Assembly (NCBI GenBank): GCA_031271755.1
Contig: JAISVB010000056.1
Span: 1 to 64,000 of the forward strand
Direction of reading: 5' to 3'
From: Culturomica sp.
GTDB taxonomy: Bacteria; Bacteroidota; Bacteroidia; Bacteroidales; Marinifilaceae
Length of the DNA: 64,000 nucleotides
Part shown: positions 1 through 64,000 of the stretch, piece after piece
Numbering within the stretch: position 1 is the first letter of the stretch
How the letters are laid out: every line of letters begins with the position of its first letter
Made by a program: the position numbers and the translations under genes
The notes under the pieces: model-generated
What the model saw: only the letters and a program-made list of their open reading frames with translations
What the model was told of the DNA's origin: nothing
Databases searched by the model: none

Positions 1-809
1 GTATCGGCGAAGAGACCGGGCGTTTGGACGAATCCCTGCAATTCCTCTCGGATTATTACCGCAAACAGATCGAACGCCGCCGCATGGTCAAGGGGGCGGT
101 AAGCTATCCGTTGGTGATCCTGTCGGTAGCCGTGGCCGTGCTGGTCTTTATGCTGACGGTCATTGTACCCATGTTCGAACAGGTGTACGGCCGGATGGGA
201 GGAGAGCTTCCCGGCATTACCCGGGCCATCATCACCTTCTCCGGTCGATTCCCTCTCCTGCTGGCCGTCACGGGCGGGGCGCTTCTACTGGGAAGCGGGG
301 CGGTGATGCTGTGGGGCCGGAACGATGATTTCCGATTGTTCCGGGGCCGCCTGTTGCTGCGACTCCCACTGGCCGGGAACCTGCTGCGCAAAAATTACGA
401 GGTGCAGTTTTGCAAGCTGCTCTACCTCCTATGCTCGTCGGGCATCCCGTTGCTTAAAAGTATTACGATGCTGGAAGAGATCATCACCTTCCCCCCCTAC
501 CGCTTCTCCTTCCGGAGCATCGCCCGGGGATTGCAGCAGGGGGAACTGTTCGCCGACAATCTGGCCTGTTTCCAACAACTGTACGACCGCCGGCTGATAG
601 CCTTGCTGCGGGTAGGCGAAGAGACCAACCGCCTCCCCGAAATGCTCCGCAAACAGGGGGACAGCCTGACCGCCGAACTGGAACACCGTATCCGGCAACT
701 CGGCAACCTGATGGAGCCGGTGCTGATCCTCGGGATCGGAGGTATAGTCGCCTTTGTGCTCATCTCCATGTACCTGCCGATGTTTAAGTTGGGAGGGGTT
801 GTGGGATAA
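1..809 (+). CDS. Type II secretion/type IV pilus GspF-family inner-membrane protein, 5' end cut by window
   Basis: The frame is already open at the window edge, so the gene starts upstream and only the C-terminal part (about 268 residues) is seen. Two copies of the T2SSF domain are recognisable: the end of the first (GEETGRLDE at the very start, repeated as GEETNRLPE near the end) and a complete second copy. Hydrophobic segments lie after the first copy (VILSVAVAVLVFMLTVIVP), in the middle (PLLLAVTGGALLLGSG) and at the C-terminus (ILGIGGIVAFVLISMYLPMF), the usual GspF topology. Proteins of this family form the inner-membrane platform that couples the cytoplasmic ATPase to pseudopilin assembly in type II secretion or type IV pilus machines. 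The other machine genes would lie to the left, outside the window. The family assignment is firm; which machine it serves cannot be told. Confidence 0.9.
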   Translation, partial: IGEETGRLDESLQFLSDYYRKQIERRRMVKGAVSYPLVILSVAVAVLVFMLTVIVPMFEQVYGRMGGELPGITRAIITFSGRFPLLLAVTGGALLLGSGAVMLWGRNDDFRLFRGRLLLRLPLAGNLLRKNYEVQFCKLLYLLCSSGIPLLKSITMLEEIITFPPYRFSFRSIARGLQQGELFADNLACFQQLYDRRLIALLRVGEETNRLPEMLRKQGDSLTAELEHRIRQLGNLMEPVLILGIGGIVAFVLISMYLPMFKLGGVVG

Positions 810-1329
810 AACAGTATTTCAACGAATCTAAAAATAACAGAACCCAAAACACAACGTATGAAAAACTGTCCGGAACTGTTGGGCGGGTTGTTGAAAAAAA
901 CAGGAAAAAAAGCCGGTTCTTTTTTTGGAATTCCGGATAAAAAAGCCCATTCGGAACATCTTTTCTTTTCCCAAAAAATGAATCCCTGTTTCTTTCGAAA
1001 AATCCGGACAAATTACCAACAACCCCAATCGGAAAATCCCGGATTTTTTACTACCGAAAAATCCAACTGACAATTGTGGATAATAAATACTTACTCATTG
1101 GTATAAAAGCAATTATATCACAAAACGACTGTTGAAAAACAGTTGATAAACAGATAAAAAATCAAAATACAACAGATTCCGGAATTACTTTTCCTCTGTT
1201 TCAACAATCTATAATAATCAACATGAAATTTAAAAAATAAAAAGATAAAATAATTATAAGCTGTTTGTCCAAGCCATCCAATGTGTACCTTTGTGAAGAA
1301 TAAAGATCCGTTTTAAAAACGTTATTGGA
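810..1329. other. AT-rich 520-bp intergenic gap; possible origin-like region
   Basis: No convincing gene lies here; the short open frames on both strands have low-complexity Phe/Lys-rich translations and no family resemblance. The second half is very AT-rich. It holds one perfect DnaA box (TTATCCACA, minus strand, 1075-1083), two near matches (1141-1149 and 1215-1223), a small hairpin (CTGTT/AACAG near 1130-1143) and an almost pure A/T stretch at 1224-1260. The last 65 bases contain the promoter of the downstream flippase gene. The origin idea is inference and is treated in the findings. Confidence 0.5.
1264..1293 (+). promoter_or_regulatory. Bacteroidota-type promoter of the flippase gene
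   Basis: A -33 box TTTG (1264-1267) and a -7 box TACCTTTG (1286-1293) are separated by 18 bases, close to the 19-21 typical of the Bacteroidota housekeeping sigma factor. The start codon follows 36 bases after the -7 box. Confidence 0.65.
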
Positions 1330-2823
1330 ATGAATCCATTAAAAAAACTTGCCGGAGAGACCGTCATTTACGGCTTTTCGACCATTCTGGCCCGTTTTAT
1401 CAATTGGTTATTAAACCCGCTGTACACTGAACTCTTCCCGGCAGAAGAATATGGCGTTGTGATCAACCTGATGTCATACATGGCCGTATTGACTGTGTTG
1501 CTGACGTATGGCACGGAAACCGGTTTCTTTCGCTTTGCTTCGTCGGAAAACAAAAACAACGTGTTTTCTACCCTGATGACTTCGCTTTCCCTGACTACCC
1601 TGTTATTTCTCGGACTTTTTTTTGCCTGGATCGAAAATATCTCCTCTTTTTTAGACTTAGCCAACCACAAAGAGTACCTGATCTTGTTGGTAGTGACATT
1701 GGCCATCGATGTGATGAACTCCATTCCGTTCGCCTTATTGCGATTGGAAGGCCGGCCGGTCCGGTTCGGTTTGATCAAATTGATTAATATCGGAATTAAC
1801 ATCGGGGCTAACCTCTTCTTTCTCCTGTTGTGTCCGTGGTTGGAACGGATGGGGATCTCTCTTCCGTTTTACGATCCGGAAGGAGGCATTATATATGTCT
1901 TTATCTCCTACCTGATCGCTACGGTGATCACTTCTGTCCTGTTATTGCCTTACCTGACAAAATTCCGTTTTTACTTCTCTTTCGGATTGTTAAAGAACAT
2001 CCTGATCTACTCTTTTCCCATATTAATTGTCAGTTTGGCGGGTATGATCAATTTGCAGGGAGATAAAATATTGATGCCTAAGATACTGGGACAGGTCATG
2101 AGTTCGGAGGAAGCCAAAGCTGTCACCGGAATTTACGGGGCAAATTACAAATTAGCTTTGATCATGTATATTTTTACCCAGGGATTCCGGTATGCTTTTG
2201 AGCCGTTTTTCTTCAGTTATTCCAAAAACGAAGATTCAAAAAAGGTCTATCGGAATGTCTTTCTGTATTTTACCGGATTCGGGTTGGTGATCTTTCTGGG
2301 GATCATGTATTGGCTGGATATTCTCCAATACCTGATCAGCAAGGAGTACCGGATAGGCCTGGTGATCATTCCGTGGGTGCTGATGGCCAATCTGTTCCAG
2401 GGAATGTATTATTCTCTTTCTTTGTGGTATAAGTTGACGGATAAAACCATCTACGGCGCCTTCATGGCGATCACGGGGAGCGTGATCTCTGTTTCCATGA
2501 ATGTATGGCTTTTACCGGTAATAGGGTACATGGCATCGGCTTATGCCGTATTTACCTGCTTTTTGGTGATGTCTGTCCTGTCGTTGTGGTTGGGAAAGAG
2601 GTATTATCACATCAGTTACGATATTGGAAAGATTCTTTTGTATTTTTTAGCGGCTCTTTTCTTTTATTGGATCGGTAAAAACATTACGTTTGATAACGAT
2701 TGGATGACCTGTCTCTCCAGAACCCCTTTGTTGTTGCTGTTTATTTTCATCTTTATCCGGATAGAAATGAAGTTTTTGCTGAGCAGGGAGTTTGTACATA
2801 AAATGTTTCATAAAAAAAAGTAG
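1330..2823 (+). CDS. Polysaccharide/lipid-linked oligosaccharide flippase (MATE-like, Wzx type)
   Basis: The 497-residue product is hydrophobic throughout, with about 12-14 membrane segments and short charged loops, typical of the MOP superfamily polysaccharide exporters. The start (MNPLKKLAGETVIYGFSTILARFINWLLNPLY, quoted in parts: MNPLKKLAGETVIYGFS, then FINWLLNPLY) is the characteristic N-terminus of these flippases, and the C-terminal polysaccharide-biosynthesis half is also present. Such proteins move undecaprenyl-linked glycans across the inner membrane. It has its own promoter and stands first in the plus-strand run; no glycosyltransferase cluster surrounds it, so its substrate may be a general envelope glycan rather than a capsule. 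The 65-base gap before dut contains another -7 box, so the two are probably separate transcripts. Confidence 0.85.
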   Translation: MNPLKKLAGETVIYGFSTILARFINWLLNPLYTELFPAEEYGVVINLMSYMAVLTVLLTYGTETGFFRFASSENKNNVFSTLMTSLSLTTLLFLGLFFAWIENISSFLDLANHKEYLILLVVTLAIDVMNSIPFALLRLEGRPVRFGLIKLINIGINIGANLFFLLLCPWLERMGISLPFYDPEGGIIYVFISYLIATVITSVLLLPYLTKFRFYFSFGLLKNILIYSFPILIVSLAGMINLQGDKILMPKILGQVMSSEEAKAVTGIYGANYKLALIMYIFTQGFRYAFEPFFFSYSKNEDSKKVYRNVFLYFTGFGLVIFLGIMYWLDILQYLISKEYRIGLVIIPWVLMANLFQGMYYSLSLWYKLTDKTIYGAFMAITGSVISVSMNVWLLPVIGYMASAYAVFTCFLVMSVLSLWLGKRYYHISYDIGKILLYFLAALFFYWIGKNITFDNDWMTCLSRTPLLLLFIFIFIRIEMKFLLSREFVHKMFHKKK

Positions 2824-2831
2824 TATCTTTG
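2824..2831 (+). promoter_or_regulatory. -7 box ahead of dut
   Basis: TATCTTTG matches TAnnTTTG and starts directly at the flippase stop codon, 57 bases before the dut start. No good -33 box is visible at the expected distance. Confidence 0.4.
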
Positions 2832-2888
2832 CTGATCCCTTTGAGTTGAAATGTTTTATGTGTCCGTTGAAAAATAAATGACAATTGT

Positions 2889-3323
2889 ATGAAAATAAAG
2901 GTAGTCAACAAATCTAAACATCCGTTGCCGGAGTATAAAACAGTATCTTCCGCCGGTATGGACATCCGGGCGAATCTTTCCGAAACTGTTGTGTTGAGAT
3001 CGTTGGAGCGAAAATTGATCCCGACCGGCCTGTTCATAGAGTTGCCGGCCGGTTACGAAGCCCAGATCCGCCCCCGCAGCGGATTGGCGCTGAACGAGGG
3101 ATTGGGAGTGCTGAACAGCCCCGGAACCATCGATGCCGATTACAGGGGAGAGATCGGCGTGATCGTGGCAAACCTTTCCGACCGGCTTATCAGTATAAAC
3201 GACGGAGACCGGATTTGCCAGATGGTGATCAATAAGGTCGAACAAGCCGAATGGGTACACGTAGAAACACTGGAAGAGACAGACCGGGGAAGCGGCGGGT
3301 TCGGACATACCGGAAAAAAGTAA
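2889..3323 (+). CDS. dut: dUTP diphosphatase (deoxyuridine 5'-triphosphate nucleotidohydrolase)
   Basis: The enzyme hydrolyses dUTP to dUMP and pyrophosphate, keeping uracil out of DNA and feeding thymidylate synthesis. At 144 residues it is the normal size of the trimeric family. All five motifs are seen in order: AGMDIRA (22-28), PRSGLA (62-67), [12 protein letters not shown] (77-88) with the catalytic Asp, GDRICQMVI (106-114), and the C-terminal P-loop-like [10 protein letters not shown] (133-142). The ATG start gives the full N-terminus expected for the family. The TPR gene begins six bases after its stop, so co-transcription is likely. Confidence 0.97.
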
Positions 3324-3329
3324 AGGAAT

Positions 3330-5051
3330 ATGAGAATTGTCTTGGTTTTCATTTTCATCCTGACAGGGTGGATAAACGGATTTGCCGACAGTAAAAAAAA
3401 GATTGCCGGATACGGGGAGTTGGATGAAAAAACAAAATTGGAATTCGATTACTCTTTTTTGGAGGGAGTACGCAATAAAATTACGGGGGATTACCAGAGT
3501 GCTTTGGGCTGGTTTGACAACTGCTTAAAGATCTATCCCGGAAGTCCGGTGGTGAAATACGAGATCGCCAACTTGCTGTTGTTGAACAAAGATTACAACG
3601 GAGCTTTGCTGTTGGCCCGGGAAGCAGTATCCGGAAATCCCGGCAATTTCTGGTATCAGTTGTTATTGGCCGATGTATTGCAAAACAAGTCCATGATAGA
3701 GGAGGCGTGTGCAGTCTACGACGGGTTGATCGCCACACATCCGAGAACGGAAGAATTTTACATTCAGGAGGCGGGAATGTACGTATCCGTTGAAAAGTGG
3801 CAAAAAGCCATCGATGTGTACGACCGGTATGAAAAGGAGTTCGGTCTTAATGAGATCGTCTCTATTGAAAAGATCAAACTGTACACCAAGTTAGACGACA
3901 TAAAGGGGGCTTCCAACGAATTGTCCAAGCTGATCCGGGAGTATCCGGAAAAGGATGAGTACCTGAGTTTGCTGGCGGAGCTGTATTTTAATTACAACCA
4001 GGACAAAAAAGGATTGCAGATCTTGAACCGGCTGTTGAGCAAAGATCCGGAAAACGGGATGATCCACTTCTATTTAGCGGACTATTACCGGGATAAAGGA
4101 AACCAAAAAGAGTCGGAGCAGCACGTTGTAAAGGCTTTATCGAGCAACGAACTGGATTCCCGCTTCAAAGTTCAGTACATGTTGAAATTGGTGTTAAGTT
4201 CGGACTCTTTAAAAGTTTCCGAAAAGCAGTGGGATTCGTATGTGTTGCTGTTGCGGGAAAAATATCCGGAAGATCTGGCTATCCGCTCCCTCTACTCCGA
4301 TTTCCTGAAGAAAGAGGGCAAATTGGACGAATCCCGGTCGGAATTGGAGTATATCCTTTCTAAAGATAAGGATAATTATATCATCTGGCAGGAGTTGCTG
4401 ATCCTGTGTAATGAAATGGAAGATACCGCCTGTATATACGAGCGGAGTACGGAAGCGCTGAAATATTTTCCGGAGGAACCTTTGCCTTACGCAATGGCCG
4501 GGATTTCCCGGGTGATCCGCCGGCAGTTTTCCGAAGCGCTCCCTTTTTTCAAGAAGGGAGTGGAACTGACTTCGGGGAACAGGGAGTTTCAAACTCAGTT
4601 CTATGCTTATCTGGGGGATTGTTACTACAGTCTGGACAGTGTAGAACAGGCTTTTAATATGTTTGAGCAAGTCTTGTCGTATCGTCCGGACGATCTGGTG
4701 GTTTTGAACAACTACGCCTACTATCTCTCTTTGCGGGACGAGGATCTTGCAAAGGCCGAAAGAATGAGTGCGAAAACGGTGTTGGCGGAACCCGAAAACG
4801 ACACCTATCTGGATACCTACGCCTGGGTGCTGTTTAGACGGAAAGAGTACTCGCAGGCGTTGTATTACATCAAATTGGCTGTCAAATATTCCCGGGAACC
4901 ATCCGGTGTACTGTACGAACATTACGGGGATATTTTGTATTACAGCGACGACAGGGAACAGGCGGTGGAGATGTGGAAAAAGGCTTTGGAAACAGGTGGC
5001 GAAGATCCGGAGGTATTGAAATCGAAAATTTCAGGCGAATACGATTTTTAA
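3330..5051 (+). CDS. Secreted tetratricopeptide-repeat protein
   Basis: The 573-residue product begins with a signal peptide (MRIVLVFIFILTGWINGFA, then DSKK) and continues as TPR-like helical repeats: alternating A/L/Y/P positions such as GALLLAREAVSGNPGNFWYQ and QAFNMFEQVLSYRPDDL, with the last ones near residues 440-560. No catalytic domain is visible. TPR arrays mediate protein-protein contacts, and in this place, exported and next to an outer-membrane lipoprotein (DUF4292) and an EnvC-like factor, an envelope-assembly or scaffold role is plausible. Genes of this order (flippase, dut, TPR, DUF4292, M23/EnvC) recur in Bacteroidales as far as I recall, but the function is not established. 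Six bases separate it from dut and 16 from the next gene. Confidence 0.85.
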   Translation: MRIVLVFIFILTGWINGFADSKKKIAGYGELDEKTKLEFDYSFLEGVRNKITGDYQSALGWFDNCLKIYPGSPVVKYEIANLLLLNKDYNGALLLAREAVSGNPGNFWYQLLLADVLQNKSMIEEACAVYDGLIATHPRTEEFYIQEAGMYVSVEKWQKAIDVYDRYEKEFGLNEIVSIEKIKLYTKLDDIKGASNELSKLIREYPEKDEYLSLLAELYFNYNQDKKGLQILNRLLSKDPENGMIHFYLADYYRDKGNQKESEQHVVKALSSNELDSRFKVQYMLKLVLSSDSLKVSEKQWDSYVLLLREKYPEDLAIRSLYSDFLKKEGKLDESRSELEYILSKDKDNYIIWQELLILCNEMEDTACIYERSTEALKYFPEEPLPYAMAGISRVIRRQFSEALPFFKKGVELTSGNREFQTQFYAYLGDCYYSLDSVEQAFNMFEQVLSYRPDDLVVLNNYAYYLSLRDEDLAKAERMSAKTVLAEPENDTYLDTYAWVLFRRKEYSQALYYIKLAVKYSREPSGVLYEHYGDILYYSDDREQAVEMWKKALETGGEDPEVLKSKISGEYDF

Positions 5052-5067
5052 TGTGCGGAACATATAG

Positions 5068-5922
5068 ATGAATAAATTTTTAATCGCCGTGTGGGTGCTG
5101 CTGTCCGTGGTTTCGTGCCGGACAGCTAAAGAGACCGTCATCCGGAAGGAGACAGAGAATCTGGCTGAGAACAAACTGTTTAAAAATATTTATGCCAACG
5201 AATTGGATTACAAAACGTTGTATTCTAAAAAGATGGATGTCTCCCTTACCGTAAAAGGCAGGGAAACCGGTTTGAAAGGAGCGATGAAAATGGAGAAAGA
5301 CCGGTTTGTCTGGCTCTCCCTGACGGCTCCTCTTGGGATTGAAGTAGCCCGGATCCTGTTTACTCCGGACAGCATCAAATTCATGGATTCCTACAACAAG
5401 AAGTACCTGTTGACCGATTACAGTTATATTTACGAAAAGTCCGGCTTGGAGGTAGGCTTCCAATGCATACAAAATATTTTTGCGAACGGGTTCGTCAATT
5501 TGGAAAATTGCGGGAACAACCGTTTGAAGGAAGGAAAATTCAAATACGAACGGACCAAATACGACTATGTTTTGTCCAATGTTCACACCAGGGCGATCGA
5601 CCGGAAAATCCGGAAGTATTTTAAGAAAAAGCGTAAAAATAAGGATGTTGCCCTGGTTTTACAGGAGATACACATCGCCCCGGACTGTTTCAGACCGTAC
5701 CGGATCGTGTTGAAGGATATGGAGGACGGTGCCGGCGTCGAAACATCGTACGAAGGTTTTACCCGGACGGGAGAGAAACTTTTTCCCGGAAAGATCGTGT
5801 TCGACTTGGTTTTTAACGACCAAAAGATTAAATTGGAGATAGTTTTTTCCCGCTTGGAATTTGACGGACCGGTAACGCCCAATTTTAAGATCCCGGCGAA
5901 ATACGAAAACATGGCAAAATGA
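5068..5922 (+). CDS. DUF4292 lipoprotein
   Basis: A 284-residue lipoprotein: the signal peptide ends in the lipobox VVSC with the acylated Cys at residue 17. The body resembles DUF4292, a Bacteroidota family with a beta-rich fold reminiscent of LolA/LolB-type lipid-binding proteins (for example GAMKMEKDRFVWLSLTAPLG and the following VARILFTPDSIKFMDS). That resemblance is recalled from general knowledge and is not computed. If correct it would work at the outer membrane, perhaps in lipoprotein or lipid handling. Its stop overlaps the next start (ATGA), so it is translationally coupled to the EnvC-like gene. Confidence 0.8.
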   Translation: MNKFLIAVWVLLSVVSCRTAKETVIRKETENLAENKLFKNIYANELDYKTLYSKKMDVSLTVKGRETGLKGAMKMEKDRFVWLSLTAPLGIEVARILFTPDSIKFMDSYNKKYLLTDYSYIYEKSGLEVGFQCIQNIFANGFVNLENCGNNRLKEGKFKYERTKYDYVLSNVHTRAIDRKIRKYFKKKRKNKDVALVLQEIHIAPDCFRPYRIVLKDMEDGAGVETSYEGFTRTGEKLFPGKIVFDLVFNDQKIKLEIVFSRLEFDGPVTPNFKIPAKYENMAK

Positions 5923-7115
5923 GAGCCTTTTTGGTACATACCTGCTTCCTGTGCGTGCTTTTTTATCCGGTTGCGTCGTCTGCCCAGGCAATCGACGGAA
6001 TACGGAAAGAGAAGGAGAAGAGTGAGAAAGAGATCGCCTATTTAGATAAACTGCTGAACGAGACCAGGAGCAGTCGCTCTCTCTCTTTTGACCGGTTGAA
6101 CATCGTACAGAAAAAAGTCACCCGGACCAAACAACTGATCGGTTCGCTGGAAAAAGAGGTGGAGTATTACGAGGGACAGATCCGGATCAACGAGAGAAAG
6201 ATCGACGAGCTGGGCGAAAACAGGAAGGAGATCCTGGAACTCTACTCCAAATTGGTGTATGGGTTGTGGAAAAAGAAGGACAAAGCGGACAAAATGATGT
6301 TTATTTTCGCTGCTACGGATTTTAACCAGGCATACAACCGCTATAAGTATTTCGAACAGATCCAGAGCTATTCCAAGCGGCAATTCGAACAGATCCGGGT
6401 GATCAACGATTCGCTGGAATCCCGGAACAACCAACTGAAACAGTACATCGTTCAGAAAAACGAAACCCTGAAAGACATCGATGTGCAGAACCGAAGTTTG
6501 CTGGAACAGCGGGAAGGTGAAAACCGGCTGATCCGGGAATTCCGGAAAAAAGAGAAGGAGTTGACGAAGAAGTTGGTGGCCGAACAAAAAAACCGGGCGC
6601 GCCTGGCGAAAGAGTTGGACAGGTTGATCGCCGAAGAGATCAGGAAGGCGGCAAAGACAGGGAAACAGACGGAGATCAAGTTGACCCCGGAACAACAGTT
6701 GGTATCCGATGAATTTGTTAAAAACAGGGGGAAATTACCCTGGCCGGTAGAGCAGGGAATTATCACGGAAAAGTTCGGTATTTATACCAACCCGTTGTAT
6801 CCGAACGTAAAACAGGAGAATGCAGGGGTAACCATTGCGACCCTGAAAAACTCCGAAATACGCGCTGTTTTTAACGGGGTGGTGGCTTCCGTGGTCTTTT
6901 ATCCGGGGTACAATAACATCGTCATGATCAGCCACGGCAATTACTATACGGCCTATACCAATCTGATCGAAGTGAAAGTGAAGGCGCAACAGGCCGTAAA
7001 CACCAAGCAGGTCATCGGAAAGGTGGGCCATGACATGGAGAAGGGAAGTATTTTTACCTTCACGGTGAACAAAGAGCGCGAGAAATTGGATCCCGAACAG
7101 TGGCTGGCAAAATAG
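5919..7115 (+). CDS. EnvC-like murein hydrolase activator with degenerate LytM (M23) domain
   Basis: The 398-residue protein has a signal peptide (cleavage after about residue 23, SSAQA), a long charged coiled coil (about 25-260) and a C-terminal M23/LytM-like domain (about 275-398). In active M23 peptidases zinc is held by an early H/D pair and a late HxH; here the equivalent places read NAGVTIA and FTFTVNKE, so the ligands are missing. This is the pattern of EnvC/NlpD-type proteins, which do not cut murein but activate amidases during cell division. The ATGA overlap with the DUF4292 gene suggests coupling. The product is most likely periplasmic and acts on a cell-wall amidase encoded elsewhere. 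Confidence 0.88.
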   Translation: MRAFLVHTCFLCVLFYPVASSAQAIDGIRKEKEKSEKEIAYLDKLLNETRSSRSLSFDRLNIVQKKVTRTKQLIGSLEKEVEYYEGQIRINERKIDELGENRKEILELYSKLVYGLWKKKDKADKMMFIFAATDFNQAYNRYKYFEQIQSYSKRQFEQIRVINDSLESRNNQLKQYIVQKNETLKDIDVQNRSLLEQREGENRLIREFRKKEKELTKKLVAEQKNRARLAKELDRLIAEEIRKAAKTGKQTEIKLTPEQQLVSDEFVKNRGKLPWPVEQGIITEKFGIYTNPLYPNVKQENAGVTIATLKNSEIRAVFNGVVASVVFYPGYNNIVMISHGNYYTAYTNLIEVKVKAQQAVNTKQVIGKVGHDMEKGSIFTFTVNKEREKLDPEQWLAK

Positions 7116-7131
7116 CAGAGAGCAGGAAGCA

Positions 7132-10100
7132 ATGAAAGAGCGGTACGATACCTTGCGGAACGAATGGCGGAACACATTGACCCGTTTCAGATTGGAAAAT
7201 CTTTTTTCCGATTTGTTGCGGGGATTGGCCGTTTTGTTCTCTTTTGTGTTGGTATACCTGCTCCTGTACTATGTGATCCGTTCGGCCTTCCACCTTCCAC
7301 CGCCTTTCAAAACAACGCTTTATGTGCTCTTTCTGGCCGGAACGGCAGCGATCACTCTTTTCGGATTGATCAAACCGCTGCTCCTTTTTTTCGTTTCGGG
7401 AAATTTGCGAAAAGATTTGTTGCTCCAGCTTCTCCGAAAGCATTTTCCCGGCGAACAGGATCTGTTGGTCAGTCTCTGCTACCTGGCTTTCCGGACGGAA
7501 GAGGTATCGGGTGACGACACGCTGAAAAAAGCGGCTTTTATCCAGAAATACAGCCGGATGCAGGAACAAAACCTCTCCTTTCCCCTGTTCGGGAAACGGA
7601 GTTTCAAACCGTTGTTGCTGATAGGAGTTTGCCTGCTGTTGTTCGGGATCAATGCCGGCCGTTTCGTATACTGGGGGGCTGATCTGAGCCGTTTTCGCGA
7701 AGTGGAGCGTCCGGAATCCGGGATCTTCTTCACTTTGCTGAACGAATCCACCTCGGTAGAATACGGCAAATCGTTCCGGGTCAAATTGAAAGTGGAAAGC
7801 GAATACGCCGGCGTGGGAAATGTTTTTATCCGTTTCGGAGGCGGCGAATTTCTGATGGGGCGGGAGGATTCGCTCTACGTGTACGATTTTGAATCGGTCA
7901 ACAACGACCTCTCCTTTAATTTCCGGGCGGTAGAAACGGAGAGCCGGTATTACAAGCTGACGGTCTTGCCGACCCCGGTTGTGACCGCGTACGAAGTTCG
8001 GGTCGTACCCCCTGCCTACACCGGCCTGAAACCGGAAGTGCTGAAAAATGTGACCGACTTCCGGGCTGTGTACGGTTCTGTTTTGCAATTTACGGTTCGT
8101 TACTCTTTTTCCGACTCCCTGTACCTGGGGTGGGACGGCCGGGTGGGACGCCTGAACACGACCGAAACGGGGAAAGCCTCTTTCTCGCGCAGGGTGACGG
8201 CTTCGGGAGAATATACGCTGTACGGTTCCAACGCGCATTTTGACAAAAAGGATTTGATGAATTTTACGGTGGCCTCCATTCCGGATCTCTATCCGGGTAT
8301 TCAGGTTTCTGCTTTGCAGGACTCCGTACAGGCTTCCGTCCATTACTACTACGGCATTCTGACCGATGATTACGGGTTTTCCGATCTGCGGTTCAACTAT
8401 TCCTTAGACGGGGAGCGCTATACGGTCATCCCCATTCCCGTAATCAGGAATCAGAATGCGCAGGAGTTTTATTTTGAGTTTGACTTTGCCGAATTTGCCG
8501 GGATGGACCGGACAGATATTCGTTACTATTTTGAAGTGTTCGACAACGATCTGGTTTCAGGCCCCAAGAGTACCCGTTCGGACGCCCTTCAGTATACCAT
8601 TCCCGACCTGAATACGATATTCGATTACAATTCGGACGCCAATATGCAGGTAAACAGTTCGTTGCAACAGGCGGAAAAATTAGCGCACGAAATTGTTTCG
8701 GATGTAAAGGAGCTGCAGAAGAAGATGTTGGACAACACGGTGGACGATTGGGAGAAGCAACAGCTTTCCCGGGATGTCGTGGAAAAGAAAGAGAAATTGG
8801 AAGAGTTGTTGCAGCGTGCGCGGGAAGAGAACCTCAAAAAATCCTCTTTGAACAAGAGTTTCGCCGGGCAGGACAGCGTGTTGCTGGCAAAACAACAGCA
8901 GATCCGGCAACTGCTGGACCGCATTATGGACGAGGAGATGAAAAAGTTGCTGGACGAGTTTTCCAAACTGACGCAGGAGTTTTCGAAGGAGCAATTCCGG
9001 AATGTGGACGAAAAGATGAAGTTGACTTTCGACCAGATGAGCGAACAGTTGGACAGGAACATAGAGTTGTTGAAGCAGTTCCAGGTCGAAGAACAGCACG
9101 AGATGATCCGGCAACAAATGGAGCAGGTGAAGGAGTTGCAAAGCTCTCTGGACAGTTTGTCCGGGAGCCGGGAAGGCCGGGATGCATTACCCGGTAAAAC
9201 GGAGGAGATCCGGGAAAAATTGGAGGCGGCCAGAAGCAATTACGAAGAGTTAAAAGAGGTCAATCAGCAATTGGAAAAACCGTTTGAACTGGAGGATTTG
9301 GCTTCGGATTTCGAAGAGCTGTCGGACCAGGCGGAAGAGCAGCAACAAAAGAATTCGGAGCGTGGAGAAACCGACAAGGAACTTGCGGAAGATATCAAAG
9401 AGAAGATGGAGGAGGTGCAGGAAAAGTTGGAGCAACAGGCGCAGCAGATCTTTATGAATGCCGACCTTCCCGAAAGCGATGTCGAACTGATCATTCAAAA
9501 TATCCTGCTGATCTCCCAGTCGCAGGAGCTTTTGCTGAAGGAATTTAACGAAGTGCCCCCCCAGAGCGCCCGCTACCAGGAGTTGGGACGCTTGCAGGAT
9601 CTGAAGCGGCTGGAGTATAAAATCGTGAAGGACAGTTTGTCCCGATTGGCCAAGACCAACCTGCAACTGGCTACGGTGTTGGATTCGAAATTGTACGACA
9701 TTGAGATCAAATTCGGTCTGTTGCCGGGCTACATACAGGACAATAAACGTACCGACTTACTGAAAGAACAGCAGTATTTGGTAACCTATCTGAACGATCT
9801 GGCGTTGGTATTAAGCGAAGCTCTTCAGCAAAGCGGCGGAGAGGAAGGCGGAGAGGGAACACCCTCGAAGGGAAAGAAAGGCAAGGGGAAAAAGGGAAGC
9901 GGCAACGCACCCGGAGAGGAGGGATACGACGGATTGAAGGAGATGCAGAACGGCATGAAACGGCAATTGGAAAATTTGGTGAACCAGATGAAGAAGGGCG
10001 AGAAAGGGCAACCCCTGCAACAGGGAATCGGGAACATGATCCGGCAGAACGAGCTTTTCCGGCAGAGTTTGGAAGAGTTTATGTCCGGGAGCGGCTATCT

Positions 10101-10446
10101 TTCGCCCGGTGAAAAGCAGTTGCTGGACGAGATCCGGCGATTGTTGGACGACAACATCCGCGACCTGTCGAATTATTCTGTTTCCAACAACCTGATCAAC
10201 CGGAATAATCAGATATACAATAAATTGATTTTATCGGAAAAGGCTTCGAGGGAGAGAGAGGAATACGAAGAAAAACGGCGCTCCACGACAGCGGCGGATA
10301 TCGAATTTACCCGGCCGCAACTCTATTTCAAAACCGAACAAAAAGAGAAAATGATGCACACGGATTTTAAACGGTCGGACTTACAGCTTGCCCCATATTT
10401 CAGGAACATATACAATAACTATTATATCAAGCTTGGTGATGAATAA
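7132..10446 (+). CDS. DUF4175 family large membrane-anchored coiled-coil protein
   Basis: A 1104-residue protein with three N-terminal membrane segments (near residues 25-45, 55-85 and 160-180), a beta-rich exported middle region (about 190-490) and a very long Gln/Glu/Lys-rich helical part (about 500-880 and on), including a low-complexity Gly/Lys tract near 900-925. This matches the Bacteroidota-specific DUF4175 family, whose function is unknown. Its C-terminus overlaps the start of the RsbW-like gene by eight bases, and that in turn overlaps ybeY, so the three form a tightly packed unit. The size and architecture suggest a structural or signalling role in the envelope, but that is a guess. 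Confidence 0.85.
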   Translation: MKERYDTLRNEWRNTLTRFRLENLFSDLLRGLAVLFSFVLVYLLLYYVIRSAFHLPPPFKTTLYVLFLAGTAAITLFGLIKPLLLFFVSGNLRKDLLLQLLRKHFPGEQDLLVSLCYLAFRTEEVSGDDTLKKAAFIQKYSRMQEQNLSFPLFGKRSFKPLLLIGVCLLLFGINAGRFVYWGADLSRFREVERPESGIFFTLLNESTSVEYGKSFRVKLKVESEYAGVGNVFIRFGGGEFLMGREDSLYVYDFESVNNDLSFNFRAVETESRYYKLTVLPTPVVTAYEVRVVPPAYTGLKPEVLKNVTDFRAVYGSVLQFTVRYSFSDSLYLGWDGRVGRLNTTETGKASFSRRVTASGEYTLYGSNAHFDKKDLMNFTVASIPDLYPGIQVSALQDSVQASVHYYYGILTDDYGFSDLRFNYSLDGERYTVIPIPVIRNQNAQEFYFEFDFAEFAGMDRTDIRYYFEVFDNDLVSGPKSTRSDALQYTIPDLNTIFDYNSDANMQVNSSLQQAEKLAHEIVSDVKELQKKMLDNTVDDWEKQQLSRDVVEKKEKLEELLQRAREENLKKSSLNKSFAGQDSVLLAKQQQIRQLLDRIMDEEMKKLLDEFSKLTQEFSKEQFRNVDEKMKLTFDQMSEQLDRNIELLKQFQVEEQHEMIRQQMEQVKELQSSLDSLSGSREGRDALPGKTEEIREKLEAARSNYEELKEVNQQLEKPFELEDLASDFEELSDQAEEQQQKNSERGETDKELAEDIKEKMEEVQEKLEQQAQQIFMNADLPESDVELIIQNILLISQSQELLLKEFNEVPPQSARYQELGRLQDLKRLEYKIVKDSLSRLAKTNLQLATVLDSKLYDIEIKFGLLPGYIQDNKRTDLLKEQQYLVTYLNDLALVLSEALQQSGGEEGGEGTPSKGKKGKGKKGSGNAPGEEGYDGLKEMQNGMKRQLENLVNQMKKGEKGQPLQQGIGNMIRQNELFRQSLEEFMSGSGYLSPGEKQLLDEIRRLLDDNIRDLSNYSVSNNLINRNNQIYNKLILSEKASREREEYEEKRRSTTAADIEFTRPQLYFKTEQKEKMMHTDFKRSDLQLAPYFRNIYNNYYIKLGDE

Positions 10447-10846
10447 GATAGAGTTGAGAATTTCTTCCAGAGTGGAGAATATCGTCCAGGTCGAACAATT
10501 TATCGAAACGTTCGAAACAACGTTCGGTTTGACCCCGGAAGTTTTCGGCAAGATCAGCCTCTCGGTGATCGAGGCTGTGAACAATGCCATTCTTTTCGGG
10601 AACAGGCAGGCTGCGGATAAGTACGTGACGGTATCTGCCTGGAAAGAGGAGTTGCAATTCTTTGTTTCGGTGGCGGATGAAGGTGAAGGATTCGATTACA
10701 GCGTCATTCCGGATCCGACACTGCCCGACAATGTGGTGAAAGTGGCTGGCCGGGGCTTGTACTTGATGAAGATTCTTTCCGACGACCTTGTTTTTGAAAA
10801 TGGGGGTGCGAAAGTGACGCTTGTTTTTAATCTTTGCGAAGTATGA
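10439..10846 (+). CDS. RsbW/SpoIIAB-like ATP-binding regulatory kinase
   Basis: A 135-residue HATPase_c_2 protein. The ATG at 10439 (MNKIELRISSR) is chosen over an upstream start because it gives the usual family N-terminus and an eight-base overlap with the preceding stop. The Bergerat-fold motifs are present: N box SVIEAVNNAILFGN (42-55), G1 box DEGEGFD (80-86) and G2 box GRGLYLMKI (104-112). Members are Ser/Thr kinases that bind and inactivate a sigma factor or phosphorylate a STAS antagonist. No STAS partner or sigma factor lies beside it here, so its partner must be elsewhere. The function as an anti-sigma factor is family-based inference. Confidence 0.85.
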   Translation: MNKIELRISSRVENIVQVEQFIETFETTFGLTPEVFGKISLSVIEAVNNAILFGNRQAADKYVTVSAWKEELQFFVSVADEGEGFDYSVIPDPTLPDNVVKVAGRGLYLMKILSDDLVFENGGAKVTLVFNLCEV

Positions 10847-11274
10847 TGCGGGAAGTCCTGTTTTTTACCGAACAGACCGGGTATCCCAATTTCTTTTCCG
10901 AAGAGCGCATCCATGCGTGGTTGGATAAAATGGCGTCGGAGTACGCCAGGTCCATCGGTGAGATCTCGTTTATTTTCTGTTCGGACGACTATATTTTGGA
11001 TGTCAATCGCCAATACCTGCAGCACGATTACTATACGGATGTGATCACCTTTGATAATTCGGAGGACGATGTTTTGTGCGGCGACATTTTTATCAGTTTG
11101 GATACCGTTCGTTCCAATGCGGAATTGTTCGGTGTTTCCTTTGAAGAGGAGTTTTACCGGGTCATTTGTCACGCTCTCCTCCATTTGATCGGTTTTAAGG
11201 ACAAAACGGATGCGGATGCGGCAGAGATGCGGAAACAGGAAAATAGTTGCTTAAAACTGCTGGAATCGCTTTAA
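10843..11274 (+). CDS. ybeY: Endoribonuclease YbeY (rRNA maturation)
   Basis: A 143-residue zinc metalloenzyme needed for 16S rRNA 3'-end maturation and ribosome quality control. The signature [11 protein letters not shown] supplies HxxxH and a third ligand position occupied by Asp instead of the more common His, a change I know from other Bacteroidota. The start at 10843 overlaps the previous stop (ATGA); a second ATG follows directly at 10846. An upstream TTG at 10834 is also in frame but less likely. It is followed after one base by mnmG, another translation-related gene. Confidence 0.93.
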
Positions 11275-11275
11275 A

Positions 11276-13159
11276 ATGGCCTCTTTGCTTCCTGATTATG
11301 ATGTGATCGTTGTAGGAGCCGGCCACGCCGGTTGCGAAGCGGCTGTGGCGGCAGCCCGCCTTGGTTCGCGGACATTGCTTATCACGCTGGATATGAATAA
11401 GATAGCGCAAATGTCCTGCAATCCGGCCATTGGAGGAATTGCAAAGGGTCAGATTGTCAGAGAGATAGATGCGCTGGGAGGGATGACGGGAGTGGTAACG
11501 GACGCCGCTTCGATCCAGTTCAGAATGTTGAACCGCTCCAAAGGGCCTGCCATGTGGAGCCCTCGTTCCCAGTCTGACCGGATGAAATTTTCGGAGAAGT
11601 GGCGGCGTATTTTGGAGCATACCCCGAATTTGGATCTTTGGCAGGACGATGTAACGGCTGTTTCGGTGAACGGTCGGGAAGTTTCCGGGGTACAGACTGC
11701 TTGGGGTGTTTCGTTCAATGCCCGGAAAGTGATCCTGACCACCGGGACTTTTCTGAATGGTCTGATGCACATCGGCAAGACCAATTTTGCCGGGGGAAGG
11801 ATCGGGGAGCCGGCCTCTTCCGGATTGACCGCCTCTCTCCGCGGGTTGGGATTCGAATCCGGGCGTATGAAAACCGGTACGCCTGTCCGGGTGGACGCCC
11901 GGAGCATTGATTTTTCCGCATTGGCCCGGCAGGACGGAGACAACGATTTCCACCGCTTCTCTTTTCTGAATGCCGGCAAAAGAAACGATCTGCCTCAATT
12001 GCCCTGTTACATTGCGTATACCAATGCGGAGGTACACCGGGCGCTGACGGAGGGGTTCTCAGACAGTCCCCTGTTCAATGGAACCATACAGAGTGTGGGG
12101 CCGCGCTATTGCCCCAGCATCGAAACCAAATTGTCGACCTTTCCGGATCGGGACAGCCACCACCTCTTTTTGGAACCGGAGGGTGTCGATACAACGGAAT
12201 ATTACCTGAACGGCTTCTCTTCTTCCCTTCCCTGGGATGTGCAGTTGAAGGGGTTGCGTTTGGTGAAAGGCTTTGAAAACATCCGGATATACCGTCCGGG
12301 ATACGCCATAGAGTACGATTATTTTCCTCCTTCCCAGCTTTTCCATACCTTGGAGAGCAAACGGATTAAAGGGCTTTATCTGGCCGGACAGATCAACGGT
12401 ACGACCGGTTACGAAGAAGCGGCTGCTCAAGGATTGATGGCTGGTATCAATGCACACCTCTCCCTGCACGGCTGCGAAAGTTTTATCCTGAAACGCGACC
12501 AGGCATACATCGGAGTGCTGATCGACGACTTGGTGACCAAAGAGGTGGATGAACCTTACCGGATGTTTACCTCCCGGGCGGAGTATCGTGTTTTGTTACG
12601 TCAGGATAACGCGGATACCCGTTTGACTCCTTTGGGATATGACTTGGGATTGGTGGACAATGGTAGACATTGTTTATATTTAGATAAGATGGAGAAGAGG
12701 GATGTGTTGATCCGTTTTATCCGGGATTTGAGTGTCCGGCCGGACGAAATGAACGATCGATTGACGGCTTTGGGCTCAACGCCCTTAGTTCAGCGCGTGA
12801 AGTTGGTGGACGTACTCGGAAGGCCGCAGGTAACTATTGAGAACATTCTTTCAACGCTACCGGAACTCTCTTCTTTTATCCAAGAACAGGAGATGAATGA
12901 GGAGGTGGTAGAGGCTGCTGAAATCCTGATCAAGTATTCGGGTTACATTGAACGGGAGCGCGTTATTGCAGATAAGATTTCCCGTTTGGATGATCTGGTT
13001 ATTGAGGGTAAATTTAATTATGAGGAGATCAACAGTCTTTCCATTGAAGCAAGACAAAAGCTCTCCAAGGTACAACCGCAAACGATCGGGCAGGCTTCAC
13101 GCATTAGCGGTGTTTCTCCGGCGGATATAAGTGTGTTGCTTATTTTACTGGGGAGATAG
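11276..13159 (+). CDS. mnmG: tRNA uridine-5-carboxymethylaminomethyl modification enzyme, FAD-binding subunit
   Basis: With MnmE this enzyme installs the cmnm5 group on the wobble uridine of several tRNAs, using FAD. At 627 residues it is full length. The FAD dinucleotide-binding motif [10 protein letters not shown] is at 15-24, the conserved [12 protein letters not shown] stretch follows at about 46-57, and the GIDA-associated C-terminal helical domain ([10 protein letters not shown] and the end [14 protein letters not shown]) is intact. It starts one base after the ybeY stop, which closes the plus-strand operon. Downstream lie two parS sites; mnmG commonly lies near the replication origin in many bacteria. 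Confidence 0.98.
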
Positions 13160-13184
13160 GGTTGGTCGGTTTAGGAATGAGGAG

Positions 13185-13200
13185 TGTTTCACGTGGAACA
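13185..13200. promoter_or_regulatory. parS centromere site 1 (one mismatch)
   Basis: TGTTTCACGTGGAACA differs at one base from the perfect palindromic ParB-binding consensus TGTTTCACGTGAAACA. It is embedded in a roughly 48-base segment that recurs exactly 200 bases downstream. ParB loads here and spreads along the chromosome to drive segregation. Confidence 0.88.
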
Positions 13201-13384
13201 TTCGCACTTTTTTGAAAGAACCGGCCATATCGTGACGGTGTAGCACGTCCGGATGTGTTGTTTGGAGAGTGGTGTCGGTTTTTCTTTGTGGTGTATGGGA
13301 CGCTTCGATTATTGTCTTTGTTCGTGGCTTGTCTTTGCACAACGATTTCCTGTTGTTTTTCGTTCGTCGAATCTGAATGAGAAA

Positions 13385-13400
13385 TGTTTCACGTGAAACA
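13385..13400. promoter_or_regulatory. parS centromere site 2 (perfect consensus)
   Basis: TGTTTCACGTGAAACA is a perfect 16-base palindrome identical to the bacterial parS consensus. Flanks shared with site 1 (GAATGAG before, TTCGCACT after) show that the two arose by duplication. parA and parB are not in this window. Confidence 0.93.
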
Positions 13401-13459
13401 TTCGCACTGTTTTGGGAGAAGCGATAGTGGAGGGCAATGTCCGAAAGGTTGTTGTTTGG

Positions 13460-13750
13460 GTGGAGGTGGGAGTGAGTTTTTCGGAACTTCCGGACGCTCC
13501 GGTGTATTGTCCTTCGGGAACCATGTCTCCACAACGGTTCTCTAATTTTTTCCCGTTCGCTGGAATCCTAACCGCCTTCTTCCCTTCGGTCAGTCGGCGC
13601 CCCTGCGGGGAACTCGGATTCCGGGCACTCCGGAAAGAAAGGAAAACGATCGTTGTTCCCGACAACCGTTCTGAAGGATCAATACACCTGCGCTCTGCAG
13701 AGGTGATTGTAAAGTTGAGCTATAAAAAAGAGTTTCGCTTTTGTATTTTG
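13460..13750. repeat. Tandem intergenic repeat, copy 1
   Basis: A 291-base unit beginning GTGGAGGTGGGAGTGAG. From about 13500 to 13690 it forms a long imperfect palindrome: outer arms CGGTGTATTGTCCTTCGGGA and its complement-like GAAGGATCAATACACCTGCG, inner arms, and an apical hairpin CCCCTGCGGGG. Copy 2 follows directly with scattered substitutions. The element resembles a structured intergenic repeat; I cannot tell whether it is transcribed. Confidence 0.85.
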
Positions 13751-14024
13751 GTGGAGGTAGGAGTGAGTTTTTCTGGACTTCCGGACGCTCCGGTGTATTG
13801 TCCTTCGGGAACCCTGTCTCCGCAACGGTTCTCTAATTTCTTTCCGTTCGCTGGAATCCTAACCGCCTTCTTCCCTCCGGTCAGTCGGCGCTCCTGCGGG
13901 GAGCTCGGATTCCGGACGCTCCGGACAGAAAAGAGAACGATCGTTGCTCCCAACAACCGTTCCGAAGGATCAATACACCTGCGCTCTGCAGAGGTGATTG
14001 CAACGTTTCGCTTTTGTGTTTGAT
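13751..14024. repeat. Tandem intergenic repeat, copy 2
   Basis: Aligns to copy 1 at an offset of 291 bases, lacking about 17 bases near its right end. The outer arms are 13791-13833 and 13933-13981, and the apical stem is GCTCC-TGCGG-GGAGC near 13889-13904. Many differences from copy 1 fall in the loops or swap one pair for another, which would fit selection for the fold; this impression is by eye. Confidence 0.85.
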
Positions 14025-14146
14025 CGGAGTCGTATTGTTTTCAGGTATGCGGGAAGCGGAGGACTCGCTTTCGGAAACAACAGGCCGGAGCTGTAGTGAA
14101 AAAGAGAAAGAATTTATATGTTTATCTTAGAGGTAACGGTAGATCC

Positions 14147-14178
14147 CTTGCAACACTACATCTTTCTGTGTATTTTTG
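14147..14178 (+). promoter_or_regulatory. Promoter of adenine deaminase
   Basis: The -33 box CTTG (14147-14150) and -7 box TATTTTTG (14171-14178) are 20 bases apart, the ideal Bacteroidota spacing. The start codon is 36 bases beyond the -7 box. Confidence 0.7.
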
Positions 14179-14213
14179 CCGTAAATAAGAAGTGCTATAT
14201 ATTGCTATAAATT

Positions 14214-15827
14214 ATGCAGAGCATAAAAGGTAACATTGTTGACATTGTTGCCCGGAAGGTCTATCCGGGGGAGGTGTTTATTTCGGATACAGGATGTATT
14301 GAAAGAATAGAGCCCGTTTCGGAAGTTTGTTCGCTCTATCTCTGTCCCGGTTTTGTGGATGCTCACGTACACATCGAGAGCTCCATGCTGATGCCTCGGG
14401 AGTTTGCCCGCATGGTGGTGAAGAGGGGAACATTGGCAGTGATGAACGATCCGCACGAAATAGCTAATGTGCTGGGGGTGCCCGGAGTGGAGATGATGGT
14501 TGCGGATGCCCGGGAATCGGTTATTAAAATTTATACGGGCATTCCCTCCTGTGTTCCGGCAACCCCGTTGGATTCTTCCGGAGCGGAGATCAATGCCCGG
14601 AATGTCGAGGCAATGGCCGGTAGTGGAGAGTACGCTTTTTTATCGGAGATGATGAATGTTCCCGGAGTCTTGTCCGCAGATCCGGTTGTCATGGATAAAT
14701 TATCTGCAGCCAAGAAATACGGTTTGCCGGTAGACGGCCATGCTCCGGGTTTAAAGGGGGAAGATTTGAAAAAATATGTGGCGGCAGGAATCTCTACTGA
14801 TCACGAGTGCGTGACCTTGGAAGAGGCCGAATGCAAAATAAAGAACGGCATGAAAATCCTGATCCGGGAAGGAAGCGCAGCCCGGAACTTTGATGCTCTG
14901 CATCCGCTTATTGGGAAATATCCCGATGCTGTTCTGTTTTGTACGGACGACTCCCATCCCGATGATGTGATGGAAAACGGCCACATTGACAAATTGGTGA
15001 AAAGAGCCTTGGCATTGGGGTATGACCTGTTCGACGTATTACAGGTAGCGACCCGGAATGCAGTACAACACTACCGGGTTGATCTCGGTATGTTGCAGGT
15101 GGGAGATGCAGCCGATTTCATCGTAGTGGACAATTTGACCGATTTCTCTGTGAAGGAAGCCTGTGTCAATGGCCAAAATGTGCTGCACAGGCCGGTCGTT
15201 TGGAAAAATACAGCCCTCCGGATGAATAATTTCTGTCACAAAAAGATCAAAATCAGCGATTTATCTCGAAAATTTTCCGGTAAAATAACCGTAATTTCGG
15301 TTCAAGATGCTGAAATTCTCACCGGAAAATCTGTTTACAGCGGTACGCCCGCCGAAAATCTGGAATCGGATCTTGAAAAAGATCTATTGAAATTAGTCTA
15401 CCTGAACCGTTACCACAACGGAAGCCCGCAAATTGCCTATATATCGGGGATCGGAATAAAAACAGGCGCTTTTGCCTCTTCGATCTCCCACGATTCTCAC
15501 AATATTCTGGCCATTGGAACCAACGATGCGGATTTAGCGGATGCCATCAATGCCGTTATTGAAGCAAAAGGCGGTATCTTTGTCAAAAATGAGAGCGGTC
15601 TGTCGGGTTTACCCCTGCCGGTCGGAGGAATTGTCACCGATTTACCGGCCGATTTCGTGGCAAAAGAGTACGCAGCCCTGAACAGAAAGATCCACAGCAT
15701 GGGCGCTTCGTTACATGCCCCTCTGATGACCCTCTCCTTTATGGCTTTGCTGGTGATCCCGCAAATAAAGATCGGAGAGAGGGGTTTGTTTGATTATTCG
15801 ATTTTTGATTTTCTGAGAAATACCTGA
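14214..15827 (+). CDS. ade: Adenine deaminase
   Basis: Converts adenine to hypoxanthine and ammonia in purine salvage. The 537-residue product belongs to the amidohydrolase superfamily: metal-binding GFVDAHVHIESSM (about 46-58), NDPHEIANVLG (about 84-94), GHAPGL, STDHEC and the late CTDDSHPDD with the catalytic Asp are all present, followed by the C-terminal domain typical of Ade-type enzymes (GLPLPVGGIVTD). It has its own promoter and is followed after 11 bases by uvrC, so the two may be co-transcribed. Confidence 0.96.
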   Translation: MQSIKGNIVDIVARKVYPGEVFISDTGCIERIEPVSEVCSLYLCPGFVDAHVHIESSMLMPREFARMVVKRGTLAVMNDPHEIANVLGVPGVEMMVADARESVIKIYTGIPSCVPATPLDSSGAEINARNVEAMAGSGEYAFLSEMMNVPGVLSADPVVMDKLSAAKKYGLPVDGHAPGLKGEDLKKYVAAGISTDHECVTLEEAECKIKNGMKILIREGSAARNFDALHPLIGKYPDAVLFCTDDSHPDDVMENGHIDKLVKRALALGYDLFDVLQVATRNAVQHYRVDLGMLQVGDAADFIVVDNLTDFSVKEACVNGQNVLHRPVVWKNTALRMNNFCHKKIKISDLSRKFSGKITVISVQDAEILTGKSVYSGTPAENLESDLEKDLLKLVYLNRYHNGSPQIAYISGIGIKTGAFASSISHDSHNILAIGTNDADLADAINAVIEAKGGIFVKNESGLSGLPLPVGGIVTDLPADFVAKEYAALNRKIHSMGASLHAPLMTLSFMALLVIPQIKIGERGLFDYSIFDFLRNT

Positions 15828-15838
15828 CTCTATATATT

Positions 15839-17650
15839 ATGGCTCTATATGATGAAAAGCTGAAAAGCAAAATAAACAAACTTCCTGCCCGGCCGGGTAT
15901 TTACCAATATTTCGATGCAGCGGGGAAGATTATCTATGTAGGAAAGGCTAAAAATCTGAAAAACAGGGTATTGTCGTATTTGAATAAAAGTAATCAATAC
16001 GGTAAAACGCTGGTAATGATCAAAAAAGTCGAAAATCTGGAGTTTGTAGTCGTGGATTCCGAACAGGATGCGCTTTTGTTGGAGAATAACCTGATCAAGA
16101 AATACCAGCCCCGTTACAACGTGATGTTGAAAGACGATAAGACTTATCCCTGGATTTGCATCAAAAACGAACCTTTTCCGCGGGTTTTTATGACCCGGAA
16201 TGTGGTGCGTGACGGCTCCGAATATTACGGCCCGTATACGTCGGCGCGTTTTGCCCATGTTCTACTTGCCTTGATCCGTTCGGTGTACAAATTGCGCACC
16301 TGCTCCCTGAAATTGACGGATACCACCGTACAGGCCGGAAAATTCAAGGTTTGCCTCCAATGCCACATCGGCAATTGCCGGGCGCCCTGTGTGGGTACTA
16401 TCGACCGTGCAGCGTATGAACAGGGCATAACCTGCATACGGGATATTCTGAAAGGCAATATTTCGACGGTCATTGCCAATCTGACGGAGAAAATGCGGAG
16501 TTTGTCGGCCGAGTGGCTGTTCGAAGAGGCGGCTCAGGTAAAAAATGCGGTGGAAATTCTGGGTTCCTATCAGCTCAAGTCGACCGTTGTAAATCCGCAG
16601 TTGCACAACATCGACGTCTTCTCCTACTTAGACGATGAGCAATATGCCTACGTCAACTACCTGCGGATCATGCACGGCGCGGTAAACCAAGTGCACTCCA
16701 TCCAGCTCAAAAAACAGTTGGACGAACCCAAAGAATCTTTGCTCTCCTTTGCCATATACGAAATCCGGCAATTGGTCGACAGCGATTCAAAGGAGATCAT
16801 CGTTCCGTTTCTGCCGGACATGCAACAGTCTGGTGGTCACTATATTATACCAAAAATTGGAGACAAGAAACGATTACTCGACCTTTCCGAACGGAATGTT
16901 GCCTACTTTAAGCTGGATAAAGACAAACAGCGGAGTGTGGTCAAAGAAGATTCTGTTTTTAACCGGCTGAAAATCATTAAAGAAGAATTAAAGTTGCCGG
17001 CAATTCCGCATCGCATGGAATGTTTCGACAACTCCAATACGCAGGGAACCCATCCGGTAGCGGCCTGTGTTGTTTTTTTAGATGGAAAGCCGGCCAAAAA
17101 AGAGTACCGGCGTTTTCACGTGAAAACCGTTGTCGGCCCGGATGATTTTGCTTCGATGGACGAGATTGTTTACCGGCGTTACAGCCGGGTTTTAGACGAG
17201 GGCAGGGAGTTGCCCGATCTGATCGTGATCGACGGGGGGAAAGGACAGTTGCATTCCGCTGTAAACAGCCTGAAACGGTTGGATCTCTACGGAAAAATAC
17301 CCGTGGTCGGGTTGGCCGAACGGATGGAAGAGCTCTATTTCCCGGGCGACAAGGATCCGTATATGCTGGCCAAGAACTCCGTTTCCCTGAAAACGTTGAT
17401 GCACATCCGGGACGAAGCGCACCGTTTCGGGATCACTTTTCACCGGAAATTGCGGGAAAAACCCCTTACGCGCAGTGTCCTGAACGAAATAAAAGGCATC
17501 GGAGAAAAGACTGAAAATGCTCTATTACAGCACTTTAAGACGGTAAATAAGATAAAGAACAGCTCTTTGGAAGAGTTGGCGGCTGAGGTTGGCTTGGCCA
17601 AAGCCCGCATTGTCCGGGCGTACTTCGACTCCCTTCCCGCATCCGACTAA
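15839..17650 (+). CDS. uvrC: UvrABC excision nuclease subunit C
   Basis: Makes the two incisions around bulky DNA damage in nucleotide excision repair. The 603-residue protein has the N-terminal GIY-YIG nuclease (PGIYQYFDAAGKIIYVGKAK at about 19-38), a Cys cluster (CLQCHIGNCRAPC near 175-190), a UVR motif (about 205-235), the RNase H-like second nuclease (MECFDNSNTQGTHPVA and DLIVIDGGKGQL) and C-terminal helix-hairpin-helix motifs (IKGIGEKTENALLQHF). All key residues appear intact. It converges with the S41 protease gene 38 bases downstream. Confidence 0.98.
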   Translation: MALYDEKLKSKINKLPARPGIYQYFDAAGKIIYVGKAKNLKNRVLSYLNKSNQYGKTLVMIKKVENLEFVVVDSEQDALLLENNLIKKYQPRYNVMLKDDKTYPWICIKNEPFPRVFMTRNVVRDGSEYYGPYTSARFAHVLLALIRSVYKLRTCSLKLTDTTVQAGKFKVCLQCHIGNCRAPCVGTIDRAAYEQGITCIRDILKGNISTVIANLTEKMRSLSAEWLFEEAAQVKNAVEILGSYQLKSTVVNPQLHNIDVFSYLDDEQYAYVNYLRIMHGAVNQVHSIQLKKQLDEPKESLLSFAIYEIRQLVDSDSKEIIVPFLPDMQQSGGHYIIPKIGDKKRLLDLSERNVAYFKLDKDKQRSVVKEDSVFNRLKIIKEELKLPAIPHRMECFDNSNTQGTHPVAACVVFLDGKPAKKEYRRFHVKTVVGPDDFASMDEIVYRRYSRVLDEGRELPDLIVIDGGKGQLHSAVNSLKRLDLYGKIPVVGLAERMEELYFPGDKDPYMLAKNSVSLKTLMHIRDEAHRFGITFHRKLREKPLTRSVLNEIKGIGEKTENALLQHFKTVNKIKNSSLEELAAEVGLAKARIVRAYFDSLPASD

Positions 17651-17688
17651 CGAGGCTGTCTGTTCTGCGGTTGCAGGAATACTTTTGC

Positions 17689-19338
17689 TTACGGGCGGAG
17701 CAGTTGGGCGTAGCCGGCCTGGTCGGAGAGGATTTCCAACGCTTTGAGCACCTCTTTATCTGTTTTCAGGTTGTATTCGATAACGCCTTCCGAGAAGTAG
17801 TACCGCTGAATAAATTGCTCGGCCAGCAACCCGGATATTTCCTCTTTAAATACCTCCAGATCCCGCTCTGTGGAGTGGATGAATTGCGCCCGGAGTTTCT
17901 CTACCTCCCCGCTGATGCTGTCGTAATACTTTTCGCTTTTCGACGTGCTGACCAATTTTTCCAACGCCTTTTCAGAATCGGTTTCATAAGAGAAGTTCTT
18001 GGTTTTCAGGAACTTTTTGAACTGATCGTACACATCGTCCGTGATCTTAAAGCTGCCGATGGGAGCGATTTCCGGGTGCTTCAGGGCATACCTGTTGACA
18101 AAATCAAAAAAGAGGTCTTTGATCACCAACTCCTGCACAATGCGGGCATAGGAATCGGGCTCTATTTTGATGTCCGGAGTGATGCCTCCTCCGTCGTATA
18201 CTTTCCGGCCGGCAGCCGTCTTGAATTCCGTCATCAGCGAATCGGGCACTTTCCCGACGCTTCCGTCGGGGTTCCGGTGGGAATAATCGACAGCCTGGAT
18301 ACATCTGCCGCTCGGGATGTAATATTTAGCCGTAGTGATCTTTACTTTGGTGTTATAAGCGATATCCCGCACCGTCTGGACTAACCCCTTTCCGAAAGAG
18401 CGTTCGCCGATTAAAACGGCTCTGTCGTAGTCCTGCAATGCGCCGGAAACAATCTCGGAGGCGGAGGCGGAACTCCTGTCGATCAGCACCACCAGGGGCA
18501 TATCCGGGACAATCGGATTTTTAGAGGCTTTGTACTCTTTGTCCCATTGCTCCAGCTTTCCCTTGGTATCTACGACTTTGCTATCCATCGGCAGGAAAAA
18601 ATTGCAGATCTCCACCGCCTGGTCCAACAAGCCGCCCGAATTGCCCCGCAGGTCTAAGATCAAGTTCTCCGCGCCCCGGTTTTTCAGGTCGATGATGGCT
18701 TTCCTCACCTCTGTCGCGGCTTTATCGGTGAAACCGTTCAGGTAGATATAACCGGTGCGGTCGTTTGCCAGGTTGTAGTAGGGGACGCTGGGAAGCTGGA
18801 TCTTCTCCCGGATGGCCTTTTTCTCCACCGGTTTCTCCACCCCCTCCCGTTGGATCCGGATGGAGATCTCCTTGCCGGGCTGCCCTTTCAGCAATTCACT
18901 GACATCGGCGGTAGACTTCCCCTTGACCGAATTCCCGTCGATGGCTAAAATGATGTCGCCGGGCAGGAGGCCGGCTTTGTCCGCGGGCGAATTCTTATAA
19001 GGTTCCCGGATGATGACGTAATCCCCTTTTTGGCTGATGATGGAACCGATCCCTGCGTATTCGCCCGTCGTCATTAACTTGACATCTTCCATTTCCGATT
19101 CCGGATAATAGACCGTGTACGGATCCAGCGATTTCAGCATGCCGTGGATGCTCTCCGTCACCATGTCGCCCGGATCGGTTTCGTCGACATAGAAGAGGTT
19201 GACCTCCCGGAAAAGCGTAGCGTATATGTCTAATTGTTTGCTGATCTCAAAGTTTCTATCGTCTCCTTTCAGGGCCAGCAGGACGATAATCGATACGGCA
19301 AAAATGAGCCCGAAGCCCCAAAAATTCCTTTTCTTCAT
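17689..19338 (-). CDS. S41 family C-terminal processing peptidase
   Basis: A 549-residue membrane-anchored protease with one N-terminal hydrophobic segment (about 7-24), a PDZ domain (about 90-170, with SPADKAGLLPGDIILAIDG) and the S41 catalytic core. The Ser/Lys dyad is visible in RSSASASEIVSGALQDYDRA and the downstream ERSFGKGLVQT. Family members trim or degrade periplasmic proteins at their C-termini. The product is long at the C-terminus compared with simple CtpA proteins, with a charged helical tail of about 130 residues. The gene stands alone: yidD lies 138 bases upstream of its start. Confidence 0.94.
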   Translation of the reverse strand: MKKRNFWGFGLIFAVSIIVLLALKGDDRNFEISKQLDIYATLFREVNLFYVDETDPGDMVTESIHGMLKSLDPYTVYYPESEMEDVKLMTTGEYAGIGSIISQKGDYVIIREPYKNSPADKAGLLPGDIILAIDGNSVKGKSTADVSELLKGQPGKEISIRIQREGVEKPVEKKAIREKIQLPSVPYYNLANDRTGYIYLNGFTDKAATEVRKAIIDLKNRGAENLILDLRGNSGGLLDQAVEICNFFLPMDSKVVDTKGKLEQWDKEYKASKNPIVPDMPLVVLIDRSSASASEIVSGALQDYDRAVLIGERSFGKGLVQTVRDIAYNTKVKITTAKYYIPSGRCIQAVDYSHRNPDGSVGKVPDSLMTEFKTAAGRKVYDGGGITPDIKIEPDSYARIVQELVIKDLFFDFVNRYALKHPEIAPIGSFKITDDVYDQFKKFLKTKNFSYETDSEKALEKLVSTSKSEKYYDSISGEVEKLRAQFIHSTERDLEVFKEEISGLLAEQFIQRYYFSEGVIEYNLKTDKEVLKALEILSDQAGYAQLLRP

Positions 19339-19476
19339 CTCTTTTCAAAATTTAATGGCATGTATCGTAACATTATTTCAGCGAAAGTACAATTTTCCGG
19401 TGAAAGTTGGAAATATCTGCTCTTTTTCCCGCGCCGGTTTTACTCCTTTTTAAAGAAGTTTGGGGGATTATAAGGT

Positions 19477-19740
19477 TCAGGGAACCGGATCGTAGCCACT
19501 CCCTCCCCAGGGATGGCACGAGGCTATTCTTTTGATTGCCAGCCAAACACCTTTTGCCGGGCCGTATTTTTTGATCGCTTCTACGGTATATTGGGAACAA
19601 GTGGGCGTATACCGGCAGACGGAAGGCAGCAGCGGAGAGATGCAACGCTGGTAAAAATAGACCGGGAGCAACAGAACAAAACCGACTCCCCGGCTGATCC
19701 CCTTTTTCAAGGAGTTACGAGGCCTGTCCGCCGGCTGCAT
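19477..19740 (-). CDS. yidD: Membrane protein insertion efficiency factor YidD
   Basis: An 87-residue protein with the family signature [20 protein letters not shown] followed by [13 protein letters not shown] and [13 protein letters not shown]. It associates with the inner membrane and helps YidC insert proteins. The start overlaps the end of rnpA by 26 bases, and no other Met is available. The rnpA-yidD order is conserved across bacteria. The N-terminus is about 15 residues longer than the shortest homologues. Confidence 0.95.
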
Positions 19741-20110
19741 GTTGCAGGATTTTGTGGAGAGAAGCCCGGACGGACTTTTCGATCCGTGTATATTCCGGCA
19801 GTTGCCGGTCTAAGTAGATGAACAGGATGTCCCATGTTTCTCCCGGAGGCAGCGCGTGGTAAAAAGGTTCCTTGCTCAAACGGTACGCTTCCCGGGTCTG
19901 CCGCTTCACCCGGTTCCGTTTTACCGCCCGTTTGAATCGCTTCTTACCGACACTGACGGCTATTCTGGCCGGATATTCTCCTAAAACCGCCGATCTCTTG
20001 GCCACAACCCGGAACGGGTATTTCACAAAAGCAAAATCCGAACCTGTCAAATCTTCGAATAACTGTTTGCTGCACAAACGTTCGGATTTCGTAAATGTGT
20101 TCATGGGCAA
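19715..20110 (-). CDS. rnpA: Ribonuclease P protein component
   Basis: The protein cofactor of RNase P, which removes the 5' leader of precursor tRNAs. The 131-residue product has the RNR motif in [20 protein letters not shown] and the start [19 protein letters not shown] codons at 20110 and 20104 are both possible starts. rpmH and dnaA, its usual neighbours in many phyla, are absent; instead hemD lies 24 bases upstream, an order I recall from other Bacteroidota. Confidence 0.95.
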
Positions 20111-20134
20111 AGCTCTTCCCCGGCTATCGAGCAG

Positions 20135-20896
20135 TTATTTGACCTTGTTTTCCCGGTTGTACCGTTTGATAAACTCCTCGATAGCCATCGTCATGGAGAG
20201 GCATTTCGACGTAGGCGCCTTGATGTCGAGCCGCAATCCGCTCTCCTCTACCGCCTCTGCCGTGGCCGGCCCGAAAGCTGCAATAATGGTGGTATCCTGT
20301 ATAAAATCCGGAAAGTTCTGGAAAAGCGATTTGATCCCCGAAGGGGTGTAAAAGGCGATAATGTCGTACTCTTTCAGGTCTTTAATATCGCTCAGGTCGC
20401 TGGCAACCGTCCGGTACAGGATCGCTTTGGTGTATTTCAACTTCAGTTGGTCCAGCAAACCCGGAATGTTCTCCTTGTGGATATCCGAAAGCGGGACCAG
20501 AAACTTCTCCGTCTTGTGTTTCAGCAGGATTTTGGTCATATCGTCCACCTTCTTGTCTCCGTAAAAGATCTTCCTTTTGCGGTACACGATGTACTTTTGC
20601 AGGTAAAAGGCTGTTGCTTCGGAGATGCAAAAATACTTCATCGTGTCGGGTACGGTGATGCGCAACTCCCCGCAGATCCGGAAAAAGTGATCGATGGCCG
20701 TACGGCTGGTAAAGATGATGCCGGTGTGACTCAGAATGTTGATTTTTTCCTGCCTGAACTCCTTTGCAGAAACTCCTTCCACCTGAATGAAAGGCCTGAA
20801 TTCAAGCTTTAAATTGTATTTCTCGGCTAAATCAAAATAAGGAGATTTCTCGGTAGTCGGCTTTGGTTGTGATACGAGTACTTTTCTTATTTTCAA
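20135..20896 (-). CDS. hemD: Uroporphyrinogen-III synthase family protein (HemD)
   Basis: Closes the linear tetrapyrrole hydroxymethylbilane into uroporphyrinogen III in heme synthesis. I choose a TTG start at 20896 (reading LKIRKVLVSQPKP), because Bacteroidota homologues I recall begin KIKKVLVSQPKP; an ATG at 20953 would add 19 unrelated residues and overlap the preceding gene by 32 bases. The 253-residue product has the two-domain, poorly conserved character of this family (IIFTSRTAIDHFF, FYTPSGIKSLF, AAFGPATAEAVEESGL). The last two are the usual conserved places. It may be a specialised paralogue. Confidence 0.85.
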   Translation of the reverse strand: MKIRKVLVSQPKPTTEKSPYFDLAEKYNLKLEFRPFIQVEGVSAKEFRQEKINILSHTGIIFTSRTAIDHFFRICGELRITVPDTMKYFCISEATAFYLQKYIVYRKRKIFYGDKKVDDMTKILLKHKTEKFLVPLSDIHKENIPGLLDQLKLKYTKAILYRTVASDLSDIKDLKEYDIIAFYTPSGIKSLFQNFPDFIQDTTIIAAFGPATAEAVEESGLRLDIKAPTSKCLSMTMAIEEFIKRYNRENKVK

Positions 20897-20921
20897 AACA
20901 GTCCGTTTTAGGTATGAATAT

Positions 20922-21683
20922 TCAATCGCATACCAGCAACTTGTATAAAACAAGAAGAGGTATCATTTCGAAGGTGCAAAGGTATAAAATCATATAGAAA
21001 ATCGATATCCTGTGAGCGAATAATATTTGTATCCATCGGAAAAATTCAATAAGAAGAAGGATTCCCAAACAACTAAAAATAATTATCAGGAGGGTATGCA
21101 CGGCGTACGCTTCGACAAAAAAGAGGGCGATCAGGAACGGAGAGATCACCAAACCGGTGAGGATGTGAAAACACCATACATTCACGATGACCTCTTCCCC
21201 GGTATGCGGCATGTTGAAAATCCATGCAATCAGGTGGGTCAAACAGAGCACGGTAAAGTGATACAGAAACAAAAATCCAAAGATATACAGTGTTTGCTCC
21301 GTCAGAAATGTGTGGTGTATGCCGTACCCCATAGCGATCGCTATGGCGGAAAAGGAGAGGATCAGCGCCGACAGGTACGTTGTGATGTTGGCCGAGATCC
21401 CTTCGTTTTGCAAATATTCGAACTTCTTGCGGTTGACCAGCAAGTGGAACATGCCGGGGATCAGATCTTTTCCGCGTATCCGCAGAAAGGCAAAAACAGA
21501 CAGAAACAACACAGAATAGAGCAGACAGGGTGCCGTGTGTTCGTTTTTATTCCGTTCGGAAACCGGGTACCGGAACGATGCGGGCTGCACGGTCGTTGCT
21601 GTTACGATCTGTGCAGCCGGATCGCTACAGATGGTGTCTCCGAGGAAGACGGGGCTGCTATTTTGCTGGAATGTATCAGGCAT
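20922..21683 (-). CDS. DUF4271 multi-pass membrane protein
   Basis: A 253-residue protein beginning MPDTFQQNSSPVF. This start leaves a 10-base gap after polA, whereas the longest open frame would overlap polA. After a hydrophilic, probably exported, N-terminus it has about six membrane segments, with short loops. It resembles the Bacteroidota DUF4271 family, which is often encoded between polA and hemD; no function is known to me. It is probably co-transcribed with polA upstream and hemD downstream. Confidence 0.8.
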   Translation of the reverse strand: MPDTFQQNSSPVFLGDTICSDPAAQIVTATTVQPASFRYPVSERNKNEHTAPCLLYSVLFLSVFAFLRIRGKDLIPGMFHLLVNRKKFEYLQNEGISANITTYLSALILSFSAIAIAMGYGIHHTFLTEQTLYIFGFLFLYHFTVLCLTHLIAWIFNMPHTGEEVIVNVWCFHILTGLVISPFLIALFFVEAYAVHTLLIIIFSCLGILLLIEFFRWIQILFAHRISIFYMILYLCTFEMIPLLVLYKLLVCD

Positions 21684-21693
21684 GGCGTCCGGT

Positions 21694-24381
21694 TTAATGG
21701 GCTTCGTACCAGTTCTCGCCGAATTCGCTACTGACTGTGAGCGGGACAGAGAGTGATAAAACATGTGTCATACAGTGAACGACCAACTCCTCCAACTCTT
21801 TCTGCTCTTCCCGGTGGCACTTGAAATTCAATTCGTCGTGTACCTGGAGGATCATGCGGGAACGCAGCCCTTTTTCCCGTATGGCCCGGTCGATGCAGAT
21901 CATGGCCATCTTGATGATATCTGCCGCAGAACCCTGGATCGGGGCATTGACGGCGTTTCGTTCCGCCATGCCGCGGACAACCGCATTCCGGGAGTTGATG
22001 TCCCGCAGGTAGCGGCGCCGGCCCATCAGGGTTTCGACATATCCGTTTTTCCGGGCTTTTTCCACGGCCTTTTCCATGTACTCCTTTACGCCGGGGTAGA
22101 GCGTAAAATAGCCTTCGATCAACTCTTTTCCTTCCTTGCGGCTGATGCGCAGCCTTTCCGCCAGCCCCCAGGCGGAGATGCCGTAAATGATGCCGAAATT
22201 GGCCGTTTTGGCCCTTCTGCGCATTTCCGGAGTGACCTCTTCCGGGGCTACGTGGTATATTTTGGCGGCCGTAGCCGTATGCACGTCTTCGCCTTCGTTA
22301 AAAGCGCGGATCAACTCTGCCGTCCGGCTCAGATGCGCCATCAGCCGCAGTTCCACCTGGGAATAATCGGCAGAAAAAAAGAGGTAATCCGGATCGCCCG
22401 TCACAAACGCTTTCCGGATTTGGCGTCCTTCTTTTGTACGGATCGGGATGTTCTGCAGGTTGGGATTCAGGCTGCTCAGGCGGCCGGTGGCAGCCTCCGC
22501 CTGGTTAAAACGGGTGTGGATCTTCCCGGTTTCCGGGTTGATGTAGCCCGGCAGGGCTTCGGCATACGTATTCAGTAATTTTTTTACGCCCCGGTAATCC
22601 AGGATCTTCCCGATAACGGGATGCTCTCCCTCCAAGTTCGCCAACACCTGTTCCGAGGTACTGTGTTGCCCCGTTTTGGTCTTTTTGCCGCTGTTCCCGA
22701 TGCTCAACTCCTCAAAAAGCACCTCCCCCAATTGTTTGGGTGAGCTGATGTTGAACGGATGGCCGGCCAGGCTGTAGATCTCCTGTTCCAGGACGGCGCT
22801 CCTCTGTTGAAGATCCCGGGCTATCCGGGCCAACTCTTCCCGGTCGATACTGACCCCTTCGTACTCCATGTCGGCCAGTACGTGGACCAACGGCATTTCA
22901 ATATCCCGGAACAGGGCATAGAGGCCGGTCTCTTCCAGATCCTTCTGTAATTTTTCTTTTAATTGGAATACTATATCCGCCTTTTCTGCAATATTTTCCC
23001 CATTTTCAGATTGTTCATCGGCGAACAGACTCAATTGCTGATTTTCCGGCTTGGCCTCGGACAGCGTGTAGTTCAGGTACTGCAACGCGATCCGGTGCAG
23101 GTCGTGCGACATATCCGGATGTAACACATAGTGGGCGATCTTCAGATCGAAAATCTTGTTTTTCAGGGTAATCCCCGCCTTTTTCATCCAGAGGATATCG
23201 TTCTTTACATCAAAGGAAACATACTGTTTGCCGGGATCTTCCAGGATCGGTTTCAGTTGTTCGATCAGGCGGCGCACGGCAGCCGGTTCGGAGGGTACTT
23301 TGAAGTAATCCACCCGGTGTCCGGGGCGGGCGATGCAGATCCATTCCGGCAGTTGCGCGTAGGCTCCTTCCACGCGGAACAGCGAATGAAAAACCACTTC
23401 CGGCTCTTCGCCGATCTCTTTCAGCAATTCTTCGATCTCCGTTGTCCGTTCCCGGTATACGGTGGGGAGATCCGTGAGCCGCACATTGGCCTCTTCTCTT
23501 TTTTCTTCGGAGAGGACTCTGCGGGAGAGCGAGAACAGCTCCAATTCCCGGAATATTTTTTCTAATTTGTCTGCCTGGATCGCCTGTTTTTTGAGATCTT
23601 CCGTTTCCAGATCGACCGGAACTTCCGTGTTGATCGTTACCAATGTCCTGGAGAGGTGTACGGTCGGCTGGCAGGTCAGTAAATTCTCTTTTTGTTTCCC
23701 TTTTAACTCTTCGATGTGGGTGTAAATGCCGTCGATGTCCCCGTATTGGTAAACGAGGGCTGCCGCACTTTTCGGGCCGATGCCCGCACAACCCGGAATG
23801 TTGTCTGCAGCGTCGCCCATCAGGCCCAGGATATCAACCACTTGGTCCACCCGTTCGATGCCGAAGTTGTCCAACACTTCCGCGATGCCCCAGACTTCCG
23901 ATTTTCCCCCCGACCTGCCCGGTTTGTACATAAAAATGTGTTCGCTGACCAATTGTGCGTAGTCTTTGTCGGGTGTGATCATGTAGACGGTAAATCCCTC
24001 TTTTTCGCTTCTCTTGGCTAATGTCCCGATGACGTCGTCCGCCTCAAATCCGGGAATATCGAAACAGCGAATGCCCAATCCGTCGATGATCTCTTTGATG
24101 CAGGGAACTGAATTTCTCAGATCTTCCGGCATTTTCGGGCGGTGCGCCTTGTAAGGGGGATACATTTGGTGCCGGAAGGTTTCCCCCGCCGGGTCGAAAA
24201 CAACGGCGATGTATTCCGGATTTTCCAACGCGAGCAGTTCCAGCAAAAAATTGCAAAAGCCAAAGGTCGCCGATGTATTGATACCCGTTGTGGTGATCCG
24301 GGGGTTATTGATGAATGCGTAGTAGGAGCGGTATATCAGGGCGTAAGCGTCTAACAGAAATAGCGTTTTCGGAGTATTCAT
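21694..24381 (-). CDS. polA: DNA polymerase I
   Basis: An 895-residue three-part polymerase for Okazaki fragment processing and repair. The N-terminal 5'-3' flap nuclease (LFLLDAYALIYRSYYAF, FEADDVIGTLA, TPDKDYAQLV) is intact. The middle 3'-5' exonuclease domain appears degenerate: where DxE is expected the sequence reads VVFHSLFRVEG. The C-terminal polymerase has DYSQVELR (motif A), RRAKTANFGIIYG (motif B) and LQVHDELNF (motif C). So replication and nick translation are supported, but proofreading is probably lost, as in several bacterial Pol I enzymes. A -7 box lies 20 bases upstream of its start. Confidence 0.97.
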   Translation of the reverse strand: MNTPKTLFLLDAYALIYRSYYAFINNPRITTTGINTSATFGFCNFLLELLALENPEYIAVVFDPAGETFRHQMYPPYKAHRPKMPEDLRNSVPCIKEIIDGLGIRCFDIPGFEADDVIGTLAKRSEKEGFTVYMITPDKDYAQLVSEHIFMYKPGRSGGKSEVWGIAEVLDNFGIERVDQVVDILGLMGDAADNIPGCAGIGPKSAAALVYQYGDIDGIYTHIEELKGKQKENLLTCQPTVHLSRTLVTINTEVPVDLETEDLKKQAIQADKLEKIFRELELFSLSRRVLSEEKREEANVRLTDLPTVYRERTTEIEELLKEIGEEPEVVFHSLFRVEGAYAQLPEWICIARPGHRVDYFKVPSEPAAVRRLIEQLKPILEDPGKQYVSFDVKNDILWMKKAGITLKNKIFDLKIAHYVLHPDMSHDLHRIALQYLNYTLSEAKPENQQLSLFADEQSENGENIAEKADIVFQLKEKLQKDLEETGLYALFRDIEMPLVHVLADMEYEGVSIDREELARIARDLQQRSAVLEQEIYSLAGHPFNISSPKQLGEVLFEELSIGNSGKKTKTGQHSTSEQVLANLEGEHPVIGKILDYRGVKKLLNTYAEALPGYINPETGKIHTRFNQAEAATGRLSSLNPNLQNIPIRTKEGRQIRKAFVTGDPDYLFFSADYSQVELRLMAHLSRTAELIRAFNEGEDVHTATAAKIYHVAPEEVTPEMRRRAKTANFGIIYGISAWGLAERLRISRKEGKELIEGYFTLYPGVKEYMEKAVEKARKNGYVETLMGRRRYLRDINSRNAVVRGMAERNAVNAPIQGSAADIIKMAMICIDRAIREKGLRSRMILQVHDELNFKCHREEQKELEELVVHCMTHVLSLSVPLTVSSEFGENWYEAH

Positions 24382-24401
24382 GGCGTTCCTTGTTTCAGGA
24401 A

Positions 24402-24409
24402 CAAAGGTA
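24402..24409 (-). promoter_or_regulatory. -7 box of the polA-DUF4271-hemD transcript
   Basis: On the minus strand TACCTTTG matches TAnnTTTG, 20 bases ahead of the polA ATG. No clear -33 box at the expected spacing. Confidence 0.4.
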
Positions 24410-24433
24410 GTAAATAATAGATCGTTCGTTTCC

Positions 24434-25444
24434 CTATTTTACCAATTTCCGGTAGATGTTGGTTCGTACCAGGTATTTTTTGGCTGTTTGCTGGTAAATG
24501 AGATACACGATCCGTCCGATTTTGCTGCTGTTCAGGGCCAAGGTCGCTTTCTGTATGGTTGTTAATTGCGCCCGTATGTTTTTGTCCTGCCAATAGGTAC
24601 GGATCTCCTTTCTGAACGGCTTGTTGGTTTCGTTGAACCGGATCCCCTGTATCAGGAGCGTTAGCCAGGTGTACATTTTCCACGCGATGACCTCCTCTTT
24701 CCACAGTGCGTATTCCGGCTGGTTTTCCAACAATTCACATACTTTCCGGGTAATGAGCAGGGAGTGGGCGGCAGTTTCTTCGGAGAGCGTGTGCGTGATG
24801 GATGTAGTACGTTGTATGTAGTTGTATATGGGGGTGTTTAAGCAGGCGACCCGGAGTTTCGCGTGGGCCAGCAGAAAACTCAGGAGTACGTCGTTGTCTT
24901 TGTTTTTGCCCTCAAAAACAGGGTAATCCACCCGGTCGAATACGGTGCTTTTGTACAACCTGCCCCAGAGCGCCCGGCAACACTGCCCCGTAAGGAGTGA
25001 TTTAAAAAAATCCAGCCTGTCGTCTTCCTTGCAGGTGTTGGGGTGGGTAAATGTCAGGGTATTGTATACGCTTCTGTAATCTCCCAGCACGATGTCCGCA
25101 CCGGATTCAACGGCTTTGTGCACCAACTGTTCGACGGCTGTGTTTTCTATCCAGTCGTCGCTGTCGATGCAGCAGATGTACGCTCCCGAGGCAAGGTCGA
25201 TGCCTTGCTTGCGGACAAAGCAAACTCCGTGGTTCTCCCTGTTCCTGATAAATTTGATCCGCCGGTCTGTCCGGGCACACTCTTCTACGATGGAGCAGAC
25301 CTCGCGCCGGGTGCTTTTATCGTCAATCACCAGGATCTCCAGGTTTGTGTAACTCTGACCCGTGACTGATTCGATACAGTGCCGCAGGTAGTTGCTCTCC
25401 GTATTGTATACGGGGATAATGATTGAAACGGTCGGCTGCATCAT
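24434..25444 (-). CDS. Glycosyltransferase family 2
   Basis: A 336- or 335-residue GT-A fold glycosyltransferase. Two adjacent Met codons (25444 and 25441) begin MMQPTVSIIIPVYNTES; a longer frame would add a hydrophobic stretch without family support. The nucleotide-binding core is clear: VSIIIPVYN (about 5-13), LVIDDKSTRR, and the DxD-like CCIDSDDWIE (about 88-97). Such enzymes add sugars to cell-surface glycans. No related genes surround it. The C-terminal part is helix-rich and Lys-rich, without membrane segments. Confidence 0.9.
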   Translation of the reverse strand: MMQPTVSIIIPVYNTESNYLRHCIESVTGQSYTNLEILVIDDKSTRREVCSIVEECARTDRRIKFIRNRENHGVCFVRKQGIDLASGAYICCIDSDDWIENTAVEQLVHKAVESGADIVLGDYRSVYNTLTFTHPNTCKEDDRLDFFKSLLTGQCCRALWGRLYKSTVFDRVDYPVFEGKNKDNDVLLSFLLAHAKLRVACLNTPIYNYIQRTTSITHTLSEETAAHSLLITRKVCELLENQPEYALWKEEVIAWKMYTWLTLLIQGIRFNETNKPFRKEIRTYWQDKNIRAQLTTIQKATLALNSSKIGRIVYLIYQQTAKKYLVRTNIYRKLVK

Positions 25445-25468
25445 GATAATTTGTGATTTAATGATAGA

Positions 25469-25476
25469 CAAAAATA
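25469..25476 (-). promoter_or_regulatory. -7 box of the GT2 gene
   Basis: On the minus strand TATTTTTG fits TAnnTTTG, 24 bases before the start. The divergent histidine kinase gene has its own box at 25576-25583. Confidence 0.4.
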
Positions 25477-25575
25477 GAGGTTGGTTTGCCGCCGGCATGT
25501 TAATGACTATTCCCCAAGTGTTCCTTTTTCAGCGACGAAAAAAAGGGCAAGTGATGGTGTTGTGCAATTTTGGTG

Positions 25576-25583
25576 TAATTTTG
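25576..25583 (+). promoter_or_regulatory. -7 box of the histidine kinase operon
   Basis: TAATTTTG fits TAnnTTTG, 23 bases before the kinase ATG. The -33 region lacks a clear TTTG, which could mean activator-dependent expression. Confidence 0.4.
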
Positions 25584-25606
25584 AGTGCTTTTATGACCAG
25601 GAAAAA

Positions 25607-26932
25607 ATGATCGCCCATCGACAAAAAAACAGTCTGATTATTTTGATCGTAATCGAGTTCTGCATACTCGTTTCGTCGGGTATATACCTTTACCAGCTCT
25701 ATTTGAGCCGGCGGGACGCCTTCGCCAATGTCGTAAACAAGCGGATAACCTTTTGTGTGTACAACTTGAGCGCCCGCTATCAGGAAGGAGCGCGCACCGC
25801 AGCCAAAGTGGACATCGGGGACGAATACCTCTACTCCACATTGCCCGGAGCAGATGACGACACGGATACCGAACTGCTCTCCCTGTACGACACGCGGGAC
25901 ACCTCCCGCTGGAAACTGCGCAGGCTCGACCGCTTAGTTCAAAACAGACCCTATTGGTTCCAACAACGTTACGACATCGATACATTGCCCATACACTATA
26001 AAATCGTGGACGCCCAAAACAACACGCTGGCGGAGTTGAAAAGCGGGGTGTTGTTCCAGGTCCTTACCACTGTTCAGGAGGAGATCGAGTTGGGGATCAC
26101 CTCCGGGCATACTTTGCAAATCCGTTACAACTACCCGCTGGCCATTTTCTTCCGGAACAGCTCCAAATCATTGCTCTATGTAGGGGTGGTTTTGACGCTT
26201 TTGATGATCGGTACGGTCATTCTTTACCGGCTTTTGCAATTGGAGCGGAAAAAATCCTGGTACCACAGGCAGTTCACCTACGGAATTATCCACGACTTGA
26301 AAAGCCCCGTGAACAATGTGATGAAGGCGTTGTATCTTTACGAGCACGACGATTCCTCCTCCGCCTGTCCCCGGGAAGAATACATGCAGCGTGTCCGGGA
26401 GGAACTGGCGATGCTCGACAACAACGTTTCCCGCCTGTTGAATTTATTTGTGAACGTACAGGGAGTGAGGCTGGACAAGGTGCCGGTAGACGTGGTGCGC
26501 CTGCTCCACGAAGCTGCCGACTACTATTCGCGGGAGCGGATAGAAGACAAGAATGTCCGTTTCTCCTTCCACAGCAGCACCGCCTCTCTGTTAATCTATG
26601 CGGATGCAGGCAGCCTGTTCTCGGTCTTCCTGAACCTGATAGACAATGCCATCAAGTACTCCGATCACGATGTGCATGTGGAGTTTTTCTGCACAGAACG
26701 GAAGCGCCGGGTGGAGATCATCGTCCGGGACAATGGCTGGGGAATGTCTCCGGAAGCGAAAGACCATGTTTTTAAAAGCACCTATCGGGGGAAGCACAAC
26801 AGGCAGGTAAAAGGCTACGGGTTGGGCCTGCAGAACGTGTACTTAGTGGTGAAAGCGCACAGGGGTACCATTCATTACGAAAGCAAGCAGGGAAAGGGGA
26901 CGGATTTTACATTGCAATTTCCCAGAATATGA
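25607..26932 (+). CDS. Sensor histidine kinase (RprX-like)
   Basis: A 441-residue two-component sensor. The ATG at 25607 (MIAHRQKNSLIILIVIEF) gives a proper N-terminal membrane helix; the open frame continues upstream but without sense. A periplasmic sensor region (about 35-190) is closed by a second helix (YVGVVLTLLMIGTVILYRLL). The cytoplasmic part has the H box YGIIHDLKSPVNNVMKA (phospho-His), N box NLIDNAIKYS, G1 VRDNGWGMS and G2 KGYGLGLQNVYLV. It overlaps the response regulator by four bases, so the two are a cognate pair. The combination resembles RprX/RprY of Bacteroides, though I cannot confirm orthology. Confidence 0.93.
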   Translation: MIAHRQKNSLIILIVIEFCILVSSGIYLYQLYLSRRDAFANVVNKRITFCVYNLSARYQEGARTAAKVDIGDEYLYSTLPGADDDTDTELLSLYDTRDTSRWKLRRLDRLVQNRPYWFQQRYDIDTLPIHYKIVDAQNNTLAELKSGVLFQVLTTVQEEIELGITSGHTLQIRYNYPLAIFFRNSSKSLLYVGVVLTLLMIGTVILYRLLQLERKKSWYHRQFTYGIIHDLKSPVNNVMKALYLYEHDDSSSACPREEYMQRVREELAMLDNNVSRLLNLFVNVQGVRLDKVPVDVVRLLHEAADYYSRERIEDKNVRFSFHSSTASLLIYADAGSLFSVFLNLIDNAIKYSDHDVHVEFFCTERKRRVEIIVRDNGWGMSPEAKDHVFKSTYRGKHNRQVKGYGLGLQNVYLVVKAHRGTIHYESKQGKGTDFTLQFPRI

Positions 26933-27624
26933 ACGGAAAAATCACTGTGCTTTACGCCGAGGACAACTCCGGTACGGCATCGCTCATCAAAATGATGCTG
27001 GAACGAAACTCCTTTGTCGTGACGGTGGAACCGGACGGGGAGCGGGCTATCGAGCGTTACAGGGCCGGCGTGCCGGACTTGTTGCTGTTGGACATCGAAA
27101 TGCCGGGCAAGAGCGGATTGGAGGTCGTTTCCGTCATCCGGCGGGAAAACCGCCTGCTTCCCATTGTGCTGTTCAGCTCCTTCGTCGATCCGGCCATTGA
27201 ATTGGAAGCGATCCATTTGGGGGCGGACGATTGCATTCGCAAAGATTGTCCTCCCGAACTTTTCATCGCAAAGCTCCACAACATCCTCCGCCGGGTGTAC
27301 AACAAACAATCGCCCTCTGTTTACCAGTTGTCCGAAGTCACGGAATTCAACAGCCGGACTTGTGCGTTGCTCATCGACGGGCGGCCTGTAAAATTAAAAA
27401 CCAAAGAGGCGGAGCTGTTGAAGTTGCTGTGCACCCGTATGAACGACTGGGCGGAGAAAGAGTACCTCATCATGGGCCTTTGGGGCAGGGCTTCTCTTTA
27501 CAAAGAGCGGGTATTGCGCAAGTTGGTCTCTGCGCTCCGGAACCGGTTATCGGAGGACAAAACAGTCCAAATATCCAATAAATACGGAGAAGCCTATTCG
27601 CTGGTATCGGAATTGATCCGATGA
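26929..27624 (+). CDS. OmpR-family response regulator (RprY-like)
   Basis: The 231-residue partner of the upstream kinase. The receiver domain (1-120) has the acidic pair YAEDN, the phospho-acceptor Asp in LLLLDIEMPGKSG, and the Lys in CIRKD. The C-terminal winged-helix DNA-binding domain (about 130-230) reads VKLKTKEAELLKLLC and ends KTVQISNKYGEAYSLV. A transcription factor activated by phosphorylation is the family function; its targets are unknown. ATGA overlap with the kinase gene. Confidence 0.94.
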   Translation: MNGKITVLYAEDNSGTASLIKMMLERNSFVVTVEPDGERAIERYRAGVPDLLLLDIEMPGKSGLEVVSVIRRENRLLPIVLFSSFVDPAIELEAIHLGADDCIRKDCPPELFIAKLHNILRRVYNKQSPSVYQLSEVTEFNSRTCALLIDGRPVKLKTKEAELLKLLCTRMNDWAEKEYLIMGLWGRASLYKERVLRKLVSALRNRLSEDKTVQISNKYGEAYSLVSELIR

Positions 27625-27694
27625 GGCTCGCTCCGGAGATCGCCCCCCCGAAGCGGGCGGCACTGTACGAATCTGTTTAAAAACTTTTTATACC

Positions 27695-28798
27695 ATGTCG
27701 GAAAACGAGTTAAATATATGCAAGCCGGAACGGTGGGGTATTTTTTCCGGTACGGAGCGGCCATTCCTGATTGCCGGCCCTTGCAGCGCCGAAAGCGAAG
27801 AGCAGGTGTTCAAAACGGCGAAGGCTTTGAAAGAGAATGGTATCGGTGTATTCCGGGCCGGTATCTGGAAACCGCGCACCCGCCCCGATTGCTTTGAAGG
27901 CGCCGGATCGGAAGGTTTTGCCTGGCTGCGGAGGGTGCAGCAGGAATTGGGCATGAAAACTGCGACGGAGGTAGCCAATGCAAAACACGTGCACGAGGCT
28001 TTGAAAGCCGGGGTCGATCTGTTGTGGATCGGGGCCCGGACGACGGCCAATCCTTTTGCTGTCCAGGAGTTGGCGGACGCCCTGGCGGGAACGGACATTC
28101 CCGTGTTGGTGAAAAACCCCGTCAATCCGGATGTCGATCTCTGGCTGGGAGCCGTGGAGCGTTTGCAAAGGGCCGGCCTGACCAAGGTCGGGATAGTGCA
28201 TCGCGGCTTTTCCGTTTACCGGCACTCCAAGTACCGGAATGCACCCCAGTGGCAGTTGCCCATCGAAGTCAGAAGACGGTACAGGGAACTTCCCCTCATC
28301 TGCGACCCCAGTCACATAGCCGGGAACCGGGCGTATTTGCAGGAGATCTCCCAGCAGGCGCTTGACCTGGGTTTTGACGGGTTGATGCTGGAATCTCACA
28401 TTTGCCCGGAGATAGCTCTGAGCGATGCTCAGCAACAGGTGACGCCGGCTGCATTGAAAAAATTAATCGACAACCTCGTTGTGCGGGCGTTTGACTCCAC
28501 TGATGTTTCGTACAACGAAAACATCGACGAATTGCGAAACCGCATCGATCAATTAGACGACGAACTGTTGAATATTCTGTCGCAGCGGATGCGTATGGCG
28601 GTGGAGATCGGCCGGTATAAAAAGCAGAAAAATATTACCATCCTGCAAGCCGGCCGGTGGGAACAAATTCTGGAAAAAGTGTTCCGGGCCGGCGAGCAGA
28701 AAGGATTGGAAAAAGAGCTTTTGGAAAAAGTGTTCTGCGCCATTCACGAAGCCTCCATCAACAAGCAGACCGAGGTGATGAACGAACTCAAAAACTAA
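27695..28798 (+). CDS. Bifunctional DAHP synthase / chorismate mutase
   Basis: A 367-residue fusion of the first shikimate-pathway enzyme (3-deoxy-7-phosphoheptulonate synthase, KdsA-like type I-beta; residues about 10-265, with LIAGPCSAESEEQ, GIWKPRTRP, KNPVNPD and CDPSHIAG) to a C-terminal AroQ-type chorismate mutase (about 275-360, starting NIDELRNRIDQLDDELLNIL). In Bacteroidota the mutase half acts as allosteric sensor and as the first step toward Phe/Tyr. The order is synthase first, mutase last. Its 3' end overlaps the convergent beta-barrel gene by 11 bases. It stands alone rather than in the aromatic operon. Confidence 0.95.
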   Translation: MSENELNICKPERWGIFSGTERPFLIAGPCSAESEEQVFKTAKALKENGIGVFRAGIWKPRTRPDCFEGAGSEGFAWLRRVQQELGMKTATEVANAKHVHEALKAGVDLLWIGARTTANPFAVQELADALAGTDIPVLVKNPVNPDVDLWLGAVERLQRAGLTKVGIVHRGFSVYRHSKYRNAPQWQLPIEVRRRYRELPLICDPSHIAGNRAYLQEISQQALDLGFDGLMLESHICPEIALSDAQQQVTPAALKKLIDNLVVRAFDSTDVSYNENIDELRNRIDQLDDELLNILSQRMRMAVEIGRYKKQKNITILQAGRWEQILEKVFRAGEQKGLEKELLEKVFCAIHEASINKQTEVMNELKN

Positions 28799-29756
28799 TC
28801 CCTGCTCCGAGGCTGTATGGATGGATCTCCGGCCCTTTTCCGGACTGGAATAACCTGGTAAGGGAATAAGTCCCCCAGAAATGCAGCCAACCGTATCCCG
28901 CTTGCGCCATCAGGTCTGCTTTTACCGGCTGGACGTAGTAGTAATCGGTCTTTTTATTTTTCTTTTTATTCCCGTTTTCGTTGTAGTACACCAATTTGGT
29001 TTTGGTGTGCAGCCGGATGCCTCCGACAACCCCGGCGGATACATGAAACCTTTTGCTGTATTTCGCGGGAACCTGGAATTCCAACAGGAGCGGAACAGTC
29101 AGGTAGATGTTTTTAAAAAAATTCTTTTTCATATCCCACTCGGAGGGGACGCGGTAAGGAACGATTTGGTGGTTTTCGCGGCGGAAAGAGATGTTTTTTT
29201 GATCCATCTGCATGTGCTGGTACTCCAGCCCCAAACCAAGCACCAGCCCGAAATTGTTGCGGGGAACTAAGCTGAGGCTCTTCTCAAAGATATTCGCCTG
29301 CAAGGTGATCGATTGGGAATAATCTGGATCCATAAATCCGTCATATGCCTCATACCCGCTGTAATCGGCGTTGGCTATATTCAGAAATCCGAGGTTAATT
29401 CCGCACCAGTGGCCCCGGAACCGTCCGTACTGTTGCCGGCGGGAAGATTTTATGTAAAAATGGGGTTTTCCGAACATCTTGATCTCCTGTCCCGAGATCT
29501 CCTGTCCCGACGAATTGCTCCGCAAAAGAGCTTCCGTTTCTTCAGTGGAAAGTATCCGTATCCGACGTTCCGCCTCTTTTTCTGTTCGGTCGAACAATTT
29601 CATTTCCTGGTCTTTGTCCAGTTTTTTCACTTGTGCGGCAGTGTCTTTCTTTGTCCAGAGATCGTGTATCCGGGCTGTGTCACCGAGCGATGAAGCCCAA
29701 ACTCCTGCAGAGAGGAGTAATCCGAAACCTAACAGAATTGCTTTCATACGTGTCAT
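28788..29756 (-). CDS. Putative outer-membrane beta-barrel protein, third gene of an ECF operon
   Basis: A 322-residue exported protein: signal peptide ending VWASS, then a charged linker (about 25-85) and a beta-rich domain (about 100-322) with alternating aromatic/hydrophobic strands ending in GAGISF, the Phe terminus typical of outer-membrane barrels. Possible starts are 29756 (MTRMKAIL) and 29747. A 15-base tandem duplication encodes SGQEI twice in the linker. It is the last gene behind an ECF sigma factor and a membrane protein. I know of no assigned function for such barrels; it could be a sensor or an effector of the sigma pathway. Confidence 0.75.
   Translation of the reverse strand: MTRMKAILLGFGLLLSAGVWASSLGDTARIHDLWTKKDTAAQVKKLDKDQEMKLFDRTEKEAERRIRILSTEETEALLRSNSSGQEISGQEIKMFGKPHFYIKSSRRQQYGRFRGHWCGINLGFLNIANADYSGYEAYDGFMDPDYSQSITLQANIFEKSLSLVPRNNFGLVLGLGLEYQHMQMDQKNISFRRENHQIVPYRVPSEWDMKKNFFKNIYLTVPLLLEFQVPAKYSKRFHVSAGVVGGIRLHTKTKLVYYNENGNKKKNKKTDYYYVQPVKADLMAQAGYGWLHFWGTYSLTRLFQSGKGPEIHPYSLGAGISF
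29481..29510. repeat. Perfect 15-bp tandem duplication inside the beta-barrel gene
   Basis: GATCTCCTGTCCCGA occurs twice head to tail; being 15 bases long it keeps the frame and repeats five residues in the periplasmic linker. Confidence 0.9.
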
Positions 29757-29786
29757 ACTTTTTTATGAGATATTGTTTTGATTTTC

Positions 29787-30347
29787 TTATTCCTCTGCTT
29801 CCAACTGTTCCGTCAATTGCCTTCCGGCAGCCGCAATAGATGAAAAAATATTTCTGGAGTAGACCGATTCGTCCGAAGATCTCCAGTTCCCGGCGCTTTC
29901 GTTCAACACCAACTCCTGCTCACGATAGAGGGGTTCCGCCGCCAACGTTAACAGATCTCTTTCCGCTTCCGGCAAGGCGGCATAGAGGGAAACAGACGCT
30001 TCCGGCGGGGCTTCTACCGGCCGTACCGGAACTTTCCGGTACGAAAGAACATCCGGCAGGCGTTCGGTGAGGGGCAATCCGGACTCAATGGCCTGCGCCG
30101 GCCGGACCGGTTGGATCCGTTCCGTTCCGGAAAAGAGGAGCGACCGGTTCTCCGGCATTGTTTCCCGCTCCCCAAAAAAGAGCCGGATGCCCAGCAAAAA
30201 CAGCAACATGGCGGCCACGCCGGAAAGGCTCCACAAAAGCGGGCGATGCGAACGCTTTCTGTACAATTGCTTCTTCTTTTCAAAGCGGATCGTTGTATCG
30301 GGACGAAGACGCAACTCCCCGTCGCTGCTGTCGATCTGTTTACTCAT
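29787..30347 (-). CDS. Single-pass membrane protein, possible anti-sigma factor
   Basis: A 186-residue protein starting inside the sigma-factor gene's stop (ATGA overlap). A basic cytoplasmic N-terminus of about 37 residues precedes one membrane helix (PLLWSLSGVAAMLLFLLGIRLFF) and a largely unstructured Pro/Ala/Glu-rich exported domain. The topology and position are those of anti-sigma factors, but the N-terminal part is shorter than a usual anti-sigma domain and shows no zinc motif. The downstream gene is an outer-membrane barrel. I would call it an ECF-operon membrane protein; the anti-sigma role is inference. Confidence 0.65.
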   Translation of the reverse strand: MSKQIDSSDGELRLRPDTTIRFEKKKQLYRKRSHRPLLWSLSGVAAMLLFLLGIRLFFGERETMPENRSLLFSGTERIQPVRPAQAIESGLPLTERLPDVLSYRKVPVRPVEAPPEASVSLYAALPEAERDLLTLAAEPLYREQELVLNESAGNWRSSDESVYSRNIFSSIAAAGRQLTEQLEAEE

Positions 30348-30829
30348 ACTACTAAATCTGGTTTTCGAATGTACTCTTTCATAAAAAAACGGGCCCTGAA
30401 CAGGTATACTTTAACCTGGTTCTCGTTCAAATTCGTGATCTCCGCGATCTCTTTGTACGAGTAGTTCTCGTAATCCCGGAGCAAAACGACGGTTCTCTGT
30501 ATCTCCGAAAGCCGTTCCAGAGCGGCGTGTAACACCTGCTGCAGGTCGGGCGTTTCGTTTTCATACCAGTTGTGCGAGGAAGAGACCGTTTCAATGTCGC
30601 TGTTTCTCTTTTCCCGGCGGAAAATGTCGATCATTTTCCGGTAGGCAGTGGTAAAAAGAAACGGTTTGGCTTTTTCAGAAGCGATCTCCCGTACATGCTC
30701 CCACAGAACCAGGTAGCTTTCCTGCACGATATCTTCCGCCAACTCTTTACTCCTGCACAATTTCAGGATAAAACGGAAGATATCATCGGAGAACTGATCT
30801 ACGCTGTTGTTGTATTCTGTCCGGGTCAT
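30344..30829 (-). CDS. ECF-type RNA polymerase sigma factor
   Basis: A 161-residue sigma-70-family regulator. Region 2 (about 10-75: FILKLCRSKELAEDIVQESY and FLFTTAYRKMIDIFRREKR) and region 4 (about 100-155: LSEIQRTVVLLRDYENYSYK and EIAEITNLNENQVKVYLFRAR) are both intact and separated by a short linker. It recognises promoters of a small regulon, often including its own operon. It overlaps the following membrane-protein gene by four bases and has a strong consensus promoter upstream, so its basal transcription is by the housekeeping sigma. Confidence 0.92.
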   Translation of the reverse strand: MTRTEYNNSVDQFSDDIFRFILKLCRSKELAEDIVQESYLVLWEHVREIASEKAKPFLFTTAYRKMIDIFRREKRNSDIETVSSSHNWYENETPDLQQVLHAALERLSEIQRTVVLLRDYENYSYKEIAEITNLNENQVKVYLFRARFFMKEYIRKPDLVV

Positions 30830-30866
30830 TTCGGCTATAAGACGAACGGGGTGGTGAAAAAGTTAC

Positions 30867-30874
30867 TAACTTTG
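30867..30874 (+). promoter_or_regulatory. -7 box of dusB
   Basis: TAACTTTG fits TAnnTTTG, 51 bases before the dusB start, and lies inside the divergent ECF leader. The -33 position is poor. Confidence 0.4.
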
Positions 30875-30892
30875 TACGACTCTAAAACAGGA

Positions 30893-30924
30893 CAAACTTA
30901 TAGAATAAATCAATTGTTTTCAAA
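30893..30924 (-). promoter_or_regulatory. Perfect Bacteroidota promoter of the ECF operon
   Basis: On the minus strand TTTG (30924-30921), a 20-base spacer, then TAAGTTTG (30900-30893): both boxes and spacing are ideal. The sigma-factor start codon is about 64 bases beyond. The -33 box overlaps the dusB start region. Confidence 0.8.
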
Positions 30925-31923
30925 TTGCAGGCAGGAGACAGATACATCGGAGAGAGGCCATTGATCCTGGCACCCATGGAGGATGTGACCAATCCCCCTT
31001 TCCGGAAGTTTTGCAAAGAGTTCGGGGCGGATTGGCTCTATTCCGAATTTGTTTCGGCGGATGCGTTGGTACGTTCCGTGGACAGATCCCTGAAGAAATT
31101 GCATATCAGCCCGGAAGAGCGTCCGGTGACCATTCAAATTTACGGACGGTTCATCGATGCCATGGTGGAGGCTGCCAAGCTGGTGGAAGCGGTGGAGCCC
31201 GATTTTATCGACCTGAACTTTGGCTGTCCGGTCAAGCGGGTGGCGCAGAAGGGGGCCGGGGCCGGATTGTTGAAAGACATCCCGTTGATGGTGGAGATGG
31301 CACGGCAGGTGGCGCAGGCTGTCCGGATCCCCGTTACGGCCAAAACCCGGCTGGGGTGGGATCAGGAGCATATCGTCATCGACGAAGTGGCGGAGCGGTT
31401 GCAGGATGTGGGGATCCGGGCGCTGGCAATACACGGGCGAACCCGTTCCCAGATGTACACCGGACAGGCGGACTGGAACCCGATCGCCCGGGTGAAGAGC
31501 AATCCCCGGATCCGGATCCCGATCATCGGGAACGGGGACATCATCTCTCCCCAATCGGCTAAAGAGGCTTTTGACAAATACGGGGTAGACGGGGTCATGA
31601 TCGGCCGGGCTACAGTGGGGCGTCCGTGGATTTTCCGGCAGATCCGGCACTATTTCGAAACGGGGGAAGTGTTGCCGGCCTTACCGGTTTCCGAACAGAT
31701 CCGCATCCTGAAAGAACAGGTGGATCTCGCCATCGAATGGATAGACGAAGTGCGCGGTATTTTACACATGAGGCGGCACGTCGCAGCCATGTTTAAAGGA
31801 TTACCCCATTTCCGGAACCTGCGGATAGAACTGTTGCGCGCCTCTTCCCGGGCGGCGTTGTGGGGGGTGCTGGAACGCGTCGAACGGGAGTACGGCGACT
31901 GTGTGGAAGAGGGCGCTTCTTAG
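30925..31923 (+). CDS. dusB: tRNA-dihydrouridine synthase (DusB type)
   Basis: A 332-residue FMN enzyme that reduces uridines in the tRNA D-loop. No ATG is available; TTG at 30925 gives QAGDRYIGERPLILAPMED, which has the same length before the APMEDVT motif as homologues with ATG starts. The catalytic Cys lies in NFGCPVKRV (about 96-104); FMN-binding KTRLGWD and HGRTRSQMYTG and the late GNGDI and IGRATVGRPW are present. The stop overlaps the convergent next gene by four bases. Confidence 0.93.
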   Translation: MQAGDRYIGERPLILAPMEDVTNPPFRKFCKEFGADWLYSEFVSADALVRSVDRSLKKLHISPEERPVTIQIYGRFIDAMVEAAKLVEAVEPDFIDLNFGCPVKRVAQKGAGAGLLKDIPLMVEMARQVAQAVRIPVTAKTRLGWDQEHIVIDEVAERLQDVGIRALAIHGRTRSQMYTGQADWNPIARVKSNPRIRIPIIGNGDIISPQSAKEAFDKYGVDGVMIGRATVGRPWIFRQIRHYFETGEVLPALPVSEQIRILKEQVDLAIEWIDEVRGILHMRRHVAAMFKGLPHFRNLRIELLRASSRAALWGVLERVEREYGDCVEEGAS

Positions 31924-33110
31924 TGCCGGAATACGACGGATTGGATATTTTTCCAGGGAATGTATGTCACTTCGTTTCCTTCCTCAAAAACAAGTGTTCC
32001 GCTGTTGCCCTCGCTGACGTCCGCACTCTCCCCCAAACTCAAGGCGCTTCCGTTGGTCAGTGTGATATACGCATACTTGTAATTCTTGGGCTCTATGGAG
32101 CGGATGTACTTCAGGGGGATCTCGTAGGTCAGGTAGTCGTTTTTTCCGTTCAACAATTCAAAATTCATGGTTTCGTCCAGGTCATACGCCAGTATGCCGG
32201 AGACAGAGGCGTTGTTTTTAGCGGTAATCTCTCCGGAAAGCCGGGCAGGTTCTCCGAAATCGGCGTATGACAACGTGTTGATCCCGGAGAGGTCGCACGC
32301 TTCGAATTCTTCAAATCTGCCCCAGGGAACAGTGACCAATCCGATGTTCGGCATGTTGATCAGGATCCCCCGGTTCTGGTTGTTAACATCGTTTGATCCC
32401 CAGAGGATTTTTTCCTCTCCGTTTTGCAGGATCACCCGGCAATTCTCCGGGGTTTTGGTAATTTTCCGGATCTCTCTGAAAGCAATACTGGTTTCCCCTT
32501 GGGCGGAGTGGCCGTTCAGCAGGGATTCCTGCGTTTTTTCGTCCCTGTCCCAGGTAATAAAACCTTTGAAAACTCCCTGGGGAGTTTTGACAAGGCCGGT
32601 GATGGGGTGTTGCCCTTCGACGGTAAAAGAAGCGGGCGGAGCGGTAAATTCGATCCGGCTGATCCGCTCCCACCGGACGGTGATGTACTCCTGTTGAGGG
32701 GTCAACAGGGAAAGGGATTGTCCGATACTCGGTTCGTTCCCTTTGTTCAGTGCGATGCTGTTCCCGTCCCGGATCTCCAGTTCGATCCGGTTCTGTCCGG
32801 TCAATTCAATACTCCTGATATCGCCGAACCGGCAACTGAACAGGTGAACCGGCGGGGTGGAAATTAACCGTCCGTTGCTGTAGAACAAGGGGGTATTTCC
32901 GGCCGGGAAATAGGCGGTAAAGGGATTGGAAGGTTTGACCGCTTTGAAAAGATCGATCCAGTACACAGGCTCTTTTCCCCAAGTCAGGTAGCCGCTGATC
33001 TCCCGGTTTTCGACGGTGTGGACTGTGGCATAAACTTTATACTCCTGTGCCTGAAGGGAACCGGTGGCCGATAAAAAGCCTGCCAGCAGCGGAAAAAATC
33101 TGAGTTGCAT
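31920..33110 (-). CDS. Secreted protein of unknown function with internal beta repeats
   Basis: A 396-residue product with a clear signal peptide (cleaved after about residue 21, GSLQA). I do not recognise the family. It contains at least three related segments: EISGYLTWGKEPVYWIDLF, VFKGFITWDRDEKTQESLLNG and SVSGILAYDLDETMNFELLNG, each followed after some tens of residues by a Trp/Ile strand such as IPLKYIRSIEP or VPWGRFEEFEA. This pattern suggests two or three small beta barrels or sandwiches in a row. It is probably periplasmic or surface exposed. It stands alone, about 90 bases from DUF4870 and convergent with dusB. Confidence 0.7.
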   Translation of the reverse strand: MQLRFFPLLAGFLSATGSLQAQEYKVYATVHTVENREISGYLTWGKEPVYWIDLFKAVKPSNPFTAYFPAGNTPLFYSNGRLISTPPVHLFSCRFGDIRSIELTGQNRIELEIRDGNSIALNKGNEPSIGQSLSLLTPQQEYITVRWERISRIEFTAPPASFTVEGQHPITGLVKTPQGVFKGFITWDRDEKTQESLLNGHSAQGETSIAFREIRKITKTPENCRVILQNGEEKILWGSNDVNNQNRGILINMPNIGLVTVPWGRFEEFEACDLSGINTLSYADFGEPARLSGEITAKNNASVSGILAYDLDETMNFELLNGKNDYLTYEIPLKYIRSIEPKNYKYAYITLTNGSALSLGESADVSEGNSGTLVFEEGNEVTYIPWKNIQSVVFRH

Positions 33111-33200
33111 CTGTTTTAAGTTTCAATGGGTTTTATGCCAAGACGCACAGCCCCCCCAAAAAGTTACAGTTCCTGCGCACAATCCTTCCGGCGTGTGCTG

Positions 33201-33569
33201 TTACCGGAAAAAACGGATGGAAAGCGGATAGCTCCAGATGATGCCGTCCCTGGCTCTGAGGGCTCCCAGAATAGTAAATACAAGGCTGCAAATGCTCAAA
33301 GCGATCAAAAGGGGGATCCCGATCAGGAGAAGTACCAGAATACCTCCGACGAATGCATAGATCAGGCTGGAGAGGATCCAGTTCATTACCACCTTGCCGT
33401 TTTGGTCGATGTAAGCGGAAGTATCTTTTTTGACCAACCAGAGCACCAAAGGCAACACCCAGCCCATGATGGGAATGATCAATCCGGCGAATTGGGACAG
33501 ATGAAGGAACATGGCGTACTGTTTATCCTCTTCTGTCGCCCCTGTTGTTTTTGCGTTGTACAGTTCCAT
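33201..33569 (-). CDS. DUF4870 (Tic20-like) small membrane protein
   Basis: A 122-residue protein with a short soluble N-terminus and three to four membrane helices (LIIPIMGWVLPLVLWLV, LSSLIYAFVGGILVLLLIGI, LIALSICSLVFTILGAL), plus the family signature FLHLSQFAGLIIPIMGW and DQNGKVVMNWILS. DUF4870/Tic20-like proteins are widespread with unknown function. It lies just downstream of gltX with a 25-base gap and may be read from the same transcript. Confidence 0.85.
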   Translation of the reverse strand: MELYNAKTTGATEEDKQYAMFLHLSQFAGLIIPIMGWVLPLVLWLVKKDTSAYIDQNGKVVMNWILSSLIYAFVGGILVLLLIGIPLLIALSICSLVFTILGALRARDGIIWSYPLSIRFFR

Positions 33570-33594
33570 AATGTAATGGGTTGGAGATTCGTAA

Positions 33595-35115
33595 TTAGAA
33601 CGTATCCAGTGCTTTTTTCAAGCGTTTCAGGGTCTCTTCTTTGCCCAGCATTTCCGTAATATCAAACAGATGGGGGCCTTTGGACGCTCCGACTAAGGCG
33701 ATGCGGAACGGATTCATCACCTTTCCGAAGCCGATCTCTCCGGAGGTGATCCAGGCGGAGATCACCTCTTCCGTATGCGCTGCCGTAAAGGGCGTAACCT
33801 GTTCCAGGCGGGCGTACAACTCTTTCAACAGCGCCGGAGAACCCTCTTTCCAGTGTTTTTTTACGTCCTTGTCTTCGTAATGTTCCGGCGCCCGGAACAG
33901 GAAGAGGCTGTCGTTGCAGATGTCCGAAACAAAGTTGGCCCGTTCCTTGAACAGGCTGCAAATCCGTTCCAATACACCGGCCGGCGCCTGGATCCCTTTT
34001 TCCAGCAGTTGCCGGCCGAGCAAAAGCGCCAATTCAGAGTCGGGTTTTTCAACGAGGTATTTGTGGTTGAACCATTTGGCTTTTTCCGGATCGAAACGGG
34101 AGCCTGCTTTGTGCACCCGCTCCAGCGTGAATGCTTCGCACAACTCCTGCAGGGAGAAGATCTCCTTGTCGGTGCCGTCGTTCCAACCGAGCAACGCCAG
34201 CATGTTGATGAAGGCTTCCGGAAAATAACCGTCCTCCCGGTAGCCGTGCCACACTTCGTTTGTTGCCGGATCCGTCCATTGGAGCGGAAAAACGGGAAAG
34301 CCCATGCTGTTCCCGTCCCGCTTGCTCAACTTTCCGTTCCCGACCGGTTTCAGGATCAGGGGCAGGTGGGCAAAGGCAGGCATCACTTTTTCCCAGCCGA
34401 AGCTGCGGTACATCAATACGTGGAGGGGAAGGGAGGGAAGCCACTCTTCGCCCCGGATGACGTGGCTGATCTGCATCAGGTAATCGTCTACGACATTGGC
34501 CAGGTGGTAGGTCGGCATGCCGTCGGATTTGAACAGTACTTTGTCGTCTAAGAGGGAGGTATTGAAACGCACTTCGCCCCGGATCAGATCCTGCAATACC
34601 AACTCTTCGTTCTCCGGCATTTTGAAACGGATCACATACGGGACGCCCGATCGCAGCGCCTGTGCTGTTTCCTCCCGGGAGAGGCGAAGCGAATTGTTCA
34701 GTTTGGATCTGCTCAGAGCATTGTAAGTGAAAGTATCTTTCTGCTCTTCGCAGGCGTTGCGGCAGGCTTCCAGCTCTTCGGGCGTATCGAAGGCGTAATA
34801 GGCATTTCCCGACTCCACTAACTGCAACGCGTAGGTTTTGTAGAGCGCTTTCCGTTCGCTTTGGCGGTACGGTCCGAACGCCCCTCCGGAACCGACTCCT
34901 TCGTCTACCTGCAATCCGCACCATTTCAACGATCGGATGATGTACTCTTCCGCACCGGGTACGTACCGGGTTTGGTCAGTGTCCTCTATCCGCAGGAGAA
35001 AATCCCCTCCGTGGCGCCGGGCAAACAGGTAATTAAAAAGGGCGGTCCTGACCCCTCCTACGTGCAAGGCTCCGGTCGGACTGGGAGCAAATCGGACTCT
35101 GACTTTTCTTTCCAT
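33595..35115 (-). CDS. gltX: Glutamyl-tRNA synthetase
   Basis: A 506-residue class I aminoacyl-tRNA synthetase that charges tRNA-Glu (and possibly tRNA-Gln if an amidotransferase is present). The HIGH-like motif is APSPTGALHVGGVRTAL (about 9-25) and the KMSKS-like motif is GKLSKRDGNSMG (about 255-266). Length and C-terminal anticodon-binding domain are normal. The Rossmann insertion ends LPLILKPVGNGKLSKRD. The 94-residue protein gene upstream ends 12 bases before it. Confidence 0.97.
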   Translation of the reverse strand: MERKVRVRFAPSPTGALHVGGVRTALFNYLFARRHGGDFLLRIEDTDQTRYVPGAEEYIIRSLKWCGLQVDEGVGSGGAFGPYRQSERKALYKTYALQLVESGNAYYAFDTPEELEACRNACEEQKDTFTYNALSRSKLNNSLRLSREETAQALRSGVPYVIRFKMPENEELVLQDLIRGEVRFNTSLLDDKVLFKSDGMPTYHLANVVDDYLMQISHVIRGEEWLPSLPLHVLMYRSFGWEKVMPAFAHLPLILKPVGNGKLSKRDGNSMGFPVFPLQWTDPATNEVWHGYREDGYFPEAFINMLALLGWNDGTDKEIFSLQELCEAFTLERVHKAGSRFDPEKAKWFNHKYLVEKPDSELALLLGRQLLEKGIQAPAGVLERICSLFKERANFVSDICNDSLFLFRAPEHYEDKDVKKHWKEGSPALLKELYARLEQVTPFTAAHTEEVISAWITSGEIGFGKVMNPFRIALVGASKGPHLFDITEMLGKEETLKRLKKALDTF

Positions 35116-35127
35116 CGTAACTTTCGA

Positions 35128-35412
35128 TTAATGAAGCGTGGTGTTCGAACTGTCGGTATTCGGGGATTCTTCGCGATCCAGGATATCCCGGAACATCTCT
35201 TTGACCTGTTCGATCCCCTTGCGGATGGCAGTTTCCCGGGAAGCGATCCCGGAGAGGATCGGTTCCGCATGGTTGAACGGGTTATCGGGATCGTCCGTCA
35301 GCAGGTATACCGTGTATTTGCCGTTCTTCCCGTTTTTGGTTTTGCTGAGCAACCCCAGCCAGACATCGATGGCGCGGCCGTTTACGTAAATCGTCCGTTT
35401 TACTTTGTACAT
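35128..35412 (-). CDS. Small conserved-looking protein upstream of gltX
   Basis: A 94-residue, mostly soluble product (MYKVKRTIYVNGRAIDVWLG, then LLSKTKNGKNGKYTVYLLTD). I do not recognise it. It is closely packed between a 59-residue membrane protein and gltX, all on the minus strand, which supports that it is real. No signal peptide or membrane helix is visible; the C-terminal 25 residues are acidic and probably disordered. Confidence 0.6.
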   Translation of the reverse strand: MYKVKRTIYVNGRAIDVWLGLLSKTKNGKNGKYTVYLLTDDPDNPFNHAEPILSGIASRETAIRKGIEQVKEMFRDILDREESPNTDSSNTTLH

Positions 35413-35427
35413 GGCGCTCCGGACAGA

Positions 35428-35607
35428 TTACTCTTTTTTATCGGGCTTGTTCCTGAAATTCAGGAACGTAATTGCAGCCGTCAGGCACATCATGGCGGCG
35501 ATGTTGATGTATACGGCGGTTCTGTCGATGGTGTTCGTGAGCGTGATGACACTGGATACCATCACTAAGAAGGCCGCGAGCATGAGCAGTAATTTTACGG
35601 GTTTCAT
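35428..35607 (-). CDS. 59-residue two-helix membrane protein
   Basis: An ATG at 35607 opens a 59-codon frame, MKPVKLLLMLAAFLVMVSSV and onward, ending FLNFRNKPDKKE before a TAA. Two hydrophobic helices (about 5-22 and 33-48) are joined by a short polar loop, and the C-terminus is basic. It sits 15 bases from the next gene and 10 bases from the acyltransferase stop, in line with an operon. Conservation is unknown; the topology and spacing are the only support. Confidence 0.55.
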   Translation of the reverse strand: MKPVKLLLMLAAFLVMVSSVITLTNTIDRTAVYINIAAMMCLTAAITFLNFRNKPDKKE

Positions 35608-35617
35608 GGGATTTTTT

Positions 35618-36751
35618 TTAAGATATCCCCAATTTGTTTTTGACCGGATTGGCGTATATCTCTAAGAAAATGTTGTTCAACATGGAGCGGTTGCCTTTGA
35701 TCCGGTCGATTTTGCGGGACATCACTTGTATAAAATGTTCTTTTTCTTCTTCTGTGTAATGACAACTGAATTTATTGCCCGAATAAAGCAGGTCATAGGC
35801 AATGTAATTGTTGGGCCACAATTTGTAATGGGCGTAGATCCGGGAATCGATATACCGGGCTAACGCTTCTAAGCGTTCGCCTTTCGAAGGCAGCTCCGCC
35901 ATTTTTTCCAACTCCCCGTCGATGGGCTTGTCTACGGCAAAATGGATCCGCCCTTTGTACATCCCCAATCCCGCCTGCATGCTTCGCATGTCCTCTTCCG
36001 GCGTTTTCACATATTCGCTGACACTCCGGGTGTAGAGTTCCTGGGTTTTCAATTCGTCGCAAGGCTCCCATTCGTAGGAGATGGACACCGGCACGATATG
36101 CAGTTCCCGGAAGTTCTCCGCGAAATCTTTCGGGCCGCTCATGGTGAACATCTTCAGGAGGCTGGGTTGTGTTTTATCGCTTCCGTTTTTGGTCCTTCCT
36201 TCCCGCTGGGCGATCCAGACCGAACTGTTGGTTTCCAGTATGGTCCGGCGGATGTATTGGGAACGGAGCGCCGAGCTGATGATCATTTCCCGGACAGGGA
36301 TCTCCCGTTCGATGATAAAACAGGAGTTCAGTTTGACCAGATCCGTCACCCAGTCGTTTACCAGCAGGTTGCTGCCGATGGCCGCTTCGGTGTATTTGAA
36401 GCCGTTTGTCCGCAGGATCAGGTTCAGGATGGCCGAATCCAAAATAATGTCCCGGTGATCCGATACGAACAGGTAGGCGTTTCCGGGCTGGATGTTTTCC
36501 AGCCCCTCTGCCGAATAACCGGCGGAGGTATTCCGGATAACGGCGGTAATAGCCGGTCCGAAGAATTTGCTTTGAAATTCGTCCAGCGTACGGATGGATC
36601 GCAGTGATTCTGTGATCCGGTCTTTGTCCGTCTGGATCAGTTGGGAAAATACCGAGAGAAACTCCGCCGATTGTCCGAGCCTTTCCCGTGCACCCACAAT
36701 CTCCGCTTCGTTATAAGGCCTGATACTGTCAAATTCCGGATTCGATAACAT
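35618..36751 (-). CDS. 1-acyl-glycerol-3-phosphate acyltransferase-like protein
   Basis: A 377-residue member of the PlsC/PlsB-like acyltransferase superfamily. The ATG at 36751 (MLSNPEFDSIRPYNEAEIVG) is chosen; the open frame runs further upstream into the aminotransferase gene but encodes unrelated sequence there. The catalytic region is VSDHRDIILDSA (about 142-153), followed by the substrate site EREIPVREMI and WIAQREGRTKNGSD, then PVSISYEWEPCD. It transfers fatty acyl groups in phospholipid or lipid A-like synthesis at the inner membrane. There is no clear membrane helix, so it is probably peripheral. Possible co-transcription with the upstream aminotransferase. Confidence 0.85.
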   Translation of the reverse strand: MLSNPEFDSIRPYNEAEIVGARERLGQSAEFLSVFSQLIQTDKDRITESLRSIRTLDEFQSKFFGPAITAVIRNTSAGYSAEGLENIQPGNAYLFVSDHRDIILDSAILNLILRTNGFKYTEAAIGSNLLVNDWVTDLVKLNSCFIIEREIPVREMIISSALRSQYIRRTILETNSSVWIAQREGRTKNGSDKTQPSLLKMFTMSGPKDFAENFRELHIVPVSISYEWEPCDELKTQELYTRSVSEYVKTPEEDMRSMQAGLGMYKGRIHFAVDKPIDGELEKMAELPSKGERLEALARYIDSRIYAHYKLWPNNYIAYDLLYSGNKFSCHYTEEEKEHFIQVMSRKIDRIKGNRSMLNNIFLEIYANPVKNKLGIS

Positions 36752-36804
36752 GTCGTAAAAGAATAGACTCTTAAAATTTGTCGCAAAGATAGAAAAATAA
36801 TCCT

Positions 36805-38007
36805 TTATGCCTGTTTGGCGCCGGGATATTCTTTCAGCGCCACGGCCAGGATCTCCATTGCATTCTTTAAATCGCTGATGTTTAGAACATAAGCAATTCT
36901 TACTTCGTCTTTTCCCTTCCCCGGTGTGCCGTAAAACCCGCTGGCGGGAGCTACCATGACCGTCTGGTTTTTGTAGCTGAAATCTTCCAATAACCACTGG
37001 GCGAACCGGTCTGCGTCGTCGACAGGCAACCGGACAATGGCGTAAAAGGCGCCCTGGGGTGTCGGGCAGATCACGCCGGGTATCCGGTTCAGCGCTTCCA
37101 CCATGAAATCCCTCCGCTCCCGGTAGGTGTGATTCATTTCGGCAAAGTACGTGTCGGGGGTATCCAAAGCGGCCTCGGCGACAATCTGTCCCAAAGCGGG
37201 CGGGCAGAGGCGGGACATCGCAATTTTCAAAGCGGTGGCAAGTACCTGTTGGTTGCGCGTAACGATAGCGCCGATCCGGATGCCGCAGGCGCTGTATCTT
37301 TTGGACATGGATTCGAACAGGACAACATTCTGTTCGATGCCGGGCAGGTTCATCACCGAGTAGTGGGGCGCTCCGTCGTAACAATATTCCCTGTAAACCT
37401 CATCCGAATAGAGGTACAAATTATATTTTTTAACAATCTTCGCAAGCTCTTCAAGCTCTTTTTGAGAGTAAAGATAGCCTGTCGGGTTGTTGGGGTTGAT
37501 GATCACAATTCCCTTAGTCTTCGGTGTGATCAATTGCTCGATCTCGGCAATGGGAGGCAGGGCGAAATTGTTTTCGATCGTGGAGGTAACGGTTTTTACC
37601 TCCACACCTGCCAACGTGGCGCAGGTGGTGTAGTTGGCGTAATAGGGTTCCGGGATGATGATCTCGTCCCCTTCGTTCAGCGTGCTCAGAAAGGCGAAAA
37701 GAATGGCTTCGGAGCCTCCGGAAGTGATCAGGATCTCCTGGTCGGTCAGCTCGATGCCTATGTTTCGGTAATACCGGGCTAATTTCTCCTTCAGCGCCGG
37801 ATTCCCTCCGGATGCCGTATACTCAATGACCGGAATATCCGCCTCCTTCAAGGCATGCAAGGCATGCGGAGGGGTTTCAATATCGGGCTGTCCGATATTT
37901 AAATGGTACACTTTGATCCCCTTGGCTTTGGCGGCGTCGGCAAAAGGCACTAATTTGCGGATCGGCGAAGCCGGGATGGCATTCCCTTTTTTTGAAATTT
38001 GCGGCAT
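36805..38007 (-). CDS. Pyridoxal-phosphate-dependent aminotransferase (aspartate aminotransferase family)
   Basis: A 400-residue fold-type I class I/II aminotransferase. It has KVYHLNIGQPDIETPP (about 32-47), the cofactor-binding region TSGGSEAILFAF, NPNNPTGYLYS, and the PLP-binding Lys in FESMSKRYSACGIRIGA (about 233-249). Substrate is probably aspartate or an aromatic/branched amino acid; sequence alone does not decide. The start MPQISKKGNAIPASPIRKL is typical. About 90 bases separate it from the Crp/Fnr gene. Confidence 0.9.
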   Translation of the reverse strand: MPQISKKGNAIPASPIRKLVPFADAAKAKGIKVYHLNIGQPDIETPPHALHALKEADIPVIEYTASGGNPALKEKLARYYRNIGIELTDQEILITSGGSEAILFAFLSTLNEGDEIIIPEPYYANYTTCATLAGVEVKTVTSTIENNFALPPIAEIEQLITPKTKGIVIINPNNPTGYLYSQKELEELAKIVKKYNLYLYSDEVYREYCYDGAPHYSVMNLPGIEQNVVLFESMSKRYSACGIRIGAIVTRNQQVLATALKIAMSRLCPPALGQIVAEAALDTPDTYFAEMNHTYRERRDFMVEALNRIPGVICPTPQGAFYAIVRLPVDDADRFAQWLLEDFSYKNQTVMVAPASGFYGTPGKGKDEVRIAYVLNISDLKNAMEILAVALKEYPGAKQA

Positions 38008-38094
38008 GATGATTCGATTTTGTGTAAAAACTAAAAATGCTTATTTTATACAGGCGAACGATAAATTTATTTAAAAATAACCATACAATTCGCA

Positions 38095-38784
38095 CTAATA
38101 TCCGGCCACTTTTTTTAATTTTCCGGTATCTAATAATTTAATTTTCCTTCCTTTGGATTCAACCAATCCTTCATTTTTGTATTCGGAGAGCAGCCGGATG
38201 ATGGTTTCGGTAGCGGTTCCTGCAAAATTCCCCAGGTCTTCCCGGGAAATACTCAGCCGGAGCGTTCCGTCCTTTTCCACGCCGAAATCCGCTGCCAGCA
38301 TCAGCAAAATTTCCGCCAGCCGTTTTTTGACCGACTTTTGGGCAATGTCCCGGATGGAGCGGTTGGACTCTCCCAGTTCCTTGCAGGCGATCTGCATGAG
38401 TTCGTAAGCGAAAGCGGGGTTGTTGCGGATCAGCTCCAGCACAACCTGTTCGGGCATAAAACCCAGTACGGTATCCGACAGCACTTCCACGGAGGTACAC
38501 GCCTTCTCTTTCAGGATCACCGAACGGAAACCGAAAAAATCACCCTCTTTCTCGAATTTGATGATCTGCTCCTTCCCTTCGCGTCCGGTTTGAAAAACCT
38601 TGACCGCCCCGCTGTAAATGAAATAGCACCCTTTCATGCGATCCCCTTCGGAATAGATCAGCGTCCCTTTTTTGTACGACCGGGCCGGTTCGTGGTCGGC
38701 TAAATTTTTTAATTCCGCTTCCGACAACGTTTTAAAAGTCTGTTTAAGCTTATCGCAGCACGCTTTGTTATCCGGGGTCTCCAT
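38095..38784 (-). CDS. Crp/Fnr family transcriptional regulator
   Basis: A 229-residue regulator with an N-terminal cyclic-nucleotide-binding-like beta roll (about 30-130: GTLIYSEGDRMKGCYFIYSG, FKTGREGKEQIIKF-like stretch reading FQTGREGKEQII) and a C-terminal winged HTH (SREDLGNFAGTATETIIRLL, about 180-199). A Cys pair near the N-terminus (KACCDKLK) could hold a metal cluster, but the Fnr four-Cys set is not seen. A role in redox or stress control is usual for Bacteroidota relatives. It lies 10 bases after dxs in the same direction, so it may be part of the pyrH-dxs transcript. Confidence 0.9.
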   Translation of the reverse strand: METPDNKACCDKLKQTFKTLSEAELKNLADHEPARSYKKGTLIYSEGDRMKGCYFIYSGAVKVFQTGREGKEQIIKFEKEGDFFGFRSVILKEKACTSVEVLSDTVLGFMPEQVVLELIRNNPAFAYELMQIACKELGESNRSIRDIAQKSVKKRLAEILLMLAADFGVEKDGTLRLSISREDLGNFAGTATETIIRLLSEYKNEGLVESKGRKIKLLDTGKLKKVAGY

Positions 38785-38794
38785 ATCGTGTTTC

Positions 38795-40663
38795 TTATCG
38801 CTCCGTTATTTCACGGATTTTCCCGGCGATGGCGTCGGCGTCGTACCCGCACTCCCGGTACAGTTGCGCCTGCGTCCCGTGTTCCACGAACCGGTCCGGA
38901 ATTCCCAACCGCACGATGTCCGCCCGGTAGTTTTGCGCCGTCATGAATTCGGTTACGGCGCTTCCCAATCCTCCGATCACCGTTCCGTCTTCCACGGTGA
39001 TGATCCGGGAGAATTTCCGGAAGATGGCGTGCAGCAGCTCTTCGTCGATCGGTTTCAGGTAACGCATGTCGTACAGGGCTGCCGTACCGGCCGGAAAACG
39101 ATCGATCGCCTCCTGCGCAAACAGACCGGCAGGTCCCAATGTGATGACCGCCACCTGCTCTCCTTCCCGGAGACACCTCCCCTTCCCGACGGGCAATTCC
39201 CGGAACGGTTGCCTCCAGGCCGTCGCCCTTCCCCTTCCCCGCGGATAGCGGATGGCAAAAGGCCCTTTTTCCGGCAATTGTGCCGTGTACATCAGGTTGC
39301 GAAGTTCCTCTTCGTTCAGGGGAGAAGCGATGGTCATCTCCGGAATGCAACGGAGATAAGCCAGGTCGTAGGCGCCGTGGTGGGTCGCTCCGTCTGATCC
39401 GACCAATCCTCCCCGGTCAATGCACAACACCACATTCAGGTGTTGCAGGGCGACGTCGTGGATGATCTGGTCGTAGGCCCGTTGCAAAAAGGAGGAGTAT
39501 ATGTTGCAAAAAGGGAGGTATCCCCGGGTCGCCAGGCCGGCGGAAAAGGTCACGGCGTGCTGTTCTGCAATTCCCACGTCGAAGCAGCGCTCCGGCAACT
39601 CTTTCATCATGATGTTCAGGGAGCAGCCGGTCGGCATGGCCGGTGTGATCCCCACAATTTTCGGATTCTGCCGGGCTAATTCGAGGAGTGTATGCCCGAA
39701 AACATCCTGAAACCGGAGCGGAGCGTCTGCCTTTTCTTCTTCGAGCAGCTTGCCGGTTTCTTTGTTGTATTTTCCCGGTGCGTGCCAGGTTGTCTGGTCG
39801 CTTTCCGCCTGTTTAAACCCCTTTCCTTTCACCGTGATGCAGTGAAGCAGCTTCGGTCCTTGCAGTTTTTTCAGGTTTCGCAACACCTCGACTAAGCGGT
39901 TTACATCGTGCCCGTCCACCGGCCCGAAATAACGCAATCCGAACGCTTCGAAAAGATTGCTCTGTTTCAACAACATGGATTTGATGCTGTTGTCGATTTT
40001 CTGAAAAAGATTCCTGATCCGGGTGATTTTACCCAGGGCTTTCCAGACGTCCCCCTTGATCCGGTTGTAGGTTTTGGAAGTGGACATCTTCAACAGGTAG
40101 GCGTTTAAGCCCCCGACATTGGGATCGATGGCCATGTTGTTGTCGTTCAGGATCACCAACAGATTGCTTTTGTAAGCGCCGGCATTGTTCAGCGCTTCGA
40201 AGGCCATCCCCCCTGTCATGGAACCGTCTCCGATAACGGCTATCGATTGGCGTTTTGTATCCCCTTCCAACTCCGCGGCGATCGCCATCCCCAGAGCGGC
40301 GGAGATGGAGGTGGAAGAGTGGCCTGTCCCGAAAGAGTCGTATTTGCTTTCCGACCTTCTGGGAAAACCGCTGATCCCCTTGTATTGCCGTTTACTCCGG
40401 AACAGTTCTTTCCGGCCGGTCAGTATTTTATGGGCGTAAGATTGGTGTCCGACATCCCAGATCAATTGATCTTCCGGGGTGTCGAACACGTAATGAAGGG
40501 CAACCGTCAGTTCGACCACTCCGAGGCTGGCTCCGAGGTGTCCCGGATTCTCCGCACAATCTTCGATGATTTTTTCCCGGATCTCCCGGCAAAGCTGTAC
40601 AAGGCTTGCTTCCGGAAGTTTTTTCAGGTCTGCAGGGGTATGAATAGAGTCAAGCAATTTCAT
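38795..40663 (-). CDS. dxs: 1-deoxy-D-xylulose-5-phosphate synthase
   Basis: A 622-residue thiamine-diphosphate enzyme that condenses pyruvate and glyceraldehyde-3-phosphate, the first step of the MEP isoprenoid pathway. The TPP motif is GDGSMTGGMAFEALNNAG with NDNNMAID closing it (about 150-185). The transketolase-type pyrimidine domain follows (VGITPAMPTG, DVGIAEQHAVTFSAGLA), then the C-terminal domain (VEDGTVIGGLGSAV). Length is normal. It lies 18 bases downstream of pyrH. Confidence 0.97.
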   Translation of the reverse strand: MKLLDSIHTPADLKKLPEASLVQLCREIREKIIEDCAENPGHLGASLGVVELTVALHYVFDTPEDQLIWDVGHQSYAHKILTGRKELFRSKRQYKGISGFPRRSESKYDSFGTGHSSTSISAALGMAIAAELEGDTKRQSIAVIGDGSMTGGMAFEALNNAGAYKSNLLVILNDNNMAIDPNVGGLNAYLLKMSTSKTYNRIKGDVWKALGKITRIRNLFQKIDNSIKSMLLKQSNLFEAFGLRYFGPVDGHDVNRLVEVLRNLKKLQGPKLLHCITVKGKGFKQAESDQTTWHAPGKYNKETGKLLEEEKADAPLRFQDVFGHTLLELARQNPKIVGITPAMPTGCSLNIMMKELPERCFDVGIAEQHAVTFSAGLATRGYLPFCNIYSSFLQRAYDQIIHDVALQHLNVVLCIDRGGLVGSDGATHHGAYDLAYLRCIPEMTIASPLNEEELRNLMYTAQLPEKGPFAIRYPRGRGRATAWRQPFRELPVGKGRCLREGEQVAVITLGPAGLFAQEAIDRFPAGTAALYDMRYLKPIDEELLHAIFRKFSRIITVEDGTVIGGLGSAVTEFMTAQNYRADIVRLGIPDRFVEHGTQAQLYRECGYDADAIAGKIREITER

Positions 40664-40681
40664 GACAGCGGTTTTCCCTTT

Positions 40682-41386
40682 TTAATACACCACAGTCCCG
40701 ATCTTCTCCCCGCTTATCAATTTTTTCAGGTTTCCGGGTATATCCATATTGAATACGACAATCGGCAGTCGATTCTCTTTGCACAGGGTTGTCGCGGTCA
40801 GATCCATCACTTTCAGCCCTTTGTCGTATATTTCATCGTACGTGATCCGGTCGTATTTGACCGCTGCCGGATCTTTCTCCGGATCAGCCGTATAAATCCC
40901 GTCTACCCGCGTCCCTTTCAGCATAGCGTCCGCCTCTATTTCAATCGCCCGGAGGCTGCTGCCGGTATCGGTCGTAAAATACGGATTTCCCGTGCCGGCG
41001 CTGAAAATGGTCACGATCCCCTGTTCCAGGTACTCCACCGCTTTGGCTTTGGAATAAAACTCCCCGATCGGTTCCATGCGGATCGCCGTCAATACCTTGT
41101 TCCGGCATCCTTCGTTGTCCAGGGCGGAACTCAGCGCCAGGGCGTTGATCACGGTGGCCAACATTCCCATACTGTCCCCCTTGACCCGGTCAAACCCTTT
41201 GGCGGTGCCGCTCAGCCCCCTGAAAATGTTTCCTCCCCCGATCACAATACCGGTCTGGACTCCCATTTCCGACACTTCCCGGATCTGGCGGGCGTAACTC
41301 TCCACTGCTGGTACGTCGATGCCGTACTTTTGGTTACCTGCCAAAGATTCCCCGCTTAATTTTAATAGAATACGTTTATATTGCAT
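40682..41386 (-). CDS. pyrH: UMP kinase
   Basis: A 234-residue hexameric kinase making UDP from UMP for RNA, DNA and sugar-nucleotide synthesis. The amino-acid-kinase fold motifs are clear: LLKLSGESLAG (about 7-17), GIVIGGGNIFRG (about 46-57), GTGNPYFTTDT (about 130-140) and TRVDGIYTADPEKDP. It has a consensus promoter upstream and leads a likely pyrH-dxs-Crp/Fnr transcript. Confidence 0.97.
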   Translation of the reverse strand: MQYKRILLKLSGESLAGNQKYGIDVPAVESYARQIREVSEMGVQTGIVIGGGNIFRGLSGTAKGFDRVKGDSMGMLATVINALALSSALDNEGCRNKVLTAIRMEPIGEFYSKAKAVEYLEQGIVTIFSAGTGNPYFTTDTGSSLRAIEIEADAMLKGTRVDGIYTADPEKDPAAVKYDRITYDEIYDKGLKVMDLTATTLCKENRLPIVVFNMDIPGNLKKLISGEKIGTVVY

Positions 41387-41454
41387 ATCTTTACATGTTG
41401 TTTTTTCGTGCGTTTTTTACGACAAATCAAGCAAAGCTAACGATTTTTGCGGTA

Positions 41455-41487
41455 CAAAGATAATGAATCGCGGAAAATAAAATCAAC
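41455..41487 (-). promoter_or_regulatory. Promoter of pyrH
   Basis: On the minus strand GTTG (41487-41484), a 21-base spacer and TATCTTTG (41462-41455). A second TAnnTTTG copy (TAGCTTTG, 41439-41432) follows closely and could be an alternative start site. Confidence 0.6.
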
Positions 41488-41504
41488 CCCTTGACAACCA
41501 AGGT

Positions 41505-42239
41505 ATGAATCAGACTGCCGACTATTTTTTTACCGTGATCGTGCCCGTTTACAACGAAGCCGGCAACATTCTCCGGATAGAAAAGGAACTGGGGGATTTT
41601 CTCCAAACAGCTCCGGAGCGGGTGTGTGTCCTGCTGGTGAACGACGGATCCACGGACGGGAGCGGGGAGTTGATCCGGGAGGTGTGCGCCCGGCAGCCGC
41701 ACTTTTATTACATTGCTTTTGCCGAGAACGGAGGATTGAGTGCCGCCCTTAAAGCGGGCATTGACTATGCCTGTTCGGAATACGTGGGCTATATCGACGC
41801 CGACCTGCAAACAGCGCCCGGCGATTTCCGGCTTTTGTTGGAACATGCGGGAGCGTACGAAATGGTCACCGGCATCCGGAGTAATCGCAAAGACGGATGG
41901 GTCAAAAAGCTCTCTTCCCGGATCGCCAACGGATTCCGGCGGGCGATGACGGGCGATGGGATCGAAGATACGGGGTGTCCCCTGAAGATCATCCGGAGCG
42001 ATTACGCCAAACGGATCCCCTTTTTTACCGGGATGCACCGGTTCCTTCCGGCTTTGATCCAATTGCAGCACGGCCGGGTGAAACAGGTGCCTGTCCGGCA
42101 TTTCCCCCGGATATCCGGGGAGTCGAAATATCATTTATGGAACCGCCTGGCCGGCCCTTTCAAAGATTGTTTTGCCTACCGGTGGATGAAAAAAAGATAC
42201 ATCCGTTACCGGGTAGCGGAGAGTAACCTCACAGATTAA
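41505..42239 (+). CDS. Glycosyltransferase family 2 (polyprenyl-phosphate sugar transferase type)
   Basis: A 244-residue GT-A enzyme of the DPM1/ArnC-like group: FTVIVPVYNEAGNILR (about 8-23), LLVNDGSTDGSG, the DxD in YIDADLQTAPGDF, and the group-specific GIEDTGCPLKIIR plus FLPALIQLQHGRVKQVPV. It probably loads a sugar on a polyprenyl phosphate. No C-terminal membrane helices are present, so it would rely on a partner. The next gene, two bases downstream, encodes a LAB_N membrane protein, and the pair is likely to work together. Confidence 0.88.
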   Translation: MNQTADYFFTVIVPVYNEAGNILRIEKELGDFLQTAPERVCVLLVNDGSTDGSGELIREVCARQPHFYYIAFAENGGLSAALKAGIDYACSEYVGYIDADLQTAPGDFRLLLEHAGAYEMVTGIRSNRKDGWVKKLSSRIANGFRRAMTGDGIEDTGCPLKIIRSDYAKRIPFFTGMHRFLPALIQLQHGRVKQVPVRHFPRISGESKYHLWNRLAGPFKDCFAYRWMKKRYIRYRVAESNLTD

Positions 42240-42241
42240 AA

Positions 42242-42859
42242 ATGGGCATTTATATTATCGGATTTCTGGCCCATCTCTTTTTCTCCGCCCGGGTTCTGTT
42301 CCAGTGGATCCTTTCGGAGCGACACAAAAAGGTGGTATCTCCCTCCATCTACTGGATATTGAGTTTAGCCGGATCGTACCTGCTTTTTTTGTACGGCTGG
42401 CTGCGGGAGGATTTTGCCATCCTGCTCGGACAACTGATCGCCTACTACATTTACATTTGGAACCTGAACCAAAAGAGCGATTGGGAGAAAGTCCCTTTCC
42501 CGGTCCGTTGTATCCTGCTCCTGACACCGGTGGTCGTTGTCCTGTACTCCATCAGCGAAGCGGTTGTTTTTGCTGCGCGTTTTTTCAATACCGACGTTGT
42601 CCCGCTTTGGCTGATCCTGTTCGGTTCGCTGGGGCAGGTATTGTTTACCATGCGGTTTGTGTATCAGTGGCACTACTCCCGGAAAAGGCACGAATCTGTT
42701 TTGCCGCTGGGATTCTGGCTGATCAGCCTGCTGGGATCGGGTACGATTGTAGCCTATGCGTTGTACCGGCGGGATCCGGTGTTGATCGTCGGACAATCGT
42801 TCGGAATAGCCGCTTACTGCCGGAATCTTTACATCCTGTGTCGTTCCCGTCATTCATAA
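42242..42859 (+). CDS. Membrane protein with two LAB_N (lipid-A-disaccharide synthase N-terminal) domains
   Basis: A 205-residue protein with six membrane helices arranged as two related halves: FLAHLFFSARVLFQWILSER with VSPSIYWILSLAGSYLLF, and LGQVLFTMRFVYQWHYSRKR with VLPLGFWLISLLGSGTIV. Each half has the LAB_N signature ending in GQ and N-L (LGQLIAYYIYIWNL, VGQSFGIAAYCRNLYIL). Such domains are found fused to or near lipid A and polyprenyl-phosphate glycosyltransferases, with unclear function. The two-base gap to the glycosyltransferase indicates coupling; hemW follows after four bases. Confidence 0.85.
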   Translation: MGIYIIGFLAHLFFSARVLFQWILSERHKKVVSPSIYWILSLAGSYLLFLYGWLREDFAILLGQLIAYYIYIWNLNQKSDWEKVPFPVRCILLLTPVVVVLYSISEAVVFAARFFNTDVVPLWLILFGSLGQVLFTMRFVYQWHYSRKRHESVLPLGFWLISLLGSGTIVAYALYRRDPVLIVGQSFGIAAYCRNLYILCRSRHS

Positions 42860-42863
42860 AGCC

Positions 42864-44018
42864 ATGAGTGTATACGTCCACATCCCTTTTTGCAGGAGCA
42901 AGTGTCACTACTGCGGATTTTACTCCCTGGCTTCTTCTACCCGAAAAGAGGCCTTTTTACCTGCATTGGAACGGGAGATGGAGCTACGCACGGCCTATCT
43001 GGGGAAAACCGTTCCGGAAACGCTTTACCTGGGAGGAGGCACCCCCTCTTTTCTGTCCATACCGGAATTGGAACGGGTGGTTTCCGCTCTTCACAAACAC
43101 TACGCATTCCCCGTTGGCACCGAACGTACGCTGGAAGCCAACCCCGAAGACCTGACCCCGGATCGACTCGGCGCTTGGAAGGCGTTGGGATTTAACCGCC
43201 TGAGCATCGGTATTCAAACTTTTGACGATGCAGTGTTGAAACGGATCGGCCGTTCGCACTCCGCTGCACAGGCCATTGCCGGATTGGAACAGGTGGCGGC
43301 AGCCGGTTACGAAAATGTGAGTGTCGATCTGATCCTGGGGCTTCCGGGGAGCGCTTCCGCACACGTTTGGGCGGATCTGGAACTGCTCGATCGTTTTCCC
43401 GTGTCCCACCTCTCGGTGTATATGCTCGGCATTGATCCGGGCTCTGTTTTTGAGAAGCAACAGGCGGCGGGCAAACTCTCCCTGCCGGCGGAAGAGGAAA
43501 CGGTTGCCCTGTTCCTGCATGTTTCGGAGCGGTTGAAAGAACGGGGGTTCGAGCATTACGAAATCTCGAATTTCGCCCGGAACCAAGCCTACTCCCGGCA
43601 CAATACCCGCTATTGGCAACAGAAACCGTATCTGGGACTGGGCCCTTCCGCACATTCGTACGACGGCGCTTCCCGGCAGTGGAATAGTTCCCGCCTGAAC
43701 ACTTATATTGACAGTTTAAATAAAGGTATTTTGATTTTTGAGCGTGAGGAGTTGACCTGTTTTGACCGGTACAATGAATATGTGATGACCTCTTTGCGGA
43801 CGATGTGGGGGGCGGAATGGGATGTATTCAAAAACACGCCCGGAGATATCGCTCCGAACCAGGAGGAACGGCTGGCTTTTTACATCGAAAACGATTGGGC
43901 GAAAAAGGAAGCGGGGCGTTTCATCCTGACCGAAGCCGGGTGGCTGGTTTCCGACCGGATTTTCAGCGAACTGTTTGTTGTCGGGGATGCGGCAAGCGGT
44001 GGTGGAAAAAAGGAGTGA
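42864..44018 (+). CDS. hemW: Radical SAM heme chaperone HemW (coproporphyrinogen oxidase-like)
   Basis: A 384-residue radical SAM protein. The cluster-binding motif CRSKCHYCGFYS is at about residues 10-21, near the N-terminus (VYVHIPFC). GGGTPSFL, EANPEDLT and the GIQTFDD stretch follow, as do LGLGPSAHS and the HemN C-terminal domain. In this family most members are HemW, which binds and delivers heme, rather than the true oxidase HemN. It is joined to the glycosyltransferase/LAB_N pair by short gaps and converges with an outer-membrane protein gene. Confidence 0.92.
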   Translation: MSVYVHIPFCRSKCHYCGFYSLASSTRKEAFLPALEREMELRTAYLGKTVPETLYLGGGTPSFLSIPELERVVSALHKHYAFPVGTERTLEANPEDLTPDRLGAWKALGFNRLSIGIQTFDDAVLKRIGRSHSAAQAIAGLEQVAAAGYENVSVDLILGLPGSASAHVWADLELLDRFPVSHLSVYMLGIDPGSVFEKQQAAGKLSLPAEEETVALFLHVSERLKERGFEHYEISNFARNQAYSRHNTRYWQQKPYLGLGPSAHSYDGASRQWNSSRLNTYIDSLNKGILIFEREELTCFDRYNEYVMTSLRTMWGAEWDVFKNTPGDIAPNQEERLAFYIENDWAKKEAGRFILTEAGWLVSDRIFSELFVVGDAASGGGKKE

Positions 44019-44098
44019 AACCCAGGCCTGCACAACGCCAAAAAATTGTGGAGGGTCTGCACCGCATTGGGCAGGAGTTACTGTCTGTTTCTTGGTGA

Positions 44099-44896
44099 TC
44101 AGAATGATGCACTGACGGATATACCAAGCATATTCATGTTATTACCCTTTACCTGAATATCCTTTTGAATGTTGTCATAGAACATATTGGAATAGCGACC
44201 GTAGAAGTGCATCCTGTCAAAAAAACAGGTATATTCCACCCCGAACAAAAGGCTCATACGCTGCATTTTGTATTTGAAATTCAGCCTGCCGGTCAGATAT
44301 CCCAGCGTTTCTGTTGTTGAGCCGTACTCTTCATCTATGTGTTTACCCCAAACATACGTGGTGTGGTACTGCGTATTGGAACCCTGTTCTTTGAGGATGA
44401 GGTCAAATTGCCTTTGCTGCATGGTGAGCCCTCCAACTCCCAAAGCAGGAAGGATATTCAGTTTGTCGGATGCCTGGAGATTCCAGGACAAACCCGCCGT
44501 GAATTTGAAATGGGCGCTTGCCTTATCCGGGCCGGATTCCGACCGGATTTCCCGCAGGTAATAGTGTGCCTCGTTTGGCATGGGCATGCGGCTGATATCC
44601 AGTGATTTCATGCCGGGGGCAGGCATAATCCCAATCCCCATGTCCATAAAAGCGTGGAGTGCAGGTTTGGCGATGAAAAAAGTAAATACCCCCCTAAGCT
44701 CTGTCATGGAGGCCGATGGAAGCCCCTCGTTGGCATAGCCCGCACTGTTCCATTTACCCAGTCCGATGTGTTGTACAAGGTGAAAATCCAACCAGGCGTT
44801 CGGACTTGCCAGTATAACCGTATCCTGTGCCGGAAGCGATCGCATCGTTACGGCAGTAACAACTACCAGGAATAGAAATTTTTTTATCATGATCAA
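44099..44896 (-). CDS. Putative outer-membrane beta-barrel protein
   Basis: A 265-residue exported protein: signal peptide MIMIKKFLFLVVVTAVTMRS with a site after LPAQ, then repeated amphipathic strands (FTAGLSWNLQASDKLNILPA, LTGRLNFKYKMQRMSLLFGV) and a C-terminal ISVSASF with terminal Phe. It resembles small barrels of the OmpA-like/OmpW-like kind in general form, without a family I can name. Start choices are 44896 and 44890. It overlaps the upstream lipoprotein gene by four bases, so the two are translationally coupled. Confidence 0.75.
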   Translation of the reverse strand: MIMIKKFLFLVVVTAVTMRSLPAQDTVILASPNAWLDFHLVQHIGLGKWNSAGYANEGLPSASMTELRGVFTFFIAKPALHAFMDMGIGIMPAPGMKSLDISRMPMPNEAHYYLREIRSESGPDKASAHFKFTAGLSWNLQASDKLNILPALGVGGLTMQQRQFDLILKEQGSNTQYHTTYVWGKHIDEEYGSTTETLGYLTGRLNFKYKMQRMSLLFGVEYTCFFDRMHFYGRYSNMFYDNIQKDIQVKGNNMNMLGISVSASF

Positions 44897-45417
44897 TAAA
44901 ATTCAATGGGAGCTGTTTCGTAAAAAAACGTAAGTTCCTCCCCGTCGTAATACTCCACTCTGAAAGCGTGTTTTCCCGGATCGGGGGCGACGAGCAGTAC
45001 AAACCCTTCATTGACGCCGGCCGGCAGATAGTTCCGGTCGATCTCCTTGAAGTATTTGGAAACATATTTTCCGGCAGGGGTCCCGGCATTGAAAGGAGTG
45101 AGGCACACAATCGCTTTGGAGTAACGATCGGCCATGTTGCCGTACAACTGCTCCCCTTTGTGGATCGGGCCGGTGATAAATTTGTCATCGTCATCCGTCA
45201 AAGCATTGTCGGCAATCCACTTTATCCCCACCATATAAGCCTCCTTTTTGACAAGCGAATCCGCAACGACCGGAAATTCTCCGGAGTTGTCAATGTGTAC
45301 AGCTTCTATACTTTTCAATGATACCGGAATAACCGGACCGTCCCATTCGTTTTCGTTCGACGGATCGCACCCTCCCACAATGGCGGTAAGCGCAGCGAGG
45401 ATCATCAATTTCTTCAT
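44893..45417 (-). CDS. Lipoprotein, resembles DUF5034
   Basis: A 174-residue lipoprotein with lipobox VGGC (Cys 17). The mature part is acidic early (DPSNENEWDGP) and beta-rich later (HAFRVEYYDGEELTFFYET). It brings to mind the Bacteroidales DUF5034 family, but I cannot verify. It is probably on the periplasmic or surface face of the outer membrane. The stop overlaps the beta-barrel start, suggesting a lipoprotein/barrel complex. A TATCTTTG box lies on the minus strand at 45447-45454. Confidence 0.65.
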   Translation of the reverse strand: MKKLMILAALTAIVGGCDPSNENEWDGPVIPVSLKSIEAVHIDNSGEFPVVADSLVKKEAYMVGIKWIADNALTDDDDKFITGPIHKGEQLYGNMADRYSKAIVCLTPFNAGTPAGKYVSKYFKEIDRNYLPAGVNEGFVLLVAPDPGKHAFRVEYYDGEELTFFYETAPIEFY

Positions 45418-45464
45418 GACATATTGGATTCAAGTTAAGCACAGGGCAAAGATACACTTTATAA

Positions 45465-45497
45465 ATTGCCGGTTTCCACATTATTCGTTATTTTTGC
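45465..45497 (+). promoter_or_regulatory. Promoter of asnS
   Basis: ATTG (45465-45468), a 21-base spacer and TATTTTTG (45490-45497). The start codon is 59 bases beyond. Confidence 0.65.
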
Positions 45498-45555
45498 AGG
45501 GTAGTTGGGTGCCGGCGGGGGGGTGAACGGTTGTTAATATCAAAAGAATTTTAAG

Positions 45556-46998
45556 ATGGAAACAGGTAAAACTTCTGTGAAAGAGTTGTTGGCGGGAGAT
45601 TTCGACAAAGAGGTGGAAATTTGCGGCTGGGTCAGGACCAAGCGGGGAAACAAACAGGTAAATTTTATTGCGTTGAACGACGGTTCTGCCATCCACAGCA
45701 TCCAGGTCGTGGCGGATGCGACCCTTTTTCCGGAAGAGTTGATGAAGAAGGTAACGACGGGAGCTGCCGTGCGGGTCAAAGGCATGCTGACGGCAAGCGC
45801 CGGAAGTGGGCAGGCGTGTGAGATACAGGCCCGGGAGTTAGAAGTGTTGGGGGAATCCGATCCGGAAAAATACCCCATCCAACCCAAAAAGCACAGCCTG
45901 GAATTTTTGCGGGAAGTAGCCCATCTCCGCTTCCGCACCAACATCTTCGGCGCCGTATTCCGGATTCGCCACGCCATGGCATTTGCCATCCACAAATATT
46001 TCAACGAACACGGCTTTTTCTATTTGCATACGCCCCTGATCACCGCTTCAGACTGCGAAGGCGCCGGCGAAATGTTCCGGGTAACCACATTGGATCCCAA
46101 ACACCCCCCCTTGGACGAAAACGAACAGGTGGACTACAAACAGGACTTCTTCGGCAAAGCGACCAGCCTGACGGTAAGCGGCCAGTTGGAGGGAGAACTG
46201 GGGGCAATGGCTTTGGGAAAGATTTACACATTCGGGCCTACGTTCCGGGCGGAAAACTCCAACACGACCCGCCACCTGTCGGAATTCTGGATGATCGAGC
46301 CGGAAATGGCTTTTTACGACCTGAAAGACAACATGGACCTGGCGGAGGATTTCCTCAAATACCTCATCCGCTATGCGTTGGAACACTGCTTGGAAGACCT
46401 GAAATTCCTGAGCGCCCGCCTGCAGGAAGAAGAGAAAGGTAAAAAAGAGGAGGAGCGCTCCATGGAGTTGGTGGAAAAGCTCAACTTTGTGCTCTCCAAC
46501 CCCTTCGAGCGCCTCACCTACACAGAGGCGGTAGAGATACTGAAAAACAGCAAAGCAAATAAAACCAACAAGTTCCAGTACCCGGTAACGGGCTGGGGGG
46601 TAGACCTGCAGAGCGAGCACGAGCGCTATCTGGTGGAAAAACACTTCAAACGCCCGGTGATCCTGACCGGTTACCCCAAAGAGATCAAAGCGTTCTACAT
46701 GAAGCAGAACCCCGACGGAAAAACGGTTGCTGCCATGGATATACTCTTTCCGCAGATCGGCGAAATTGTCGGCGGTTCCCAGCGGGAAGAGGAGTACGGC
46801 AAATTGGTGTCCCGGATGAAAGAAATGGGCGTTCCGGTGGGAGGAATGTCCTGGTATTTGGACACCCGGCGTTTCGGATCCGCCGTACACAGCGGTTTCG
46901 GCCTGGGCTTTGAGCGGTTGCTGCTTTTTGTGACCGGAATGGGCAACATCCGGGATGTGATCCCCTTTCCGCGCACCCCCAAGAACGCGGAGTTTTAA
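45556..46998 (+). CDS. asnS: Asparaginyl-tRNA synthetase
   Basis: A 480-residue class IIb synthetase. An N-terminal OB-fold anticodon domain ([20 protein letters not shown], about 21-40) is followed by the class II core: motif 2 with [20 protein letters not shown] (about 226-245) and motif 3 [16 protein letters not shown] near the end. A charged insertion ([15 protein letters not shown]) in the catalytic domain fits the long Bacteroidota form. Asn rather than Asp specificity is taken from the whole-sequence impression ([16 protein letters not shown]). Eighteen bases separate it from rpoN. Confidence 0.95.
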
Positions 46999-47016
46999 CC
47001 CGTAAAACAGCGAGTC

Positions 47017-48504
47017 ATGGCATTGAAGCAAAGTTTACAGCAGAAGTTGGGTTTAAAGATCAACCCGCTCCAGATCCAGTTGATAAAATTGCTGGAATTG
47101 CCCGTGGCGCAGTTGGAACAACGGGTCAAGGAAGAATTGGAATCCAATCCGTTGCTGGAAGAAGGGGAAGCTGTGCCGGAAGGAGGACCCGAACAGGATG
47201 TACAGGATGAGCTTGACTCCGGAGAAGAGGAGGAATACGGATCCGAAGAGGAGTGCCGGGACGACGAATTTTCGCTGGAAGATTACCTGAACGACGAGGA
47301 CGATACGCCCGACTACAAACTGACCATCTCCAATGCCTCCCGGGACGACGAATCCCGCGACTTTGTTTTTTCCCAGGGAACCACTTTCCGGGAGAACCTG
47401 CTGGAGCAATTGGGCGTCCGTCCGCTCTCCGACCTGGATCGGAAAGTGGCCGAATACATCATTGGCAACATCGACGAAGACGGCTATTTGCGAAGAGGGG
47501 TAGAAAACATCGTAGACGACCTGGCGTTCGGCGCCGGCATAGAGGTATCGGAGGAATCGGTAGAGAAATTGCTCCGGCTCGTTCAGGAGTTCGAGCCTTC
47601 CGGAGTAGGCGCTCGCGACCTGCAGGAGTGCCTGCTGATCCAGGCAAAGCACAAGTTAAATACCTGTCCGGACAATCCGGCTTTGCAAAACGCCTGTATC
47701 ATCCTGACAGAATGTTTCGAGGAATTTTCCAAAAAGCATTACGAAAAGATCGCGCGCCGCCTGCGGATCACCGACGATGTATTAAAACAAGCGATCGACG
47801 AGATCCTGAAATGCAATCCCAAACCGGGAGGAACAGCAGCGGATACCGCCCTGACTTCCGGTACGGAGAAGATCATGCCCGATTTCACCCTCGATCTGGT
47901 AGACGGAGAATTACAACTCAGCCTCAATTCCGGGCACTTGCCGGAACTCCGGCTGAACAAATCCTACCTGAAAATGCTGGATGGCGACTCCTCCACTCAA
48001 AACGACAAAGATGTCGTCGCTTTTGTAAAATACAAACTGAATTCCGCCAAATCGTTTATCGACGCTTTGCAACAACGCAACGCCACCCTGATGCTGACGA
48101 TGACCGCCATTGTGCAATTTCAGAAACAATACTTTCTTTCCGGCGACGGCAACCAGTTAAAACCGATGATCCTGCGGGACATTGCCGACATCACCGGCTT
48201 GGACGTTTCCACCATCTCCCGTGTCTCCAACTCCAAATACATCCAAACCTGGTTCGGCGTCTTTGCCCTGAAAGATTTCTTTTCCGGCAGCATGCAAACA
48301 GAGAGCGGGGAAGAAGTCAGTACGGGAGAGTTAAAAAATGCGCTTCGAAACTTGGTGGAAACAGAAGACAAAAAAAAGCCCTTAACGGATGACGAATTGG
48401 TCGACCTGATGAATCAAAAAGGATATCAAATTGCCCGGCGAACCATTGCAAAATACCGGCAGATGCTGGATATTCCCGTGGCGCGTCTGCGCCGTTCTTT
48501 GTAA
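47017..48504 (+). CDS. rpoN: RNA polymerase sigma-54 factor
   Basis: A 495-residue sigma-54. Region I (LKQSLQQKLGLKINPLQIQL, then IKLLELPVAQLEQRVKEELE) is Gln/Leu-rich as usual, an acidic region II follows (about 50-105), then the core-binding domain and the C-terminal RpoN box, here ARRTIAKYRQML. It recognises GG/GC promoters and needs enhancer-binding ATPases, none of which lie in this window. It follows asnS by 18 bases and is probably co-transcribed with it. Confidence 0.96.
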   Translation: MALKQSLQQKLGLKINPLQIQLIKLLELPVAQLEQRVKEELESNPLLEEGEAVPEGGPEQDVQDELDSGEEEEYGSEEECRDDEFSLEDYLNDEDDTPDYKLTISNASRDDESRDFVFSQGTTFRENLLEQLGVRPLSDLDRKVAEYIIGNIDEDGYLRRGVENIVDDLAFGAGIEVSEESVEKLLRLVQEFEPSGVGARDLQECLLIQAKHKLNTCPDNPALQNACIILTECFEEFSKKHYEKIARRLRITDDVLKQAIDEILKCNPKPGGTAADTALTSGTEKIMPDFTLDLVDGELQLSLNSGHLPELRLNKSYLKMLDGDSSTQNDKDVVAFVKYKLNSAKSFIDALQQRNATLMLTMTAIVQFQKQYFLSGDGNQLKPMILRDIADITGLDVSTISRVSNSKYIQTWFGVFALKDFFSGSMQTESGEEVSTGELKNALRNLVETEDKKKPLTDDELVDLMNQKGYQIARRTIAKYRQMLDIPVARLRRSL

Positions 48505-48510
48505 ACGGTT

Positions 48511-48969
48511 TTAATCGGCTGCCTTGAAAATCCAGATATCCGGGCGATCGGCAACTTTCCGGACATAATCCCGCAGGACGACGGCATCCTGCTCGGTCGT
48601 AAACCGTCCGATACTGACCCGGATCCTGCCCAGCATTTCCGGCAACACCTCAGCGTCCGGATAATCCAACTCCCGGAGATCTTTTGCCAATTTTTCCGCT
48701 TTCGCCTGATTTGCCCTTGTCGGCTTGTAACTGCTCACGATCACATGGTAATTCCCCCGATTTGACTCTCCCGACCGGTATATCTCCGCGCCATTCTCTC
48801 CGGTTTTGGCAAACCGCTCCTCCTGGCGGGCTGCTTTCTCCACGCTTTTGTTCTCCTCCGTGTTGCGGACCACCGTCTTATCGGTCAGGTACTTGGGATT
48901 CGGTCCCTTTTGCTGGCAACCCGTCAAAAAGAGCGCGGTAAAAAGTATCGGGGCAATTATTTTATACAT
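48511..48969 (-). CDS. SPOR-domain lipoprotein 1
   Basis: A 152-residue lipoprotein (lipobox LTGC, Cys 18) with a C-terminal SPOR domain of about 80 residues: YHVIVSSYKPTRANQAKAEK, then YPDAEVLPEMLGRIRVSIGR. SPOR domains bind denuded peptidoglycan at the division site. The gene is convergent with rpoN and followed by a related lipoprotein gene 74 bases upstream. The linker between is charged. Confidence 0.88.
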   Translation of the reverse strand: MYKIIAPILFTALFLTGCQQKGPNPKYLTDKTVVRNTEENKSVEKAARQEERFAKTGENGAEIYRSGESNRGNYHVIVSSYKPTRANQAKAEKLAKDLRELDYPDAEVLPEMLGRIRVSIGRFTTEQDAVVLRDYVRKVADRPDIWIFKAAD

Positions 48970-49043
48970 CTGGTGTCACTGTTTAATCCCTTTTCCGGAT
49001 TTCTCCGGCAGGATGTTTATAAAGCAAAGATATACCATTTACC

Positions 49044-49427
49044 TCAATCAGAGAGTTTGTATATCCAGGTTTTTTCTTTTCCGGCCTCCCGCACCAACTC
49101 TGCATGCGCCTCTTTGGCGCTCTGCAAATCCGGATATCCGGAATAAGAAACCAAATGAAGATTTGTAAAATACGGCAAAATCCGGGAATCATATCCCCCC
49201 CTCGTCAATTTTTTTTGCAACCTCTCGGCCAACTCCGGAGTTTCAAAGCAGCCTGCAATAAGAAAATAGACCGGTTCCTCCACAACTTCTTTCCGAACAA
49301 CCGGCGCTTCCCGGAACGTAGTATCCGGGGCTACAGTTTCTACAACATCAACCGGCGGTTGCTTTTTTTCTTTACAGGACAGCAACACGCAAGCTAAAAA
49401 GACGATAAAAAAATAGTAATTTTTCAT
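49044..49427 (-). CDS. SPOR-domain lipoprotein 2
   Basis: A 127-residue relative of the neighbouring gene's product: lipobox LLSC (Cys 18), a Val/Pro/Glu-rich linker, and a SPOR domain YFLIAGCFETPELAERLQKK with YLVSYSGYPD-like ending (read LHLVSYSGYPDLQSAKEA). Tandem arrangement of two SPOR lipoproteins suggests a local duplication. Likely periplasmic, cell-wall binding. Confidence 0.87.
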   Translation of the reverse strand: MKNYYFFIVFLACVLLSCKEKKQPPVDVVETVAPDTTFREAPVVRKEVVEEPVYFLIAGCFETPELAERLQKKLTRGGYDSRILPYFTNLHLVSYSGYPDLQSAKEAHAELVREAGKEKTWIYKLSD

Positions 49428-49493
49428 TTCGTTCGCACAAAAGTTTTATGGAACAAATTTAGTAAAAATGTGTAAGATATCGCCCGAATAGAC

Positions 49494-49501
49494 TATTTTT
49501 G
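49494..49501 (+). promoter_or_regulatory. -7 box of the cyclophilin pair
   Basis: TATTTTTG lies 12 bases before the ATG at 49514. This leaves almost no leader for that start; the GTG at 49535 would have a normal short leader. Confidence 0.4.
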
Positions 49502-49513
49502 TTGTCAATAATC

Positions 49514-50329
49514 ATGTACTTATTGCAAACAGGTGTGAAAAAATGGGTGATCATATTGAGTGTTTTACTTGGGATAACAGGGTGTAAAGAGAAAGATTCC
49601 GACACCTTCACCCTTGAAACCAACTACGGAAACATAACCATTCATCTTTACAAAGAGACCCCGATTCACCGGGAAAACTTTATCCGCCTGGCCCGCGAAG
49701 GCTACTACGACGGCTTGCTTTTTCACCGCGTGATCAAAGATTTTGTGATACAGACCGGCGATCCGGCTTCCCGGAACGCAGTTCCCGGTATGGCATTGGG
49801 CGCCGGTGGAGCCGAACACCAATTAGAAGCCGAGATCCTTCCCGGCTTCTTCCACCGGAAAGGCGTGCTGGCCATGGCCCGCGAAGGCGACAACGTGAAC
49901 CCGGAAAGGCGATCCAGCGGCTCGCACTTTTACATAGTGGTGGGGCAAGTCTTTACACCGGAAGAGTTGGAGCAGGCAACAGAAAGCATCAACCAACGCC
50001 GCCACCGGGCGCTGTTTGAACAATTGTTGCAGTCCAAACAGGCTGAAATCAAACAATTGGAAGCAGCGGAGGATTTCGAAGCGCTGACCCGGATCAACCA
50101 GCGCCTCTCCGAAGAAGTGCGTGCGCTTTTCCCCCGGGAAGAGTTGGTGTTGACGGAAGCGCAAAAAAAGGCTTACACCACCGTGGGAGGGATCCCTCAC
50201 TTAGACGGCGCTTACACTGTTTTCGGCGAAGTAACCGGGGGAATGGATGTAGTTGAAAAAATAGCAGCTCAAAAAACCGATTTCCACAACCGTCCGTCGC
50301 AGGATGTTCGAATTATAAAAATACAATAG
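49514..50329 (+). CDS. Cyclophilin-type peptidyl-prolyl isomerase lipoprotein
   Basis: A periplasmic proline isomerase of about 271 residues. The N-terminus is uncertain: ATG at 49514, or a GTG at 49535 giving VKKWVIILSVLLGITGC, a classic lipoprotein signal with lipobox ITGC. The cyclophilin core is clear: HRENFIRLAREGYYDGLLFH (about 53-72), RVIKDFVIQTGDP and the RSSGSHFYIVVGQ stretch. A helical insertion of about 70 residues (RRHRALFEQLLQSKQAEIKQ, onward) comes before the final GAYTVFGEVTGGMDVV strand. A second, similar gene follows after two bases. Confidence 0.92.
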   Translation: MYLLQTGVKKWVIILSVLLGITGCKEKDSDTFTLETNYGNITIHLYKETPIHRENFIRLAREGYYDGLLFHRVIKDFVIQTGDPASRNAVPGMALGAGGAEHQLEAEILPGFFHRKGVLAMAREGDNVNPERRSSGSHFYIVVGQVFTPEELEQATESINQRRHRALFEQLLQSKQAEIKQLEAAEDFEALTRINQRLSEEVRALFPREELVLTEAQKKAYTTVGGIPHLDGAYTVFGEVTGGMDVVEKIAAQKTDFHNRPSQDVRIIKIQ

Positions 50330-50331
50330 AC

Positions 50332-51147
50332 ATGAAAAAGATTTTAACCTGTATTTTAGGGGGGCTCCTGTTGGCCGCCGCTTCTGTTTCAGCCGCTCCG
50401 TACAAGTATGTGGTTTTTACCACCAATCTGGGTGACATTAAATTAAAAGTATATACGGATACGCCGCTGCACTCCGAGAATTTCCTGAAACTGGCCAAAG
50501 AAGGCCATTACAACGGCCTGCTCTTTCACCGGGTGATCAAGGATTTTATGGTACAGGGCGGCTCTTCCGACTCCCGGAACGCCGAAAAAGGCGCCATGTT
50601 GGGAACCGGGGGCATCGACTACACCATCGAGGCGGAGATCAATCCGCTGCATTTCCACAAAAAAGGCGCTTTGGCAGCCGCCCGGCAGGGGGATGATGTG
50701 AACCCGGAAAAACGCTCCTCCGGAGAACAATTCTACATTGTTCAGGGGACTGTATTGGAAGAGAAAGAGTTGGACATAATGGAACAGCAACGGCTGATGC
50801 AAACCAGGAACCAATACGGGAAGGAACTATTCCAACCGCGGGAGTCGGAGTACCGGGAATTCCTCCGCAGTGGCAACCGGGAAGCGGCCGATGAACTGAT
50901 CCGTTCGATCGACGCGGAAATCGCTGAAAAGTTTGAGGGATACAACGCGCACAAATTCTCTCCGGAAGCGCGCGCCGTGTACATCACCGTCGGCGGCACG
51001 CCGTTTTTGGACGGAAAATACACCGTATTCGGAGAAGTAGTCGAAGGCATGGAGATCATCGACAACATCGCCGCACAGGAAACAGACGGCAACGACCGCC
51101 CGCTGGAAGACATCGTCATCCTTGAAACCCGCCTGAAAAGAAGATAA
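50332..51147 (+). CDS. Cyclophilin-type peptidyl-prolyl isomerase, secreted paralogue
   Basis: A 271-residue periplasmic protein with a cleavable signal peptide (MKKILTCILGGLLLAAASVS, then AAPYK). Same architecture as its neighbour: HSENFLKLAKEGHYNGLLFH, RVIKDFMVQGG, RSSGEQFYIVQG, the charged helical insertion (about 143-215), and GKYTVFGEVVEGMEIIDNIA. Two bases separate it from the first gene, so it is a tandem duplicate in one operon. The difference is the anchor: lipid for the first, soluble for this one. Confidence 0.93.
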   Translation: MKKILTCILGGLLLAAASVSAAPYKYVVFTTNLGDIKLKVYTDTPLHSENFLKLAKEGHYNGLLFHRVIKDFMVQGGSSDSRNAEKGAMLGTGGIDYTIEAEINPLHFHKKGALAAARQGDDVNPEKRSSGEQFYIVQGTVLEEKELDIMEQQRLMQTRNQYGKELFQPRESEYREFLRSGNREAADELIRSIDAEIAEKFEGYNAHKFSPEARAVYITVGGTPFLDGKYTVFGEVVEGMEIIDNIAAQETDGNDRPLEDIVILETRLKRR

Positions 51148-51201
51148 AAACTCAATCAGCCATCCCTGATAATTTCCTGTTGTTGTGTAACATTAGAAGC
51201 A

Positions 51202-51326
51202 AAGAGGTTTCCTGTTTTTAATAAGGAAACCTCTTCTTAACCTTTAAACACAGTTTACTTTTTCAAAAACATACCATGAATCAGTTTATATTCCTTCTGT
51301 TCAGTCTTGTGCTGTCGGGTGCGGCA
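51202..51326 (+). repeat. Duplicated hairpin-leader-signal-peptide cassette, copy 1
   Basis: Begins with a perfect 12-bp inverted repeat (AAGAGGTTTCCT 51202-51213, AGGAAACCTCTT 51224-51235), followed by the leader and the first 17 codons of the secreted protein. From 51224 to 51326 (103 bases) it is identical to 51842-51944; the similarity with copies 2 and 3 extends left to about 51160-51180. The hairpin could end the cyclophilin transcript or act in the leader. Confidence 0.9.
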
Positions 51327-51743
51327 TATTCGCAAACTACCGACCTCACAAAACTCTCCCAAGAGGAACGCGAGAAGCATTTATTTGAAATTGCCACGGA
51401 AGCGATGAAAAAATATGCACCGTCCTATTATAGAGAGGATCTAAAGCCTGTAATAGGATATGCGGGAACCTATACTACGGATAAACAGGATAAGAACTAT
51501 GGCAGGAATTCGTATCGAATTGATTTTCTGTTTGATATAGAAAAGGACAAGAGAGAAGGGGATGACAACATGTATGGAGGGTCAGTTGGAATATTTGAGG
51601 ATACAGGTAAAGTTAATTATCTCCGTCCGACAGGCTGGTGGACTCTATTTTATATAGATGATGAGATTGAAACTCGTAACGGCACTCACAAAGTTGCTCC
51701 CCCAATGAAGGTTCCGGAAAATCCATACAAGAATCTGAAATAA
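51276..51743 (+). CDS. Small secreted protein of unknown function, cassette member 1
   Basis: A 155-residue product whose signal peptide (MNQFIFLLFSLVLSGAAYSQ) is identical, except near the cleavage site, to that of the next gene. The mature part (LTKLSQEEREKHLFEIATEA, ending PENPYKNLK) is unrelated to it and I do not recognise it. It looks soluble, acidic in places, with aromatic residues near the end (GWWTLFYID). AT-rich codons unlike the housekeeping neighbours suggest later acquisition. It is likely exported to the periplasm or beyond. Confidence 0.7.
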   Translation: MNQFIFLLFSLVLSGAAYSQTTDLTKLSQEEREKHLFEIATEAMKKYAPSYYREDLKPVIGYAGTYTTDKQDKNYGRNSYRIDFLFDIEKDKREGDDNMYGGSVGIFEDTGKVNYLRPTGWWTLFYIDDEIETRNGTHKVAPPMKVPENPYKNLK

Positions 51744-51796
51744 TGCAGGAGAAGCAAGAAAATCGTTAATGAAGTAGTACATCCTTAACAGTCATC

Positions 51797-51944
51797 TGTT
51801 GTATGTAAAATTCGAAATAAAGAGGTTTCCTGACTAAAAATAGGAAACCTCTTCTTAACCTTTAAACACAGTTTACTTTTTCAAAAACATACCATGAATC
51901 AGTTTATATTCCTTCTGTTCAGTCTTGTGCTGTCGGGTGCGGCA
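51797..51944 (+). repeat. Duplicated hairpin-leader-signal-peptide cassette, copy 2
   Basis: Hairpin arms 51821-51832 and 51842-51853, then the leader and first 17 codons identical to copy 1 over 103 bases. Only the hairpin loop and the sequence to its left differ. Confidence 0.9.
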
Positions 51945-52469
51945 CATGCACAACAATCAATGGAGAAAATTGAAGTTTCAGTCAATGGTAAGACCATGGT
52001 AAAAAGCAATGGAATAATAGCGAATCGACTAAATCCATCTACCTTGTCTACAAGACGTACGGAAACCCGTTCTCCTGCGGAACTCCTTGAAATATATGAC
52101 AAAATGTATCTTCTCAACACGGATCAAGAGCTAAAAAAAGCTCTGAAAAAAGCATTTCCAGTAGAAATACTTGATAAATGTGGAACAGAGAGGATGTTAT
52201 TACATCTTGATGTGAGTCCCAATGGGTACGTATATAGCGTTACTTTTGGAGTAAAAACAGATTCTCCCCTCTACGATATAGATATGCAGATCTATTCGGA
52301 TTTGGAAGACATTATTAAGTCTGTGTTCAGGTTTAAAATTCCTGCTACATCGATCTTATCCTATTCACCTACTCTACCTTTTTCCCTTTCTCGATTAACG
52401 GACGATGTATCGTTGTTTCCCCCGGCTGCCTACCGGGAAAGAGGAGCAGCCTACAGAGCAACCAACTAA
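51894..52469 (+). CDS. Small secreted protein of unknown function, cassette member 2
   Basis: A 191-residue protein with the shared signal peptide (cleavage about AHAQ). The mature domain contains DQELKKALKKAFPVEILDK, then MLLHLDVSPNGYVYSVTFGV and a final FRFKIPA strand. It looks like a distant relative of the product at 53104-53580 (EQLNEAIKNIVKNIL, then VMLYFNYKGEIEYISFVL), so two members of one family may lie here. The C-terminal 40 residues are less regular (SPTLPFSLSRL). Function unknown. A likely terminator follows. Confidence 0.7.
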   Translation: MNQFIFLLFSLVLSGAAHAQQSMEKIEVSVNGKTMVKSNGIIANRLNPSTLSTRRTETRSPAELLEIYDKMYLLNTDQELKKALKKAFPVEILDKCGTERMLLHLDVSPNGYVYSVTFGVKTDSPLYDIDMQIYSDLEDIIKSVFRFKIPATSILSYSPTLPFSLSRLTDDVSLFPPAAYRERGAAYRATN

Positions 52470-52494
52470 TGTAAAGATGTACTTTGAAATACCT

Positions 52495-52527
52495 GAAACT
52501 ATCCCTATTGCCGGGATAGTTTCTTTT
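52495..52527 (+). terminator. Rho-independent terminator
   Basis: Perfect 11-bp stem GAAACTATCCC / GGGATAGTTTC with a seven-base loop, followed by TTTT. It closes the transcript of the second cassette gene. Confidence 0.75.
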
Positions 52528-52573
52528 CATACCTTTATACCCGTTACATCTGCTACACAGTCACTACATAAGA

Positions 52574-53096
52574 ATGAAGTTTTTGAGTAAAAAAGTTATC
52601 GACAGGATTTGGGCGGCAGTCTTTACCATAACTGCCTTAGCCCATTCCTGTTCGAGCCAGATGAACGAGATGTGGCTGGAAGGAATAGATTGTTTTCCGA
52701 ATAGTCTGCTTTTTGTCTCTCCCGAAGTTGGATTTGCCGGAGGACATGTTTGGGCGGAAGACTCCCCGCTGGGGCAGGCCAAAAGCTGGTACCAGGAAGC
52801 CAAAGGGCGCGAAGAGGTACTCCTCTCCCCACCGGGCACCCGGAGCGGAACATTGTTGTGTCCTTTATGGCGAGAATCCTTGTTTTTATATTACAGCAAA
52901 TCAGAATATAGACTATTTTGATCTCTATGATAGTTTAGTAAATGAAATTTATATTACTAAAAAATTACCTGACAATTTTCTTTCTCTATATCAAACACTT
53001 GGGATAGGCTGGAATGATCCTAATTACTCGAAAGAAAGAATAGGGATATTTAACCCGAATATAGATCCTGTATTAATTCAGAATTTTATTAAGTAA
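52574..53096 (+). pseudogene. Probable broken small lipoprotein gene with frameshift and composite base composition
   Basis: Two overlapping frames share this stretch. The first starts at 52574 (MKFLSKKVIDRIWAAVFTIT, lipobox AHSC) and is closed by a stop at 52919-52921. The second is open from 52713 to 53096 and ends in plausible AT-rich coding sequence (IDYFDLYDSLVNEIYITKKL, ending VLIQNFIK). A single shift near 52850-52900 would join them. Bases from about 52700 to 52860 are GC-rich while the rest is AT-rich, so a foreign piece may have been inserted. I do not recognise the protein. Confidence 0.45.
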
Positions 53097-53103
53097 ACAT
53101 GAT

Positions 53104-53580
53104 ATGAAACGATTGATATTTTTTATAATATTGTTTAATTTTTCTTTCCATGGATTGGCCAAAGAAAACAACTATTTTAAATACGATACTACAGAAAAAT
53201 TTATACATGCACATCCACTATTCGAACCGCATGATCCAAGAAAAGAAGAGGCTGATGTTTTTATTATAAAAAATTACGAACAGCTAAATGAAGCGATAAA
53301 GAACATTGTAAAAAATATTTTATCCACAAACGAAATCCAACAATTGAACAAAGAGAATTACTCTACAGTTATGCTGTATTTTAATTATAAAGGAGAAATA
53401 GAATACATATCGTTTGTATTGAGTAAAAGTGATATCAAATTATTTACAGACCAAAAACTATATAAGTTATATCAACTGATTAAGGCACATGGTGTCAATA
53501 TGAATTGGGGAGAGCAATTACCTCAATTCCCGAAAAAACGACTTCGTATGGGTTTTTGGTTGTTTAAATCAATGATTTAA
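53104..53580 (+). CDS. Small secreted protein of unknown function
   Basis: A 158-residue product with signal peptide MKRLIFFIILFNFSFHGLA and a mature domain with two helices and a beta meander (EQLNEAIKNIVKNIL, VMLYFNYKGEIEYISFVL) that resembles the cassette-2 protein. The gene is very AT-rich (roughly 30 percent GC by eye) and starts seven bases after the preceding broken frame. No catalytic motif is visible. The neighbouring fragment of an amidase-like effector makes an immunity or effector-associated role conceivable; that is speculation. Confidence 0.65.
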   Translation: MKRLIFFIILFNFSFHGLAKENNYFKYDTTEKFIHAHPLFEPHDPRKEEADVFIIKNYEQLNEAIKNIVKNILSTNEIQQLNKENYSTVMLYFNYKGEIEYISFVLSKSDIKLFTDQKLYKLYQLIKAHGVNMNWGEQLPQFPKKRLRMGFWLFKSMI

Positions 53581-53807
53581 TTAACTTTCTCTTTAGGGTT
53601 GTTGATTTAGTTGATTACTTGAATCGTGAATATGGACAATATAGTAACTCCTTCAATAATGCACTTTCAGGCAAAAAAGCAATAATATATCAAACAGGTT
53701 GTGGATGGGATGATGCCACTGGTCATGTGGATATATGGAATGGAAAAGAGGCTCTTGATTATAAATATCCGGAGTGTGATAATACGTATATTTGGGAATT
53801 AAAATAA
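53568..53807 (+). pseudogene. C-terminal fragment resembling a Tae4-family amidase effector
   Basis: The frame is open after a stop at 53565-53567 but has no credible start; only about 79 codons remain, overlapping the end of the preceding gene. The translation contains KKAIIYQTGCGWDDATGHVD, then IWNGKEALDY, and ends IWELK. This resembles the end of type VI secretion amidase effectors of the Tae4 family, in which the His of GH and a following Asp belong to the Cys-His-Asp catalytic set and the peptide cross-links of peptidoglycan are cut. The half with the Cys nucleophile is missing. The assignment is from motif memory, not a search. Confidence 0.5.
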
Positions 53808-53816
53808 TAGATCACC

Positions 53817-54452
53817 ATGAAAATTTTAATAAGTATTTTAACGATAATTTTTGTTTTTACTATCTCATTACAAGCCCAAAGCAGTGATGCATTAATCCGG
53901 TTTAGTTTATCTCTTGATATGGAACCTTATGTAATGGGGTATAAGGATGCCTCCGGACAAATCGTAATTCCCACAGATAAATATCGGTATTGTTTTACGG
54001 AGGTATTTGATAAAATTGCCATTATTGGACACAGAGCACCGGGCAGCATCGAAAACAAATACTATGCGATAGACCGGGCGGAGAATATTTTATTTGAAGT
54101 AGCTGCTGGGGATAACAGTCCGGATGAGGTACAAAATGGACTTTTTCGCATCATTGTGGACGGCAAAATGGGTTTTGCCAACATGAATGGTGATATTGTA
54201 ATCCAACCTGCATTTTCAACAGTCTTACCTTTTTCGGAGGGTTTGGCCGCTTTCTGTATTGGAGGGATGAAAGTACAAGAAAAGGAACATTCTATTAGAA
54301 GAGGTGGAAAGTGGGGCTTTGTTGACACAACCGGACAGATTGTGATTCCCGCACAATTTGACAGAGTCAGGTCTTTTAATGATGGCCGGACAACTGTAGA
54401 AAAGAGTGGAACATACTATAAAATCGACAAAAAAGGTAATGTAATTAATTAA
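53817..54452 (+). CDS. Secreted WG-repeat protein
   Basis: A 211-residue exported protein (signal peptide MKILISILTIIFVFTISLQA) with at least two WG repeats: KMGFANMNGDIVIQPAFSTV and KWGFVDTTGQIVIPAQFDRV, each with the usual G-F-x-x-x-x-G-x-I-V-I-x-P-x-F spacing, and a poorer one near residues 40-60 (GYKDASGQIVIPTDKYRY). WG repeats form beta-rich modules often found in large surface proteins; short forms occur near toxin and effector loci. It follows the Tae4-like fragment by nine bases. Role unknown. Confidence 0.85.
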   Translation: MKILISILTIIFVFTISLQAQSSDALIRFSLSLDMEPYVMGYKDASGQIVIPTDKYRYCFTEVFDKIAIIGHRAPGSIENKYYAIDRAENILFEVAAGDNSPDEVQNGLFRIIVDGKMGFANMNGDIVIQPAFSTVLPFSEGLAAFCIGGMKVQEKEHSIRRGGKWGFVDTTGQIVIPAQFDRVRSFNDGRTTVEKSGTYYKIDKKGNVIN

Positions 54453-54458
54453 ATGGAA

Positions 54459-54518
54459 CATCTGATTAAGAGTCTGTTGTTGTATTGTGGCATTAGAAGT
54501 AAAGAGGTTCTCTGTTTT
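54459..54518 (+). repeat. Third, degenerate copy of the intergenic cassette repeat
   Basis: CTGTTGTTGTATTGTGG, CATTAGAAGTAAAGAGGTT and a CTCTGTTTTT end match the left part of copy 1 (CTGTTGTTGTGTAACATTAG and on). The right hairpin arm, leader and signal peptide are absent. Like copies 1 and 2 it begins just after a stop codon. Confidence 0.75.
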
Positions 54519-54613
54519 TGGGGCACCTCCTGACCAAGTCTTGACTTCGGAGCTTTCATTCGTGGTATTCGCCGGTAAAAAAGAGAATATCTTTACAACA
54601 GGAACGATTAGTT

Positions 54614-54657
54614 GAAATTCCTAAAACTTTCAAGAAATTAGAAGTTTTAGGAATTTC
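54614..54657. repeat. Perfect 16-bp inverted repeat
   Basis: GAAATTCCTAAAACTT (54614-54629) is the exact complement-reverse of AAGTTTTAGGAATTTC (54642-54657), with a 12-base loop. There is no T run of note after it on either strand, so a simple terminator is not obvious. It lies at the left side of a decayed ATPase gene. Confidence 0.85.
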
Positions 54658-54659
54658 GC

Positions 54660-54912
54660 ATATCTTTATATCGCGAATTTCAAAGATAACTTGTATAGGA
54701 AATATCGCTAAGATCCTCATAGCAAACGGCAAAAAAATTGACAATAAAACCGTATCGAAATACATAAAAACGCTCGAACGCGAACTCGCGCCCTTTGCCA
54801 AAATTTCCGACTTTAATGAGCGGCTGCTGATTACAATGGATTACGAAACAGGCAGCCGCAACGGAATAAAACAGGTCAATGCGATTGATTGGCTTTTAAA
54901 TATTGAAAAATA
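54660..54912 (+). pseudogene. Remnant of an AAA ATPase of the DUF4143 type
   Basis: Reading back from the TAA at 54910-54912, the frame gives KTVSKYIKTLERELAPFAK and, at the end, NGIKQVNAIDWLLNIEK with LLITMDYETG between. This is the characteristic C-terminus of the Bacteroidota P-loop ATPases with DUF4143 (switch to a wHTH-like KTVSKYIK stretch, then a GIK-x-x-N-x-x-DWLL end). The P-loop and ATPase core are missing: upstream lie only an inverted repeat and intergenic sequence. So it is a deleted gene, about 80 codons of which remain. Confidence 0.6.
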
Positions 54913-54990
54913 ATTCTCATACGATCTCATTTTATGACATTTAGCCTCATTATAGATTCGTGATAAATGGAATTAAGTAAATACAGACTG

Positions 54991-55419
54991 ATGAAGACAA
55001 CATTATTACTCATTTTTATTGGAGCGTTTTTTGTGAGTGGGAAGTCACAATCGTTTACTACTCAAGATTCTTTGATGGCATTTAAATGGGAATTATATAC
55101 AGATGCCCATTTTGAAAATGATATTTCTGTCGTTTTATCCTATAATTCAACGATAGAAACTGAGACGACTGTTTATGATGATGGAGAAACAGAAGTAAAT
55201 AACTCCTCCTATTACCTCAGCTATTCCATTGATTTGCAGTTTGATACGAATAAGATCGGAACTTCCAAAAATGGAAGATATCTTGTTATTTGCAGAATGG
55301 ATAAAAAAGCAGTATGTTATAAAATTGCCGCATTGACAAATCAGAAATTAATTCTCATACATGTAGAAAGTCCGAATGCTGTGACAGAATGGATCGCCAG
55401 AGAGAAATATGGGTCATGA
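54991..55419 (+). CDS. Small secreted protein of unknown function
   Basis: A 142-residue product. The ATG at 54991 gives the signal peptide MKTTLLLIFIGAFFVSGKSQ; an ATG at 54967 would add eight hydrophilic residues. The mature part has alternating beta-like segments (AHFENDISVVLSYNSTIETE, YYLSYSIDLQF, YLVICRMDKKAVCYKIAAL) and two Cys (RYLVICRM, AVCYK) that may pair. Composition is AT-rich. It is the last gene of the accessory island, convergent with mutS 42 bases away. Function unknown. Confidence 0.6.
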   Translation: MKTTLLLIFIGAFFVSGKSQSFTTQDSLMAFKWELYTDAHFENDISVVLSYNSTIETETTVYDDGETEVNNSSYYLSYSIDLQFDTNKIGTSKNGRYLVICRMDKKAVCYKIAALTNQKLILIHVESPNAVTEWIAREKYGS

Positions 55420-55461
55420 AATCGTTTTACTTACGAGAACGGAGAGCAGGTCCGGTGGTGA

Positions 55462-58089
55462 TCACAACCCCGAGATCTTTTTGATCCCGTTCAGTTTGTT
55501 CAAGGCTTCGATGGGGGTCAGACTGTTGATGTCCAGCCCTTTGATCTCGTCCCGGATCTGTATCAGCACGGGGTCTTCCAACTGGAAAAAACTGAGCTGA
55601 TACCCTTCGCGCTCCGCGGCTAATTTTTCCACCGGCTTGTGTATCTCCTTCTGTACTCCTTCGCCCGGATCCCGCTTCCCTTCCAACTGCTTCAGGATCT
55701 CATCCGCCCGGCGGATGACGGAGTGGGGAAGCCCGGCCATGCGCCCCACCTGGATCCCGAACGAATGGTTGGAGCCTCCCGGCGCTAATTTGCGCAGGAA
55801 GACCACTTTGTTCTCCACCTCTTTGACGGAGACATTGTAATTCCGGATCTTTTTGAACGAATGCTCCATCTCGTTCAATTCGTGGTAATGAGTAGCGAAC
55901 AGCGTTTTCGCTTTGAACTTCGGATGCTCGTGCAGGTACTCCACGATCGCCCAGGCGATGGAGATGCCGTCGTAAGTGGAGGTGCCCCGTCCCAGTTCGT
56001 CGAAAAGAATGAGGCTCCGGTCGGAGATGTTATTCAGGATGTTGGCGGCCTCGTTCATTTCCACCATAAAAGTAGATTCCCCCTGCGAGATGTTGTCCGA
56101 AGCACCGACCCGCGTAAAAACCTTGTCCACATACCCGATTTTGGCCGATTCCGCGGGCACGAAACAACCGGCCTGCGCCAGGATCACGATCAGGGCGGTT
56201 TGCCGGAGAAGCGCGGATTTCCCGGACATGTTCGGGCCGGTGATGACGATGATCTGCTGCCGGGTATTATCCAGGTACACGTCGTTGGCAATGTACGGTT
56301 CGCCGGGAGGCAGTTGCCGTTCAATGACAGGATGCCGCCCCGCTTTGATCTCGATGACCTCCCCGTCGTTGATCTCCGGGCGGTTGTACCGGTAGCGCGA
56401 GGCAGCTTCGGCAAACGCCATGAGCGTATCCACGGAAGCAATGATCCGGGCGTTATTTTGGATATTCCGGATGTGCGAAGATGCTTCAATAAGTAAATTA
56501 GTGTAAATATTCGTTTCGATCTCCAGCATGCGGTCTTCAGCGCCTAAGATCTTCTCTTCGTACTCTTTAAGCTCCGGCGTGATGTACCGTTCGGCATTTA
56601 CAAGGGTCTGTTTCCGGATCCAGGTATCCGGCGCCTTCTCCCTGTGGGTTTTGGTGACTTCGATGTAGTACCCGAACACGTTGTTGAAACCGATCTTGAG
56701 GGAGGGAATGCCGGTGGCTTCGCTTTCGCGTTGCTGCATCTGCTGCAACAGCTCTTTTCCGTTGGAGGAGATCTCCCGCAGCTCGTCCAATTCCGGGTGG
56801 ATCCCTGCCGCGATCACCCCTCCTTTGTTCAACTGGTTGGAGGGATTCTCCAGGATCTCCCTGTCGATCTTTTCGTACAGCGCCCGGCACTCCTCCAGCG
56901 CCTCCGTATACCGGCAAAGAATGGAAGAACCTGTTTTCCGGCAAACCGATTTCAATGCCGGAATAGCGCCCAGAGCCACTTTGAGCTGCACCATTTCGCG
57001 GGGGGTGATCCGCCCCACCGCCACTTTGGAGGCCAACCGTTCCAGGTCGCCGATGCTGCGCAGCAACAACTCCGCCTCCAACCGGATCTCCTCCTGCCGC
57101 AGAAAGGTCTCCACCATCTCCAACCGCTCTTCGATCTGCTCCGGTGATTTCAGCGGCATGCCGATCCAGCGGCGCAACATACGGCCCCCCATCGGGGTAA
57201 CCGTGTGGTCGATGATATCGACTAAGGATTTTCCCTCTTCACAGGAGGAGTGCAGCAATTCCAGATTGCGAAGAGTGAATCTGTCTAACAGCATACAGGA
57301 CGCTTCGTCTATGCGGGAGATGGCGGTGATGTGGGAAACCAGGTCGTGCTTCGTCTGCTCTAAGTAATTCAGGACGGCTCCCGCAGCCGAAACAGCCAGC
57401 GGCATCTGTTCAATGCCGAACCCCTTCAGCGAATTGACTTCAAAATGTTTTTTCAGCTTTTCCCGGGCGGCCTCGCCGTCAAAAAACCACCCCTCGATGG
57501 GATAAAGGTAATACCGGTTGCCGAACAGTTCGTGGAAACGTTTCTCCTCTCCCCGGGGGTAGATGACCTCTTTGGGCTGGAAACTGTTCAGCAGCTTGTC
57601 GATGGTGGAACAACTCCCCTCGGTAGCCAGGAACTCCCCCGTAGAGAGATCCAGCAGGGAGATCGCCGCCTCCTCTTTTTGGAAATAAACGGCGGCTAAG
57701 AACAGGTTGCTTTTGGCGTCGGTGGCGTATTCCCCGTACGAAACGCCGGGGGTAACCAGTTCGATCACGCCCCTTTTTACTAATTTTTTGGTCTGCCGGG
57801 GGTCTTCCAACTGCTCGCATATCGCTACCCGCTGTCCCGCCCGGACCAATTTGGGCAGGTAATTGTCCAGCGCGTGGTGGGGAAAACCGGCCAGCCGGAC
57901 GTCGCCGGGAGATCCGCTCGCCCTTTTGGTCAGTGTAATACCGAGGATCTTCGAAGTGATCACCGCATCTTCTCCGAAAGTTTCGTAAAAATCCCCCATG
58001 CGGTAGAGCATGATCGCATCGGGATACTTTGCCTTCATGGCATAATATTGTTGCATCAACGGTGTTTCTTCCCCTTTTTTGGCAGCCAT
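55462..58089 (-). CDS. mutS: DNA mismatch repair protein MutS
   Basis: An 875-residue mismatch sensor. The N-terminal mismatch-binding motif [11 protein letters not shown] (about 31-41) supplies the wedge Phe; connector, lever and clamp domains follow, and the ATPase has Walker [21 protein letters not shown] (about 620-639), the Walker B region [16 protein letters not shown], and ATHYHELN. Length is that of MutS1. A minus-strand -7 box TATCTTTG lies at 58148-58155, 59 bases upstream of the start. Confidence 0.98.
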
Positions 58090-58147
58090 TTTTGTAGAAT
58101 TAAATCCGAAATATCTGTGTGTGGATTTGCAACACGGAATCTTTCTG

Positions 58148-58155
58148 CAAAGATA
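58148..58155 (-). promoter_or_regulatory. -7 box of mutS
   Basis: TATCTTTG on the minus strand, 59 bases before the mutS start; -33 box weak. Confidence 0.4.
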
Positions 58156-58175
58156 AAGATTTTGACCTGTAAAAG

Positions 58176-58206
58176 TTTAAAACCTCGTAAACATTGCGTA
58201 ATTTTG
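58176..58206 (+). promoter_or_regulatory. Promoter of the YjbR-like gene
   Basis: TTTA (58176-58179), a 19-base spacer and TAATTTTG (58199-58206). The ATG follows after only five bases, so the transcript would be nearly leaderless. Confidence 0.45.
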
Positions 58207-58211
58207 TAAGC

Positions 58212-58556
58212 ATGAATCTGGAGGATTTGCGAGACTATTGCTTGTCTTTGCCCCGGACAGAGGAAGCGATCCCTTTTGAAGATGCAGCCCTCGTTTTTAA
58301 AGTCTGCGGAAAATGGTTCTGTTTGGTTTTCCTGCAAGGCGATCTGCGCATCAACATCAAGTGCGCCGCCGATGAGATCGATGAAATGCGGGAGCGATTC
58401 CCGGCGGTTACCGCCGGGTTCCGTATGAATAAAAAATATTGGAATACCGTATTGTTGGACGGCAGCATAAGCGACAGTACACTGAAAGGCTGGATCCGGA
58501 AATCTTACCGGTTGGTTATTTCCGGACTGACGCAACAAGAGAGCGGAACGGCCTGA
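58212..58556 (+). CDS. MmcQ/YjbR family protein
   Basis: A 114-residue protein starting MNLEDLRDYCLSLPRTEEAI, with the family marks PFEDAALVFKVCGKWFCLVF and NKKYWNTVLLDGSISDSTLK. These proteins have a double-wing, CyaY-like fold and were suggested to bind DNA; the function is not settled. Promoter and start suggest a leaderless message. deoC begins 26 bases downstream and is probably in the same transcript. Confidence 0.9.
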   Translation: MNLEDLRDYCLSLPRTEEAIPFEDAALVFKVCGKWFCLVFLQGDLRINIKCAADEIDEMRERFPAVTAGFRMNKKYWNTVLLDGSISDSTLKGWIRKSYRLVISGLTQQESGTA

Positions 58557-58582
58557 TGCCATAGACGAGTAAACATTGCAAC

Positions 58583-59461
58583 ATGGAACAGCTATTGGAC
58601 GAATTGGCAACCTACAGTTGGGCGAACCTGGAAGACGTCATGCCCTTTGAATTGGACGGCGTGGTGGAAAAGGAGGTGAAGAAAGCCTATTGTGTGGAGA
58701 ACCTGAAACTCTGCCTCGCCTGTATCGACTATACCACCCTGAAACCGACCGATACGGAGAGTTCCGTCAAGGCTTTTGTGGCCGATCTGTTGAAAAAGCT
58801 GAAAAAAAACGATCTCCGGCAGGTAGCGGCGGTGTGTGTATATCCCAATTTCGCCTCCGTAGTGCGCAACGGATTGAAAGGAACCGAGATACGGACGGCA
58901 GTAGTAGCCGGAGGATTCCCTGCTTCGCAAACCTTTACCGAGATAAAATTGGCCGAGTGCAAGATGACTGTGGCAGAAGGAGCGGAAGAGGTGGATGTGG
59001 TCATTGCGGTGGGGGATGTCCTGGAAAAGAACTTCGAAAAGATCTACCGGGAACTTTCCGCTATCCGGAAGGTGTGTAAGGGGGTCAGGTTGAAGGTCAT
59101 CTTGGAGACCGGGGAGCTGAAAAGCATCGAGAACATCTTTAACGCCTCGCTGGTCAGCATGTACGCCGGTGCGGATTTTATCAAAACTTCCACCGGGAAA
59201 GTGCCGGTAAATGTGACTCCGGAAGCCATGTATGTAATGTGTGAAGCGGTCCGGCAATTCTACGCCCGTACCGGCAAACGGGTGGGATTAAAGGTGTCCG
59301 GAGGGGTTTCCAAGGCGACCAACGCACTGCGTTACCTGACAATTGTCAACCACGTGCTGGGCAGCGAGTGGCTGACCTCCTATTACTTCCGGATCGGGGC
59401 TTCGCAACTGTTTGACGACATTGTCAAAGAGATCAAGCTTATTCCTTCTCTTCCGGCCTGA
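58583..59461 (+). CDS. deoC: Deoxyribose-phosphate aldolase
   Basis: A 292-residue class I aldolase splitting 2-deoxyribose-5-phosphate into glyceraldehyde-3-phosphate and acetaldehyde in deoxynucleoside breakdown. The Schiff-base Lys lies in ADFIKTSTGKVPVNVT (about 192-207), the second Lys in VGLKVSGGVSKA and the acid/base region in IDYTTLKPTDT. About 40 extra N-terminal residues (before IDYTTLKPT) resemble the long form of the family. Its last 23 bases overlap the convergent exporter gene. Confidence 0.96.
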   Translation: MEQLLDELATYSWANLEDVMPFELDGVVEKEVKKAYCVENLKLCLACIDYTTLKPTDTESSVKAFVADLLKKLKKNDLRQVAAVCVYPNFASVVRNGLKGTEIRTAVVAGGFPASQTFTEIKLAECKMTVAEGAEEVDVVIAVGDVLEKNFEKIYRELSAIRKVCKGVRLKVILETGELKSIENIFNASLVSMYAGADFIKTSTGKVPVNVTPEAMYVMCEAVRQFYARTGKRVGLKVSGGVSKATNALRYLTIVNHVLGSEWLTSYYFRIGASQLFDDIVKEIKLIPSLPA

Positions 59462-61835
59462 TCGACAACTTGTCGGTGTCGATATCCTCCTCTTCGTTGT
59501 AAATTTGCAGCAAAGGCTCCCGGAATGTCCGGTTGGTAATGCTTTTTTCCATGGTCAACAGCAGGGCGGGAAGCAGCAACTGGTTGGCGAGCGTGGCGGA
59601 AAGCAGGGTGAGCGAGGTCAGCATGCCCAGGGCAAATGTCCCTCCGAAATCCGACAGGCAAAAGATCCCGAACCCGAAGAAGAGAATGATAGAGGTATAG
59701 ATCATGCTCTGTCCCGTCTCTTTCAGGGCGTGTACGACGGAGAGGCGGATGTCCCATTTGGTTGCCTGCAACTCCTGGCGGTATTTGGCCAAATAGTGGA
59801 TCGTATCGTCCGTAGAGATCCCGAAAGCGACACTGAACACAAGGATCGTGGAGGCTTTGATCGGAATGCCGGTGAATCCCATAATGGCTGCCGTAAAGAT
59901 CAGGGGGATGATGTTGGGCACCAGGGCGATCAGCACCATCCGCTTGCTTCTGAACATCCAGGCCATGAATCCGGCAATGAGGACAATGGCCAGCGCTAAG
60001 GAGGAGAAGAGGTTTTCGATCAGATAGCGGTTCCCCTTAAAGGCGATCACGCTGGAACCGGTGACTTTGACGGAGTGGCTTTCCGGCGGGAAGATCCGGC
60101 GGGCGCTCCGGTATACGGAATCTTCCAGCTCCTCCATTCTCCGGGTTCCGATGTCCTTGACGCGGAAACTGAGCCGGATCTCCCGGGAGGTGGAATCGAT
60201 GAAGGAGTTTGCCATGCCGCCGATCTCTCCGGCCGAATTCTGGGCGTATTTCAAAATAAAATTCCGGGTCATGGAATTGGGGAGGCAGTAGTATTCGGGT
60301 TTTCCGTTGTAATAGGCCTGGTTGGCAAATTTGATGACCTCTACGATGGAGAGGGGACGGGATACGTCCGGATTTTCCTGCATCTCCCGGCAAAACCGGT
60401 CTAATTTTTCCAGATTGGATTGCTTCAATACCTGGTTGGGCTTCTGAAAATCCACCGTTACTTCCAACGGCATCAAACCGTCAAAGTGTTCTTCAAAAAA
60501 AGTCAGATCCTGCCGGATGGGGTCGCTCTCTTTCAGGTCGTCCACCATGTATCCGGTTGTTTTCATCAGGGTCATGCCGATGATGCCGATCAAAAGGACG
60601 ACCACCGTACAGGTATACAGCCGCGTCCGTTTGGTCATGACGATCTTCAGCTCTGTGTTGATGATCTTGTTTACCAGACTGTTGTGCAGGTGCTTGGTCT
60701 GTTTCTTGTCCGGGACCGGTAAAAAACTGAATATGGCCGGGATCAGGATCAGGCAGATCACGAAAATGGTCGTGATGCTCATGAACGAGATCAACCCGAA
60801 ATCCCGGAGGATCTGGCTGGAGGTAATGATGAACGTGGCAAATCCGGTGGCGGTTGTGAGATTGGAAAGGAGGGTGGCGTTCCCGATCTTGTGGATCATC
60901 CGTTGCAGGGATTTGATTTTATTGCCGTGCCGGATGTACTCCGAATGGTATTTATTGATCATAAATACGCTGTTGGGGACGCCGATGACGATCAGCAGGG
61001 AGGGAAGCATGGCCGTCAGCAACGTGATCTTGATCCCGAGCAGCGCCATGTACCCGACAGCCCACACCACCGCCGTCCCGATGATGAGCAGGCAAAAGCC
61101 GACCGTCCGGAACGAGCGGAAAAACAGGTAGAGGATGATGGCGGTGATCAGCAACGAGAGCACCACGAACATGTACATCTCTTTTTTCACGTTTTCCGCG
61201 TTGACCACCCGGATGTAGGGAAGGCCGGAGTAGTGCATGTCGAGTTCGTATTTGTCCGTGAAGCGCCGGGTGATCTTTTCGATCTCCCGCACCAAGCCGA
61301 CCCGTTCCGGGGAGTTCATGACTTCGGCGGCTACGGTGACCATCATGCCGTAGATCGGTTTGTCCTGGACTACCAGCGTGCTGAAATAGAACGGGAGATT
61401 CCGCGCCACATCCGACAGGCTGTCCAGCTCGTCCCGGGTTTCTACCCGGTCGGGGAAGATGGAGGCGATTTCAAAGGATTTGCGTTCGTTGTTTTTCCGG
61501 AGGTTGAATGTATGGGTGATGGAAGCTACCCCGCTGACCCCTTTCAGCGAGCGGATCTCCCGCCCCGTGCCGAGCCAGTCGTTTACTTTGTCCAATTGAA
61601 AGAAAGCGGGATCCTCCACGGCGAAAACCATCACGTTTCCCCCTTCCTGGCCGAACTTTTTCTGAAATTCGGCGAAGTCGATAAAAGAGCTGTCGGTTTG
61701 GGGCAACAGGCTGGCCTGTTCGTAGGACATCTCCAGATTCCTGGCCTGCCAGCCCATAAAAAGCGTACAGACCGCTACAACAACGATCAGGGCAATCCGG
61801 TATCTGAGAATAAATCCTGCTAATTTTGTCCACAT
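59439..61835 (-). CDS. MMPL/RND-superfamily exporter
   Basis: A 798-residue protein; the ATG at 61835 (MWTKLAGFILRYRIALIVVV) is preferred over a longer frame that would add 17 residues without sense. Architecture is that of a single-chain RND half repeated: N-terminal helix, large loop (about 35-210), five helices (including SLLITAIILYLFFRSFRTVG and VIGVPNSVFMINKYHSEYIR, the SSD-like region), second loop (about 430-610) and five more helices with FSVAFGISTDDTIHYLAKYR. Homologues export lipids, hopanoids or siderophores driven by proton flow. No partner adaptor or outer-membrane factor is adjacent, so the substrate is unknown. A -7 box TATCTTTG is at 61875-61882. Confidence 0.9.
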   Translation of the reverse strand: MWTKLAGFILRYRIALIVVVAVCTLFMGWQARNLEMSYEQASLLPQTDSSFIDFAEFQKKFGQEGGNVMVFAVEDPAFFQLDKVNDWLGTGREIRSLKGVSGVASITHTFNLRKNNERKSFEIASIFPDRVETRDELDSLSDVARNLPFYFSTLVVQDKPIYGMMVTVAAEVMNSPERVGLVREIEKITRRFTDKYELDMHYSGLPYIRVVNAENVKKEMYMFVVLSLLITAIILYLFFRSFRTVGFCLLIIGTAVVWAVGYMALLGIKITLLTAMLPSLLIVIGVPNSVFMINKYHSEYIRHGNKIKSLQRMIHKIGNATLLSNLTTATGFATFIITSSQILRDFGLISFMSITTIFVICLILIPAIFSFLPVPDKKQTKHLHNSLVNKIINTELKIVMTKRTRLYTCTVVVLLIGIIGMTLMKTTGYMVDDLKESDPIRQDLTFFEEHFDGLMPLEVTVDFQKPNQVLKQSNLEKLDRFCREMQENPDVSRPLSIVEVIKFANQAYYNGKPEYYCLPNSMTRNFILKYAQNSAGEIGGMANSFIDSTSREIRLSFRVKDIGTRRMEELEDSVYRSARRIFPPESHSVKVTGSSVIAFKGNRYLIENLFSSLALAIVLIAGFMAWMFRSKRMVLIALVPNIIPLIFTAAIMGFTGIPIKASTILVFSVAFGISTDDTIHYLAKYRQELQATKWDIRLSVVHALKETGQSMIYTSIILFFGFGIFCLSDFGGTFALGMLTSLTLLSATLANQLLLPALLLTMEKSITNRTFREPLLQIYNEEEDIDTDKLSIRPEEKE

Positions 61836-61874
61836 AACGACACACTCAACCTCTGTAAAAAAGGCAAGGAATTG

Positions 61875-61882
61875 CAAAGATA
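61875..61882 (-). promoter_or_regulatory. -7 box of the RND exporter gene
   Basis: TATCTTTG on the minus strand, 39 bases ahead of the start; no good -33 box. Confidence 0.4.
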
Positions 61883-61947
61883 ACAAGAATATTCTGTTGC
61901 CGGTGGGATAAAGGTAAAAATTATTTATTACTTTTGCCGAGCCTGAC

Positions 61948-62019
61948 GGCTGGGTAGTTCAATGGATAGAACGGAAGTTTCCTAAACTTTAAATTCGGGT
62001 TCGATTCCCGGCCCGGCTA
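61948..62019 (+). tRNA. tRNA-Arg (anticodon CCU)
   Basis: A full cloverleaf can be drawn over 72 bases: acceptor GGCTGGG/CCCGGCT (with two G-T pairs), D arm GTTC/GAAC, anticodon stem GAAGT/ACTTT around the loop TTCCTAA (anticodon CCT, decoding AGG), a four-base variable loop, and T arm with loop TTCGATT. Discriminator is A; CCA is not encoded. A -7-like box TACTTTTG sits at 61929-61936. Confidence 0.92.
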
Positions 62020-62079
62020 CGAAGCGGAAAGAATCGGAATCCTCCGGTTCTTTTTATTTGCTCCGGTCTTGGGGTTTTC

Positions 62080-63009
62080 TTACGGAAGCATCTCCGGCCC
62101 GACGCCGAACTTCTCCTCTTCGTGGTGCTTTCCGGCAGGCTCTACGTGCACAACAATATCGTACACATTTTCCACCGATTTTTTGATGCTGGCTTCCACG
62201 GCGTTGGCAATGTTGTGCGCTTCGTTCAGGGTGAGATTTCCGTCTGCTTCCACATCCAGGGCGATCATGTACAGGGAACCGATCTGCCTGGAACGCATCC
62301 GGTGCGGATTGCTGGCTCCGGGCACCTCTTCCACGGCTTTGAAGATCTTTTCGTACACGCTGATGTCCCGCACTCCGTCCATCAACTCCACGTTCGATTC
62401 CAGAAAGATCGAAACCGCCGATTTCAGGATCATCACGCTCACCACCAACCCGGTCACGGCATCCAATATCGGGAGTTTCAGCACAAAGGTAAACACCAAC
62501 CCGATCAAGACCCCGCTGGAGATCATCACATCGTTCCGCATATTCACGGCATTCGCCGTCAACAACGAGCTGTTCACCCGTTTTCCCTGCCGGTACTGGT
62601 ACAGCGCCAGCAACAACTTCCCGACAATGGAAAAGACCGTTACCCAGATGGCGATAGAGCCCGGCATTTCCCGCACCTCTCCGGAGGAGAGCGCCCGGAT
62701 GGAAGAGATCAGCATCTGGATCCCGGCGTAAAAGATCACCATCGAAAGGATCTTGGTAGCAATTCCTTCGGCTTTCTCATAGCCGTAACTGTACCGGTGA
62801 TCGGGCGGACGGCTGATGATGCGGGCGGTAAAGACCATTACCACAGAGATGATCACATCGGTAGCCGAATCGATCCCGTCCCCCAGCACCGCCAAGCTGC
62901 CGGCCCAAAGACCTGTTACGATTTTGGCTGCGGATAATAACAAATTTCCAAAGGTACTGATCCAGGAGGTCCGGGTGATAACACGATTTCTGGCTGTGGT
63001 TTGGTCCAT
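62080..63009 (-). CDS. Cation diffusion facilitator (CDF) family metal transporter
   Basis: A 309-residue transporter exporting zinc, iron or manganese in exchange for protons. Six membrane helices occupy about residues 15-210. The metal-site signature is AVLGDGIDSATDVIIS (about 40-55: Asp/Asp pair) with HRYSYGYEKAEGI and a second DAVTGLVVS stretch; the cytoplasmic C-terminal domain ends with a His-containing tail (VHVEPAGKHHEEEKFGVGPE). Metal specificity cannot be read safely. The tRNA lies 60 bases downstream of its stop. Confidence 0.93.
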   Translation of the reverse strand: MDQTTARNRVITRTSWISTFGNLLLSAAKIVTGLWAGSLAVLGDGIDSATDVIISVVMVFTARIISRPPDHRYSYGYEKAEGIATKILSMVIFYAGIQMLISSIRALSSGEVREMPGSIAIWVTVFSIVGKLLLALYQYRQGKRVNSSLLTANAVNMRNDVMISSGVLIGLVFTFVLKLPILDAVTGLVVSVMILKSAVSIFLESNVELMDGVRDISVYEKIFKAVEEVPGASNPHRMRSRQIGSLYMIALDVEADGNLTLNEAHNIANAVEASIKKSVENVYDIVVHVEPAGKHHEEEKFGVGPEMLP

Positions 63010-63104
63010 ACGGCAATAGCTTTAAATAAGTAAAACGCGGACAAAGATATAAAAGTTTTTTTTAACTTAGCGCCCTGTTGGAGACCCGCTAAAAACCCGC
63101 CTGT

Positions 63105-64000
63105 ATGTATACACTGGAACAACTTACGCAGATCGTTAAAACCGAGATGGACCGGCACGAATATGTGGAAGAACCCTACTCGCTTTTCGAACCCATCACC
63201 TATATCCTGCAGAACGGCGGCAAAATGATCCGTCCCCTGTTGACCCTGATGGCCTACAATATTTACCGGGACGACATTGAAAAAGCGCTGAAACCGGCCA
63301 TCGGGATCGAAATTTTTCACAACTATACGCTCCTGCACGACGATGTAATGGATGACGCTTCCCTGCGGCGCGGCCGTCCCACCGTACACAAAAAGTGGAA
63401 CATGAATGTGGCCATCCTGAGCGGGGATGCGGCGGCGATCACTGCGTACAAGCACATCGAATACTGCGAAGACCGTTACCTGCGGCGGGCTATCGACGGC
63501 TTCAACCAGGTGGCGATGGATGTTTGCAAAGGACAGCAGTACGACATGGAGTTTGAAACCCGCGACAACGTCACCGAAGAGGAGTACATCCGGATGATCT
63601 ACCTGAAAACAGCCGTTCTTATTGCGGGAAGCCTGCGGCACGGGGCGCTGATCGCCGGAGCTCCGGAGGAGGAGTACAACGCGCTCTACGACTTCGGCGG
63701 CAATCTCGGTTTGCTTTTCCAGTTGCAGGACGACTATTTGGACGTTTACGGCGACGTGAGTGAATTCGGGAAGAACATCGGGGGGGATATTCTGGAAAAT
63801 AAAAAGACGTATCTGCTGATCAAAGCGTTGGAAACGGCCGTTCCGCAAGACAGGGCGGAGTTGCAACAATGGTTCTCCGGCACGTCGTTCGATCCGGCGG
63901 AAAAGATCCGGGCGGTGACGGCTATTTACAACCGGGTGGGTATATCCGGAATTGTTCAGCAAAAAATCAACTATTACCTGAACAAAAGCAAGGAAGTTTT
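63105..64000 (+). CDS. Polyprenyl synthetase (trans-isoprenyl diphosphate synthase), 3' end cut by window
   Basis: The first 298 residues are seen, without a stop before the window edge. It has GGKMIRPLL (38-46), the first Asp-rich motif LLHDDVMDDASLRRGRPT (about 76-93) and the second LFQLQDDYLDVYGD (about 204-217), with the GQQYD and LKTA(V)LIAG stretches between. These enzymes chain isopentenyl diphosphate units to make farnesyl-, octaprenyl- or similar diphosphates for quinones and lipid carriers. The chain length depends on residues before the first Asp motif (HNYT) and is not predicted here. Transcribed divergently from the CDF gene. Confidence 0.95.
   Translation, partial: MYTLEQLTQIVKTEMDRHEYVEEPYSLFEPITYILQNGGKMIRPLLTLMAYNIYRDDIEKALKPAIGIEIFHNYTLLHDDVMDDASLRRGRPTVHKKWNMNVAILSGDAAAITAYKHIEYCEDRYLRRAIDGFNQVAMDVCKGQQYDMEFETRDNVTEEEYIRMIYLKTAVLIAGSLRHGALIAGAPEEEYNALYDFGGNLGLLFQLQDDYLDVYGDVSEFGKNIGGDILENKKTYLLIKALETAVPQDRAELQQWFSGTSFDPAEKIRAVTAIYNRVGISGIVQQKINYYLNKSKEV

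What the first reader, a model, noticed from the sequence alone, without database searches (positions are those of the whole stretch)
13460..14024. Tandem long palindromic elements next to parS
Two neighbouring roughly 290-base copies each fold into a hairpin of about 190 bases with paired outer arms, paired inner arms and a G/C-rich apical stem. Changes between copies often look compensatory. They could be a structured non-coding RNA, a REP-like or MITE-like repeat, or a DNA structure used at the centromere.
Basis: partly seen in the sequence, partly recalled or inferred. Interest (0 to 1): 0.6.

Follow-up and report, generated by a model that had tools for sequence, protein, structure and literature searches.

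The report
Hairpin-carrying mini-transposon, tandemly duplicated inside
The two hairpins are the inside of a small "passenger" jumping element, found dozens of times in this gut bacterium and its closest sequenced relative, whose ends match those of a known transposon family and whose hairpins kept their base pairing in copies that spread but lose it in copies that merely sit in the genome.

Summary
The two copies are real: 267 nt, 91% identical, 291 bp apart, folding better than all of 200 shuffles. They are not a parS feature. They are the interior of a longer non-autonomous transposon (about 13430-14130, degenerate ends) belonging to a dispersed family in the window's genome (29 covariance-model matches) and its one held congener (17). 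Complete members have 22-bp terminal inverted repeats, CAGGGCAAACGCAYGAAAATTT. One member has an exact empty site in the congener with a 10-bp target duplication. The first 17 bases of the repeats equal those of an ISAs1-family insertion sequence in the same bacterial family; no ISAs1-type or Y1 transposase was found in the genus. So this is a MITE, and the window's double unit is a local duplication inside it. Covariation is very strong across the family (226 double-changed cells against 74 in shuffles) but weak between the window's own two copies (one compensatory pair, five broken). Mapped on a tree, double changes lie mainly on internal branches and broken pairs on tips. G-U pairs are not favoured over A-C. 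I infer a DNA palindrome kept in propagating lineages, by selection on mobility and/or template switching, rather than an RNA gene. New member of a known kind.

The parts
13430..13457 (+). Degenerate left end (L-end) of the element; consensus CAGGGCAAACGCACGAAAATTTGTTGTTT
   Evidence: Local alignment over 13431-13457, score 15, reached by 6 of 2000 dinucleotide shuffles of 13160-13493; consensus ends
13455..13721 (+). First 267-nt unit of the tandem pair (linker + hairpin A copy 1 + right linker)
   Evidence: the repeat finder D1
13494..13695 (+). Hairpin A, copy 1 (partly decayed: five pairs broken relative to copy 2)
   Evidence: CM match 13524-13664, 156.3 bits; difference list
13746..14012 (+). 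Second 267-nt unit of the tandem pair; shares a private linker with the first unit, so a local tandem duplication
   Evidence: linkers 13455-13493 and 13746-13784 match each other over 35 nt at 91%, and match no other held locus over more than 12 nt
13785..13986 (+). Hairpin A, copy 2 (outer stem GGTGTATTGTCCTTCGGG.., middle stem CAACGGTTCTCT.., apical stem CGCTGGAATCC../..GGATTCCGG)
   Evidence: RNA fold z -4.48 of 13746-14012; CM match 13815-13955, 163.7 bits
14062..14114 (+). Remnant of the right arm (base of hairpin B plus inner part of the R-end)
   Evidence: 81% match on the minus strand to L044 758-810, E 5.9e-5
14099..14130 (+). Degenerate right end (R-end); consensus AAAAAGAGAAAAAATTCGTGCGTTTGCCCTG
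   Evidence: Local alignment over 14099-14123, score 15, reached by 3 of 2000 shuffles; extension to about 14130 read by eye
13185..13200 (+). parS-like site, neighbour of the element, not part of it
   Evidence: 0 mismatches
13385..13400 (+). Second parS-like site, neighbour of the element, not part of it
   Evidence: 0 mismatches on both strands

Best explanation
The feature is the interior of a non-autonomous DNA transposon (MITE) of ISAs1 type, inserted between mnmG and ade. SHOWN: the family is dispersed in two genomes of one genus; complete members carry 22-bp terminal inverted repeats with distinguishable left and right ends; one member has an exact empty site and a 10-bp target duplication; the repeat tips equal those of an ISAs1 insertion sequence in a related genus. 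SHOWN for the interior: long imperfect hairpins (A, and an inverted paralogue B in several members) whose pairing covaries. INFERRED: an ISAs1-family transposase acting in trans moved the elements when one was present; in the two genus genomes held none was found, so the family now looks immobile and decaying. The window's element then duplicated its hairpin-A unit locally, and its ends decayed. INFERRED, less sure: the hairpins were kept paired as DNA palindromes (cruciform or single-strand hairpin) in lineages that went on copying, through selection on mobility and/or template-switch repair between the arms, and lose pairing once a copy is resident. No role for parS and no host function at this locus is needed. 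The confidence given is for the MITE identity; for the DNA-palindrome part alone I would say about 0.55.
For: Copies: 39 BLAST matches, partial ones included, in the own genome; covariance model 29 in G000 and 17 in G001. Terminal repeat pattern with up to 3 mismatches: 28 hits in G000 and 6 in G001, reversed-pattern control 0 in both. Elements with both ends: L017 480 bp, L021 428, L025 370, L032 321, L039 291, L044 560, L060 460, L086 173. Empty site: L025 flanks 1-978 and 1351-2399 lie side by side in G001:C1, duplication GTGAAAGCGT/GGGAAAGCAT. ISAs1: L089 ORF 1486-2592 hits NF033564 with 380 bits; its IS ends start CAGGGCAAACGCATGAA on both sides. G071 IS: ends CAGGGCAACCGCACCAAAATTT, one copy with perfect 9-bp duplication CTTTATAAC, NF033564 318 bits. 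Covariation: 17 A copies, 45 double-changed cells against 16.4+-3.0; 46 A+B copies, 226 against 73.9+-6.7, slid controls 24-49. Tree mapping of 40 rows: double changes 29.6 internal / 12.4 tip, A-C and G-T breaks 6 internal / 34 tip; the direction holds with site-by-site reconstruction, while slid partners give about 1 double change and roughly even tip/internal breaks.
Against: Target duplications are clear in only one of eight two-ended elements (L025), plausible by eye in L086, weak in L017 and not visible in L021, L032, L039, L044 and L060 (flanks). The second empty site (L044 in G000) is not exact: 66 bp of other sequence lies between the flanks. No transposase with these ends was found inside the genus, so mobilisation in trans is inferred from other genera; G000 is a draft of 75 contigs. 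L060 has the ends but no hairpin A, so the hairpin is not needed for every insertion. The tip/internal contrast rests on parsimony and one approximate tree; with a tree from unpaired columns only, double changes under site-by-site reconstruction split evenly (16.0 internal / 16.2 tip), though breaks stay tip-heavy. The A-C excess over G-T (27 against 12, p 0.024) could also hint at a minus-strand RNA.
Confidence: 0.87

Rival explanations
1. A structured non-coding RNA: the hairpin is transcribed and the pairing is selected in RNA.
For: Strong covariation; invariant apical stem containing a conserved T-G position (UG in 42 of 45 scored rows); MITE transcripts forming stem-loops are described in the review PMC10969869 (passages).
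Against: No Rfam match up to E 1. In 59 strand-neutral pairs G-T cells (9) do not exceed A-C cells (15); tree-mapped G-T 12 against A-C 27. Pairing is lost on tips, so resident copies are not protected. 29 loci show no single gene orientation: 15 co-directional, 6 divergent, 5 convergent, 3 undetermined (crude ORF picking). No transcript data were available.
Confidence: 0.1
2. Pairing is maintained only mutationally: template switching between the two arms during replication rewrites one arm from the other, with no selection. (Not exclusive with the best explanation, which it would complete.)
For: 42 double Watson-Crick changes, 18.8 of them transversion-type, which a G-U intermediate cannot explain; double changes are present on short branches. 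Template-switch maintenance of stems is proposed in PMC8794818 (abstract; passages).
Against: The double changes on a branch do not form clear adjacent runs. If correction ran at the same rate in resident copies, breaks should not be tip-heavy. Conserved asymmetric bulges persist on the 3' arm (alignment).
Confidence: 0.35
3. REP/REPIN-type palindromes moved by a RAYT (Y1) transposase.
For: Dispersed intergenic palindromes with compensatory changes, as reported for REPINs (PMC3116915, passages).
Against: No Y1_Tnp (PF01797) match in either of 2 genus genomes; 22-bp terminal repeats and a target duplication fit a DDE element.
Confidence: 0.02
4. A centromere element working with parS.
For: Two parS-like sites lie about 30 and 230 bp to the left of the element.
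Against: Of 130 loci held, parS-like sites occur only in the window's own loci and the ortholog L055. In L055 the parS-like site is kept while hairpin A is absent from the same intergenic region. Many copies lie elsewhere.
Confidence: 0.02
5. Only a local duplication without wider meaning.
For: The two units share a linker found nowhere else among held loci, so the doubling itself is local.
Against: Many related copies elsewhere in G000 and G001.
Confidence: 0.01

Closest known systems
ISAs1-family insertion sequences (NCBIfam NF033564; Pfam PF13808 + PF01609)
   Same: Terminal repeats: first 17 bases CAGGGCAAACGCATGAA identical to L089 on both ends; 9-bp duplication in G071 against 10 bp for L025
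   Different: The window's family has no transposase gene, is 173-560 bp between ends instead of about 1.27-1.40 kb, and carries hairpins; only the ends were seen to match
MITEs of Bacteroidota: BrickBuilt, MITE239, MITE464/MITEPgRS and MITE700 of Porphyromonas gingivalis (PMC4596501, passages)
   Same: Short, intergenic, multi-copy, terminal repeats shared with an insertion sequence; target duplications often missing or uneven; some members here also carry a minisatellite (L039, L066)
   Different: Those MITEs share ends with IS5-family elements, not ISAs1; BrickBuilt's interior is a 23-nt tandem repeat, here it is covarying hairpins
REPINs (PMC3116915, passages)
   Same: Dispersed palindromes with compensatory changes on both sides of the hairpin
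   Different: No Y1/RAYT transposase in the genus genomes; far longer hairpins with 22-bp terminal repeats outside them
Long palindromic enterobacterial repeats such as ERIC/IRU (recalled; no call)
   Same: Long imperfect palindrome in intergenic regions
   Different: Not compared by sequence here; restricted to other bacteria as far as I recall

Membership tests
MITE (non-autonomous DNA transposon) | Short (50-1000 bp) and without a transposase gene | tested here: met
   Eight two-ended elements, 173-560 bp, with no transposase ORF recognised in or around the ends inspected; the window element spans about 700 bp
MITE (non-autonomous DNA transposon) | Terminal inverted repeats | tested here: met
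   22-bp repeats; 28 and 6 genome hits against 0 control; the window's own ends are degenerate
MITE (non-autonomous DNA transposon) | Multi-copy and dispersed | tested here: met
   29 + 17 covariance-model matches on many contigs
MITE (non-autonomous DNA transposon) | Target site duplication and empty allele | tested here: met
   Exact for L025; inexact for L044; no visible duplication in five of eight two-ended elements
MITE (non-autonomous DNA transposon) | Ends shared with an autonomous transposon | tested here: met
   ISAs1 IS L089 in the same bacterial family; none inside the genus
ISAs1-derived element | Mobilised by an ISAs1 transposase | not testable with these tools
   Needs an in vivo or in vitro transposition assay
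REPIN/REP | RAYT (Y1) transposase in the genome | tested here: not met
   PF01797: 0 of 2 genomes, control finds it in 5 of 14 named genomes
Structured ncRNA family | Match to a known RNA family | tested here: not met
   No Rfam match up to E 1
Structured ncRNA family | Strand-specific tolerance of G-U pairs | tested here: not met
   G-T 9 against A-C 15; 12 against 27 tree-mapped
Structured ncRNA family | Transcript | not testable with these tools
   No RNA-seq available
Centromere (parS) element | Copies associated with parS | tested here: not met
   Only the window and its ortholog among 130 loci

The most novel reading that the evidence does not exclude
The nested A/B hairpins are a DNA-structure signal under selection at the level of the transposon itself: copies whose arms pair are the ones that go on multiplying (for example because a cruciform helps excision, synapsis or replication-coupled copying by a borrowed ISAs1 transposase), while resident copies decay freely. 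The family would be a natural record of selection on a DNA hairpin in a selfish element, with A-B-type inverted hairpin pairs as its full-length form.
Probability: 0.25. Interest if true: 0.6.

Novelty: new member of a known kind. Interest (0 to 1): 0.36.

Why it matters
It turns an odd structure beside parS into a well-bounded MITE family with a matching transposase family and an insertion shown by comparison of two species. If the tip-against-ancestor contrast in base pairing holds with more genomes, it offers a rare way to separate selection on a DNA hairpin from selection on an RNA hairpin, and from pure template-switch correction.

Tried and rejected
Rfam at gathering threshold over the whole window gave one tRNA only, and nothing up to E 1 over 13160-14213 or over L044, L025, L116, L027. 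Hairpin core against 72,556 plasmids: no match. Exact 23-base core pattern in viral contigs: 0. Covariance model over 247 genomes drawn from the order: only G000 matched (strict filters; G001 was presumably not in that draw, since it matches). BLAST of the unit in 39 genomes (own plus relatives): only G000 and G001. Search for a transposase between or beside the ends within about 1 kb: none recognised by eye in the ORF lists. ISAs1-associated domain in the genus: 0 of 2; in the family 7 of 56, of which 6 over the cut-off. Y1 transposase 0 of 2. Gene-orientation bias: none clear (ORF-based and crude). Consensus promoter and terminator scan of 13160-14213: 2 promoter-like sites (0.8 expected) and 6 terminator-like sites (2.1 expected), the latter mostly the hairpin itself; not used. 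Literature: no paper holds both 'ISAs1' and 'Odoribacter'; 'MITE'+'Odoribacter' returned 55 papers, the 20 listed being about other matters judging by titles; 'ISAs1'+'MITE'+'terminal inverted repeat' returned 8, seen as listing only. Absence from print is claimed only for these searches.

Rows dropped: six of 46 rows (L023, L026, L033:1020, L032, L034:1099, L048) were left out of the tree work as incomplete, poorly aligned or rearranged; pair 41/284 was left out of the strand-neutral set because it is mostly T-G.

Full report
OBSERVATION. Two direct copies of 267 nt (13455-13721, 13746-14012; 91% identical; start-to-start 291) lie between an mnmG gene (11276-13159) and an ade gene (14214-15827). 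The second copy folds at -110.6 kcal/mol, z -4.48, with 0 of 200 shuffles as good. Two parS-like sites sit to the left at 13185 and 13385. Between the window's two copies, 15 alignment columns differ: one compensatory pair (two columns), five broken pairs, three G-T pairs, five unpaired positions.

A DISPERSED FAMILY. BLAST of the region finds 39 matches, partial ones included, in the own genome (2.36 Mb, 75 contigs), and among 39 genomes (own plus relatives) only the own genome and one congener G001. A covariance model of 17 hairpin copies finds 29 matches in G000 and 17 in G001 and, in 247 genomes drawn from the order, matches in G000 alone.

THE REAL BOUNDARIES. Reading the flanks of the copies showed that hairpins are enclosed by CAGGGCAAACGCAYGAAAATTT repeats in inverted orientation. 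A pattern search gives 28 hits in G000 and 6 in G001, with 0 for the reversed pattern in both. Left ends run on as ..GTTGTTTT and right ends as ..TCTCTTTT. Eight elements have both ends: 480, 428, 370, 321, 291, 560, 460 and 173 bp. Degenerate versions of both ends flank the window's pair at 13431-13457 and 14099-14123 (6 and 3 of 2000 shuffles score as high), and 14062-14114 independently matches the right arm of a G001 element (E 5.9e-5). The linkers preceding the two window units match each other over 35 nt at 91% and no other held locus beyond 12 nt, so the window's doubling is a local tandem duplication inside one element.

MOBILITY AND TRANSPOSASE FAMILY. The 370-bp element at L025 is absent from G001, where its two flanks are contiguous; the duplicated target is GTGAAAGCGT (left) and GGGAAAGCAT (right). 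A G001 element (L044) is likewise absent at the matching place in G000, though 66 bp of other sequence lies there. In family genomes, the end sequence and the ISAs1-associated domain led to insertion sequences of about 1.40 kb in G071 (ends CAGGGCAACCGCACCAAAATTT; one copy with a perfect 9-bp duplication) and of about 1.27 kb in G069 whose two ends both start CAGGGCAAACGCATGAA. Both encode ISAs1-family transposases (NF033564, 318 and 380 bits). The ISAs1-associated domain is absent from both genus genomes (0 of 2) and present in 7 of 56 family genomes. The simplest reading is a MITE family once moved in trans by an ISAs1 transposase. Target duplications are missing or unclear in most two-ended copies, as would be expected of old insertions, but this is also the weakest part of the mobility case.

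ORTHOLOGOUS SITE. In the UBA944 contig the same intergenic region is about 270 bp long, keeps one parS-like site, and holds what looks by eye like a remnant of an element's right arm without hairpin A. The site may therefore have held an element before the two species split.

HAIRPINS. Hairpin A covaries strongly: in 17 copies, 13 pairs with double changes and 45 double-changed cells against 16.4+-3.0 in shuffles. The model also recovers hairpin B, an inverted paralogue that in three G001 elements lies head-to-head with A about 147 bp away (C44, C22, C28). Over 46 A and B copies there are 226 double-changed cells against 73.9+-6.7 in shuffles and 24-49 in slid controls. That alignment is fitted to the model's structure, which leans towards pairing; an RNAalifold consensus made afresh on it keeps only 16 pairs, 10 of them with double changes. 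The apical stem (CGCTGGAATCC / GGATTCCGG) is nearly invariant, and apical arms differ between members.

DNA OR RNA? In 59 pairs predicted on both strands, G-T cells number 9 and A-C cells 15. Mapped on a tree of 40 copies, there are 42 double Watson-Crick changes (23.2 transition-type, 18.8 transversion-type), 12 changes to G-T and 27 to A-C. RNA selection on the plus strand would favour G-T; it does not. The A-C excess (p 0.024) could mean minus-strand RNA, but the conserved T-G position (42 of 45 scored rows) would be an A-C mismatch there. Double changes lie mostly on internal branches (29.6 against 12.4 on tips) while A-C and G-T breaks lie mostly on tips (34 against 6), with tip and internal branch lengths of 1.80 and 1.32. 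Site-by-site reconstruction without pair-based tie-breaking keeps the contrast (double 16.6 internal / 7.7 tip; all breaks 9.2 / 43.3), and slid partners do not show it; with a tree from unpaired columns the breaks remain tip-heavy but double changes split evenly. I read this as pairing kept in lineages that propagate and lost in resident copies: a property of the element's own life cycle, not of host function at each place. Template switching between arms, proposed for RNA stems in PMC8794818 (abstract and passages), can produce such double changes in one step and may be part or all of the cause.

COMPARISON. It works and looks like a MITE and meets the tested MITE criteria. Porphyromonas gingivalis MITEs share ends with IS5-family elements (PMC4596501, passages); here the match is to ISAs1. 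REPINs show compensatory hairpin changes (PMC3116915, passages), but no Y1 transposase was found in either genus genome. Copies elsewhere show no parS-like site in the flanks held.

VERDICT. An ordinary kind of object, newly bounded, with an unusually well-kept nested hairpin whose maintenance is the main open question of interest.

Noticed in passing
window 13185-13200 and 13385-13400: Two parS-like sites 200 bp apart downstream of mnmG; the related UBA944 contig (L055, 3717-3730) holds one at the same place.
   Followed up: partly
L060 1185-1644 (G000:C62): A 460-bp element with good ends of the same type but an unrelated interior without hairpin A; the ends may mobilise other cargo.
   Followed up: no
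L066 about 100-300 and L039 220-510: Members whose interior holds a GGGTGTAGATC-like minisatellite, reminiscent of the minisatellite-bearing BrickBuilt MITE.
   Followed up: no
L027 1356-1557, L028 1133-1332, L030 1108-1307, L034 665-881: Hairpin variants with about 60 extra nt in the apical arm, found in both A- and B-type hairpins, as if apical arms were swapped between types.
   Followed up: partly
L083 1650 and L084 1898 (G071:C1): Two ISAs1 copies whose outer flanks share AAGCCGCTC, consistent with recombination between inverted copies.
   Followed up: no
L085 1552 and L094 1514 (G004:C42): An end-like sequence overlapping a short ISAs1-associated domain match beside a tandem-repeat stretch; possibly a decayed ISAs1 element.
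   Followed up: no

Follow-up and report, generated by a model that had tools for sequence, protein, structure and literature searches.

Unrelated predicted immunity proteins behind an identical leader and signal peptide in a putative decayed polyimmunity island of Culturomica sp.

We analyzed a window of 64,000 nucleotides of Culturomica sp. (order Bacteroidales; GenBank assembly GCA_031271755.1, 2.36 Mb; contig JAISVB010000056.1, forward strand). In this window, a 4.27-kb island lies between a peptidyl-prolyl isomerase gene (positions 50332-51147) and mutS (55462-58089, minus strand). GC content is 28 to 43% within the island and 51 to 56% in the flanking genes. The genes of the island are co-oriented, and the first two, here called gene 1 and gene 2, each begin within a copy of the same repeat. 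The island contains the following features:

51157..55427, no strand assigned: the island
51177..51223, plus strand: repeat copy 1, older part, comprising the segment ahead of the hairpin plus its 5' arm and loop; common to copy 3, and matching copy 2 at 74% identity
51202..51235, plus strand: hairpin copy 1, terminator-like, RNA fold of approximately -18 kcal/mol with flanks, 55 nt past the isomerase stop codon
51224..51326, plus strand: identical block, first copy, spanning the 3' arm, the leader, and 17 codons; 103/103 against 51842-51944
51276..51743, plus strand: gene 1, exported protein of 155 aa, predicted immunity protein from a family whose members occur directly 3' of JAB-like lipoproteins
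51796..51841, plus strand: repeat copy 2, older part, from alignment to copies 1 and 3
51820..51853, plus strand: hairpin copy 2, 77 nt past the gene 1 stop codon
51842..51944, plus strand: identical block, copy 2, an exact match to 51224-51326
51894..52469, plus strand: gene 2, exported protein of 191 aa, tentatively predicted immunity protein, weakly DUF5043-like
52574..52861, plus strand: lipoprotein-like N-terminal fragment with a lipobox-like ALAHSC (against the toxin N-terminal profile, 6 of 2000 shuffles scored as high)
52845..53096, plus strand: open C-terminal fragment without its own start, by translation in frame with a TTG-started ORF (52713-53096)
53104..53580, plus strand: DUF5043-like exported protein of 158 aa, a predicted immunity protein (against the DUF5043 profile, none of 2000 shuffles scored as high)
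53619..53807, plus strand: Tae4-type amidase effector, C-terminal fragment (PF14113, E = 1.3e-7, covering positions 67-114 of the 125 in the profile)
53817..54452, plus strand: exported WG-repeat protein (PF14903, E = 5.6e-26)
54478..54519, plus strand: repeat copy 3, partial, 35/42 against 51178-51219 (200 dinucleotide shuffles reached at most 29/42)
54967..55419, plus strand: exported-looking 150-aa protein with no family in sequence and family searches

The island is absent from a sister species (G058), whose genome aligns at 87% up to approximately position 51164 and again from 55427, with approximately 280 bp in between. This gap holds the remnant of a TPR/O-antigen-ligase gene (32 bits, a score reached by 0 of 2000 shuffles). 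The same gene type follows toxin-like lipoprotein operons at two other loci (L034 and L091), in both cases after a lipoprotein gene and its small neighbor; therefore, the remnant suggests that the locus between the isomerase gene and mutS formerly carried a lipoprotein toxin-like operon. A plasmid search did not find the island on plasmids. Within the island, positions 54701-54913 of the window resemble by eye the end of a DUF4143-type ATPase, with no Pfam match above the cutoff. Elsewhere in the window, a tandem direct repeat (13455-14007, 262 nt, 92% identical, spacing 291) sits inside an ORF (13412-14023) with no family above the cutoff.

Gene 1 matched no family in Pfam or NCBIfam. Relatives of gene 1 were detected in 11 of the 59 genomes of the taxonomic family, source genome counted, and are also present in other families; the gene 1 profile matched in only 3 of 393 order genomes. 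At five loci (L029, L032, L034, L036, and L038) and at one in another family (L074), a relative starts no more than approximately 25 nt past a lipoprotein gene. The lipoproteins upstream of gene 1 relatives have 548 to 642 residues and the tail motif HxH...PSxxD, which we read on the motif alone as JAB-like. Genes of the gene 1 type also form tandem arrays (seven in L029, three in L071, and two each in L030 and L036), and the copies in L029 are mosaic, such that the nearest relative shifts along the gene. Adjacency to lipoproteins and tandem arrays together give the layout of a toxin plus immunity gene; thus, the gene 1 family looks like predicted immunity proteins of JAB-like lipoproteins. 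While its relatives lie directly 3' of such lipoproteins in six genomes, gene 1 itself is an orphan, and we infer that it has an immunity function and acts in the periplasm. In the L029 array (L029:5836-9558), signal peptides of two types alternate (spacing 542/523), and the mature parts are mosaic. In another genome (G235, L097:763-2019), a gene-1-type domain occurs inside a 418-residue exported protein, beside another long ORF.

Gene 2 scored 14.6 bits against Pfam DUF5043 (E = 0.03, below the 25-bit cutoff), and in a comparison with a DUF5043 profile its score was reached by 1 of 2000 shuffles; both weakly suggest, as a suggestion only, that gene 2 may belong to DUF5043. Among the 393 order genomes, no relatives of gene 2 were detected at E <= 0.001 besides the signal-peptide part of gene 1. 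The toxin-like lipoproteins have common N-termini and different tails, and the tails pair with particular neighbors: JAB-like tails with gene-1-type genes (L034) and HExxH-like tails with DUF5043 genes (L091). One genome from another family of the order (G132) carries this second pairing, with a DUF5043 gene after the HExxH-like-tail lipoprotein in L091 and a tail plus DUF5043 neighbor in L092 and L093. At L077, DUF5043 and gene-1-type genes adjoin. On contig 50 of the source genome (L089:5206-6499), a clear DUF5043 gene is followed by a relative of L033:5671 (E = 7e-12, small set), and genes of this type make up a third family of small secreted proteins found in this company.

Within the island, immunity can be assigned by family to gene 1 and to the gene at 53104 and weakly to gene 2, and it cannot be assigned to the WG-repeat gene or the gene at 54967. 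Between the genes lie the Tae4 fragment and the two other fragments, of which the lipoprotein-like one (52574..52861) is possibly the start of a toxin lipoprotein, the score being suggestive only, and the open one (52845..53096), which matched no family, is perhaps a displaced toxin tip. Given the Tae4 fragment, the DUF5043-like genes, and the context of the gene 1 family, we interpret the island as a small, partly decayed polyimmunity locus whose genes encode exported antidotes. The original prediction spoke of secreted proteins in general, which is too broad, since gene 1 belongs to a toxin-linked, immunity-looking family. An alternative is that these are ordinary secreted proteins without any tie to toxins and that the neighborhood of the gene 1 relatives is coincidental. 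This would fit the lack of a Pfam or NCBIfam family for gene 1 and the few order genomes that its profile matched; however, it is made unlikely by the position of the relatives, directly 3' of toxin-like lipoproteins in six genomes from two families, by their tandem amplification, and by the toxin fragments that the island contains.

In a pairwise comparison within the window, the longest exact match was between 51224-51326 and 51842-51944 (103 nt, offset 618). As originally predicted, these 103 bases cover half of the hairpin (its 3' arm), the whole untranslated leader, and 17 signal-peptide codons. The alignable repeat is longer (51177-51335 against 51796-51953, 90.6% identity over 159 columns). 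Upstream of the block, the two copies match at 19/25 positions in the pre-hairpin segment and at 16/22 in the 5' arm and loop. Downstream, 6/9 bases match in the codons just past the block (YSQ in gene 1, HAQ in gene 2), which reach the predicted signal-peptidase site (AYSQ and AHAQ, respectively), and homology ends there. The mature parts are 32% identical, which is background, and 203 of 500 shuffles reach their alignment score; the expectation that the proteins are unrelated past the signal peptide was therefore borne out.

The partial copy that was expected after the WG-repeat gene is also present (54478-54519), and it is older than the 103-base block. It too folds as a hairpin (GAGGU.CUCUG / UGGGG.ACCUC), with a 3' arm that differs from those of the other copies. 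In each copy, the hairpin starts approximately 50 to 80 nt past a stop codon, the position of a terminator, and no Bacteroidetes promoter (TAnnTTTG) was seen by eye in the 40-nt leader; for the latter reason, we take the hairpin as a candidate terminator-like element. Hairpin copy 2 matches copy 1 at 31/34 positions when inverted and at 28/34 directly, an apparent loop inversion that could be due to chance.

Identity is 74% (35/47 columns) upstream of the block and 103/103 inside it. At the divergence of the flank, the expectation for an identical run of 103 bases is approximately 10^-13, and selection on a leader normally does not keep every synonymous site. The simplest reading is therefore that the block would be a younger recombination or gene-conversion tract laid over an older repeated intergenic element, with the hairpin loop as its putative end on one side and the signal-peptide boundary on the other. 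Most likely, the tract arose by ordinary homologous recombination without a dedicated mechanism. The direction and order of the recombination are inferences of ours. Because the identical block sits between a 74% flank and unrelated cargo, the pair is not one duplication of uniform age. We therefore regard it as quite improbable that gene 1 was simply duplicated in tandem and that one copy then diverged fast in its mature part. Although the 618-bp repeat spacing corresponds to the length of a gene together with an intergenic region, the mature parts score like shuffles and differ in length (155 versus 191 aa), the identical bases beside the diverged flank contradict a single age, and gene 2 leans toward another family, DUF5043.

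We consider it probable that genes 1 and 2 are exported immunity genes, lying in the same orientation within a small polyimmunity island that is heterogeneous and decayed, and that the front of these genes, from hairpin to signal peptide, was made identical by recombination or gene conversion. This reading builds on several observations: a repeat with parts of two ages, mature parts that are unrelated, the absence of the island in the sister species, and the adjacency of the gene 1 family to JAB-like lipoproteins. The shared signal peptide would export both proteins to the periplasm, where each would bind a single incoming toxin, in the case of gene 1 a lipoprotein toxin with a JAB tail and in the case of gene 2 a different, less certain one. 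Between the genes of the island would stand an old repeated element with a terminator-like hairpin at its end. Later homologous recombination or gene conversion between two such genes, from the hairpin to the signal-peptide cleavage site, would have left both with an identical leader and signal peptide, and the mature parts that were kept or brought in would differ. Several results count against the immunity island: it holds no complete toxin, the match of gene 2 to DUF5043 is weak, the JAB-like tail has no Pfam or NCBIfam match, the gene 1 AF2 model (pLDDT 72) matched no solved fold in a fold search, the single-sequence structure model of gene 2 (pLDDT 36) is unusable, and repeat copy 3 lacks the leader and signal-peptide part.

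By analogy, the closest described system is the polyimmunity locus, of which heterogeneous and homogeneous forms are described (Zhang et al. 2012, PMC3482391). As in the available text of that source, the island would consist of short, closely spaced genes in one orientation that belong to unrelated predicted immunity families, it has no complete toxin, it varies between relatives, and gene 1 relatives form homogeneous arrays (L029, L071). In contrast to the loci presented there, whose immunity proteins are mostly cytoplasmic and belong to listed Imm families, the proteins here have signal peptides, gene 1 has no Pfam model, and toxin fragments lie between the genes; nor does that text mention one front common to unrelated cargos. 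The same text describes Tox-JAB-1/Imm65, in which a JAB-type toxin of Bacteroidetes is likewise paired with an immunity protein that is exported; however, Imm65 is itself a lipoprotein and bears a YxC motif, whereas the signal peptide of gene 1 is of the non-lipidated type and gene 1 matched nothing in Pfam, and Tox-JAB-1 is carried on RHS repeats rather than on lipoproteins as in the loci of the gene 1 relatives. The gene order at those loci may also be likened to SitA/SitI of myxobacteria, presented in the available part of PMC5562445 as a lipoprotein toxin with a variable C-terminal domain followed by its cognate immunity gene. Exchange of mature parts behind a common signal peptide is not described in the available portions of PMC3482391, PMC12247911, and PMC5562445, the literature search being non-exhaustive.

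The original prediction also proposed that the front might serve as a general mechanism for diversifying secreted proteins, by recombination that places unrelated cargo behind one front. The recombination is upheld by the 74% flank, the 103 of 103 identical bases, and the background-level cargo; the generality of this front is not. The source genome has two full front copies and one partial copy. BLAST did not find the front in any of the other 58 family genomes, and in the 393 order genomes it returned only three weak matches (26 to 41 nt) outside the source genome. The exact core pattern was absent from approximately 85,000 species genomes, in a collection with one genome per species, and from viral contigs. 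With no convincing copy beyond the source genome, a general diversifying mechanism built on this front is not supported. A mobile repeat family was rejected, as the source genome has only two hairpin copies.

These searches also bear on a dedicated cassette system, in which the hairpin-leader-signal block would be a recombinase site for swapping mature parts, as in integrons or the arrays of recombinase-associated acquired interbacterial defence (rAID), which are defined by a recombinase. According to the available text of PMC12247911, rAID arrays carry a tyrosine recombinase and conserved intergenic motifs. The island resembles them in its order (Bacteroidales), its short co-oriented genes, and its repeated intergenic sequence, with three repeats of one kind (one partial), and it contains the Tae4 fragment; the likeness is in the presence of a repeat. 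However, none of the eight tyrosine-recombinase (PF00589) matches of the genome is on this contig, no SUKH genes were detected, the common block reaches into coding sequence rather than being purely intergenic, and the front was found nowhere else with other cargo. We regard such a system as having little chance of being correct.

A second case of front and cargo parting comes from genome G132, where an orphan array (L090:365-2146) holds three DUF5043 genes, each matching the neighbor of a toxin tail in L092, L093, or L091. The mature parts of L090_2 and the L093 gene are mostly 93 to 100% identical (70 to 75% in two 40-column windows), whereas their fronts, the signal-peptide regions, are approximately 45 to 47% identical. 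By sequence comparison, this pair is nearly the same cargo behind different fronts, and would thus be the mirror image of genes 1 and 2. The break falls at the same signal-peptide boundary, and the case is independent, in another family of the order, so the idea of front and cargo exchange is not dead. That exported Bacteroidales immunity genes are routinely reassembled at the signal-peptide/mature junction, with one front receiving successive unrelated antidotes and the same antidote acquiring different fronts, is a doubtful generalization at this point.

Overall, what was proposed as a general cargo-swapping front comes down to a single certain case, with one independent parallel (L090_2/L093). 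Our data indicate two exported predicted immunity families, the gene 1 family, which has no Pfam or NCBIfam model, and DUF5043, together with a predicted Bacteroidales family of lipoprotein toxins with exchangeable tails. The locus also illustrates concretely how a store of orphan immunity genes may gain a new antidote that is already equipped for export.
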